Assembly (NCBI GenBank): GCA_003139355.1
Contig: PLIM01000087.1
Span: forward strand, 6,573-58,667
Reading direction: 5' to 3'
DNA from: Acidimicrobiaceae bacterium
Lineage (GTDB): Bacteria > Actinomycetota > Acidimicrobiia > Acidimicrobiales > Bog-793
DNA: 52,095 nt
The translations under genes and the position numbers were made by a program. Shown one piece after another: positions 1 through 52,095 of the stretch. The notes under the pieces were generated by a model that was given only the letters and a program-made list of their open reading frames with translations, had not been told where the DNA came from and made no database searches. The stretch's first letter is position 1. Every line of letters starts with the position of its first letter.

Positions 1-57
1 GCCGGAGCCATCGCGATGTTCGAGGTCGCACGGCAGCGGTCGGCAGGACCCGGGTAA
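1..57 (+). CDS. C-terminal fragment of an unidentified ORF running in from upstream (…AGAIAMFEVARQRSAGPG*)
   Basis: Open frame 1 from the window edge to TAA at 55-57; too short to assign. Confidence 0.3.
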   Translation, partial: AGAIAMFEVARQRSAGPG

Positions 58-128
58 CCGATCTCTGCCGGGCCGACTCAGCAGAGCCGCGGTGCTGCCG
101 TCAGGACGGGTCGTTCCCGCGGCGCCGC

Positions 129-1397
129 CTACCGGGACGACATCGGCACGTAGTCGCGGCGTGGGCTTCCGACGAAGAGCTGCCTCGGTCGCGCGATCTT
201 CGTATTGTGCTCGAGCATCTCGACCCAGTGCGCCAACCAGCCCGTGACGCGCGGAATCGCGAACAGCACCGGGAACATCTCGACCGGGAAGCCCATGGCC
301 TGGTAGATGAGACCGGAGTAGAAGTCGATGTTCGGGTAAAGCTTGCGAGAAATGAAGTACTCGTCGGCGAGCGCGACCTCCTCGAGCCCAAGCGCGATGT
401 CAAGGAGCGGGTTCTTGCCTGTGACCTCGAAGACCTTGTAGGCGATGTCCTGGATGATCTTTGCGCGGGGGTCGTAGTTCTTGTAGACGCGATGCCCAAA
501 TCCTTGCAGCCGGCCGTGGCCTTCTTTCACGGCGCGGATGAAGGCCGGAATGTTCTCGCGGGACCCGATCTCGGTGAGCATCCGGATGACAGCCTCGTTC
601 GCACCTCCGTGGAGGGGGCCATAGAGGGCGGCGCAAGCGGCGGCACAAGCCGAGTACGGATCGACGTGTGTCGAGCCGACCACCCGCATAGCGGCCGTCG
701 AGCAATTCTGCTCATGATCCGCATGCAAGATGAAGAGAGCGTCCATTGCCCGCACCAGCGTGGGGTCCGCATCAAAACGGGACTCCGCGGTCTTCAACAC
801 CATCGACAAGAAGTTGGACGGGAAGTCCAGTGAGTTGTCGGGATAGAAGAACGGCATGCCGACGCTGAAGCGGTGTGCCGCTGCGGCGAGAGTCGGCATC
901 TTCGCGATGAGTCGGATGATCTGCTTGTGGCGGGTCTCCGGATCGAAGATGTCCTTGGCGTCGGGATAGTAAGTGGAAAGTGCTGCGACGGCCGAGACGA
1001 GGATCCCCATCGGGTGCGAGTCGTAATGGAAGCCCTCGAGGAACCTCTTGCGCATGTTCTCGTGGATGAACGTGTGGTACGTGATCTCGCGGACCCACTG
1101 CTCGGCCTGTTCAGCGGTCGGTAGGTCGCCATGAAGCAAGAGATACGCGACCTCGAGGTAGGTCGACTGCTCTGCCAACTGCTCGATCGGATAGCCGCGA
1201 TACTCGAGGATTCCCTTGTCCCCGTCCACGAAAGTGATCGCACTTTCGGCTACTGCCGTGGTCATGAACGCGGGGTCGTAGAACCAGATGCCGGGCAGGA
1301 TCTTGCTCCACTGCTCTGCGGAGACTCCGCCGTCGACGATCGGGATCTCGATCGTCTGGCCGTTGCGGTTGTCCGTGATCGTCACGCTCTCTACCAC
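129..1397 (-). CDS. gltA: Citrate synthase
   Basis: 422-aa ORF with citrate synthase motifs (GILEYRGYPIEQLAEQSTYLEVAYLLLHGDLP, LHADHEQNCSTAAMRVVGSTHVDPYS, GPLHGGANEAV, GFGHRVYKNYDPRAKI). Confidence 0.96.
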   Translation of the reverse strand: MVESVTITDNRNGQTIEIPIVDGGVSAEQWSKILPGIWFYDPAFMTTAVAESAITFVDGDKGILEYRGYPIEQLAEQSTYLEVAYLLLHGDLPTAEQAEQWVREITYHTFIHENMRKRFLEGFHYDSHPMGILVSAVAALSTYYPDAKDIFDPETRHKQIIRLIAKMPTLAAAAHRFSVGMPFFYPDNSLDFPSNFLSMVLKTAESRFDADPTLVRAMDALFILHADHEQNCSTAAMRVVGSTHVDPYSACAAACAALYGPLHGGANEAVIRMLTEIGSRENIPAFIRAVKEGHGRLQGFGHRVYKNYDPRAKIIQDIAYKVFEVTGKNPLLDIALGLEEVALADEYFISRKLYPNIDFYSGLIYQAMGFPVEMFPVLFAIPRVTGWLAHWVEMLEHNTKIARPRQLFVGSPRRDYVPMSSR

Positions 1398-1783
1398 GAC
1401 TTCAGACCTCCAGTTGGCTCTCTGCCAGGCTGACGTCGTTGGCGCCCGGTTTTGCGGTTGACGAACTGGCTCACGCCGTCGTCACATCCTATGACGGTGC
1501 CGGACAGAGCCGGTCCGCGGCAGACGGTGCCGATCCAAAGACGGCGCGCCAGGGGCCCGGCAGGGGTGCAGCCCGCCCTACCGGCCGCTTCCTGCGCTCG
1601 CTCGGCGGTAGCATGCCGGGCGCCCCTCGGGGGCGACGAGAGCCCGCAGGTGGCCCCAGATCTGATCTCCGTCAGAGGAGTCCGTGGATTGCAGCGCGAA
1701 CGCGAGAGCGGTGCAGAGCGTGATCGCCGCGGCGCCGACCAGGACAACCCTGCCGCGAACCACTGCCCCGTAGGTCGTCGGCG

Positions 1784-2449
1784 ATGACCGAGCGTTCCCC
1801 TCAGCGCCTCCGCGAGAACCCGGGGACCCCGCTCAGCTCCGGATTGGAGCGGGCACAGATGCAGGCGACGATCCTTGCCGAAATCGCATCATCGTCGCCG
1901 CGACCGCCTGTAGCGGTCGAGATCGGATGTGGCGACGGCATGGCCACAGCTGTCACAGCGACCCTCTGCGAACCGACGCCAGGAACGAACGTCACCATCA
2001 TCGGGCTCGACTGGTCGTGCGCTGCGCTCGATCTCGCGCGGCGACGCGGCGTTCCCATGGTGCGTGCCGTGATAGACGGCTCCGGCCTCCCTCTGGCTTC
2101 CGGCAGTGTGGATGTGGTCATCATGAGCGAGCTGATCGAGCACCTGGTGGATACCGATGTCGCGCTCACGGAAGCAGGACGAGTGCTCGTTCCCGGCGGG
2201 AGTTTGCTGTTGTCGACGCCAAATCTGGCGGCTTGGTGCAAGCGCGTGATCCTCGCGCTCGAGGTTCAGCCGCTCTTCACCGAAGTCGGCCTGCGTAGTA
2301 TCTACGGCCGGCCGGGTCGCGAGGTGGTCGGTCGTCTGCGCGTCTTCACCTGCCGCGCACTCGAGGAGCTGCTGGCTTCCGCCGGATTTGTCGAGCGCAC
2401 ACCCAGCCTCTCGTCGATTCTTCTCGCATCTGCAAGATGGCCGACGTGA
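1784..2449 (+). CDS. Class I SAM-dependent methyltransferase
   Basis: VEIGCGDG motif I, LDLARRRGVPMVRAVIDGSGLPLASGSVDVVIMSELIEHL (Methyltransf_11-like). Confidence 0.8.
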   Translation: MTERSPQRLRENPGTPLSSGLERAQMQATILAEIASSSPRPPVAVEIGCGDGMATAVTATLCEPTPGTNVTIIGLDWSCAALDLARRRGVPMVRAVIDGSGLPLASGSVDVVIMSELIEHLVDTDVALTEAGRVLVPGGSLLLSTPNLAAWCKRVILALEVQPLFTEVGLRSIYGRPGREVVGRLRVFTCRALEELLASAGFVERTPSLSSILLASARWPT

Positions 2450-3348
2450 CTCTGGACAGCCACACCTCAGCAGGGATCGCAATCGCGGCGATGTCGGCGC
2501 TGTTCACAGGCTCCGGCACGGTCGTGGAGAAGGTCGCTCTCCAACGGCTGCCCGACATTCACGCGCGGCACTTGTGGGTGATGATCCGCACCTTGTGCGC
2601 TTCGCCGCAGTGGCTCTGGGGTTGCTGCTTGCTGCTGGGGGGTCTCGTGTGCCAGGGCCTGGCTTTGTCCCTGGCACCGATCTCGGTGGCTCAGCCGATC
2701 TTCGCTTCTGGGATCGTCCTTCTGCTCGTGCTCTCACATTTCGTGCTGCACGATCGTCTTCGGCGCGTGGAGTGGTTGGCCCTGGCGACCATCGTTGTCG
2801 CCTTGGTCTTGCTCGGTTTGTCGATCGACACGCGTGTGGATCACGCAGGTGGCCCTGCGAGCCTGCTGTACCTCTTGCTTGCCGCGATCCCAACCTCTGC
2901 GGTCGGTCTCGCCCTTTTTGTGGTAGCGGACCGGGCCCACCGGTCGCGGCGCCGGATCAGGCACTTGCGAGCCCCACTGTTCGGCGTGGCCGCAGGTCTC
3001 CTCTACGGCGTGGCCGGACTCGGCCTGAAGGCGGCGGCGACCTTCGTCCAACGCTGGGGGCTCATCGGCTCGATCCCTCACCTGGTGACTTCCCCTGACC
3101 TCTACCTGCTCGCCGTCGCCATGGCGACCGGCCTCGTGCTGTTCCAAACGGGTCTGCAACGTTGCTCGGCGTCGGTCGTGTCACCGGTGAACATAGTGAC
3201 TTCCACCTCTTACGTCATCGCCGTCGGGACCCTGCTGTTCAACGAGCACCTACCCACCTCCGCCGGTCCCTTGGGGCTGCGGATAGCGGGCTTCGCCGGC
3301 GTGGTGTTCGGCCTTGTCACCCTTGCGGTTGCGGGCGAGGTCGGCTAG
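2437..3348 (+). CDS. DMT/EamA-type integral membrane transporter
   Basis: 303 aa, about 9-10 hydrophobic segments, internal repeat typical of DMT proteins; overlaps the preceding methyltransferase by 13 bp. Confidence 0.7.
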   Translation: MADVTLDSHTSAGIAIAAMSALFTGSGTVVEKVALQRLPDIHARHLWVMIRTLCASPQWLWGCCLLLGGLVCQGLALSLAPISVAQPIFASGIVLLLVLSHFVLHDRLRRVEWLALATIVVALVLLGLSIDTRVDHAGGPASLLYLLLAAIPTSAVGLALFVVADRAHRSRRRIRHLRAPLFGVAAGLLYGVAGLGLKAAATFVQRWGLIGSIPHLVTSPDLYLLAVAMATGLVLFQTGLQRCSASVVSPVNIVTSTSYVIAVGTLLFNEHLPTSAGPLGLRIAGFAGVVFGLVTLAVAGEVG

Positions 3349-3407
3349 ATCGGCGTCACGGGCGCCGAACACTCGGGTCGAGAGGTCACATCAGACGGTG
3401 GAGTGGC

Positions 3408-3860
3408 TCAGCTCAGGTCCAGCCGGTAGACGTTCGTCTCTCGTTTCACGAAACCAGCCCTCTCGTACAAACGGTTCGCCGCCTCCCTCGACGGTCGCGA
3501 CGTCAAGTTGACGTGGCGGGCACCTAGGTCGCGGGCGAGCCGGACGGCTTCAAAGGCCAATGCAGCGCCGACACCATGACCCCGGGCCGACTCGTCTACG
3601 ACGACGTCTTCGATCACCGCGTGCAGCCCTGTCGGGATTCGGTAGGTGACGAGTGTGATCGTGCCGACGATCGCGTCGCCGCGCGAAGCCAGACGGGCGA
3701 CGAGCAGGGAGCTGCCCGGTGAGGCCACGATCTGCTCGAGGGCAGCGCGATCAGGCGGCACAGCGGTCGAGGACAGTTGCGGCACTAGGCGTGCAATGAC
3801 GTCGACGATCTCGTCGGTCGCCTCCGAGACGCGCTCGACGAGGATGCTATTGGCCTTCAT
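3408..3860 (-). CDS. GNAT family N-acetyltransferase
   Basis: VIEDVVVDESARGHGVGAALAFEAVRLARDLGARHVNLTSRPSREAANRLYERAGFVKRETNVYRLDL. Confidence 0.9.
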   Translation of the reverse strand: MKANSILVERVSEATDEIVDVIARLVPQLSSTAVPPDRAALEQIVASPGSSLLVARLASRGDAIVGTITLVTYRIPTGLHAVIEDVVVDESARGHGVGAALAFEAVRLARDLGARHVNLTSRPSREAANRLYERAGFVKRETNVYRLDLS

Positions 3861-4734
3861 GCGGGCGAGTGTATCGAGGGGCCTTCTCCTGCTCGAAGCT
3901 CAAGCTCGAGCCAGCCGGGATTGCCTCTGGGGCCTCTCGCCGCCAAATTGGCCGGCGGGGCCAGTCGAAGAGAACCTCGGCCGAGTCGCCTCGTATCGCG
4001 GCGAACGCGTGAGCGCTCCACACACCGGCATTGGCCAGCGGGGCAGGTAGCGAGTCCTCGCCGAACCACCCGACGTCGGCACACTCGAGCGGGTGGGCCC
4101 TCAGCGTGCCGCCCACGGTCCGAAGGTGGAACACGAGCGAGTAGAGCGGCACTTGTGTGAAGCCGAGCCGGAGTCCGTCGAGGACCATGACCAGGCGAAC
4201 AGGCTCGACGTCGATGCCCGTCTCCTCGAGAACTTCCTTCACTGCGACCTCGGCCGCCGAGTAGCCCACGTCGGCCCAGCCGGTCGGGTAGAGCCAGGCT
4301 CCCGAATCCGCCCGCTGCACGAGCAGGATCTGACCCTCGTCGTTGCCGACGATTGCCCCGATCGCAACCTTCGGTGTCACGTATCCAGCGGTGCCTTGGC
4401 GCACGTCCCCCATCCACTCGAGGACGAGGTCGTTCGCGGCGCTCGTTGCCACCGGTTGGCCGTCGCGTGCGAGCGCCGAGGCAGCGGCCGCGCGGATATC
4501 TCCGGCGACGCTCAGGATCTCCTCGTAGCGCTCCTGTTCGTAGAGGTTCTTGGTGAACGCGAGACCTGTCCTCGCAATGGCGGCAAGCGTTTCTCCCCAC
4601 CGAACAAGATCTCGCGTCGACGCCGGCACCTCACCCACGCGTCCGACCCTAATGCTGGGCACCCGGGTCGGGCGCACCGCGACCTTCGGTGCGCGATCAT
4701 GGCCGACGTGAGCGTCAAGCAGGACTGCCGGCAC
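3847..4734 (-). CDS. NUDIX hydrolase with N-terminal helical NUDIX-associated domain
   Basis: NUDIX-box-like GWADVGYSAAEVAVKEVLEETGIDV preceded by LAAIARTGLAFTKNLYEQERYEEILSVAGDI; the true start is probably inside the ORF. Confidence 0.85.
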   Translation of the reverse strand: MPAVLLDAHVGHDRAPKVAVRPTRVPSIRVGRVGEVPASTRDLVRWGETLAAIARTGLAFTKNLYEQERYEEILSVAGDIRAAAASALARDGQPVATSAANDLVLEWMGDVRQGTAGYVTPKVAIGAIVGNDEGQILLVQRADSGAWLYPTGWADVGYSAAEVAVKEVLEETGIDVEPVRLVMVLDGLRLGFTQVPLYSLVFHLRTVGGTLRAHPLECADVGWFGEDSLPAPLANAGVWSAHAFAAIRGDSAEVLFDWPRRPIWRREAPEAIPAGSSLSFEQEKAPRYTRPHEGQ

Positions 4735-4914
4735 TACGTCATGCAGACTGTGCGCCCAGGTGAGCGTACCGAGCGCTGCCGTCTCGGAGCTGCCGAGACA
4801 GTCCCCTTTGCGTGCCCGGACGCCTGCGTGTTCTACGAGGCCCGCCGGATCGCGACCAGCGGCTGGCAGGTTCGTGCCCGGGGCGGCGAAGACCCTCCGA
4901 CAACCAGGCGCTGA
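4699..4914 (+). CDS. Small cysteine-containing conserved-type protein (71 aa)
   Basis: ATG at 4699 inside longer ORF 4093..4914; MADVSVKQDCRHYVMQTVRPGERTERCRLGAAETVPFACPDACVFYEARR has four ordered Cys (C-x17-C-x11-C-x3-C). Confidence 0.55.
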   Translation: MADVSVKQDCRHYVMQTVRPGERTERCRLGAAETVPFACPDACVFYEARRIATSGWQVRARGGEDPPTTRR

Positions 4915-4975
4915 ACGGAGGCCAGGGGGATCTGGCGTCGTTGGAGGCTGCGAAGCTGCCGTTGGCCTGGGCCGG

Positions 4976-5212
4976 TCAACTCTCCAGGACGTCTCCCAGG
5001 CGGACGACGCTGACGCCGATCTCCTCGAGCCACGCCACCGCGCCTTCGATCGCTGTCGGAGCGCCGTCGAGCTCGCAGATGATCCAGCCTTGGTGCGCTT
5101 CCACGTTCGCTCTGCGAATGTTCGGCTCGACGTCGAAGCGATGGACGAGCTGGGCCACCACCGGCTCGCGAACCAGCTCCTCAGGGAAAGTGAGCCGGAC
5201 CCGCGTGCTCAT
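4976..5212 (-). CDS. NIL domain-containing protein
   Basis: 78 aa: VRLTFPEELVREPVVAQLVHRFDVEPNIRRANVEAHQGWIICELDGAPTAIEGAVAWLEEIGVSV resembles the NIL (ACT-like) domain. Confidence 0.8.
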   Translation of the reverse strand: MSTRVRLTFPEELVREPVVAQLVHRFDVEPNIRRANVEAHQGWIICELDGAPTAIEGAVAWLEEIGVSVVRLGDVLES

Positions 5213-6075
5213 CGGCGGACGCCGGCCGCGGCCGCGGCCGCAGAAGACAGGCTGCCCGAACGGAGCCCTTTGAGATCAAGGGTCACGTACCGGTACCCGG
5301 CGCCTCGGACCGCCGTGACGATCTCGTCACGGGTGTCGATCGCACGATCGAGGTCTGCCAGGGGGAGCTCGATTCGAGCGAGATCGCCGTGATGGCGGAC
5401 CCGCAGCGCATCGAAGCCGAGCCGCCGCAAGGATGATTCCGCCGCCGCCACTTGGCCGAGGACCCCCACACTGACCGGCGTGCCGTACGGCAGCCTCGAT
5501 GCCAGGCACGCGGTCGCGGGACGATCCCAGGTACGAAGCCCAAGCATCTGCGACACCTCACGGACCATCGCCTTGTCCAGCCCTGCCTGGACGAGAGGGA
5601 AGACTGCACCCCGCTCGGCGGCCGCCTTCTGCCCGGGGCGGTGGTCGCTGAGGTCGTCGAGGTTGACGCCCAGCACGACGGTCGCCTGCTCGGACTCGGC
5701 CAGAGGCACGAGTACGTCCATCAGCTCGCGTTTGCAGTGGTAGCAACGATCGAGATCATTGCGCACATAGGCAGGATCGTCGAGCTCCCGTGTGGTGACA
5801 GCGACCCAGCGCAAGCCCCACTCGCCTGCGATCCCGGCGCAGTGGGCTTGGTCCTCCGGTGCAAGAGAGGGAGAGACGGCGGTCGCGCAAAGCACTTGTC
5901 GCGCTCCTAGGAGCTTCGTCGCGACGGCCGCAACCAGGGCAGAGTCGACGCCGCCGGAGAAAGCGACGACGACACGGCCGAGGCGGGCCAGGACGGCTTG
6001 CAGGCGGACGAGCGCGTCCCCCGTCAGCTCTGCGGGATTGCCCCCGGTCACCGGCTCAGCGTATGCCGACGCCAC
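5209..6075 (-). CDS. larE: ATP-dependent sacrificial sulfur transferase LarE
   Basis: PP-loop VVAFSGGVDSALVA, RCYHCKRELMDVL, DRPATACLASRLPYGTPV. Confidence 0.88.
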   Translation of the reverse strand: MASAYAEPVTGGNPAELTGDALVRLQAVLARLGRVVVAFSGGVDSALVAAVATKLLGARQVLCATAVSPSLAPEDQAHCAGIAGEWGLRWVAVTTRELDDPAYVRNDLDRCYHCKRELMDVLVPLAESEQATVVLGVNLDDLSDHRPGQKAAAERGAVFPLVQAGLDKAMVREVSQMLGLRTWDRPATACLASRLPYGTPVSVGVLGQVAAAESSLRRLGFDALRVRHHGDLARIELPLADLDRAIDTRDEIVTAVRGAGYRYVTLDLKGLRSGSLSSAAAAAAGVRR

Positions 6076-6748
6076 TTAGAACCTCCGCAGCCCCTCCGAC
6101 CATCCCGGTGTAGAAGGGGCCAAACTCCGCGTAACGTGTCGAGGCCTCATCAAAGCGCATCGAGTACACGCAATCCTTCAAGTCGTCGGGGTGAATACCG
6201 AACAGGGTGACTCCCCACTCCCAGTCGTCCAGTCCCGTCGAGCCGGTCACGAGCTGAAGCACCCGGCCACGAAAGTTGCGACCTGCGGTCCCGTGTCCTC
6301 TCATGAGATCCATCCGGTCGTCGAAGCTCAGTGCGTACCAGTTCTCGGCACCGGGGGCGCGGCGCTTGGACATCGGATAGAAGCACATGGCCGCCATGCC
6401 CTCTGGTGGAAGCGTCGGGTACAGCCGAGCCTGTCTCATGTCTTCAGGCACGCCGACGGCGTACTCGGACACCTCGGTCAGCGAGACGTAGGAATCGACG
6501 ACGTCAAGGCCGCCGGTCTGCAGCTCGGTCTGCAAGCGCCGGAGCCGCCTCAGGTCCGGGCCGAGCGCGAGAACGCAAACGTCGGCCTTGTGCCCCAGCA
6601 TGGCCGCGGTCACGACCTGGCAGTCGTGCTTGCGTGCGGCGTCGATCGCATCGAGAAGTGACCGCGCCTTCGCCTCGGGTCGCGGCTTGCAGAACAAATG
6701 CAGCACGCCCCAGCCGGTGTTCGGGCTTACCGGTGCGTCTTCAGGCAC
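6056..6748 (-). CDS. hemQ: Coproheme decarboxylase / chlorite dismutase-family HemQ (ChdC)
   Basis: YPMSKRR…NWYALSFDDRMDLMRGHGTAGRNFRGRVLQLVTGSTGLDDWEWGVTLFGIHPDDLKDCVYSMRFDEASTRYAEFGPFYTG. Confidence 0.92.
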   Translation of the reverse strand: MPEDAPVSPNTGWGVLHLFCKPRPEAKARSLLDAIDAARKHDCQVVTAAMLGHKADVCVLALGPDLRRLRRLQTELQTGGLDVVDSYVSLTEVSEYAVGVPEDMRQARLYPTLPPEGMAAMCFYPMSKRRAPGAENWYALSFDDRMDLMRGHGTAGRNFRGRVLQLVTGSTGLDDWEWGVTLFGIHPDDLKDCVYSMRFDEASTRYAEFGPFYTGMVGGAAEVLSGVGIR

Positions 6749-6915
6749 GAGGGGCTCCGGCAGTCACGGCTTGGAGTCTACGGACAGCTTGAGGAGCCGG
6801 CGCGAAGGCGGCGCGTCACCGGGTCCTCGGGCGCCGTCCACGAGGCGCCAGGCCGGGGCCAGGCCGGCCCGGCTGTGGCAGCCCTTCCGGGTGTCGGCGA
6901 ACGTGTTCCGAACGC

Positions 6916-6949
6916 GCCACCAGGGACGCCTTGCGGCGTCCCTGGTGGC
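6916..6949 (-). terminator. Strong hairpin, likely terminator of groEL
   Basis: Perfect 15-bp stem GCCACCAGGGACGCC-TTGC-GGCGTCCCTGGTGGC about 32 bp past the groEL stop; no clear U-tract. Confidence 0.72.
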
Positions 6950-6980
6950 CCTTGGGTTCATTGACCCCTTGGTGTCGGGA

Positions 6981-8670
<1,690 letters not shown>

Positions 8671-8821
8671 TAGCAAACCACGCCAGGCGCTCTCGCGCAA
8701 CTGCGCCCCAAGATCCCCTGGTCAAAGCCCTGACTACCGAGGCGGGCGCGTGGCCTTGGGGTTGTCCCCCGGGGGGCCTTGGTCTGCCGCGGACCGCGCC
8801 GCCACCGTCGATGCCCCGGCC

Positions 8822-9097
8822 TCAGCCGCCTGCAACCGCCGGGATAATTGACAGTGTGGTGCCGGCCGGAAGGCCGGTGTCGAGTCCTTGGAGGAAGCGA
8901 ACGTCCTCGTCCGCGACGAACAGGTTCACGAAACGCCGCAACGTGCCCTGCTCGTCCAGCAGACGCGCCTTCATTCCCGGATGGTCGCGTTCGAGCATGT
9001 CTATCGCCTCGCGCACAGTCACGGCTTCGACCTCGACTTCACCTGCACCTCCGGTCAACGGCCGGAGCTGGGTCGGGACGCGAACGGTGACGCTCAT
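8822..9097 (-). CDS. ThiS/MoaD-like ubiquitin-fold sulfur carrier protein
   Basis: 91 aa, VTVRVPTQLRPLTGG…VRFLQGLDTGLPAGTTLSIIPAVAGG; C-terminal GG; ATGA overlap with the upstream threonine synthase. Confidence 0.86.
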   Translation of the reverse strand: MSVTVRVPTQLRPLTGGAGEVEVEAVTVREAIDMLERDHPGMKARLLDEQGTLRRFVNLFVADEDVRFLQGLDTGLPAGTTLSIIPAVAGG

Positions 9098-10350
9098 CGC
9101 TTCGCCGCCCTCAGGTATCCGTCACGGTCGATCAGCTCGGCGACGGCTTCGAGAGTCGGCGGAATGGTCGCCGACGGCCCGACTGCACCGGCGAGTGCCT
9201 CGACGGTTTTGAGACCGGTGCCCGTGACGTAGACGACGACACGTTCATCGGGCCGGACGATACCCGCGTCAGCCAGCTTGGCAAGCGTCGCCACGGTCAC
9301 GCCTCCCGCGGTCTCGGCGAAGATCCCTTCGGTGCGGGCCAGCAAACGGATTCCCTCGATGATCTCCTCGTCGGTGACCGCCGCGATCGCACCTCCGCTG
9401 CGGCGAACCGCGTCGAGGGCGTACCAGCCGTCCGCCGGATTGCCTATCGCAAGCGACTTCGCGATCGTCGCGGGCTTGACCGGCCGCACGTGGTCGGCTC
9501 CATCGGCGAATGCAGTCGCCACGGGCGAGCAACCCTGTGCCTGCGCGCCGGAGATCCTGACCTCGCTTTCGCCGTGGACGAGGCCGAGCTCGGAAAGCTC
9601 GCGAAACCCCTTGTCGATCTTGGTGAGCTGGCTTCCGGACGCAATTGGGACCACGACGTGGTCGGGGAGCTGCCAGCCGAGCTGCTCGGCGACCTCGAAG
9701 GCCAGCGTCTTCGAGCCTTCGGCGTAGTAGGGCCGAATGTTGACGTTGACGAAGGCCCACTCGGTGAATTCGCTTGCCAGCTCCGCGCAAAGGCGGTTCA
9801 CGTCGTCGTAGCTGCCTTCGACCGCGACGAGGTGTCCGCCGAAGACTGCGGTCGTGATGAGTTTCACGGCCTCGAGATCGTGAGGCACGAACACGAACGA
9901 TTCCATGCCGGCCCGAGCGGCGTGGGCGGCGAGCGAATTCGCGAGATTGCCGGTCGAGGCGCACGCGGCGACCTTGAACCCGAGCTCACGGGCCTTGGTG
10001 AGAGCTACTGCGACAACTCGGTCCTTGAACGAGCCTGTCGGGTTGCGGGTGTCGTCCTTCACCCAGACCTCACCGAGCCCGAGCTCGGCGGCGAGACGGT
10101 CGGCCAGGATCAGTGGCGTGAACCCGGACCCGAGGTCGACCGGCGATTCGGCCGAGACCGGAAGAAGGTCCGCGTACCGCCACATGTTGGGCGGCCCGGC
10201 CGCGATGCGTTCGCGGGTAACTGTTCTCCGCAGCGCATCGTGGTCGTACGCGACCTCGAGCGGCCCGAAACAGAACTCGCACACATGGAGCGCCTCAGCC
10301 GCGTACCTGCGTGCGCACTCCCGACAGCGAAGCCCGACGACATGACCCAC
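9094..10350 (-). CDS. thrC: Threonine synthase family PLP enzyme with N-terminal zinc ribbon
   Basis: CRECARRYAAEALHVCEFC zinc ribbon; PLP motif [38 protein letters not shown]. Confidence 0.88.
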   Translation of the reverse strand: MGHVVGLRCRECARRYAAEALHVCEFCFGPLEVAYDHDALRRTVTRERIAAGPPNMWRYADLLPVSAESPVDLGSGFTPLILADRLAAELGLGEVWVKDDTRNPTGSFKDRVVAVALTKARELGFKVAACASTGNLANSLAAHAARAGMESFVFVPHDLEAVKLITTAVFGGHLVAVEGSYDDVNRLCAELASEFTEWAFVNVNIRPYYAEGSKTLAFEVAEQLGWQLPDHVVVPIASGSQLTKIDKGFRELSELGLVHGESEVRISGAQAQGCSPVATAFADGADHVRPVKPATIAKSLAIGNPADGWYALDAVRRSGGAIAAVTDEEIIEGIRLLARTEGIFAETAGGVTVATLAKLADAGIVRPDERVVVYVTGTGLKTVEALAGAVGPSATIPPTLEAVAELIDRDGYLRAAKR

Positions 10351-10570
10351 AGGACCCTCCTCATCGTTCGGGCATTGGCACCTGGCACTGCCCAGGAGGC
10401 TCGTGCTGGTTGTCGCGGCTTTCGTCGGGCCCGATCCCTCGGCCGCTCTTGATGATGGGCCTCAAGTGTGGACCACAGCCCGGCGCACGTCAAAGGATGC
10501 CGACCACGTGTCGATGATCACCTACGAGCAAACCTTGTCGGTGTCACAAGCCCTAACGTGGCGTCCGACC

Positions 10571-10807
10571 ATGGCCGCCGTATCCGATGTCACTACGCCG
10601 ATTGCTTGTTATCACCACGGGGGCTTCCCGGTCGCCGAGTTGCGGGCGATGAAGAAGAACCAGCGGGTCTCGGCCTGCACCCCCGCTCGCGACGAGAACG
10701 CGATTGTCGGTGCTCGCCGCGGGGCCCTCGGGCGCATCGAGCTTGCTCCCCAAGCCCGAGACGTCCGGGACGTCGCACTGCGTCGCGCAGGAGTACGGGT
10801 CGCATGA
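10571..10807 (+). pseudogene. Probable truncated N-terminal fragment of a GpgS-like (glucosyl-3-phosphoglycerate synthase) GT2 glycosyltransferase
   Basis: Frame of ORF 10403..10807: ACYHHGGFPVAELRAMKKNQRVSACTPARDENAIVGA resembles the GpgS/GT2 N-terminus; the following GT2 catalytic region is absent; ATGA overlap with otsA. Confidence 0.45.
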
Positions 10808-12246
10808 CCGAGTTCGACTTCGTCGTCGTCTCGAACCGGGGACCGTTCACGCTCGAGAGCCGGCCCGGGGGAGTAGTCGAATTTCGGCCGGCGGCGGGTG
10901 GCTTGGCACCGAGCCTGAGCGGCGCGCTCGCCGAAGAGCCGATGGGCTCGGGCAGCGGAGTGCTCTGGGTCGCCTCAGCCTTCACCGAAGCAGATCGGCT
11001 CTACGCATCGGCCGGCGCCGTAGCTACCGGACAGGACACGTTGAAGCTGCGCATGGTCGCTGTCACGCCCGAGATCGGGCGAGCAGCCTACGACGTGATC
11101 GCCAATGGCACGCTGTGGTTTCTCCACCACGGGCTGTTCGACCATGCGCGCCGCCCGTGTTTCGACCGCGTCTGGCACGAGGCGTGGGAAGGGTACTGCC
11201 AGTTCAACGAGGCCATTGCGGACGCGGTCGCAGAACAAGCCGCGACCGGGGCGACTGTGGTCGTGAACGACTATCACCTGGCGCTCGTCGGCCGGTATCT
11301 CGCAAAGAGCCGGCCCGATCTCGCGACCGCGTTCTTTACCCACACCGCTTTCTGCCCCCCGGAGGACCTCGCCATGGTGCCGGACGGGCCCCGCCTCGAG
11401 CTGATGGAGTCCATGTCCTGTTTCGGTGCTTGCGGGTTCCACACCTCTCGGTGGCGTGACGCCTTCGTGCGATGTGCGTCGGCGGTCGGCGTCGAGGCGC
11501 CCGCGACCTTCGTAGCCCCCCTCGGCGCCGACCCGGCGAGGCTCGACGAGGTGGCGGCCACCGTGGCCTGCCGATCACGTCTCGAGCGCCTCGAAGCCGA
11601 GCTCGACGGCCGCACGCTGCTGCTGCGCAGCGACCGCGTCGAACTCTCGAAGAACCTGATACGCGGCTTCCTCGCCTTCGACGAGCTGCTGGAGGCGTCG
11701 CCGCAATGGCGGGGGCGTCTGATCTTCTATGCGCGGGTCTACGGGTCACGCGAGTCTCTACCGGAGTATCTCGCCTACCGGACCGAGGTGGAACACGTGG
11801 TGGCCCGGGTGAACGAGCGTTGGGGCGAGTCCGGCTACGTGCCGGTCGTGCTCGACCTCGAGGACGATTTCGAGGCGACTGTGGCCACCCTCCAGCGCTA
11901 CGACCTGCTGTTAGTCAACCCCATTCGGGACGGGCTCAACCTTGTTGCGATGGAAGGGCCGGCGGTCAACCAACGAGACGGCGTGCTCGCGCTCTCACGA
12001 GAGGCGGGTGCTTACGACGAGTTGGCGGACGTGGCAATCGGCCTCAATCCCTTCGACGTGACCGGGACGGCGGCTGCGATATCCAGCGGCCTCTCCATGA
12101 GCTTGGAGGAGCGCCGGGTTCGGGCCGCGGAGCTGCGGCGCCGGGCGCGCTCGCGCACGCCAGCGCATTGGCTGGCCGAGGTCCGCCGCGCAGCCCGGGT
12201 TCCCGGCCAGCGGGGTCCGCGCGCCTGGGGCCAGGCCGGCGACTAG
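10804..12246 (+). CDS. otsA: Trehalose-6-phosphate synthase (GT20)
   Basis: FVVVSNRGPFTLE, LWFLHHGLFD, VVNDYHLALVGRYLAKSRPDLATAFFTHTAFCPPEDL, RVELSKNLIRGFLAFDELL, NPIRDGLNLVAMEG. Start at ATG 10804 inside the longer ORF. Confidence 0.93.
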   Translation: MTEFDFVVVSNRGPFTLESRPGGVVEFRPAAGGLAPSLSGALAEEPMGSGSGVLWVASAFTEADRLYASAGAVATGQDTLKLRMVAVTPEIGRAAYDVIANGTLWFLHHGLFDHARRPCFDRVWHEAWEGYCQFNEAIADAVAEQAATGATVVVNDYHLALVGRYLAKSRPDLATAFFTHTAFCPPEDLAMVPDGPRLELMESMSCFGACGFHTSRWRDAFVRCASAVGVEAPATFVAPLGADPARLDEVAATVACRSRLERLEAELDGRTLLLRSDRVELSKNLIRGFLAFDELLEASPQWRGRLIFYARVYGSRESLPEYLAYRTEVEHVVARVNERWGESGYVPVVLDLEDDFEATVATLQRYDLLLVNPIRDGLNLVAMEGPAVNQRDGVLALSREAGAYDELADVAIGLNPFDVTGTAAAISSGLSMSLEERRVRAAELRRRARSRTPAHWLAEVRRAARVPGQRGPRAWGQAGD

Positions 12247-13190
12247 GACGGGCGCAGCAGTCCGGCCAGTGCGACGAGGAAACCGACCGCGGCGCCCGGA
12301 CCGTCGAGGACGAGGTCGGCCGCCTCAACCATCCCGTGGGGCACCTCGGCGCCGGTGACCGCGACCTTCAAGGTTCGGAGACCGGATGCGGTCCGCAATC
12401 TGTCGAGCGCGTCGAACGCGAGGAGGTCGCCGGCATCGTCGCCGAGGTAAGCAGCCCTTTCCAGCCCCGCGCACAACTCGGTCACGACCGTTCCCTTGTC
12501 GATCCCGAGCGGGAGTGTGAGCTCCACGCTCGCTTTTCCCAGCCGCGGCACGAGACCGTGCTCGGCTGCGATGGTTCGCACCGCCTCTGTCGTCTGTGCC
12601 ACGACCGCCTCGAGATCGGCACCCGAGGCGCTGAGCGAGCGCCAGTGGACCGTGATCCCGTAGCCCTTGTCGTCGACCCGGACACCGCTGGGCACGGCGG
12701 CAAGGAGCTGATCACGAACGGCCTCGATCACCGGGCGCCAAGCCGAGACCCCGGCGCGGCGCTGGACCGTCCCGTCCGGGAAGCACTCTTCGAGCCCGTT
12801 GAGGCCGATGGCCCGAAGAGGCGATCGATAGCTTTCGATCTCGAGGCGATCGGTGAGGAACGCCGCGGACCGTCCCGAGATCGCGGCGACAACGGCCAGC
12901 TCCCGGGCAAGGTCGTGGAGGGCCCCAAGCGCGCCGGGCAACGGGCGGGCAGCTTGTGGATCGACGACGATCGGGGCGATCGTCCCGTCGAAGTCGCAAC
13001 AGAGCCCAGCTGTTCCGGGGGCTTCGGCGAGAAGCTCGAGAGCGGAAGACTCGGTGGCAGTCAGCCTGCGAACCTCGGCGCCGCCAGCGTTCTCAACGCG
13101 GCCGGCGTTCGAGCCAGGGACCACCTTCGTAACGGTCCCGGCGCCGGCGAACAAGCCGGCGTTGAACACGGTGGACCACGAGCGGGTCAT
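12243..13190 (-). CDS. otsB: Trehalose-6-phosphate phosphatase (HAD family)
   Basis: CCDFDGTIAPIVVDPQAARPLPGALGALHDLARELAVVAAISGR, AAYLGDDAGDLLAFDALD. The true start may be GTG at about 13073 to avoid overlap with the neighbouring gene. Confidence 0.9.
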   Translation of the reverse strand: MTRSWSTVFNAGLFAGAGTVTKVVPGSNAGRVENAGGAEVRRLTATESSALELLAEAPGTAGLCCDFDGTIAPIVVDPQAARPLPGALGALHDLARELAVVAAISGRSAAFLTDRLEIESYRSPLRAIGLNGLEECFPDGTVQRRAGVSAWRPVIEAVRDQLLAAVPSGVRVDDKGYGITVHWRSLSASGADLEAVVAQTTEAVRTIAAEHGLVPRLGKASVELTLPLGIDKGTVVTELCAGLERAAYLGDDAGDLLAFDALDRLRTASGLRTLKVAVTGAEVPHGMVEAADLVLDGPGAAVGFLVALAGLLRPS

Positions 13191-13353
13191 AGGCGAAAGC
13201 CTCGGGTGAGCCGGCCAATCGCCGTAGCACGCCGTAGTATGCGCCCGGGGACAGCCCCAGCCTTTCGTGGATCGCCTGGCGTTTGGACGGGGAAAACAAC
13301 CACCAGTCGCGTTCTACATCGAGCACATCGCGGTCCCGATCGGTCAGCGTCAT
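13093..13353 (-). CDS. DUF3263-type actinobacterial protein
   Basis: MTLTDRDRDVLDVERDWWLFSPSKRQAIHERLGLSPGAYYGVLRRLAGSPEAFAYDPLVVHRVQRRLVRRR matches the DUF3263 pattern. Confidence 0.85.
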   Translation of the reverse strand: MTLTDRDRDVLDVERDWWLFSPSKRQAIHERLGLSPGAYYGVLRRLAGSPEAFAYDPLVVHRVQRRLVRRRRDRYEGGPWLERRPR

Positions 13354-13447
13354 CCCACCCGACAATGCCAATCTCAGCCCCGCGAAGCAAGGACCCTCGC
13401 CCGAGGTGCCCGAGAGCGGCGCCGTTCGGGCAGACTTCAAGGCCGAG

Positions 13448-14200
13448 ATGACCAACACGGTGAGCTATGTCGCGGCTTTCGGCGGTGGTGTCGCGTCCTT
13501 CGTGTCGCCCTGCGTGCTGCCGATCGTCCCGGGCTATCTCTCGGTCGTCACCGGGTTGGACCTCACCGACGCCGTACAGGGATCGCGCCACCACCTTCTT
13601 CGGATCGCCCGTGACACGGCGTTGTTCGTGGCCGGGTTCACGGTGGTGTTCGTGCTCCTCGGCATCACGGCGACGACGATCGGGAGCGCGGTCTTTCGCG
13701 ACAAGGAGTTGTTGCTGCGCATCTCGGGGGCGCTCGTCGTCGCGATGGCGTTGTTCCTGGCGGGTTCGCTCGTGCTGAGGAGACCCGGCTGGTACCGAGA
13801 AGCCCGGTTCCATCCGAACCTCGAGCGATACGGGCCTTTCGCGGCGCCGGTCGCAGGTGCCGCCTTCGGCTTCGGCTGGCAACCCTGCCTCGGGCCGATC
13901 CTTGCCGCGGTGAGCACAGTCGCGATGAGCTCGGGATCTGCAGGCCAGGGAGCGGCGTTACTGGCCATGTACTCGCTGGGGCTCGGGGTCCCGTTTCTCG
14001 TCGTCGGTCTCGCACTCGGCCGGCTGTCGGGGATGCTGCGCCTCATCCGCCGCCATTCCCGGCCCATCACGATCCTCTCCGCAGTCGTGATGGGTGCCTT
14101 CGGCGTCCTGTTGTTCACCGACAAGTTGACCTATCTGACGAGCTACCTGGAGACGCTCATGCGCGCGATCGGCCTCGGCCGGCTCATAACGGTCGGCTGA
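13448..14200 (+). CDS. ccdA: Cytochrome c biogenesis protein CcdA (DsbD transmembrane domain family)
   Basis: SYVAAFGGGVASFVSPCVLPIVPGYLSVVTGL … GAAFGFGWQPCLGPILAAV; six hydrophobic segments. Confidence 0.92.
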   Translation: MTNTVSYVAAFGGGVASFVSPCVLPIVPGYLSVVTGLDLTDAVQGSRHHLLRIARDTALFVAGFTVVFVLLGITATTIGSAVFRDKELLLRISGALVVAMALFLAGSLVLRRPGWYREARFHPNLERYGPFAAPVAGAAFGFGWQPCLGPILAAVSTVAMSSGSAGQGAALLAMYSLGLGVPFLVVGLALGRLSGMLRLIRRHSRPITILSAVVMGAFGVLLFTDKLTYLTSYLETLMRAIGLGRLITVG

Positions 14201-14213
14201 GGCCGAGCGAGAA

Positions 14214-16919
14214 TCAGCCTGCCGCGAGCGCCCTCACGACGAACGGCAGGATGCCCCCGTGCCACAAGTACTCAGCCTCGCCGGGCGTGTCGACGCGCAG
14301 CATCACTTTGAAGACGCGGTCGTCGGCTCTGACGGTGAGCGCGCGCCCGACCAGCTCGCCGGTCAAAGCGCCGGAAAGGCCCTTCAAGTCGATCGACTCG
14401 CGGCCTGTGAGCCCGAGCGACTCCGCATTCTCGCCGGGGAGGAACTGCAGGGGGAGCACGCCCATGCCGACCAGGTTCGACCTGTGGATCCGCTCGAAGC
14501 TCTCGGCGAGAACCGCGCGGACACCGAGCAGCGCCGGGCCCTTTGCCGCCCAGTCACGCGACGAGCCGGAGCCGTACTCCCTGCCGGCTATGACAACGAG
14601 GGGCACGCCCTCGGACTGGTAGCGGGCGGCCGCTTCGAAGATCGTCGTCTGATCGCCCTCGGGCAGGTGCACGGTCACTCCGCCCTCGATCCCGGGCACG
14701 AGATGGTTGCGGATGCGGGGGTTGGCGAAGGTTCCGCGGATCATGACCTCGTGATTGCCGCGCCGGCTGCCGTAAGAATTGAACTCGGCCACAGCTACGC
14801 CGTGGCTCTGCAACCAGAGCCCGGCCGGGCTCGACGGCTGGATCGTCCCAGCGGGCGAGATGTGGTCGGTCGTGACGCTGTCTCCGAGGACGGCCAGCAC
14901 CCTCGCGCCGGTGAGGTCGGTGAGGGGCTCCGGCTCGGCTTTCATCCCCTCGAGAAACGGTGGCCTTTGCACGTAAGTCGACTGCCCATCCCAGGCGTAG
15001 CGCTCCCCCGTCGGGATCGCGAGTGATCGCCAGTTCTCGTCACCGGTCGTGGCGTTCGCGTACTCGTGGCGGAACATCTCGGCGCCCACCGCCTGCTCGA
15101 GCACCTGTGCGACCTCCTCCGACGAGGGCCAGAGGTCCGCGAGCAGCACCGCTCGGCCATCGGGGGATACGCCGATGGCCTCGGTGGCGAGATCGAGGTT
15201 CATCGTGCCCGCGAGCGCGTACGCGACCACGAGCGGCGGGGACGCGAGGTAGTTCATGCGGACGTCGGGATGGATCCTCCCCTCGAAATTGCGATTGCCC
15301 GACAGCACGGCCGCGCATGCAAGGCGGTGGGCGTTGATGGCCCGGGAGATCTCCGGGAGCAGCGGGCCCGAGTTGCCGATGCAGGTCGTGCAGCCGAAGC
15401 CCACGAGACCGAAGCCGAGCTTGTCGAGATAGGGCACCAGCCCGGCCCGCTCGAGGTAGTCCATGACGACCCGCGAGCCCGGCGCGAGGCTCGTCTTCAC
15501 CCAGGGCTTGGATGAAAGGCCGAGCTCGACGGCCTTCTTCGCCACGAGGCCGGCGCCGATCATGACCTGTGGGTTCGAAGTATTGGTGCAACTGGTGATC
15601 GCGGCGATCACGACGTGGCCGTGTTCGAGATCGAACTCGCTCCCCTCAGCGAGGCGCACGTGTGCCCGGGCGGAGCCGCGGAGCCCATCGGGATCCAAAG
15701 CAGTTGCAACGGGATCGGGAAGCGAGTGCGGGAGGGCTTCGGCGAACATCGCCTTGGACCGGCGGAGCGGAACCCGGTCCTGCGGGCGCGACGGGCCGGC
15801 GAGGCTCGGCTCGACGGTCGAGAGGTCGAGCTCGATCCGTTCGCAATAGGCGGGTTCGGCTGTCTCGTCGTGCCACAGCCCCTGTTCCTTGGCGTAGGCC
15901 TCCACGAGTGCGCAGCCCTGCGCAGGCCGGCCGGTGAGCCGCAGATAGCGGAGAGTCTCAGAGTCGATCGGGAAGATCGTGACCGTGGAGCCGTACTCCG
16001 GCGACATGTTGCCTATGGTCGCCCGGTTCTCGAGCGGCACCTTCGCCACGCCCGGGCCGTAGCACTCGACGAACTTGCCGACGACGCCGTGAGCACGCAG
16101 CAGCTCTGCAACCGTGAGGACGAGGTCGGTCGCGGTCGTGGCTTCCGGGAGCTCGCCGGTCAGGCGCAGACCCACCACCGGCGGTACGAGCATGGAGATC
16201 GGCTGGCCGAGCATGGCTGCCTCTGCCTCGATGCCTCCGACGCCCCAGGCGAGCACGCCGAGGCCGTTCACCATCGGCGTGTGCGAGTCGGTGCCGACGA
16301 CGGTGTCGGGATAGGCGGCGCCCTCGGCGTCGGTGAACACGACGCTGCTCAGGTACTCGAGGTTGACCTGGTGGCAGATGCCGGTGCCGGGAGGCACGAC
16401 GCGCAAGTTCGAGAAGGCTTGCTGGCCCCAGCGCAGGAACCGGTAGCGCTCGGCGTTGCGCTCGTACTCGAGGGTCGTGTTCACCTTGAGGGCGTCGCGA
16501 CGGGCATAGGCGTCAACGACGACGGAATGGTCGATCACGAGGTCGACAGGCACCAGGGGGTTGATCCGGCCCGCGCTCCCACCGAGCGCCTCGATGGCGT
16601 CGCGCATTGCCGCGAGGTCGACGACACACGGCACGCCGGTGAAGTCCTGGAGGAGGATGCGCGCCGGCGAGTACGCGATCTCCCGGGCAGCGCCGCCGCC
16701 GGTCTCATAACGGGCCAAGGCCTCCACGTCTCCCGCTTTCACGCTCGCGCCGTCCTCGTGGCGCAGCAGGTTCTCGAGGAGGAGCTTGATCGAGTAGGGG
16801 ACCCGCCCGAGATCCGCGACCTGCTCGAGGGCCGACAGGCGATGGATGCGGTAGCGCCGGTCACCGACCTCCAAGGTGCCCTCGGCGCCGAAGCTGTCTC
16901 GGCTGTCTCGTCTGGTCAT
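14214..16919 (-). CDS. acnA: Aconitate hydratase A
   Basis: RILLQDFTGVPCVVDLAAMRDA, VGTDSHTPMVNGLGVLAWGVGGIEAEAAMLGQP, SCTNTSNPQVM, GCTTCIGNSGPL, GREYGSGSSRDWAAKGP. Start at MTRRDSRDSFGAEG with RBS GGAGG; the ORF-track start at 17315 is over-extended. Confidence 0.95.
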   Translation of the reverse strand: MTRRDSRDSFGAEGTLEVGDRRYRIHRLSALEQVADLGRVPYSIKLLLENLLRHEDGASVKAGDVEALARYETGGGAAREIAYSPARILLQDFTGVPCVVDLAAMRDAIEALGGSAGRINPLVPVDLVIDHSVVVDAYARRDALKVNTTLEYERNAERYRFLRWGQQAFSNLRVVPPGTGICHQVNLEYLSSVVFTDAEGAAYPDTVVGTDSHTPMVNGLGVLAWGVGGIEAEAAMLGQPISMLVPPVVGLRLTGELPEATTATDLVLTVAELLRAHGVVGKFVECYGPGVAKVPLENRATIGNMSPEYGSTVTIFPIDSETLRYLRLTGRPAQGCALVEAYAKEQGLWHDETAEPAYCERIELDLSTVEPSLAGPSRPQDRVPLRRSKAMFAEALPHSLPDPVATALDPDGLRGSARAHVRLAEGSEFDLEHGHVVIAAITSCTNTSNPQVMIGAGLVAKKAVELGLSSKPWVKTSLAPGSRVVMDYLERAGLVPYLDKLGFGLVGFGCTTCIGNSGPLLPEISRAINAHRLACAAVLSGNRNFEGRIHPDVRMNYLASPPLVVAYALAGTMNLDLATEAIGVSPDGRAVLLADLWPSSEEVAQVLEQAVGAEMFRHEYANATTGDENWRSLAIPTGERYAWDGQSTYVQRPPFLEGMKAEPEPLTDLTGARVLAVLGDSVTTDHISPAGTIQPSSPAGLWLQSHGVAVAEFNSYGSRRGNHEVMIRGTFANPRIRNHLVPGIEGGVTVHLPEGDQTTIFEAAARYQSEGVPLVVIAGREYGSGSSRDWAAKGPALLGVRAVLAESFERIHRSNLVGMGVLPLQFLPGENAESLGLTGRESIDLKGLSGALTGELVGRALTVRADDRVFKVMLRVDTPGEAEYLWHGGILPFVVRALAAG

Positions 16920-16945
16920 TTCGTCGTTGCCTCCAAGGTGGCGCT

Positions 16946-17434
16946 CTAGGCGGTGAGGATGGCAGCCTCGGGGTTGACCCGATCGCGGAGCTTGCGCAGC
17001 GCGGCTACGACGGCGAGCTCCTCGTCCGGGTCGAGGGCTCCGTCGAGGAGCTCGGCGAGCTGCGCACGGTGGACGTCGAGCGCTTGGCGCATCCGCGTCT
17101 CGCCGGCGTCGGTAAGTGCGGCGAACGCACCCCGGCGATCCTCGGGGCAGGCCTGGCGGCTCACCAGGCCTGCTTCTGACAGGCGGTCGACCGCCCGGGT
17201 GAGACCGCTCGGGGTGAGCGCCGTCTGTGCTGCGAGGTCGCTCATCCGCAGCCGCCCGCCTGAGGTGCGGGCGAGCCGGATCAGGATCTCGAATTCCTGG
17301 CCAGCAAGTTCGCACTGGCGCTCGAGCGGCGGGCCGACCGCCCGACGCAGCCCCGAAGCGGCCTCGAAGACGAGCCCGACGAGCGTGATCCGGTCAATCT
17401 CGCTCGCACGCTCGGGTGTGCCTACTGGTTCCAC
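16946..17434 (-). CDS. MarR family transcriptional regulator
   Basis: Winged-helix region RLRMSDLAAQTALTPSGLTRAVDRLSEAGLVSRQACPEDRRGAFAALTDAG. The ORF runs to 17476, but that Met lies in the operator region; GTG at 17434 proposed. Confidence 0.85.
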   Translation of the reverse strand: MEPVGTPERASEIDRITLVGLVFEAASGLRRAVGPPLERQCELAGQEFEILIRLARTSGGRLRMSDLAAQTALTPSGLTRAVDRLSEAGLVSRQACPEDRRGAFAALTDAGETRMRQALDVHRAQLAELLDGALDPDEELAVVAALRKLRDRVNPEAAILTA

Positions 17435-17464
17435 GCCGACAGCATAACGGGAGTCCGGGAATAG

Positions 17465-17505
17465 TTGCGCGGGCAATTAGTTGATATAGTTAGTTGCGCA
17501 AGCAA
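17465..17505. promoter_or_regulatory. Two palindromic TTGC-N4-GCAA boxes, candidate MarR operators
   Basis: TTGCGCGGGCAA at 17465-17476 and TTGCGCAAGCAA at 17494-17505, centres 29 bp apart, between divergent marR and yceI. Confidence 0.7.
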
Positions 17506-17546
17506 ATGAACTCGCAGCCTCTCAGCACAACACAAGGAGTCTCGAC

Positions 17547-18146
17547 ATGACCGATACGAGCACCAGCACCAGCGCAAGCACCGAACTGACCAGGAACGTC
17601 AACGGTGTCACGCTACCGACGACCGGCACGTTCGTGCTCGACAAGTCGCACACCCAGGTCGGTTTCGTCGCCCGGCACCTCATGGTCTCCAAGGTTCGTG
17701 GCCGCTTCACCGACTACGAGGGCACGATCGTTGTCGCCGACGACCCGGCGGCGTCGTCGGTCGAGGTGATCATCCAGGCGGCGAGCATCAACACCAACGA
17801 CGAGGGCCGTGACAACCATGTCCGGACCAACGACTTTCTCAGCGTCGACCAGTTCCCGACTCTCACCTTCCGCAGCACGAAGGTCGACCTGGGTTCCAAC
17901 GGCGACTGGAAGGTCAACGGCGACATGACCGTTCGGGGCGTGACACGCCCGATCGTCCTCGATGTCGAGTTCGAGGGCGTCATCCAAGACCCCTGGGGCA
18001 ACCAGCGACTCGGTTTCACCGCCTCCGGCGAGATCGACCGCAACGACTTCGGAGTGAGCTTCAATGCCGCCCTCGAGACCGGCGGCTTCGTCGTTTCCCC
18101 GAAGGTCAAGCTGGAGATCGAGGCTGAGGCGGTCCGCCAGGCTTAA
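17547..18146 (+). CDS. YceI family protein
   Basis: GTFVLDKSHTQVGFVARHLMVSKVRGRFTDYEGTIVVADDPAASSVEVIIQAASINTNDEGRDNHVRTNDFLSVDQFPTLTF; RBS AAGGAG. Confidence 0.95.
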   Translation: MTDTSTSTSASTELTRNVNGVTLPTTGTFVLDKSHTQVGFVARHLMVSKVRGRFTDYEGTIVVADDPAASSVEVIIQAASINTNDEGRDNHVRTNDFLSVDQFPTLTFRSTKVDLGSNGDWKVNGDMTVRGVTRPIVLDVEFEGVIQDPWGNQRLGFTASGEIDRNDFGVSFNAALETGGFVVSPKVKLEIEAEAVRQA

Positions 18147-18171
18147 GACTTCAGCCCGCTTGCGAACAGCT

Positions 18172-18199
18172 CCTGCCGGTCCGGCTCGGGTCCGGCAGG
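18172..18199 (+). terminator. Possible terminator hairpin downstream of yceI
   Basis: CCTGCCGG-N12-CCGGCAGG, 8-bp stem, 25 bp after the stop; no U-tract. Confidence 0.45.
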
Positions 18200-18282
18200 C
18201 GGCGGGTCCAGCAGGCCGTGTGTGCCCCTCGGCGCTTGTCTACTGTGTACCTGGTGATCTCTTCGGTAGTTAGATTTCGACA

Positions 18283-19641
18283 GTGAGCGCGCCAACCGAG
18301 TCAGGGCCGGACGTCCTCGGCATCCACGCGCATCTTCTCGCGTCGATCCCCGGCGTCCTGGTCCTCCTCGACGCTCGTGGCATCGTGCGCTTCGCGTCCG
18401 GTCAGGTCGAGCACCTCGGCGGCCAGCCAGTGGACGTCCTCGTCGGCTCGGAGTTGAGCAACCATCTCGAGCCGAAGGACCGGTCGCTTCTGACCTGGCT
18501 GCTAGCGGCTTCTGCGGCAAAGTCACCCGAGCAGCTGACCGGCCCGGTACGGCTGCCATATCTTCACGCCGACGGAAAGCCGCGGCTCGCCGAGGCCTGG
18601 GCACTCAACCGGTTGGCGGATCCCGCCCTTGCCGGGTTCGTCGTCCTGCTGCTGCTCGAGAGCGCGTACGACCACTTCGATCAGGTCCTCGCCTCGGCCC
18701 AGGCCGGGGCCGCTCTGGAGGACAATCTGTCGGCCCTCGCCGTTGCCCTGGGGCTCCCGCCCGTGCTCGGGGAGTGCTTCTTCGTCGTCGCCTCACCCGA
18801 CGGCCGGATGATCAGCCGCTTTCCGCCGGACCCGTCGGTTCCCGGACCACCCGCCGCCGGACCCTGGGACCAGGCCATGGGGCCTGACTCGAGCATCTTG
18901 TACACCGAGCTTGCGGGCTTGCCCGAGTCCACTCGGGCCGCTGCTGGCGGATTCCGCTCCGTGTCCTGCTTCCCGATCTTGACCCGCGGCGAGATCACAC
19001 CGTCTGCTTGCCTGGTCGTGTGGAGTCGTGAGCTCGGCCCACTTGGGACCACAGAGCGGACCGCGGTGGATCGGGCGCTGATCCTCGCCTCGCTCATGAT
19101 GTCGCAAAACCTCGTGAAGGAACGGTCGCTCGAGGAGGCCTCTCAGGACCTGCTGACCGGTCTCGGTAATCGAAGGAGTTACTTCCAGGCGCTCGACTCA
19201 CGGATCGAAGCCGGCGACCGGCCGGCCGTGTTGTACATCGACATCGACGGTTTCAAGGACGTGAACGACCGACTGGGTCGCCTCGCTGGAGATTCGGCGC
19301 TGCGTGTGATCGCCCGCCGGCTGTCGTCGGTCCTGCGCCCGACCGACGAGCTCGCCCGCATCGGAGGAGACGAGTTCGCAATCCTTTGCGCCAGCGACGT
19401 CACCGAGCCTCAGGTCATCGCCATCGCCGCCCGCGTGGTCGAGCGCCTCGCGGAACCCATCTCAATTGGTGACGCTCCGGCGTTGAAGGTCGGGGCAAGC
19501 ATCGGGATCGTGCTCGACTTCCCACCGGAGACGACCTCGGACACCCTGCTCGCCAGTGCTGACGAGGCGCTGTGCGAGGCCAAAGCGGCCGGGCGGAGCT
19601 GTTGGCGGGTGGCGCCGGTCCCCGAGAGGCAAAGAATCTGA
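18283..19641 (+). CDS. Diguanylate cyclase: PAS-like N-terminus, sensor region and GGDEF domain with intact I-site
   Basis: DLLTGLGNRRSYFQALD…VLYIDIDGFKDVND…RPTDELARIGGDEFAIL; RxxD (RPTD) five residues before GGDEF. Confidence 0.9.
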   Translation: MSAPTESGPDVLGIHAHLLASIPGVLVLLDARGIVRFASGQVEHLGGQPVDVLVGSELSNHLEPKDRSLLTWLLAASAAKSPEQLTGPVRLPYLHADGKPRLAEAWALNRLADPALAGFVVLLLLESAYDHFDQVLASAQAGAALEDNLSALAVALGLPPVLGECFFVVASPDGRMISRFPPDPSVPGPPAAGPWDQAMGPDSSILYTELAGLPESTRAAAGGFRSVSCFPILTRGEITPSACLVVWSRELGPLGTTERTAVDRALILASLMMSQNLVKERSLEEASQDLLTGLGNRRSYFQALDSRIEAGDRPAVLYIDIDGFKDVNDRLGRLAGDSALRVIARRLSSVLRPTDELARIGGDEFAILCASDVTEPQVIAIAARVVERLAEPISIGDAPALKVGASIGIVLDFPPETTSDTLLASADEALCEAKAAGRSCWRVAPVPERQRI

Positions 19642-19791
19642 GGCAGTGGTCCACGTCGCGCTGACTGCCGGTTCGTGATGATCTTCGGAATCGCAGCCAG
19701 GCCGGGTTGATCTCGCAAGAAGCGACCTTCGCGTGGAGTTTCGCACTCTTGCGGTGATCCGTGGCGGTCGCGAGCGCTCAGTGCCGAAGCG

Positions 19792-20154
19792 TCAGCGGGA
19801 GTGCCAACGGTCGTCGGTGTCCACCACCTGTAGCGCCAGGTTCTGGAGTGCCGCGACGAGCTCGCGCAGACGCTTGGCGTTGTCGAACATCGGCCGGTAG
19901 TCCTCGAGCTGTTCAGGACTGAGCACCCGGGTGACGGTTCTCGCCTCGACCTTGCGGGTCCACACGATGTAGGGACCGTGCAGCTGGGCGGGATCAGCTT
20001 TGCATCGGCAGTTCGCCTTGCCACAGCGAGTCGATCTCACCTCGACCGAGCCCGGTAACGCCAAGCCCAGCTCGGAGAGCACTTTCACGATACTGGCCTG
20101 CTTAGCTCGCGTCGCCCGGTCGAGGCTCAGACCTCTCGTCGTCGTCATCAGCAT
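19792..20154 (-). CDS. DUF6788-like protein, likely mobile-element associated
   Basis: ELGLALPGSVEVRSTRCGKANCRCKADPAQLHGPYIVWTRKVEARTVTRVLSPEQLEDYRPMFDNAKRLRELVAAL; CGKxNCRC…HGPY signature. Confidence 0.7.
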   Translation of the reverse strand: MLMTTTRGLSLDRATRAKQASIVKVLSELGLALPGSVEVRSTRCGKANCRCKADPAQLHGPYIVWTRKVEARTVTRVLSPEQLEDYRPMFDNAKRLRELVAALQNLALQVVDTDDRWHSR

Positions 20155-20253
20155 CCTGTGGGTGCCGAAAACCTCATCCAGGTCTTCAACCCGGACTTTC
20201 GGTGACGTGAGGTTCCTGGCGAAGATTGAGGTGCGGCACTCTCTTTCCTCTAC

Positions 20254-20628
20254 GTGGCCTTCGTTCGTCTGCTCCAGCTGGTCCGGTTCACCTGGGGCGG
20301 CCAAGAGGAACTGGCCATCGAAGTCGCCATCGTCCGCCACGAGGTCTCCGTGTTGCGCCGCCAGGTCGCTCGTCCCGGCCTGCGGCCATCGGATCGAGCA
20401 GTCCTAGCGGGGTTGAGTCGGCTGTTCTCAACGGCTCGCCGGAGACGGTTATTCGTCCAGCCCGAGACTCTGCACCACTGGACCGAGATCTGGTGCGAAG
20501 GGATGGACGTACCCGGACCGACGGTCGGACGGCCGGCACCGCCGGTGGGCACTGTGCATCTCGTGAGCTGGGCGGATGGGTTTTCGGCACCGACACGCCA
20601 TGAGTCGTCTCCTCGTCGTTGGATGTGA
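20254..20628 (+). pseudogene. Truncated/decayed integrase-core transposase (N-terminal region only)
   Basis: MAFVRLLQLVRFTWGGQEELAIEVAIVRHEVSVLRRQVARPGLRPSDRAVLAGLSRLFSTARRRRLFVQPETLHHWTEIW resembles the N-terminus of actinobacterial integrase-core transposases; no DDE catalytic domain follows. Confidence 0.7.
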
Positions 20629-20750
20629 CCTGCCACCGTGAACTCCCTTCCTCCCTCTGGGAAGGCCGGATTGCCACGACGGATTGCCAAGAAGAGCGAC
20701 AGCAAGAGTTCAGTCCGTCCGAAAGAACCGTTACCAGGAAGTATGTCTGG

Positions 20751-20822
20751 CGCCCTCGGCAGGATTCGAACCTGCGCACCCGGCTCCGGAGGCCGATGCT
20801 CTATCCCCTGAGCTACGAGGGC
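20751..20822 (-). tRNA. tRNA-Arg (anticodon CCG); genomically encoded CCA extends to 20748
   Basis: Minus strand: GCCCTCG TA GCTC AGGGGATA GAGC A TCGGC CTCCGGA GCCGG GTGCG CAGGTTCGAATCCTG CGAGGGC G CCA; cloverleaf arms and 7-bp acceptor stem fit. Confidence 0.93.
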
Positions 20823-20875
20823 TCGCTTGAGCGCAAGTTGCATGCTAGCGGGACTTCAGCCATTCTCGGACTCAA

Positions 20876-22486
20876 ATGACCACCGAACGACGCCTGGCCG
20901 ATGGGATCGTCGCGGCTCTTGCGGCCCTTCATATCCCAGTCGAGCCGCAGGAGGTCCAGCTCGTCCGCCCGGCGCGCCCGGAGCATGGTGACTGGTCGAC
21001 CAACGCTGCACTCGTCGTCGCGAAGTCCGTCGGTCGGGCGCCTCGCGACGTTGCCGCGGCTCTCGTGGCCGCGCTCCAGGACGCAGAGATCTACGAGGTA
21101 GTCGCGGTCGAGGCCGCGGGGCCCGGGTTTGTCAATTTCAAGCTTGCGACCTCGTGGTTGCACCACGCGCTCATGGACGTCGTCGCTGCAGGCGAAGAGA
21201 CCTACGCGACTCCGGAGCTCGGAGCCGGGGAGCGGGTCCAGATCGAGTTCGTATCCGCCAACCCGACTGGCCCGCTGCACGTCGGCAACGGCTGGCTCGG
21301 CTCGTACGGCGACGCTCTCGGGCGGGTGATGAGCCGGTGCGGCTGGGAAGTAGAGCGGGAGTTCTACGTGAACGATACTGGCGGCCAGATCCGCCTTCTC
21401 GGCGAGAGCCTTCTCGCCCGACGCCGCGGCGAGGTTGTGCCGGAGGAGGGCTACCAGGGCGAGTACGTCACGCAGTTGGCGCAGCAGTACGAGGGGCCCG
21501 AGGACATCGTCCAAGCCGGCCGGTTTGCCAGCGAGGCAATCCTCGAGAACATACGGGAGACCCTCGAGAGGCTCGACATTTGTTTCGACGAGTGGTACTC
21601 ACAAGCCTCGATCGAAGAGAGCGGCCAGGTTGGCGAGACGATCGAGTTGTTTCGCGAACGGGGGCTCGTGTACGAGGACGACGGGGCGATCTGGCTCCGG
21701 TCCACCGAGGTCGGCGACACCCGCGACCGTGTGCTGATCAGGTCTAACGGCGATGTCACCTACCTCGCAGGCGATCTCGCGTACCACCGCGACAAGTTCC
21801 TTGTCCGCAAGTTCGATCGGGTCATCGACGTCTTCGGCGCGGACCACCACGGCCAGGTCGCCAGCCTGAAGGCCGGCGTCACGGCGCTCGGCATCGACCG
21901 CGACAGGCTGGAGATCCGCCTCGGTCAGCTCGTCAACATCGTCGGCCGCCGGATGTCGAAGCGCTCCGGGAACTTCATCAAGCTCGACTCGGTCATCGAC
22001 GAGATCGGAGCCGACGCGACCCGGCTCCTGTCGCTCCTCAATTCGATCGACCAGGCCACGACGCTCGACCTCGAGCTCATGAAACGACGGTCGATGGAGA
22101 ATCCCGTGTTCTATGTGCAGTATGCACATGCTCGGATCGCCGCGATCGACCGCAAACGCGCCGAGCGCGGAATCGAGCGCGTGCCCATCTCGGAGGCCAA
22201 CCTGGCCCTGCTCATTCACGACCGAGAGCTCGAGTTGATGCGCTGCCTTGTCGACCTGCCCTATGTGGTCGGAGAAGCGGCCAAAGAGCGCGCACCACAC
22301 AAGGTGACCAACTGGGTTCGCCTGCTCGCCGGCGAGTTCCATGGCTTCTATCACGACTGCCGCGTTCTGTCCGACGAGGTCCCGTTCGAGCTCACTCAGG
22401 CTCGGTTGTGGCTGGTCGAAGGAGTCCGGATCGGTCTCGCGATCGCGCTCAGCCTCCTCGGGGTCCGGGCACCGGACGCGATGTGA
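20876..22486 (+). CDS. argS: Arginyl-tRNA synthetase
   Basis: IEFVSANPTGPLHVGNGWLGSYGDALGRVM (HVGN class I signature), FGADHHGQVASLKAGV, GRRMSKRSGNFIKLDSVI (KMSKS-like). Confidence 0.96.
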   Translation: MTTERRLADGIVAALAALHIPVEPQEVQLVRPARPEHGDWSTNAALVVAKSVGRAPRDVAAALVAALQDAEIYEVVAVEAAGPGFVNFKLATSWLHHALMDVVAAGEETYATPELGAGERVQIEFVSANPTGPLHVGNGWLGSYGDALGRVMSRCGWEVEREFYVNDTGGQIRLLGESLLARRRGEVVPEEGYQGEYVTQLAQQYEGPEDIVQAGRFASEAILENIRETLERLDICFDEWYSQASIEESGQVGETIELFRERGLVYEDDGAIWLRSTEVGDTRDRVLIRSNGDVTYLAGDLAYHRDKFLVRKFDRVIDVFGADHHGQVASLKAGVTALGIDRDRLEIRLGQLVNIVGRRMSKRSGNFIKLDSVIDEIGADATRLLSLLNSIDQATTLDLELMKRRSMENPVFYVQYAHARIAAIDRKRAERGIERVPISEANLALLIHDRELELMRCLVDLPYVVGEAAKERAPHKVTNWVRLLAGEFHGFYHDCRVLSDEVPFELTQARLWLVEGVRIGLAIALSLLGVRAPDAM

Positions 22487-23847
22487 CCAGCCCCCAAGCT
22501 CCATCTGGGGCGCCTAGGCCCAAGTTGCCGCCGCCCGAGTCGTCGTCGCCGCCCGAGGGCCCGATCCATCGGGCCCTGCTTCCCGACACGTCGGCCATTA
22601 CTGCTGACGGTCACCTGAGCGTAGGCGGGGTCGACCTTCTACTGCTCGCGGAGGACGTAGGCACACCGGTGTTCGTCTACGACGAGGACCACATGCGCAA
22701 TCGGTGCCGCGAGGCTGCCCAGGGCTTCGAGGCCGGCGTTGCCTACGCGACGAAGGCTTTCTTGTGCAAAGCGATGGCGACGCTGGCCCTCGAGGAGAAG
22801 ATGGCGCTCGATGTCTCCACCGGTGGGGAACTGGCGGTCGCGCTCGCGGGAGGAGCGACGGGTGAGCGCCTCGTGTGCCACGGCAACAACAAGTCCTCCG
22901 AGGAGCTCGCGGCGGCGCTCAGCGTCGGCGTCGGCCGGATCGTCATCGACTCGTTCGATGAGATCGGCCGGCTGCGCGCTCTGAGCACCGCGGGCGTGGC
23001 ATCCGGCTCGGCGAGTCATCGGCCTCGCCTGTTGGTCCGCGTGACGCCCGGTATTGAGGCGCACACCCACGAGTACGTGAAGACTGGGCAGGAAGACACG
23101 AAATTCGGTTTCTCACTGGCTTCGGGAGCGGCGGCCGAAGCGGTCGACGCGCTCAGGCATCTGGCGGACTTCGAGCTTGTCGGGGTTCACGCGCACATCG
23201 GCAGCCAGATCTTCGAGGTCTCCGCTTTCGCCGAGGAGATCGCCGCTCTCGCCCCGTTCGTGGTCGAGAACCGGTTTACGGAATGCTGCATCGGCGGCGG
23301 CCTCGGCGTTGCATACGTCGAAGGGGAGGTGGCACCTTCCATCACCGAGTGGGCGCGGGCCGTGCACTCGGCAGCGAGGACAGTGGGCCTCCCCTTGACG
23401 GTGCGCGTCACCGCCGAGCCGGGTCGCGCCGTGGTTGCGAGCGCGGCTGTGACGCTGTACCGGGTCGGCACCATCAAGCGGCTCCCAGGCTTGCGCACTT
23501 ACATCGCGGTCGACGGCGGCATGTCCGACAATCCGCGGCCGGTGCTCTACGGCAGTGGTTACGAGGCCTTCCTGCCCCGCGCACCGCTGGCACCTCGGCC
23601 ACTTGCCGCTCGGCTGGTGGGCAAGCATTGCGAGTCCGGTGACGTCATAGTCGATGACGCACGGCTTCCTTGCGACCTCGCTGTCGGTGATGTGCTGGCC
23701 ACCCCGGTCACCGGCGCGTACGGATTCGCCATGTCTTCGAACTACAACCGGGTGCTGCGTCCCCCCGTCGTGTTCGTCTCAGGGGGCCGATCGCGGGTCG
23801 TCGTCCGGCGCGAGACCGTAGCCGACCTGCTCGCCCGCGAAACCTGA
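22483..23847 (+). CDS. lysA: Diaminopimelate decarboxylase
   Basis: GTPVFVYDEDHMRNRCREAAQGFEAGVAYATKAFLCKAMA, HIGSQIFEVSAFAEEI, CESGDVIVDDARLP. Start GTG 22483 overlaps the argS stop. Confidence 0.94.
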   Translation: MTSPQAPSGAPRPKLPPPESSSPPEGPIHRALLPDTSAITADGHLSVGGVDLLLLAEDVGTPVFVYDEDHMRNRCREAAQGFEAGVAYATKAFLCKAMATLALEEKMALDVSTGGELAVALAGGATGERLVCHGNNKSSEELAAALSVGVGRIVIDSFDEIGRLRALSTAGVASGSASHRPRLLVRVTPGIEAHTHEYVKTGQEDTKFGFSLASGAAAEAVDALRHLADFELVGVHAHIGSQIFEVSAFAEEIAALAPFVVENRFTECCIGGGLGVAYVEGEVAPSITEWARAVHSAARTVGLPLTVRVTAEPGRAVVASAAVTLYRVGTIKRLPGLRTYIAVDGGMSDNPRPVLYGSGYEAFLPRAPLAPRPLAARLVGKHCESGDVIVDDARLPCDLAVGDVLATPVTGAYGFAMSSNYNRVLRPPVVFVSGGRSRVVVRRETVADLLARET

Positions 23848-23867
23848 CTCCGCTCGTCTTGTAACTT

Positions 23868-25211
23868 GTGCCGGTGGGCGAGCCTCGATCGAGCGAAACA
23901 CCCGGCACCGATGTGGTGCGCGTCGGCCTTCTTGGCTACGGCAACGTCGGCGTTGCCTTCACCCGGCTCATCGACTCGCAAACTGAGGCGATCGCGCTCC
24001 GTACCGGCCTCGAGCTGCGAGTCACGCGCATTGCTGTCAGGGACACCGCGAAACAAAGGCCCGGTTCTGCACTTTCCGACGCCGGCGAGCGACTCTCCAG
24101 CGACGCCGCCTCGCTTGTGAACGACCCGTCGATCGACGTCGTCGTCGAGCTCGTCGGCGGAATCGAGCCGGCGCGCACCTTGGTGCTCACGGCTCTCGCG
24201 GCAGGCAAGCCTGTCGTCACGGCCAACAAGGAGCTCCTCGCGTCCTTTGGGGCCGAGCTTCTTCAAGCAGCCGAGAACGGGGGAGTCGACCTGTTCTACG
24301 AGGCCTCCGTAGCGGGCGCGATCCCGCTCGTCCGGCTCCTCAACGACTCGCTCGCGGGAGAGCGGATCGTCCGCGTGATGGGAATCGTGAACGGCACGAC
24401 GAACTACGTGCTCACCTCCATGAGCGAGGAGGGCTGCGATTACGGCCGGGCACTCGCGGAGGCGCAGGCTCTCGGTTACGCGGAGGCCGACCCTACCGCG
24501 GACGTCGAAGGCTTCGACGCCCGAGCCAAGGCTGCCATCCTCGCCGGCATCGCGTTCGACGCGGACGTTGTCGCGAGCGACGTCTACACCGAGGGGATCA
24601 CGGCCATCGGCGCTTCCGACATAGCTTTTGCCCACAAGCTCGGCTACGAGGTCAAGCTGCTGGCCGTCGCTGAGCGCGTGAGCGACGGTCCCACGCCCGC
24701 CGTCGCTGTACGCGTCCATCCTGCCATGGTCCCCCGGGAGCACCCTCTTGCGAGCGTTCGCGGAGCGTTCAACGCGGTTTTCGTCGAAGGCGATACCGCC
24801 GGCGAGCTCATGGTCTACGGCCGCGGTGCCGGCGGGATGGCGACGGCGAGTGCCGTGCTCGGTGATGTGGTGGAGGCAGCGCACCATCGCCGCGAGGAGA
24901 TGAGGGGCCGGGCCGTCCGCCGCGAGCAAATCGAGATCCGGCCGATCTCCGCGCTTCGAACCCAGTACTACCTCACTATGGATGTGAAGGATCAGCCCGG
25001 CGTGCTGGCGTCGGTGGCCCACGTGTTCGGTGAGCACCATGTCTCGATCCGCTCCATGGAACAGATCGACATCGGTGACGGGGCTCGCCTGGTGTTCATC
25101 ACGCACACCGCCCGTGAAGCCGACGTTCAGGCGACCCTCGCCTCGCTCGCGGAGTTGGATGTCGTCGCTCGCATCGGCGTGGTGCTGAGGGTCATCGGGC
25201 CGGAACGTTGA
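23868..25211 (+). CDS. hom: Homoserine dehydrogenase with C-terminal ACT domain
   Basis: [61 protein letters not shown]-terminal [33 protein letters not shown]. Confidence 0.96.
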
Positions 25212-25221
25212 TCGGGACCCA

Positions 25222-26262
25222 GTGAGCTCCTGGCGCGGTGTGATCGAGGAGTATCGAGACTTCCTCCCTGTCTCCGAGGCGACACCGGTGGTGACGCTGT
25301 TGGAGGGCGCGACGCCCTTGCTTGCGGCCCCGCGGCTGTCAGAGCGGGTCGGTGCCGATGTTCTCCTCAAGCTCGAGGGAGCCAACCCGACCGGTTCGTT
25401 CAAGGACCGGGGCATGACGGTGGCGATCTCCAAGGCTGCCGAGGAGGGCGTCAAGGCGGTCGTTTGCGCCTCGACCGGCAACACCTCCGCCTCCGCGGCG
25501 GCCTACGCGGCCCGAGCGGGGATGAGTTGCGCGGTGCTCATACCGGAGGGTCATATCGCCCTAGGCAAGCTCGCGCAGGCCCTTGTGCACGGGGCGCGCG
25601 TCCTGCAGGTACGGGGCAACTTCGACGTTGCCCTCGAGATCGTGCGAGAGCTGCCGCGCCGTGCACCGGTAGTGGTCGTGAATTCGGTGAACCCGTTTCG
25701 CATCGAGGGGCAGAAGACCGGCGCCTTTGAGATCGTGGACCGCCTCGGGGATGCTCCCGAGGTCCACTGCATCCCGGTGGGCAACGCCGGGAACATCACG
25801 GCCTATTGGCGTGGATATTGCGAGTACCGCAACGCCGGGCGCTCCACACGGCTGCCGAGAATGTTCGGGTTCCAGGCCGCCGGCGCGGCGCCGATCGTCG
25901 TCGGTCATCCGATTGCCGAGCCCGAGACCGTCGCCACGGCCATCCGGATCGGCAACCCGGCTTCGTGGTACGGAGCGACAGCGGCAGCGTCGGAGTCCGG
26001 CGGAGGGATCTACGCGGTGACCGACGAGGAGATCCTGGAGGCCTACCGGTTCCTCGCCACCGAGGAGTCGGTCTTCTGCGAGGCAGCCTCGGCGGCGTCT
26101 GTCGCGGGCCTGCTGAGAACTCCTGTGCCGAAAGGCACGACCGTCGTGTGCGTGCTGACCGGCCACGGGCTGAAGGACCCGGATCTGGCGATCAGCCAAG
26201 TGTCGGTGCCTCCGGTGGTCGACGCCGACCTCTCCTCGGTGCTCGGCGCACTCGGGCTCTGA
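25222..26262 (+). CDS. thrC: Threonine synthase
   Basis: [76 protein letters not shown]. Confidence 0.95.
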
Positions 26263-26296
26263 CTGCGCCACGCGGTCGGTTCCACGGGAACGGTGC

Positions 26297-26325
26297 TTGC
26301 TGGGAGCTCAATACTCCGCTAGCAT
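26297..26325 (+). promoter_or_regulatory. Candidate housekeeping promoter for rho
   Basis: TTGCTG (26297-26302) - 17 bp - TAGCAT (26320-26325), upstream of a roughly 380-nt untranslated stretch before rho. Confidence 0.5.
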
Positions 26326-26712
26326 GCAGTTGCCCTCGTTCGTCATTGCGGATGCCAGCTCGCCCCTTGGGCGGGCGACCCGAATGGGGCGGCGGGAATC
26401 GCAGAGGTCCTTTCCCGGTTGTTGCTTACACCGGCGCTTCCCCCGTGCAGACGCCTTAGCCGCCGTGGGCACCCACTGATTGGGCTGTGCGATCCGGCGA
26501 AGTCGACGACTCGTTCTGCTCGGAAACTCCCAGCATCGGATCGCAGGCTCGGGTCGATTGCGTGACCCGACTTGGTCTTGGTTCGGGTGACCGCCCGGGA
26601 GGGTAGGTCGTGGGGGCATCGGGGGACCAACGACATCGCGGAATTCCGGAAGGTCCGGGAACAACCTCCAAAGAACCACCTTGAGTAACAGGATTATCCA
26701 GAGAGGAAGTTG

Positions 26713-28707
26713 ATGAGCGAAGAACAGCTCGAGCGTTCGATCCTTGAGCGCAAAGCGAGCGACGAGCTTCGGGCAATCGCGACCGCCATGTCCCTCGAGC
26801 CCGTGGCTCGTACGCGCAAGGCGGATCTCGTGAACCAGATCCTGCGGGCCGCCGGCGTCGAGGTCGAGGGCACCGCACCGTCGCACGCGAGTAGCACGGC
26901 ATCGCCGCAATCACCGCCTTCCAACGGTGGCGCCGCCGACTCGCGCCAGGCAGCCGCGGCAGACGGCGCATCCGCGTCGAAGTCGGCGCGAGGTCGCACC
27001 TCCAGAGCCCGGTCCACAGTCAAGGCGGGTTCGGCGGACTCGCTGCCGGCCCACGCCGAAGTGAACGCCAACGGCGGCGGGCCAGCTCAAGAACTGGGCG
27101 AGGGCCGTGACGGCTCGTTGGCGGCGGGCTCGGCGCTCGGCAACGGGAAGGACTCCGCAGCCTCGACGGACTCCGCGGACGCGGTCGCAGAAGGCGCAGC
27201 CGCCATCCTGGCGGGCTCCCACTTCGACCGAGGCAGTCGGGAGCCAGCCCCGGCGACCGGTGCAAGCTCTGCTTACAGCGAGCTGCGGTCCGGTGAGCTC
27301 GCGTCGAATGTGGCCGGCGGTGCCGCTGGCGGTGCTGAGACGCTTGATCGGATGGCCGGGGATGTGCCGACCACGCTTCGCCCTCAGCGTCAGCCCCAGC
27401 AGCACTCGCAGCCAGGTCGAGGCAATCAGGGTGGCCAGAATGGCCAGGGCAGCCAGGTCGAGGCAGGCAACCGCCGCGGGCGCCGTCGTCGCGGACGTGA
27501 CCGCGAGCGCGGCGGTCAGGAGCCGCAGGGTGGCGGCCAGGAAGTGGCATGGCAGGGCGAGCTCGTGCCGGTCCGTGGCCTGCTCGATCTAAGGGACGAG
27601 GGCTACGGTTTCCTTCGTACGAGCGGCTACCTGCCGAGTGTCAAGGACGTGTACATCTCGGTCTCGCAGGCCAGGCGGTTCGCGCTGCGCCGTGGCGACG
27701 CCATCGAGGGTGCATGCCGTCCGGCGGGACCGAGCGAGAAATACCCGGCCTTGTTGCGTATCGACACGGTTTGCGGGATGAAGCCGGAGGACGCCCGTGA
27801 GAGGCCGCGCTTCGAGGACCTGACTCCGCTGTTTCCCGACCAGCGGATGCGGCTCGAGCTGAAGGACGATCCGCTCAACACGACCGCACGGATAGTCGAC
27901 CTGATCTCGCCCATCGGCAAGGGACAGAGAAGCATGATCGTTTCGCCACCGAAGGCGGGCAAGACGACGATCCTCAAGCAGATAGCCCATTCGATAGAGC
28001 AGAACGATCCGAGCGTCCATCTCATGGTCCTGCTCGTGGACGAGCGTCCCGAGGAGGCCACGGACTGGCGCCGCTCAGTGAAAGGCGAGGTGATCGCCTC
28101 GACCTTCGACCGTCCCGCCGACGAGCACACGACCGTTGCGGAGCTCGCGATCGAGCGGGCCAAGCGGCTTGTCGAGCTCGGCAGGGACGTCGTGATCATC
28201 CTGGACGGGATCACCCGACTCGCCCGGGCCTACAACCTGGCCCAGCCGGCAACCGGTCGCATCATGTCCGGTGGCGTGGACTCCGGCGCTTTGTACCCAC
28301 CCAAGAAGTTCTTCGGAGCCGCTCGGAACATCGAGGAGGGGGGCTCGCTCACGATCCTCGCGACCGCCCTCGTGGAAACGGGCTCGAAGATGGATGAAGT
28401 GATCTTCGAGGAGTTCAAGGGCACCGGCAACATGGAGCTGCGCCTCGACCGCAAGCTGGCCGAGCGGCGGATCTACCCGGCGATCGACGTCAACGCCAGC
28501 TCGACACGCCACGAGGAGCTGCTCTTCGATCGCTCCCAGCTCCAGCAGGTCTGGAAGCTCCGCCGGGTGCTCAACGGCCTTGGCAGCGATGGAGGCGGCG
28601 GTGCTGCCGGGGCCGGTCTCGAGCTCCTCATGGACAAGATCCGCACCACACGTTCCAACGACGAGTTCCTCGCCGAGATCGCCAAGGCGGCGATCCCGGG
28701 CGGCTGA
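26713..28707 (+). CDS. rho: Transcription termination factor Rho with long low-complexity insertion
   Basis: [84 protein letters not shown]. Confidence 0.97.
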
Positions 28708-28765
28708 TTCACCCCGGAGCGGCCCTGGCTCGGGTCGGCCCGGCACGGCTTACAATGGAGAGATC

Positions 28766-28978
28766 ATGAAGACAGACATTCACCCCGCCTACGTGACCGC
28801 GTCAGTGCGCTGCTCGTGCGGGAATAGCTTCATCACGCGATCGACCAAGTCCGACCTGCACGTCGAGCTGTGCAACGAATGCCATCCCTTCTACACCGGC
28901 AAACAGAAGCTGGTGGACACCGGTGGGCGCGTGGAGCGCTTCGAGCGCCGCTACGGCCAGCGCAAGACCAAGCGCTGA
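28766..28978 (+). CDS. rpmE: 50S ribosomal protein L31 (zinc-binding, four-Cys form)
   Basis: [64 protein letters not shown]. Confidence 0.97.
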
Positions 28979-29027
28979 CCCCGCCGGCCTGGCGGAGCGA
29001 CCTGCCCGCAAGGCCGCAGACCTGTCG

Positions 29028-29666
29028 TCAGATGGCTGCCGGCTTACCGAGCCCTGCTTCGACGCGCCGGCGGTACATGACGCCTGTGACGAGGAAGAAG
29101 GCCGCCAAGGCGATCCCTACGCCGATCTCGGCGGGCCAGACGACCAGGTACCCCGGGTAGCTCCTGCCTGTGACGCTCAGCGCCAAAGGCTCGAGACACA
29201 GCGCTCCGGCAACGAGGACTGCGCTCGTCCAGGCCCGCCGAGTGCGCCAACGCTGTCCGAGCAGACCGTAGAGGGGCGCGGTCACAAATCCTCCGAGGAT
29301 GTTCTCCTCATTGGAGAAGAGCAGGCCGTGGACCTCGCGGAGGCTCGTGATGGTCCACTGGCCGCCCTCCAAGGGCCCCATGATCATGAGGAAGTAGCCC
29401 GAGAGCGCCGACAAGGTGGCAACGAGGCCGACCGCCGCAGCGCGGCTCGAGCGCAACTGGCTGCAGCCGAACAGAAATGGCAGCACGAGCCACGGTGCGG
29501 ACAGAAGGCTCAGCGACTCGGTCCAGAGCCCTGTCGCGTTGATGCTGCCCAGGTACTGGTCGCCTCCTCCGAAGATGAGACCGACCACGACGGCGACCAG
29601 GAATACCACCCACGCGGTATAGCACAAACAGGCTCGGGCTGGGTATAGGGATGGCTGGTGTGGCAC
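29028..29666 (-). CDS. Integral membrane protein of unknown function (DUF6518-like)
   Basis: 212 aa, about 6 hydrophobic segments; FGGGDQYLGSINATGLWTESLSLLSAPWLVLPFLFG…GYLVVWPAEIGVGIALAAFFL. Confidence 0.65.
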   Translation of the reverse strand: MPHQPSLYPARACLCYTAWVVFLVAVVVGLIFGGGDQYLGSINATGLWTESLSLLSAPWLVLPFLFGCSQLRSSRAAAVGLVATLSALSGYFLMIMGPLEGGQWTITSLREVHGLLFSNEENILGGFVTAPLYGLLGQRWRTRRAWTSAVLVAGALCLEPLALSVTGRSYPGYLVVWPAEIGVGIALAAFFLVTGVMYRRRVEAGLGKPAAI

Positions 29667-29678
29667 TAGCCTGAGTTC

Positions 29679-30740
29679 GTGCTCGATCGCCTTGAGGCGC
29701 TTGAAGCCGAGTACTCACAGGTCCTCACCCGCCTCTCTGACCCAACGCTCTCGCAGGACCGCAATGAGCTACGCGCGCTGTCGCGCCGCCACAAGGAGCT
29801 CGAAACCGTTGTGCGAAAGATGCACGAGCTCAAGTCCGCGCAGGAGGACGTCAGCATCGCTCGCGAGCTGGCGGCCGATGCCGTCGGCGCCGAGCGCGAG
29901 CTCGGCCGTGACGAGCAGAGTGCCGCGGAGGCAAGGGTCGTGGCACTCGAGACGGGGCTGCGCGACCTGCTGATGCCACGCGACCCGCACGACGGACGAA
30001 ACGTGATCGTCGAGATCCGGGGCGCCGAGGGAGGAGAGGAGGCGAACCTCTTCGCCAAGGACCTGTTCGACATGTACCAGCGTTATGTCGACCACCGGGG
30101 TTGGCGCGTCGAGGTGCTGGACCTTCGCGAGTCGGAGCTCGGTGGTGTCGACGGGGTCACCTTTCTCGTCAAGGGCGAGGACGCCTGGCAGCGCCTGCAC
30201 CAGGAGGCCGGCACTCACCGGGTGCAGCGGATCCCGGTCACCGAGTCCCAGGGACGCGTCCACACCTCCTCTGCGACGGTGAACGTGCTGCCCGAGGCCG
30301 ACGAGATCGAGGTCGAGATCGGCAAGGACGATCTCAAGATCGACGTCTACCGCTCGACCGGGCCGGGGGGACAGTCCGTCAACACGACGGATTCGGCCGT
30401 GCGGATCACCCATCTGCCGACCGGGCTCGTGGTGGCGATGCAGGACGAGAAGAGCCAGATCCAGAACCGGGCGGCTGCGCTCAAAGTGTTACGGGCGCGC
30501 CTTTACGACCTCGAGCAGAAGAAGAACGCAGCCGCTCTTGCCAAAGAGCGCCGCGCCCAGGTCGGTGGTGGTGGCCGCTCGGAAAAGGTCCGCACGTACA
30601 ACTTCAAGGACAACCGGGTCACCGATCACAGGATCGGGCTCACCTTGAAAAAGCTCGACCGCATCTTGACGGGTGACCTCGAAGAGCTCGTCGAAGCATT
30701 GCTGGCAGACGAGCGGAGCCGCCAGCTCGTCGAGGGATGA
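29679..30740 (+). CDS. prfA: Peptide chain release factor 1
   Basis: [69 protein letters not shown] (GGQ), [19 protein letters not shown]. Confidence 0.96.
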
Positions 30741-31621
30741 GGCGGCAGCCCGTAGTGGGCGGGGCGACGTGGCGCCAGCTGTGGCGTGAGACCTCCGAGA
30801 CGATCGACGACCCGGTTCAGACGCGGTGGCTGCTCGAAGAGGCCAGTGGCCTCGACGGCGCGGCGTTGCTGCGCGATCTCGATCACGAAGCGTCCGCGGA
30901 GGCCGCGGCCCGGCTCGAGTCGCTCGTGAAGCGCCGTGTTGCCGGTGAGCCGGTCCAGCACGTGCTCGGCCACTGGGGCTTTCGCACCCTTGATGTCGCT
31001 GTTGACTCGCGGGTGCTGGTCCCACGTCCCGAGACCGAGCTCGTCGTCGAGGTCGCCCTGTCCGAGCTCGATCGCCTCTGCGCCTTGCGGCCCTCCGCGG
31101 AGGTGCTCGCCGTGGATCTCGGCACCGGCTCGGGGGTGATCGCCCTCTCGCTCGTTGTCGAGCGGGCCGCGGTGCGCGTCATCGCGACCGACTGCGACCC
31201 AGCCGGCCTCGAGGTCGCCTCCGTCAACTTGTCGCGGATCCCGGCCGAGGCAGCGGCGCGAGTTCAGCTCCGCCGGGGCGACTGGTATCAGGCCTTGCCC
31301 CTCGATGTCACCGGTCGGATCGACTTGGTTGTCTCCAATCCGCCGTATCTCGCCGAGCACGAGTGGTCCGGCCTCGACCCGGCCGTAAGTGACTTTGACC
31401 CGCTCGGGGCTTTGGTGGCGGGACCGAGCGGACTCGAGGCCATCGAGACGGTCGTGTCAGGTGCACCGCACTGGCTTGGCCGGCGCGGCGCCCTCGTGGT
31501 CGAGATCGCGCCCGATCAAGCGGGATCGGTGGTCGATCTGGCGCGGGAGGCCGGCTTTCGCACTGCAGCCGTCGCAGACGACCTGGCGGGCCGCCCGCGC
31601 GTCCTCGTGGCCCGGCGGTGA
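30737..31621 (+). CDS. prmC: Peptide chain release factor N5-glutamine methyltransferase
   Basis: [60 protein letters not shown] (NPPY). Confidence 0.95.
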
Positions 31622-32214
31622 ACCCGTCGAAGCTCGACGAGGTTGAGGAGGCGCTACTGGATGGGGAGGTCGTGGCCGTCCCGACCGACACGGTCTACGG
31701 GCTTGCCGTCGACCCCCGCTTGCCGGGCGCGGTCGACAGGCTGTTCGCGCTCAAACAACGACCCGGGCAACTCCCCCTGCCGATCCTGATCGCAGATCCG
31801 GCCGGGCTCGCGGACCTGGCGGAGACGACCTCAGCCGCCGGTCGGCTCGCTTCGCGCTACTGGCCTGGACCGCTCACCCTTGTGCTGCTCCGGCGCCCGG
31901 GCGTCATCTTCGACCTAGGTGGCGATCCTGCGACGATCGGGCTTCGCTGCCCGGCGAATTCGCTCCTGAGAGGCCTCCTGCGCAGGATCGGACCACTGGC
32001 CGTCACGAGCGCGAACCGCCACGGAGAACCCCCACTGCACACCGCGGACGAGGTCCGCGAGCACTTCGGAGCCAACGTCACCGCCGTGTTCGACGGCGGT
32101 CGATGCGACGGCCAACCCTCGACGGTGATCTCGCTCACTGGCGCCGGGGTCACTTGCCTGCGGGAAGGGGCGCTCTCGCTTACCGAGATCGCCACGATCG
32201 CTGCGGGCCGGTGA
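31618..32214 (+). CDS. ywlC: L-threonylcarbamoyladenylate synthase (Sua5/YrdC/YwlC family)
   Basis: GEVVAVPTDTVYGLAVDPRLPGAVDRLFALKQRPGQLPLPILI, YWPGPLTLVL, TIGLRCPANSLLRGLL, PLAVTSANRHGEPP. Confidence 0.94.
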   Translation: MNPSKLDEVEEALLDGEVVAVPTDTVYGLAVDPRLPGAVDRLFALKQRPGQLPLPILIADPAGLADLAETTSAAGRLASRYWPGPLTLVLLRRPGVIFDLGGDPATIGLRCPANSLLRGLLRRIGPLAVTSANRHGEPPLHTADEVREHFGANVTAVFDGGRCDGQPSTVISLTGAGVTCLREGALSLTEIATIAAGR

Positions 32215-32276
32215 GGGACCACACACGCCTCTCGCATCCGCAGTGCCTTCGCATCCGCAGCTGCAGCCTGTCGCGC

Positions 32277-33041
32277 CTAGGACCGGCGTCGTGGCAACCA
32301 GCTGAAGCGCCTGATCGCGAACACGAGCGCGACCACGCACCAAATCGCGAGGTTCTCGAGCCGCGCCGCGCGGATCGAGTCGCTGTGGACCAGAGGGTTC
32401 ATCGCGTTGTAGCTGGCGAGGACGAACGGCCGTATCGGGAAGTAAGAGGCGATCTTCGCCAGCACCGAGCTCGACGAGAGCGGGAAGAAGGTGCCGGAGA
32501 TGAACATGAGAGGGAGGTAGACGCCGTTCACGATGGCCGGCGCAGCATTCGGGTTCGGGATGATCACGGTGATCGCGACCCCGAGCGCGCAGAACGTTGC
32601 CGCGCCGAGCACGACGACGACCACGACGGCACCGTAGGAGTGCGCCGGGACGCTGAGGCCGTAGAACGCCACGCCGACTCCGAGGGTGAGGGCCACGAGC
32701 ACCAGCGTGCGGATCACGCAGCTCGCCACGGTTGCCACCATGTAGGCCCACGGGGCAAGCGGCGTGCCGCGGAACCGCTTCAAGATGCCCTGCTTCCGCT
32801 GATTGGTGAGGGTCATCGAGAGATTGGTGTAACAAGCGGAGATCACCCCGAAAGTCATGATCCCCGGGATGAAATACTGGTCGAGATTGAGCCCGTCATA
32901 GTGGGCACCTCTGTAGAGCGAGGCGAAGATGACGAGGAACATCACCGGCATGAAGAAGGTGAAGAAGGCGCCCATCGGGTTGCGCCAGTAGGCGAGCTGC
33001 TGGTACCAGAGCTCGCTCGCGACGATCCGAAGGGATTTCAC
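32277..33041 (-). CDS. ABC-2 type transporter permease
   Basis: YWRNPMGAFFTFFMPVMFLVIFASLY…ISACYTNLSMTLTNQRKQGILKRFRGTPLAPWAYMVATVASC; six hydrophobic segments. Confidence 0.9.
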   Translation of the reverse strand: MKSLRIVASELWYQQLAYWRNPMGAFFTFFMPVMFLVIFASLYRGAHYDGLNLDQYFIPGIMTFGVISACYTNLSMTLTNQRKQGILKRFRGTPLAPWAYMVATVASCVIRTLVLVALTLGVGVAFYGLSVPAHSYGAVVVVVVLGAATFCALGVAITVIIPNPNAAPAIVNGVYLPLMFISGTFFPLSSSSVLAKIASYFPIRPFVLASYNAMNPLVHSDSIRAARLENLAIWCVVALVFAIRRFSWLPRRRS

Positions 33042-33957
33042 GCCTTGTCCTCAGCGGTGAGCGACAGGTACACGTCCTCCAGGCTCGGCCGGGCGACTTC
33101 GAGCCCCTCCAGCTCGATCCCGCGCGCGACCGCCCGCGACATGAGCCGGTGCAATAGCGGCGTCGGCGATTCGGTGTCGACTTCGACCATGCGACGGCCG
33201 TCCACGGTGCTGACGGTGAGGTCCGATTCGGTGAGTCCGAGCTCGGCGACGCCGGCGGTCTGCTCGGGAAGCACGAAACGGATCTTCGCGGTCCCGTGTC
33301 CCGTCCCCCGATCGAGTCGGGTGTCCCGGTGGCGACGATGACCCCGTTTGCGATCACCGCGACGCGGTCCGCGGGCACCTGTGCCTCGTCCATGTAGTGC
33401 GTCGTGAGGAGCACGGTTCGGCCTTCGCCGGTGAGGCTGCGGACGATTTCCCACGCTTCCCGGCGCGTTCGGGTCGAAGCCGGTCGTCGGCTCGTCCAGG
33501 AACAGGAGCTCCGGGTCTCCGATGAGCGCCAGGCCGGGGTCCAAGCGGCGCTGCAGGCCGCCCGACAAGGTCCGGACCCGGGCGCCCGACTTCTCGCCGA
33601 TCCCGATGAGATCGATCACCGCGTCCGGATCGCGCGGATGCGGGTAGTACGACGCTTGCCGCCTCAGCACCTCGCGGACGGTCAGGAACTGCTCCACGGC
33701 CGTCTCCTGCAGGACGATCCCGACGCGCTCGAGCATGCGCCGGCGGTCGTGCCGGGGTCGAGCCCGAGCACGGCGACCTTGCCGGCGCCCGCGGTCTGGT
33801 AGCCCTCCAGGATCTCGACGATCGTGGTTTTGCCTGCGCCGTTCGGCCCGAGCAGAGCGAGGACCTCGCCACTTTGAACCTCGAGGTCCACGCCTCTGAC
33901 GGCCTTGACGGTTCCGAAGTCCTTGAGGAGCCCGCTCACTGAAACGGCCAGCTCCAT
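33038..33957 (-). pseudogene. ABC-2 type transporter ATP-binding protein, disrupted by three small indels (or sequencing errors)
   Basis: Walker A LLGPNGAGKTTIVEILEGYQ, then VGIVLQETAVEQFLTVREVL…LSGGLQRRLDPGLALIGDPELLFLDEPTTGFDP in another frame, then REAWEIVRSLTGEGRTVLLTTHYMDEAQVPADRVAVIANG in the first frame, then IRFVLPEQ… back in the second. Confidence 0.88.
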
Positions 33958-34252
33958 TTCGCACAAGGTAGAAGGCTGCCTGGGAATTCTCCAGTCGTTG
34001 CTCACGATTTGGGCACTGATCGTTGAGGCCGCGGCACCCGCGCGTGCCGGCTGGGCCCTGTGCGAACCGCCCCGGCCAGGCCTTGTGGGAACTGCCCCGG
34101 CACGGGACATCGGGTCACGTTCTACAAGTCGGTCGGCTTCGCGCGCTCAGGGGAGGATGATGCTTGGCATTGGCGTGAAACTGAGAGGTCGTCAATACTG
34201 GAGCCTCTAGCCGGCCGCCGCGTGCCGGGTCCGGGTTCGCAGAGGAGACACT

Positions 34253-36718
34253 GTGCTGTACGGACATTTCGACGACGATCGGCGAGAGTACGTAATCACA
34301 CGGCCAGATACACCGCTTCCCTGGATGAACTATCTCGGGACCGAGGAGCACTTCGGCATGATCTCCAACACTGCCGGCGGCTGCTCGTTCTATCGCGATG
34401 CGCGCCTGCGCCGACTGACCCGTTACCGGCACAACAACACGCCCCTCGACCTCGGTGGCCGTTACCTGTACCTGCGCGACGATCTGGACGGCGACTACTG
34501 GTCACCGTCGTGGCAACCGACCCGGAGTCCGCTGAGTGACTACGAGTGTCGGCACGGACTGTCCTATACGTCCATTTCCTCGGAACGAAACGGCGTCCGC
34601 GCCGAGATGCTCTACTTCGTCCCTCTCGGCGAGACACTCGAAGTCTGGCGGCTTCGTGTGCGCAACGATCGCGACAAGAGGGCTGACCTCTCGGTGTTCT
34701 CCTCGGTGGAGTTCTGTCTCTGGGACGCCGAGGACGACGCGACGAACTTCCAGCGAAATTTCTCGGTGGGCGAGGTCGAAGTGGTCGACGGCGTCATTTA
34801 CCACAAGAGCGAGTACCGGGAGAGGCGGGATCACTTCGCCTACTTCGCGTGTTCCGAGCCGCTCGCTGGTTTCGACACCCAGCGCGATGTCTTCCTCGGT
34901 ACCTGCCGGGGATGGGACTCACCGCTGGCGGTCGAGCGGGGCCGTTCCTTCGACTCGGTGGCGCACGGGTGGGCACCGATCGGGTCCCACCACATCCGGT
35001 TCTCGCTGGCGCCGTCGGAGACGCGCGACGTCGTTTTCGTCCTCGGCTACTCGGAGAACCCCACCGATGCGAAGTTTGACCCGCCCGGGACCCAGACCAT
35101 CAACAAGGCCCGAGTCCGACCCGTGATCGAGCGGTGGTTGGAAACAGGGGAGGTCGAGCGCGCCTTCGGTGCGCTGCGTGACTCTTGGGGGGACCTCCTG
35201 TCCGTTCTCCAAGTCGAGACACCCGATCCTGACACCGATCGGATGGTGAACATCTGGAACCCCTACCAGTGCATGGCAACGTTCAACCTGAGTCGGTCGA
35301 TGTCCTTCTACGAATCGGGCATCGGCAGGGGTATGGGCTTCCGCGATTCGAGCCAGGACCTGTTCGGCTGTGTTGGCATGGTTCCCGCAAGGGCGCGCGA
35401 GCGGATCCTCGACCTCGCGGCGACCCAGCTTCCCTCCGGCGGCGCGTACCACCAGTACCAGCCGCTCACCAAGCGCGGCAACAACGAGATCGGATCTGGG
35501 TTCAACGACGATCCCCTCTGGCTCGTCCTCGCGGTCAGCGCTTACTTGAAGGAGACAGGGGATACCGCAGTGCTCGACGAGCTCGTCCCCTACGACAACT
35601 TGGTGGGAAGCGAGGCCCCGCTCTCCGAGCACCTTCACCGCTGTATCCGTTACACGCTCGACCGGTTGGGACCACACGGGCTACCGCTGATCGGTCATGC
35701 CGACTGGAACGACTGTCTCAACCTGAACTGCTTCTCGGACAGCCCCGGTGAGTCCTTCCAGACCACCGAGAACCGGGAGGGAGGCGTCGCGGAGTCGCTC
35801 TTCATCGCTGCACAGTTCGTGCTTGCGGCCAACGAGCTCGCCGGGGTCGCCCGGCTGCGGGGAGATGCCGACGAGGCAGCATCCCTCGAGGCCGAAGCCC
35901 GTCGGATGGTTGCGGCGGTCGAAGACCACGGGTGGGACGGCGAGTGGTTCCTCCGGGCCTTCGACGCCCTCGGCGGGACCGTGGGCTCACACTCGAACGC
36001 CGAGGGAAAGATCTTCGCCGAGCCGCAGGGCATGTGCGTCATGGCAGGGATCGGCGTCTCCGACCGGAAGGCTGCGGCCGCCCTGGCCAGTGTGAAGGAG
36101 TGGCTTGCCACCGAGCACGGGATCATGCTCGTGCAGCCTGCGTATACCCGGTACCACCTCGAGCTCGGAGAGATCACGACTTATCCGCCCGGTTACAAGG
36201 AGAACGGCAGCATCTTCTGTCACGTCAATCCTTGGATCATGATCGCCGAGACGATCCTCGGGGACGGTGAAGCCGCGTTCGACTACTACAAGCGGACCAA
36301 TCCTTCGGCGCGCGCCACGATCAGTGACGTGCACAGATGTGAGCCCTACGTCTATGCACAGACGATCGCCGGCCGTGATGCCGCGAGCTTCGGTGAGGCG
36401 AAGAACTCCTGGCTGACGGGGTCTGCATCGTTGCACCTCACGGCGATCTCCCAGTGGATCCTCGGTGTGCGGCCAGAGCTCGAGGGTCTCCGCATCGACC
36501 CGGTGCTGCCGCCGTCCTGGCGAGGGTTCACTGCCCGTAGGCGATGGCGGGGGGCAACCTACGAGATCGTCGTTCACCAAGAACAGGGCACGAAAGGCCG
36601 CGTCCGGCGGCTCATGGTCGACGGGACAAGCGTCGAGGGCAACCTCGTCCGCCCGGCGCCGGCGGGGTCCACCGTCAGGGTCGAGGCGACCCTCGAGCCC
36701 GCACCGCCGTCCAGCTGA
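34253..36718 (+). CDS. Cellobiose phosphorylase (GH94)
   Basis: MLYGHFDDDRREYVITRPDTPLPWMNYLGTEEHFGMISNTAGGCSFYRDARLRRLTRYRHNN, GIGRGMGFRDSSQDL, AYHQYQPLTKRGNNEIGSGFNDDPLWL, GLPLIGHADWNDCLNLNCFS, KNSWLTGSASLHLTAISQWILG; length and motif order match characterised cellobiose phosphorylases. Confidence 0.93.
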   Translation: MLYGHFDDDRREYVITRPDTPLPWMNYLGTEEHFGMISNTAGGCSFYRDARLRRLTRYRHNNTPLDLGGRYLYLRDDLDGDYWSPSWQPTRSPLSDYECRHGLSYTSISSERNGVRAEMLYFVPLGETLEVWRLRVRNDRDKRADLSVFSSVEFCLWDAEDDATNFQRNFSVGEVEVVDGVIYHKSEYRERRDHFAYFACSEPLAGFDTQRDVFLGTCRGWDSPLAVERGRSFDSVAHGWAPIGSHHIRFSLAPSETRDVVFVLGYSENPTDAKFDPPGTQTINKARVRPVIERWLETGEVERAFGALRDSWGDLLSVLQVETPDPDTDRMVNIWNPYQCMATFNLSRSMSFYESGIGRGMGFRDSSQDLFGCVGMVPARARERILDLAATQLPSGGAYHQYQPLTKRGNNEIGSGFNDDPLWLVLAVSAYLKETGDTAVLDELVPYDNLVGSEAPLSEHLHRCIRYTLDRLGPHGLPLIGHADWNDCLNLNCFSDSPGESFQTTENREGGVAESLFIAAQFVLAANELAGVARLRGDADEAASLEAEARRMVAAVEDHGWDGEWFLRAFDALGGTVGSHSNAEGKIFAEPQGMCVMAGIGVSDRKAAAALASVKEWLATEHGIMLVQPAYTRYHLELGEITTYPPGYKENGSIFCHVNPWIMIAETILGDGEAAFDYYKRTNPSARATISDVHRCEPYVYAQTIAGRDAASFGEAKNSWLTGSASLHLTAISQWILGVRPELEGLRIDPVLPPSWRGFTARRRWRGATYEIVVHQEQGTKGRVRRLMVDGTSVEGNLVRPAPAGSTVRVEATLEPAPPSS

Positions 36719-36847
36719 ACGCTCAGAAGGCGGATCTCGCGCCGATCGAGATTGGAGTCGTCGTTCTTCAGCCAAGCCAGTCAGCCGACCGACTGGCACA
36801 CCGCAATCTGCCGCCACGCGACAGTGCCGGCCTCGGCCATCTCCTCT

Positions 36848-38293
36848 TCAGTCAGGCTGATGGGCCGACTGGCCGGTCGCGCTGGCCCCGGCGGCGCTCT
36901 GCGGGCCGTCGACGGCGTTCGCGGCGATCACCCCCCGATACCAGAACGCGCTGGCCTTCGGGATGCGCTGCTGAGTCCGGTAGTCGACGAACACGATGCC
37001 GAAGCGCTGCGAGTAACCGTCGGCCCATTCGAAGTTGTCCAACAGCGACCAGAGGAAGTAGCCGCGCAAGTCGACGCCCTTCGAGATCGCTGCATGTGCC
37101 GCGACGAGATGGCTGCTCAGGTACTCGATGCGTTCGGGGTCCCGCACGGCACCGGTTGGGTCGGCGTAGTCGAAGAAAGCAGCCCCGTTCTCGGTGATGT
37201 ACAAGGGGATGTCGCCGTAGTCCTCTCGTACGCGCAGCAGGATCTCGGTGAGCCCGTCGGGCTCGATCGCCCACCCCGTCGAGGTGCGTGGCACGTCATC
37301 TCGCGGCCGCTCGTCGACTCCGAGCCAGCTGCTGTAGGAGGAACGGCGCGTGGGTGGCGCGACCTTGGAATCGGCAGACACGGCCACTGTGCGTCGCGTG
37401 TAGTAGTTGACGCCGAGGAAGTCGAGATCTGCGCGGATGATCTCCAGGTCACCGGCTCGCAGGAAGTCGTCCCCAACGAGGTGCACGTACTCGCCGAGGA
37501 GCATCTCGGGGTAGCGGCCCAGTAGGACCGAGTCGAGGAACCAGCGATTCAGGTGCACGTCGAGCCGCCGCGCGGCGGCAGCGTCCTCGTCGCTCTTCGA
37601 CGCCGGCGTCACCGGGACCAGGTTGAGCGCGATCCCTATCTGCGCGGAGCTGCCCGCCGTCTCGGCGATGGCTCGCGCCGCCATGCCGTGGCCGAGCAGC
37701 AGGTGGTGCGCAGCTGTCACAGCCGCGCCGAGGTCCCGGAGACCGGGCGCGTGCTGTCCGCTGGCATAGCCCACGAAGGCTGCCACGTATGGTTCGTTCA
37801 CGGTGACCCAGCGCTCCACCCGGTCGCCGAGCGCGTCGGCGACGATGCGCGCGTAGTCCTCGAATCGCTTCGCCGTGTCCCTGTTCGTCCAGCCACCGAC
37901 GTCTTGAAGCCCTTGGGGCAGGTCCCAGTGGTAGAGCGTGACGACCGGCTCGATGCCGCGGGCGCGTAGTGCATCCACGAGCCGCCGGTAGTGGTCCAAG
38001 CCGGCTTGGTTCACGGCGCTGCTGCCGTCGGGCTGCACTCGCGGCCAGGCGATCGAGAAGCGGCAAGCACCGATCCCGAGCTCTGCCATGAGCTCGACGT
38101 CTGAGTCAAGGCGGTGGTAGTGGTCGCACGCGATGTCACCGTTGTCGCCGTGGTGCACGGTGCCCGGAAGGTGGGTGAAGGTGTCCCAGATCGAGGGGCC
38201 CTTCCCATCCTCGTCGGCGGCTCCCTCGTACTGGTACGCGGCGGTCGTGACGCCCCAGAGAAAGTCCTTGGGGAACACGAGCTGATCGCTCAT
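36848..38293 (-). CDS. Beta-glucosidase (GH1)
   Basis: FPKDFLWGVTTAAYQYEGA, CRFSIAWPRVQPDG, HWDLPQGLQDVGGWTNRDT, WVTVNEPYVA (TxNEP acid/base), LYITENGAAFFD (ITENG nucleophile), GYFLWSLLDNFEWADGYSQRFGI. Confidence 0.96.
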   Translation of the reverse strand: MSDQLVFPKDFLWGVTTAAYQYEGAADEDGKGPSIWDTFTHLPGTVHHGDNGDIACDHYHRLDSDVELMAELGIGACRFSIAWPRVQPDGSSAVNQAGLDHYRRLVDALRARGIEPVVTLYHWDLPQGLQDVGGWTNRDTAKRFEDYARIVADALGDRVERWVTVNEPYVAAFVGYASGQHAPGLRDLGAAVTAAHHLLLGHGMAARAIAETAGSSAQIGIALNLVPVTPASKSDEDAAAARRLDVHLNRWFLDSVLLGRYPEMLLGEYVHLVGDDFLRAGDLEIIRADLDFLGVNYYTRRTVAVSADSKVAPPTRRSSYSSWLGVDERPRDDVPRTSTGWAIEPDGLTEILLRVREDYGDIPLYITENGAAFFDYADPTGAVRDPERIEYLSSHLVAAHAAISKGVDLRGYFLWSLLDNFEWADGYSQRFGIVFVDYRTQQRIPKASAFWYRGVIAANAVDGPQSAAGASATGQSAHQPD

Positions 38294-38703
38294 CAGAGCG
38301 TCTTACCGAGGACGCACGGGCACAGGATGTCAGGCGGCGTGAAGCGGCTCCCCTTCGTGCTGCGGTGACCGACCACGTCGAGGCCTCTGAAGGCCATTCG
38401 GAGACAGGTGTGCATGAACTAGAACCTAGTGCCGTCACCGGCAACGTTTGCCTTGTTTCGGACGGCGGAGGTCGCACGCTGACCTCGCTAGGCGATCCTG
38501 AGGACTGTTCTTCGTCGGAGCGACATGCCCGGACATCGGGAAACCGGGCGTGGTGGCACCAGCCCAGCGACAGCGGCAGCCACAGAGAAGGGGACCTTGG
38601 GCGAAGGCTCAGCTCGGACGTCTCGCCGTACACTTTTCCACGCGTGGAACGGTTCAGAGCCTGGTTCCTGAGACCCACGACGGCCGCCTGTGCTTTTGCT
38701 GGT

Positions 38704-39381
38704 ATGCCCGAACACGGACAGGTGAGGCAGACAGCATGGGCGGCCGCCGTGCTGGTTTGGCTGGGCGCGCTGAGCCGGAGCGTGTACGAGGTCATCCTGA
38801 CGCGCTCGTTGCGGGCCGACAATGCATGGGCGCTACGAGATGGCGCGGTCGTGGTGCTGGCGACCCTTCTGGTTGCGGTCTTGACACTTGGAGGACGGCG
38901 CAAGCTGAAGTCCCGCGCGCGGCTCCGCGCGGGTGTCGCCATGCTCATCTTGGGTGCGATGACCGTCGGCCTGGTGATCTGGGTCGTGTATGCCCCCCTG
39001 CCAGAGCAGCGAGCTGTCTCCGTCCCGCCCGTGAATGCCAGTCCGCAGGCCGTGGTGAGAGCCTATGTGGTCGCGTTGGACGAGCACGACGCAGCCGTTG
39101 CCGACACACTCTGGTCGCCGTTGGGGTTCTTTCGCGGCCAGCAGCCTTGGGAAGTCAGCTACTACATCCGCGTCCGGATCACGTGGATGGCAAAGTCGTC
39201 GTACCCAGACGCAAATGACCTGAACTTGCCACGAGGTGTCACAGGAGCAGATGTGTCCGTCGGCCTGGCCGGATGGACGCGGAACGGTGGGCCGGTCGGC
39301 GAGGGCGGTGACTGGGATTACACGCTCGCGCCCATCGGTCCCCATCACGCCTGGCGGATCATCGATGAAGGTATGCCTTGA
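38704..39381 (+). CDS. Membrane-anchored protein of unknown function with NTF2-like/lipocalin-sized extracellular domain
   Basis: 225 aa, two to three N-terminal TM segments, then NASPQAVVRAYVVALDEHDAAVADTLWSPLGFF…; ATG at 38704 inside ORF 38365..39381. Confidence 0.5.
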   Translation: MPEHGQVRQTAWAAAVLVWLGALSRSVYEVILTRSLRADNAWALRDGAVVVLATLLVAVLTLGGRRKLKSRARLRAGVAMLILGAMTVGLVIWVVYAPLPEQRAVSVPPVNASPQAVVRAYVVALDEHDAAVADTLWSPLGFFRGQQPWEVSYYIRVRITWMAKSSYPDANDLNLPRGVTGADVSVGLAGWTRNGGPVGEGGDWDYTLAPIGPHHAWRIIDEGMP

Positions 39382-39634
39382 GGCACGAGTCGCTCAGAGA
39401 CGCGCTCGCCGAGTGACCGGGCACTTCCCAGCGGTACGAGGGAACGCGGTCCGACCTGGGTTGCGGAGATCAAACAGCGCAAACGCTGTCGGTCGCGGCC
39501 CTAGACGTCAGGCCGCCTCGTGTGCACCGAGCAGGTCGACAGGCCAGACGTTCCCGGTCCCGGCACTCCTCAACCCTCAACACGGCCCAGCCAGGTCTTC
39601 GAGGCGTGCCGGGGACGACCGGTAGACTTGGCCA

Positions 39635-40081
39635 ATGCGTATCTCGGTCGGATCGGATCATGCCGGTCTCGAGTTGAAGCGGCTCTTGGTCGAGCATCTC
39701 GCTTTCTTGGGGCACGAGGTGGTGGATCTCGGCACGAACTCGCCCGATGAAGTGGACTACCCGGACTTCGGCGCCGCGGTCGGCCGCAGTGTCGCATCGG
39801 GCGGCACCGATTTTGGGGTCTGTGTGTGCGGCACCGGGATCGGCATGGCTATCGCGGCGAACAAGGTCCATGGTGTGCGTGCCGCTGTGGTGCACGACGT
39901 GAGCTCAGCGCGACTGGCCCGCGAGCACAACAAGGCGAACGTGATCTGCTTCGGAGCGCGCCTTGTCGGCACAGTGGTAGCTACCGACTCGCTGGAGATG
40001 TTTCTGCGCAGCGAGTTCGGGGGAGGCCGACACCTCCGGAGAATCGAGAAGATCGCCGCTCTCGACGAGTGCCAACCATGA
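39635..40081 (+). CDS. rpiB: Ribose-5-phosphate isomerase B
   Basis: MRISVGSDHAGLELKRLLVEHLAFLGHEVVDLGTNSPDEVDYPDFGAAVGRSV…GVCVCGTGIGMAIAANKVHGVRAAVVHD. Confidence 0.95.
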   Translation: MRISVGSDHAGLELKRLLVEHLAFLGHEVVDLGTNSPDEVDYPDFGAAVGRSVASGGTDFGVCVCGTGIGMAIAANKVHGVRAAVVHDVSSARLAREHNKANVICFGARLVGTVVATDSLEMFLRSEFGGGRHLRRIEKIAALDECQP

Positions 40082-40123
40082 CGCCAGGAGCCTGGCCATG
40101 ACATCTTTCGAAGGAGCCAGCGA

Positions 40124-41443
40124 GTGACAATGCCGATCGCCGGACCACCGAGTCCGAGCGCCTTCCTGCCGGGCGCGCTCGCTGGGGACCCGGAACTGCA
40201 CGCCCTGCTCGAGCGTGAGCTCGAGCGACAGCGAACGAGCCTTCAGCTGATCGCATCGGAGAACTTCACCTCTCCGGCAGTGCTCGCCGCCTCAGCCTCA
40301 GTGCTGACGAACAAGTACTCCGAGGGTTATCCCGGACGACGCTATTACGGTGGGAACGTCGTCGCGGATCAGGTGGAGGACCTCGCGCGATCGAGGGCGA
40401 TGGAGCTCTTCGGCGCGGAGCATGCCAACGTTCAGCCGCACGCAGGCGCGAACGCGAACCTGGCGGCGTATCTCGCACTTGTCGAGCCGGGCGACACCAT
40501 AATGGCGATGCGTCTCGATCAGGGTGGGCACCTCACCCACGGTTCTCCTGTCAGCATCACGGGCAAGCTGTACCGGTTCGTCGCCTACGGGGTCACACCT
40601 GCGGCCCCCGACGGTTCGGGCGAGCGGATCGACCTGGACATGGTCCGCGACCTCGCCATCCGCGAACGGCCGCGCCTGATCGTGGCAGGGGCGACGGCCT
40701 ACTCCCGTGTGATCGACCCGCAGCCGTTCCGGGAGATCGCCGACGAGGTCGGTGCTCGCTTCATGTTCGACGCGGCACACCCGGCCGGGCTCATAGCCGG
40801 CAAGGTCCACCCGAGCCCGGTGGGCGTCGCGGATGTCGTCACCCTCACCACCCACAAGACCCTGCGCGGTCCGCGGGGCGGTGCCATCCTGTGCGGCGCC
40901 GACCTGGCGAAGTCGGTCGACTCCGCCGTCTTCCCGGGCCTGCAGGGCGGACCGCTCGAGCACGTGATCGCCGCCAAGGCGGTGGCGTTCGCGGAGGCGC
41001 TCAAGCCCGAGTTCCGCGACTACGCATCCAAGGTGGTGCACAACGCGGCCGCACTCGCGCAGGCACTCACCGTTCAAGGGTTCCGGCTCGTTGCCGGGGG
41101 AACGGACAATCACCTCGTGCTCATCGACCTGCGGAGCTTCGAGTCCGAGCTGACTGGCAAGGTCGCCCAGGAGGTCCTGGACAGGACTGGGATCACTTGC
41201 AATCGCAACGCGATCCCGAACGATCCCAGGCCTCCCTTCGTGGCGAGTGGGCTGCGTCTTGGGGTGTCCGCAGAGACGACCGCCGGGCTCGGTGAGGCAG
41301 AGATGGTCGAGGTCGCCTCGCTCATTGCCCGGGCTCTGCGCGGGCGCGAGGACCAAGACGAACTGGCGTCCGTTCGCGGTGCCGTCAGGGAGCTGTGCCG
41401 CCGGTTCGATCCTTACCCGGGCGGTGTCGCGTCGGCCGGGTGA
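40124..41443 (+). CDS. glyA: Serine hydroxymethyltransferase
   Basis: [58 protein letters not shown] (PLP Lys), [25 protein letters not shown]. Confidence 0.97.
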
Positions 41444-41534
41444 GGGGCGCCTGCCTTGTTTCCGGTCACGGGAATGGCAGGGGGACCTAGATGGTGGCGG
41501 ACCAGGGTATTGTCTTGCCGGATCGGTGGTGGCG

Positions 41535-41759
41535 ATGCCAGGATTGGCGACCGGAGTGAGCAGGAAGCCCTCGCCGAGCTTCAGCACGTTGATCGGTATG
41601 GGCGTCGCAACAGCCCTGTGCATCGCCGTCGGAGTAGGCGGCGGGTACTGGCTGGACAGGACGTTCCACACCGGTGTGCTGCTCACGTTTGTTGGTTTGG
41701 CGCTCGGGGTGGTTGCCGCGGTTGCGGTGGTCTACTCCGATGTCAAGACGTTTCTCTGA
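41535..41759 (+). CDS. AtpZ/AtpI-type ATP synthase accessory membrane protein
   Basis: FSTLIGMGVATALCIAVGVGGGYWLDRTFHTGVLLTFVGLALGVVAAVAVVYSDVKTFL; ATG 41535. Confidence 0.8.
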   Translation: MPGLATGVSRKPSPSFSTLIGMGVATALCIAVGVGGGYWLDRTFHTGVLLTFVGLALGVVAAVAVVYSDVKTFL

Positions 41760-41825
41760 GAGCCAGCAGTGGGGCCGACCCGCAAGGTCACACGCCGCTG
41801 TTCCAGAGACGATCAAGAAGAGAGC

Positions 41826-42242
41826 ATGGAGCGACTCGCAGCGGTACTGGGACAGCTTGACCTGCCGGAGATCTCGAGGATGCTCCGGCGGACGGTGTTC
41901 ACCGCCCTCGGCGTCGGCGTCGTCGCGCTCGTCGTGCTGTCGACCGTCGGCTACCCGCTTGCCGGGCTGGGTGCCTTAATCGGCCTCGGCCTTGGACTGG
42001 TGAACATCCGCCTCGTGATGTCGACGGCCTCGCGGCTGAATGCTTCGGGGACGACCAAGATCAAGCGCCCGATGGCGATGAGCACCTTGACGCGTCTCGC
42101 TCTCACGACCGTGGTCGCGATCGTCCTGGTCGTGGTGAACCTGCCACTCGGCATGGGCGTGCTCGGGGGCGTCGCGGTGTTCTACCTCCTCTTCGTCGTG
42201 AGCCTGGTGGTCACTCTGCTTCGCCAGGGGGCGGTCACATGA
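41826..42242 (+). CDS. ATP synthase subunit I-like membrane protein
   Basis: Four hydrophobic helices, position directly before atpB, 4-bp overlap with atpB; ATG 41826. Confidence 0.7.
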   Translation: MERLAAVLGQLDLPEISRMLRRTVFTALGVGVVALVVLSTVGYPLAGLGALIGLGLGLVNIRLVMSTASRLNASGTTKIKRPMAMSTLTRLALTTVVAIVLVVVNLPLGMGVLGGVAVFYLLFVVSLVVTLLRQGAVT

Positions 42243-42970
42243 CCGGTAACTGGCTGCTGGCCGGCGCGGGTTCCATCACGGTCGGCAACTCCCCCACGAT
42301 CAAGTTGTTCGGCCTGACGGTCAACAAGTACGACGTCATCTCCTCCCTCGTCGCGGGAGTGCTCGTCATCGGGATCGGGCTCGCCGTGAGGGTGCACATC
42401 ACCGCCGGTGTGCCCGGCAAGCTGCAGCTCGCCTTCGAGACCCTCTCGAATGCCGTCTCGGGTCAGGTCGAGTCGTCCATCGGCTCCAAGGGGCGGCGGA
42501 TCGTGCCGCTCGCGATGACGTTGTTTCTTTACATACTGTTCTGCAACTGGCTCGAGATGATCCCCACGGGTCACACCCCGCAGTTCCTGCCGTCCCCGAC
42601 CGGCGACGTGAACATGACCTACGCGATGGCGCTCACCGTGATCATCCTCGTGCATGCGACCTGGATCCGGACCCAGGGTCTGGGTCACTATCTCGGCCAC
42701 TACTTCCGGCCCTACAAGGTGCTTTTCCCGATTAACTTGATCGAAGAGATCGCGAAGCCGCTCACCCTGGCGCTTCGACTCTTCGGCAACATCTTCTCAG
42801 GCGGGATCATGCTGCTGTTGATCTGGGCGCTCCTCCCCTGGTTCGTAATCCCGATTGGGGACTTGGGTTGGAAGATCTTCGACGGCCTTTTCGTCGCGCC
42901 GATACAGGCGTTCATTTTCTCGTTGCTCACGATCCTTTACTTCCAGGCTGCGATGTCAGGCGAACATTGA
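42239..42970 (+). CDS. atpB: F0F1 ATP synthase subunit a
   Basis: NLIEEIAKPLTLALRLFGNIFSGGIMLLLIWALLPWFVIP (conserved Arg helix), FIFSLLTILYFQAAMSGEH. Confidence 0.96.
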   Translation: MTGNWLLAGAGSITVGNSPTIKLFGLTVNKYDVISSLVAGVLVIGIGLAVRVHITAGVPGKLQLAFETLSNAVSGQVESSIGSKGRRIVPLAMTLFLYILFCNWLEMIPTGHTPQFLPSPTGDVNMTYAMALTVIILVHATWIRTQGLGHYLGHYFRPYKVLFPINLIEEIAKPLTLALRLFGNIFSGGIMLLLIWALLPWFVIPIGDLGWKIFDGLFVAPIQAFIFSLLTILYFQAAMSGEH

Positions 42971-43061
42971 CCGCTCACAGCAGTGCCGAGGAGCGCAACT
43001 CGACGGCTCGTTGGAGCTCCGAGCAGATCCCACCCGTTCAGAAAGGGAGTAGGTAAACCCA

Positions 43062-43322
43062 ATGGCAAATGACCTCAACCAGGCGATCGAGCTTGCCGGC
43101 GCAATGGTCGGCGGCGGACTCGCCCTCGGCGGCGGCGCTATCGGCGCAGCCATCGGTGACGGCCTGGCAGGCAGCCAGACGATCGCCGGCGTCGCCCGCC
43201 AACCCGAGGCGCAAGGCCGGCTGTTCACGATCATGTTCATCATCGTGGGTCTCGTCGAGGCCATGTACTTCATCAACCTCGTCTTCATGGTCCTGTTCGT
43301 CTTCGTCCTCGCCAAGAAGTAG
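43062..43322 (+). CDS. atpE: F0F1 ATP synthase subunit c
   Basis: [65 protein letters not shown]. Confidence 0.97.
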
Positions 43323-43340
43323 CGACGGAGGTCTTGCTGG

Positions 43341-43886
43341 ATGCTGTTTGCAAGCGCCGCGACCGGCAACTCCGGCAACGGCGGCAACTTCCTGATCCCG
43401 AACGGCACGTTCGTTGTCGAGTTGGTGATCTTCCTGGTCGTGCTCGGGATCATCGCGAAATGGATCCTGCCGCCGCTGCAGAAGGTGGCCGAGACGAGGC
43501 GGGTACGTATCAGCACTGCGTTGCAGAATGCGGAGGCGACACGCGCCGAGAGCCAGAGCCTGCTCGCCGAGCGCGACCGGGTGCTGATCGAGGCGCGTGC
43601 CGAGGCCCGTGTCATCATCGACCACGCCAATCAAGGCGCTGACCTGGCACTCGAACACGGGCGCCAGAGGGGTCAGGAGGAATACGAACGGTTGGTCGGA
43701 GCCTCCCGGGATGAGATCGCAGATGAGGGCCGCCGAGCCCGGGAGGAGCTCGTCGGGCGTCTCGACACACTCGTGGTGGCCGCGGCCGAGCGCGTGCTCG
43801 GCAGCCGCGTCGATCCTGACCGGCACCGCGCGCTGATCGACGAGGCGATCGCCACGGCGACGGCCACGAGCGCGGGAGGGGACTAG
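43341..43886 (+). CDS. atpF: F0F1 ATP synthase subunit b
   Basis: NFLIPNGTFVVELVIFLVVLGIIAKWILPPLQKVAETRRVRISTALQNAEATRAESQSLLAERDRVLIEARAEARVIIDHA. Confidence 0.93.
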   Translation: MLFASAATGNSGNGGNFLIPNGTFVVELVIFLVVLGIIAKWILPPLQKVAETRRVRISTALQNAEATRAESQSLLAERDRVLIEARAEARVIIDHANQGADLALEHGRQRGQEEYERLVGASRDEIADEGRRAREELVGRLDTLVVAAAERVLGSRVDPDRHRALIDEAIATATATSAGGD

Positions 43887-43888
43887 GC

Positions 43889-44368
43889 GTGGCAGCGTAT
43901 CTGGCCGAGGTCTTCGGTTTCCTGCTGTTGGGCGTCTTCGTCTACCGCTTCCGCTATGCGTGGCCCTGGCTCAGGCAGCAGATGAACAAGCAGGCAGATT
44001 CGATCCGGTCATCACTCTCCTCTGCCGACGCTGCATTCGAGAGTGGCCAGCGTATGCTCGCCGAGGCACGTGCGGCCCTGGAGGCGGCGCATTCGGACGC
44101 GACGGCCATAATCGAACGGGCGCACGAGACCTCCGCCCAGCTCCTCCTCGATGGGGAGCACCGCGGCCGGGAGCAGTACGACAGGCTCGTCACGAGCGCC
44201 GCAGCCGAGGGCGACTTCGAGCGCCACCGCGCCCAAGAGGAAGTCACGCGGCAGGTTGGCGCCATCGTGATGGCCGCGACCGAGGTCGTCGTGGCCGCCG
44301 AGATCGACGCGTCGCTCCAGCGGGCGTTCATCGGTGAGACGATCGATGCCGCCGAGGCGATGGCATGA
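43889..44368 (+). CDS. Second b-type (b'-like) ATP synthase stalk subunit
   Basis: N-terminal TM AAYLAEVFGFLLLGVFVYRFRYAWPWLRQQMNKQADSIRSSLSSADAAFESGQRMLAEARAALEAAHSDATAIIERAHE, then long helix; located between atpF and atpH. Confidence 0.85.
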   Translation: MAAYLAEVFGFLLLGVFVYRFRYAWPWLRQQMNKQADSIRSSLSSADAAFESGQRMLAEARAALEAAHSDATAIIERAHETSAQLLLDGEHRGREQYDRLVTSAAAEGDFERHRAQEEVTRQVGAIVMAATEVVVAAEIDASLQRAFIGETIDAAEAMA

Positions 44369-45315
44369 GGGACCTGCTGCGCGGTTACGCGACCGCGATC
44401 TTCGAATCGGCGGCGACGGTAGGGCACGCGCGCCGGGTCGCGAGCGATCTGGGTGTGTTCTCGCGGGCCCTTCACGAGTCTGACCCGCTCCGTAACGTGC
44501 TCACCGATGTGGCCATCGCGCCCCGGGCACGTCGCGGTGTCGTGCACGATCTATTGGAGGGAAAGGCTGCCGCCGAGTCTCAGGCGCTCGCTTCCTGGGC
44601 AGCACTGGTCGAGCCTGCCGCCGAGCTCCCAGTTGCCGTGCTTGCGCTGGTCGAGCTCGCTCTCGAGACCGCCGATGCGTCCGAAGCAGGCCAGGTCCGG
44701 CCCATCTCAGCCGAGGAGCTCCTTGGCGGCCGCACAGCAGTGCGCGAGCGGATCCGCGGCTACGCCGACCGACTGTTCCAGGAGGTCGACGGGCTGGAGC
44801 GTATCGACGACATCGAGGACGAATTGGTCCGTTTTGCGAGGACCGTCGACTCGAACCGTACCCTGCGCCGGGCGCTCGGCAACCCGTCAACTGCGGTCGC
44901 GCAACGGGTCGCTCTGGTCGAGGACCTGCTTCGAGGCAAGGTGCTTCCTGCGACTGCACGGCTCGTCGCCTACGTGCTGAAGGCCGGCCACATCCGGGAT
45001 CTCGTCGGCACGCTCGAGTGGGTCGCAGGGCTCGCTGCCGAGGAGCGAGGGCGGCGCGTCGCCGAGGTGCGCTCGGCCGTCGAGCTCGACGATGCCGAAT
45101 ACCTACGGCTCGTCGAGGCGCTCGAGCGTACGGCCGGTCATCCGGTCGAAGTCCGCGTGCAGATCGAACCCTCGCTGTTGGGCGGGATGGCCGTCGCGAT
45201 CGGGGATACCGTCATCGACGGCTCCGTGCGACACCGTCTCGACCGACTCCGCGAAACCCTGGCCCCGTCGACGGCTTTGCGAGACATGTCGACTCTTGAG
45301 CATGACCGTTCCTGA
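44365..45315 (+). CDS. atpH: F0F1 ATP synthase subunit delta with duplicated N-terminal domain
   Basis: 316 aa, about 1.7x normal delta; RGYATAIFESA…DLLEGK repeated as RGYADRLFQEV…DLLRGK; C-terminal VEVRVQIEPSLLGGMAVAIGDTVIDGSVRHRLDRLRETL. ATGA overlap with b'. Confidence 0.93.
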   Translation: MRDLLRGYATAIFESAATVGHARRVASDLGVFSRALHESDPLRNVLTDVAIAPRARRGVVHDLLEGKAAAESQALASWAALVEPAAELPVAVLALVELALETADASEAGQVRPISAEELLGGRTAVRERIRGYADRLFQEVDGLERIDDIEDELVRFARTVDSNRTLRRALGNPSTAVAQRVALVEDLLRGKVLPATARLVAYVLKAGHIRDLVGTLEWVAGLAAEERGRRVAEVRSAVELDDAEYLRLVEALERTAGHPVEVRVQIEPSLLGGMAVAIGDTVIDGSVRHRLDRLRETLAPSTALRDMSTLEHDRS

Positions 45316-45347
45316 ACCAGACGAATTGAGACAAAGGACCTTCACCG

Positions 45348-47069
45348 ATGCCTGAGCTCACGATCAACGCCGACGACATCGCCGCGGCACTGGCGCGTAA
45401 TGTGAGCGAGTTCACGGCCGAGACGGAGGCCGAGCAGGTTGGCCGCATTGCCGAGGTCGGCGACGGCATCGCACGGGTCACCGGCTTGCCTGGGGCCACC
45501 GTCAACGAACTGCTCGAGTTCGAAAATGGAACGGTCGGACTCGCCCTCAACCTTGACGAGGAATCGATCGGCGCGGTCGTGCTCGGCACGATGGACGGCC
45601 TCGACGAGGGGCAGGTGGTTCGCTCGACGGGCAGGATCTTGTCGGTGCCGGTGGGCGACGCCCTACTGGGCCGCGTCGTGAACCCCCTCGGTGAGCCAAT
45701 TGACGGGAAGGGCCCGCTCGGAGCCACCGTCGATCGCCGTCTCGAGATCCAGGCGCCGGGCATCGTGTCGCGCCAGCCGGTCTTCGAACCGTTGCAGACC
45801 GGCATCAAGGTCATCGACGCGATGACACCTATCGGTCGTGGCCAGCGCGAGCTCATCATCGGCGACCGCAAGACCGGCAAGACGACGATCGCTACCGACA
45901 CGATCATCAATCAGCGCGGCGCCGGGGTGAAGTGCATCTACGTCGCGATCGGCCAGAAGGGATCGACCATCTCCCAGACGGTCGCGACCTTCGCCGAGCA
46001 CGGCGCCCTCGCATACACCGTCGTCGTCGCGGCACCGGCTTCCGAGCCCGCACCTTTCAAGTACCTCGCCCCGTATGCGGGTTGCGCGATGGGCCAGCAC
46101 TGGATGGAGAACGGCGAGCACGCGCTCGTCGTCTACGACGACCTCTCCAAGCAGGCCGAGGCTTACCGCCAGATCTCCCTCCTTCTTCGCCGTCCCCCAG
46201 GCCGAGAGGCCTACCCCGGTGATGTCTTCTACCTCCACAGCCGTCTGCTCGAGCGGGCGGCAAAGCTCTCCGACAAGATGGGCGGCGGGTCGCTCACGGC
46301 TCTGCCGATCATCGAGACCAAGGCAGGTGACATCTCCGCCTATATCCCCACCAACGTCATCTCGATCACCGACGGCCAGATCTTCCTCGAGAGCGAGCTC
46401 TTCTATTCGGGTGTGCGCCCGGCGTTCAACGTCGGGAACTCGGTGTCACGAGTCGGGGGCGCGGCCCAGATCAAGGCGATGAAGTCGGTAGTCGGCACGC
46501 TCAAGATAGACCTGGCGCAGTTTCGTGAGCTCGAGGCGTTCGCCACGTTCGGCTCCGAGCTCGACAAGGCGTCGCAGGCACAGCTGGACCGCGGCTATCG
46601 CCTCACGGAGCTGCTGAAGCAGGGCCTGAACGTCCCCTTGCCGGTGCAGGAGCAGGTTGTCGTCATCTACGCGGGTGTGCGCGGGCACATCGACGACGTA
46701 CCCGTGGAAGAAGTGCAGCGCTTCGAGTCCGAGTTGCGGACGTTCATGCGGGCTCGCCACGCCGACATTCTCGAGAAGATCGTCTCAACGGGAGCCCTTT
46801 CGAACGAGAGCGCGCTCGAAGCCGCGATCGTGGAGTTCAAGCGAGGTTTCGGCTCCTCGGATGGGCCACCGGCCGAGGCTGCTGGTGCCGCCGGGGCAAC
46901 CGAGGAGGCCGGGGAGGCCGGGGCTGCCGGCGTAACCGAGGCTGCTGGTGCCGCCGGCACCGCTAGCTCAACCGAGGCTGCCGGCGCAACCGAGGCTGCT
47001 GGTGCCGCCGGCTCCGCTGGCTCAACCGAGGCGAGCGCCTCGGCTGTGGGCGAGAACGAGGCCGAGTAG
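45348..47069 (+). CDS. atpA: F0F1 ATP synthase subunit alpha with low-complexity C-terminal extension
   Basis: [20 protein letters not shown] (P-loop), [26 protein letters not shown]; ends in an Ala/Gly/Glu/Thr-rich tail of about 70 aa. Confidence 0.97.
46875..47011 (+). repeat. Three in-frame copies of GAGGCTGCTGGTGCCGCCGG in the atpA C-terminal extension
   Basis: Exact 20-bp copies at 46875-46894, 46938-46957 and 46992-47011 (start spacings 63 and 54 bp, both multiples of 3), encoding EAAGAAG. Confidence 0.9.
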
Positions 47070-47073
47070 GCAC

Positions 47074-49559
<2,486 letters not shown>

Positions 49560-49568
49560 GCGGGCCCC

Positions 49569-50132
49569 ATGGCAAACCTGACCCACGCCGAGCTCATCAC
49601 GCCCGAACGCGTCCTGTTCTCGGGCGAAGCCGAAGCAGTCGTGTTGCGTTGCGACGGAGGCGATACGACCTTCCTGGCGAACCACATGGACTACGTCGGT
49701 GCCGTCGACATCTGCGTCGTGCGGATCGAGGGCGTACAACGTACCGGGGCGTCAGATGGGGGCACCGGAGCCGGCGGCGCGGCCACCCCGGGCGGCGGCG
49801 CGGCCACCCCGGGCGAGTCGACCTCGCTTGGTGAGGTGCGCGCCGCGGTGCACGGTGGCTTCGTCAAGGTGGCCGACAACAAGGTGACGATCGTCGCGGG
49901 AACCGCCGAGCTCGCCGAAGAGATCGATGTCGCGCGGGCGCAGCGCGCGCTCGAAGCGGCCGAGGCGACGCTCGAGGCCGGATCGAAGGCCGGCACGGCC
50001 GGCAGAGGGCTCGAGACGGCCGAAGGCCGGCCTTCTGGTGGCGATGTGGCTGAAGCTGATGCTGCGGCGGCCCGGGCCCGGGTGCGGCTGGAGGCGGCTG
50101 TCAAGCTCAAGGCGGACCTGAGCCGCATGTGA
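49569..50132 (+). CDS. atpC: F0F1 ATP synthase subunit epsilon with two low-complexity insertions
   Basis: LTHAELITPERVLFSGEAEAVVLRCDGGDTTFLANHMDYVGAVDICVVRIEG…AAVHGGFVKVADNKVTIVAGTAELAEEIDVARAQRALEAAEATLE; position after atpD. Confidence 0.92.
   Translation: MANLTHAELITPERVLFSGEAEAVVLRCDGGDTTFLANHMDYVGAVDICVVRIEGVQRTGASDGGTGAGGAATPGGGAATPGESTSLGEVRAAVHGGFVKVADNKVTIVAGTAELAEEIDVARAQRALEAAEATLEAGSKAGTAGRGLETAEGRPSGGDVAEADAAAARARVRLEAAVKLKADLSRM
49773..49814 (+). repeat. Perfect 2 x 21-bp tandem repeat inside atpC
   Basis: GGCGGCGCGGCCACCCCGGGC repeated twice in tandem, encoding GGAATPG-GGAATPG. Confidence 0.93.
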
Positions 50133-50177
50133 GACCAGCGCGACAGAGCCCAGGCGGCTCGGCGTAAGTTCTGGGGC

Positions 50178-51011
50178 ATGAGATTCGCCTTCAAGACCGC
50201 TCCCCAGCACACGAACTGGGACGACATGCTCGATGTCTGGCGCGCCGCCGACGACATCGAGTTGTTCGAGTCCGGCTGGCTCTTTGACCACTTCTACCCG
50301 ATCTACTCGGATTCGACGGGGCCCTGCCTCGAGGGCTGGGTCACCCTCACCGCCTTGGCTCAGGCGACAAAGCGCCTTCGGCTCGGGACGCTGGTGACCG
50401 GAATCCACTACAGGCACCCGGCTGTGCTCGCCAACATGGCGGCGACGCTCGACATCATCTCGGGTGGCCGGCTCGAGGTCGGGATCGGGGCCGGTTGGAA
50501 TGAAGAGGAATCGGGTGCGTACGGCATCCCGCTCGGCACGCCGAAGGAGCGCAGCGACCGCTTCGAAGAGGCCTGTGAAGTCGTCATCGGCCTTCTTTCG
50601 GACGAGACGACCTCGTTCAAGGGGACCTTTTACGAGCTGGCGGGTGCTCGCTGCAACCCCAAACCGATCCAGCGGCCACATCCGCCGATCTGTATCGGCG
50701 GCAACGGTGAGCAGCGCACTCTGCGTACTGCAGCCCGCTTCGCCCAGCACTGGAACTTCCTCGGCGGCACGGTTGAGGAGTTCGCCCACAAGCGGGACGT
50801 GCTTCACCAGCATTGCGAGGACCTCGGGCGGGACCCGGAAGAGATACTGCTATCGAGTCACGTGCGCTTCGAGGGCGACCCCGCCGCGACAGCGGCGGCT
50901 GCTGCGGCGCTTTGCGAGGCGGGCGCTGGGCTCGCGATCGTCCAGCTCCGGCCGCCCCACACTCCCGACGTGCTCGAGCCGCTGGCGGAGGCCCTCGCCG
51001 AGCTGGGCTGA
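50178..51011 (+). CDS. LLM class F420-dependent oxidoreductase (luciferase-like)
   Basis: LFDHFYPIY…GWVTLTALAQATKRLRLGTLVTGIHYRHPAVLANMAATLDIISGGRLEVGIGAGWNEEE…RPHPPICIGGNGEQRTLRTAARFAQHWN. Confidence 0.92.
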   Translation: MRFAFKTAPQHTNWDDMLDVWRAADDIELFESGWLFDHFYPIYSDSTGPCLEGWVTLTALAQATKRLRLGTLVTGIHYRHPAVLANMAATLDIISGGRLEVGIGAGWNEEESGAYGIPLGTPKERSDRFEEACEVVIGLLSDETTSFKGTFYELAGARCNPKPIQRPHPPICIGGNGEQRTLRTAARFAQHWNFLGGTVEEFAHKRDVLHQHCEDLGRDPEEILLSSHVRFEGDPAATAAAAAALCEAGAGLAIVQLRPPHTPDVLEPLAEALAELG

Positions 51012-51014
51012 GCA

Positions 51015-52079
51015 GTGACCCCAAGACGCCGGCTGACGGTTGCGCTCGTGGTGACCGGTGTGGTTGCCAATGAGATCGACGGCCTGCGCCGAGCGCTCGG
51101 GGCTGGAGCGCTGGAGCGCATCGCCCCGCACTGCACGCTCATTGCCCCGGTGAACGTCCGCGAGGAGAGCCTCGAGACAGTTCTTGCACAGGTCCGCGCC
51201 GCCGCCGCCAAGAGCGCGCCCATCGCGGTGAACCTGGGACCACCGGCCACGTTCTGGCCACGCGCGCCTGTTCTCTACCTGGCAGTTAGTGGGGACATCG
51301 ATGCCATGACAGAGCTCCGGCGTGACCTTGGGGCCGGCCCGCTTGCTCCACCCCCGGCGCGCCGGGAACGCGACTTCGTGCCGCACCTCACCCTTGACCA
51401 ACGGATCGAGCCCAGCCGGCTCCCGCATGCGCTGAAGGCGCTGGCCAGCTATCGGACGACGTACTGCTTCGAGCGTCTCACCGTTCTCGAACTGGACGCC
51501 GGCCATCGTTGGCAGCCGCTGGCCGACGCCGCACTGGGCAAGCCCATGGTGGCCGGGAGAGGCAGTCTCGATCTGGAGCTCTCCGTGGTCGAGCGCCCCG
51601 ACCCCGTGGTCGCCGCCTGGGCGGACGAGCAATGGGCCGGCTATTCGAGAGACCGCTATGGCGAGGCGGTCCGCCCGATCAAGCCGTACGCCCTCGTCGC
51701 GAGGGCCGACGGCCGTCCGGTCGGCTTTGCCGACGGTGAGATCCGGGGCCCGGTCTTGAGGATCGGCCGGTTGATCGTCAGCCCTGAATGGCGGAGCCTG
51801 GGAGTCGGCTCACACCTGCTGCGCGCCGTGGAGCGGCTCGGGCTCGAGCGGGGGTGCGGCCGAGTCCGGCTAGAGACGCTTCGCGGAGGCCGCGCGGAGC
51901 GGTTCTATGCCGAGCGAGGCTATGTGGTCACCGCGACCCTCCCGCGATGGCGCGAGGAGCATGACTTCGTCCTCATGGAGCGCGACATCGTCGTCACAGT
52001 TGGAGGACCGGCAGCTCAGGGGCGAAGCGGGAACGACTCGAGGAACCCGTCCACGGCCGGACGCGACGGTCTCACCTAG
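51015..52079 (+). CDS. Fusion: 2'-5' RNA ligase/2H phosphoesterase-like domain plus GNAT acetyltransferase domain
   Basis: N-terminal HxT-type motifs APHCTLIAPV and VPHLTLDQRI; C-terminal LRIGRLIVSPEWRSLGVGSHLLRAVERLGLERGCGRVRLETLRGGRAERFYAERGYVV. Confidence 0.82.
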   Translation: MTPRRRLTVALVVTGVVANEIDGLRRALGAGALERIAPHCTLIAPVNVREESLETVLAQVRAAAAKSAPIAVNLGPPATFWPRAPVLYLAVSGDIDAMTELRRDLGAGPLAPPPARRERDFVPHLTLDQRIEPSRLPHALKALASYRTTYCFERLTVLELDAGHRWQPLADAALGKPMVAGRGSLDLELSVVERPDPVVAAWADEQWAGYSRDRYGEAVRPIKPYALVARADGRPVGFADGEIRGPVLRIGRLIVSPEWRSLGVGSHLLRAVERLGLERGCGRVRLETLRGGRAERFYAERGYVVTATLPRWREEHDFVLMERDIVVTVGGPAAQGRSGNDSRNPSTAGRDGLT

Positions 52080-52095
52080 CGGCAGTTTCCTGGCT

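Follow-up and report, generated by a model that had tools for sequence, protein, structure and literature searches.

The ATP synthase operon in the window (the whole stretch of 52,095 nucleotides analysed here, from an Acidimicrobiaceae soil bacterium) includes a gene for an additional b-type subunit, b′, and one for a delta subunit whose N-terminal domain is duplicated. We assign a probability of roughly 0.78 to the reading that a tandem copy of b became b′ beside a two-headed delta and that b and b′ form a heterodimeric stalk. Judged by its phylogenetic placement and its distribution, b′ is most likely the product of an independent tandem duplication, rather than the arrangement that preceded the fused b-delta protein of mycobacteria or a later split of that protein. 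The preliminary description had suggested one or the other of these two histories and neither is borne out, while the architectural parallel that it drew with b-delta (b, b′, duplicated delta N-domain, delta) stands.

Gene order and the two-domain delta subunit

The operon runs in the order a (42239-42970), c (43062-43322), b, b′, delta and alpha, followed by gamma, beta and epsilon, with the genes from b to alpha on the forward strand. The first b copy (atpF, 43341-43886) encodes 181 aa and matches PF00430 with an E-value of 2.4e-23. The second, b′ (43889-44368), starts with GTG and encodes 159 aa with an N-terminal transmembrane helix and a long helix, scoring 52.8 bits (5.6e-14) against the same Pfam model (ATP-synt_B), above its cut-off of 28. 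Its stop codon and the start codon of the delta gene (atpH, 44365-45315, 316 aa) overlap as ATGA at 44365-44368, and the open reading frame of alpha (atpA, 45348-47069), the presumed partner of both delta heads via its N-terminal helices, follows. These positions, the second b-like subunit, the length of delta and the overlap were all found as previously described.

The alpha protein ends in a low-complexity tail of roughly 70-75 aa rich in Ala, Gly and Glu, gamma (from about 47074) has an insertion rich in P, E and G ahead of its last helices, and epsilon (49569-50132) has G/A-rich insertions; relatives carry variable versions of the alpha tail and of the gamma and epsilon insertions. Mycobacterial alpha and gamma also have extensions, which are used in autoinhibition (PMC8617483).

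Profile searches and the predicted fold confirm what had been proposed from the letters alone: delta begins with a true duplicate of its N-terminal domain, spanning the first ~110 residues. Delta matches the OSCP family (PF00213, 2.2e-42) in two stretches, one at residues 132-299 and the other recovered with the first 125 residues on their own (1.7e-6), and the scores of 121 bits for the second N-terminal domain with the C-terminal domain and of 28.7 bits for the first N-terminal domain alone both lie above the cut-off of 22.3. For the full protein (27 sequences in the alignment; pLDDT 88.7, pTM 0.81) AlphaFold predicts six helices in residues 3-107 (the extra domain N1, 44371-44685), six matching helices in residues 123-230 (the canonical domain N2, 44731-45054) and an alpha/beta C-terminal domain in residues 232-314 (45058-45306), the latter two also being covered by OSCP. 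The two N-terminal domains of the window protein, N1 and N2, share 27% identity and align with a score of 74.5, as compared to a mean of -2.1 (s.d. 10.1, maximum 39) in 2000 shuffles, and N1 is kept in relatives.

Folded on its own, N1 reaches a pLDDT of 93.6. Its top 36 Foldseek matches in the PDB are all delta/OSCP, led by mycobacterial b-delta chains (TMq 0.65-0.70, with 0.67-0.70 for M. smegmatis; rmsd mostly 1.5-2.5 A) and including the N-terminal domain of E. coli delta (1abv; TM 0.73 by target, 2.8 A). The E-values are modest (0.04-0.9) for a helical domain of this small size, with match probabilities of 0.8-1.0. The first half of the gene at 44365-45315 therefore aligns structurally with the delta N-terminal domain, in favour of the earlier observation. 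For the full delta, mycobacterial b-delta is the best relative in the PDB by phmmer (3.3e-22), and b-delta chains also come first in Foldseek, with about 305 columns aligned. Overall, TM values are low (0.26-0.35, with an rmsd of 13-17 A), and we read this as a probable difference in inter-domain angle.

Distribution and descent of b′

A contig scan with the delta protein alone gave 4 loci, and the mapping therefore relied on whole-genome searches; operon segments were extracted for 164 loci, and their b copies and delta heads were classed with HMMs built here. Within the window's family, b, b′ and a two-domain delta occur together in 14 of the 17 classifiable loci, from about 10 genera, and a single b is found in L048, L051 and L054 (L050, which runs off a contig edge, is not among the 17). 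Among 36 acidimicrobial loci with a two-domain delta outside this family, sampled from at least 17 families, none has b′ and all have a single b. Sampled operons with a single-domain delta have one b in almost all cases, and the combination of a two-domain delta and one b is also common in actinomycetes, with 13 loci outside the family of Mycobacterium and 9 within it. Two-headed deltas without any b′ or fusion amount to about 60 sampled loci; the extra head is hence no linker created by the fusion, and the duplicated domain drops out of the fusion history in which it had been included. Literature searches on acidimicrobial or actinobacterial two-domain delta gave nothing further.

Two loci from another family of the same order (L070 and L174, G441) have two b-type ORFs 5' of a single-domain delta. 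They may represent yet another independent duplication of b, and their b1 forms a very long branch. In L151 (G149, 3293-4087) an ORF of 265 aa joins b straight to the delta C-terminal domain without a delta N-domain; this other kind of b-delta fusion resembles TIGR03321, with a score that stays under the cut-off of that model.

The ranking of the phmmer matches of b′ in the PDB gave the first hint that it has no special mycobacterial tie: E. coli b leads as its best relative (4.6e-14), and chains of b-delta reach just 6e-4 to 0.15. The model of mycobacterial b-delta (NF009961, equivalog cut-off 328) gives b′ 28.1 bits, and that of cyanobacterial/proteobacterial b′ (NF005607, cut-off 131) gives 18.1 bits. 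An HMM of acidimicrobial single b scores the b′ of the window's family at a mean of 110 bits, as opposed to 56 for an HMM of mycobacterial b′, and outscores the latter for all 14 proteins. In a careful tree of 47 b domains, the b, b1 and b′ of two-domain acidimicrobial operons fall together (branch 100/99), and mycobacterial b′ is nested in the actinomycete b clade (100/99), grouping with b from elsewhere in its own family (98/90). A quick tree of 103 rows keeps the family's b′ in the acidimicrobial clade (96) and lacks resolution for the position of mycobacterial b′ on the actinomycete side. Realignment of the 47 rows with L-INS-i returned an identical tree, likelihood and p, and is thus no independent check. 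A single origin of b′ lowers the log-likelihood by 28.6 in the 47-row tree (148 columns, AU p = 0.085), and has an AU p of 0.19 in a 96-row b tree. Immediate descent shared with mycobacterial b′ is opposed by the tree and the HMM scores and, at an AU p of 0.085, is disfavoured rather than formally rejected; an independent origin of b′ is accordingly strongly favoured rather than proven.

The alpha-subunit tree served as reference and stand-in for the species tree. It recovers the window's family as one clade (99), with the three b′-less genomes as sister to all b′-bearing ones (88, quick tree), and this placement puts the gain of b′ within or at the base of the family; a gain at the base followed by one loss is possible at that support.

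The same data bear on the idea that b, b′ and a two-domain delta were the ancestral actinobacterial state, from which mycobacterial b-delta would have arisen by fusion while most other lineages lost b′. Genes and domains do come in the same order, and the p-value for a single b′ origin lies above 5%. On both sides, however, b′ groups with the b of its own lineage, and many independent losses would be needed, in 17 or more acidimicrobial families and in most sampled actinomycetes. We consider this history unlikely, and a preserved pre-fusion ancestor was rejected on the grounds of tree (100/99), profile scores (110 versus 56) and distribution (0 of 36 outside the family).

The proposed peripheral stalk

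We propose that the products of this locus make up the peripheral stalk of an F1Fo ATP synthase. In an ancestor of most of the window's family, b would have been copied in tandem and the second copy would have diverged into b′, adjoining a delta that already had its repeated N-terminal domain. The product would be an asymmetric b/b′ heterodimer contributing one membrane helix apiece to subunit a, with b and b′ both extending along the side of F1 up to the delta C-terminal domain. Each delta head, N1 as well as N2, would hold on to one alpha subunit by its N-terminal helix, in the manner of the linking and delta domains in M. smegmatis, where the linking domain of b-delta is a duplicate of delta and binds the N-terminus of an alpha subunit (PMC8617483). 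Two polypeptides would in this way do the job of the single fused b-delta of mycobacteria. Computation here established the two genes, the duplicated domain with its predicted fold, selection on both genes, the narrow distribution and the position of b′ within acidimicrobial b, and the proposal builds on these. By analogy with the mycobacterial enzyme, a b/b′ heterodimer with a two-headed delta is likely, N1 would bind alpha, and the arrangement may confer a functional advantage.

Between the window and a congener (G612, L038), b has a dN/dS of 0.28 and b′ one of 0.18, while delta and its N1 domain both have 0.17; b′ and N1 are each under purifying selection. Close to its transmembrane helix, the window's b′ has a segment (43949-43975) with an in-frame two-residue insertion and local divergence, reading RFRYAWPWLRQQ where the congener has RYVKPPLKKL. 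A b2 or b′2 homodimer, or a dispensable b′, is possible. That b′ is a redundant or conditionally used copy and the stalk a b2 homodimer without any b/b′ heterodimer would agree with the three genomes of the family that manage without b′; yet 14 of the 17 loci, from about 10 genera, have retained b′, which, diverged as it is from b, is conserved in itself (dN/dS 0.18), so that we hold this version of the stalk to be rather improbable.

The delta duplication itself may have happened once or twice. Delta N-domain trees place all N1 in one clade (87/88), and a topology in which Acidimicrobiia duplicated the domain on their own does just as well (p-AU 0.59). Acidimicrobial N1 domains have mean scores of 81-94 against acidimicrobial single-domain delta and of 23-41 against actinomycete N1, which is only suggestive of a closer relationship of the acidimicrobial N1 to the single-domain delta of its own lineage, with actinomycete N1 evolving fast.

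Fusion, fission and known counterparts

The family of Mycobacterium (G038) contains 16 loci with fused b-delta (including one gene twice, L099 and L141, both G038), 11 with separate b, b′ and delta, and 9 without b′. Its genus g65 includes L098, which matches the b-delta of M. smegmatis with 580 bits. Fused and split forms share the same b′ clade (100/100), and those split loci, rather than the window, are therefore the true unfused counterpart of b-delta. The alpha tree does not unite the fused genes in a single clade (AU p = 3e-5, with a log-likelihood lower by 95), so that either fusion or fission took place at least twice or the operon moved between lineages. Within the genus g205, L132 (G290) and L102 (G300) differ in that one has a fused b-delta and the other is without b′, which suggests loss or transfer of an operon segment. 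A survey of 2017 had reported such a fused protein from Gordonia and from some Mycobacterium, and predicted that two consecutive b genes and delta were its source (PMC5709465), a prediction which the split loci fit. The structure paper of 2021 called b-delta unique to mycobacteria (PMC8617483); naming in that paper is reversed as compared to ours, b′ being the separate subunit and b the fused part.

Given that fused and split forms do interchange in this family, the window might be thought to hold a fused b-delta that was inherited or transferred from a mycobacterial relative and later split. Nothing specific points to this, and delta, b and b′ of the window are all acidimicrobial in sequence, b′ scoring and grouping with acidimicrobial b. 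Among two-domain-delta loci of the sampled order b′ is confined to one family, and a fused b-delta of the mycobacterial kind was not found in any sampled acidimicrobial locus. Such a split is accordingly very doubtful.

The frames of b′ and delta differ in all 14 b′-bearing loci of the window's family. In most loci of the family the two genes are co-oriented with a 4-bp overlap or a very short gap, and the ATGA itself is kept in two congeners from separate assemblies (L033, Acidimicrobiaceae MAG, fen_548; and L038). In L144 and L145 (g241 of the same family) b′ is present and delta N1 starts about 120-135 nt past the b′ stop, unlike the tight b′/delta junctions of the other genera; several of their subunits are long branches. 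A split that recurs throughout the b′-bearing relatives is no artefact of assembly, and to judge from these comparisons a concealed b′-delta fusion ORF in the window is very unlikely. The preliminary description had named a sequencing error at the 44365 overlap as a possible mask for a real fusion ORF, and even for a draft genome in 197 contigs this was rejected as next to impossible, given different frames with a stop in 14 of 14 loci and an identical ATGA in two congeners.

ATP synthase is a drug target in tuberculosis. The present analysis pulls apart three things that are joined in mycobacteria, i.e., the duplicated delta head, the second b and the fusion. The duplicated head is widespread, usually without b′, and is neither by-product nor linker of the fusion; the second b, on present evidence, was gained separately in at least two lineages; and the fusion comes and goes inside the family containing Mycobacterium. 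The comparison thereby supplies natural variants for studying each part by itself.

The closest known system is mycobacterial b-delta (AtpFH; NF009961/PRK13428; PDB 7jg5 chain d, 7nkd, 8j0s, 9vkp), which likewise has, between b and alpha and in identical order, a b-type stalk helix, a duplicated delta N-domain and delta. It differs from the window in being one polypeptide, as opposed to two from separate ORFs in different frames, and in that the window's b′ groups with acidimicrobial rather than mycobacterial sequences; the window's delta scores 101.4 bits against NF009961, below the equivalog cut-off of 328. The 11 unfused loci of the Mycobacterium family (e.g., L111, L113, L118 and L123) share with the window three separate genes and a two-domain delta, whereas their b′ belongs to the clade of the b part of fused b-delta (100/100). 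The two-domain actinomycete delta (NF009967/PRK13430, about 271 aa, with a single b; 13 loci) also has the extra N-terminal domain but lacks an accompanying b′. Against NF009967 the window's delta reaches 174.3 bits, below the equivalog cut-off of 200, and its N1 aligns to the N2 region of that model and is not co-linear with the model's N1. Stalks with two different b-type subunits are also known as b/b′ from cyanobacteria, chloroplasts and some other bacteria (PMC8617483, PMC5709465); unlike in the window, delta is single-headed in these stalks, and the window's b′ lies far below the b′ models. We lean somewhat towards the view that Actinomycetota evolved an asymmetric stalk of two different b helices and a two-headed delta on at least two occasions, fused in mycobacteria and separate here, and that the two-headed delta, which would have preceded the second b both times, may favour its recruitment.
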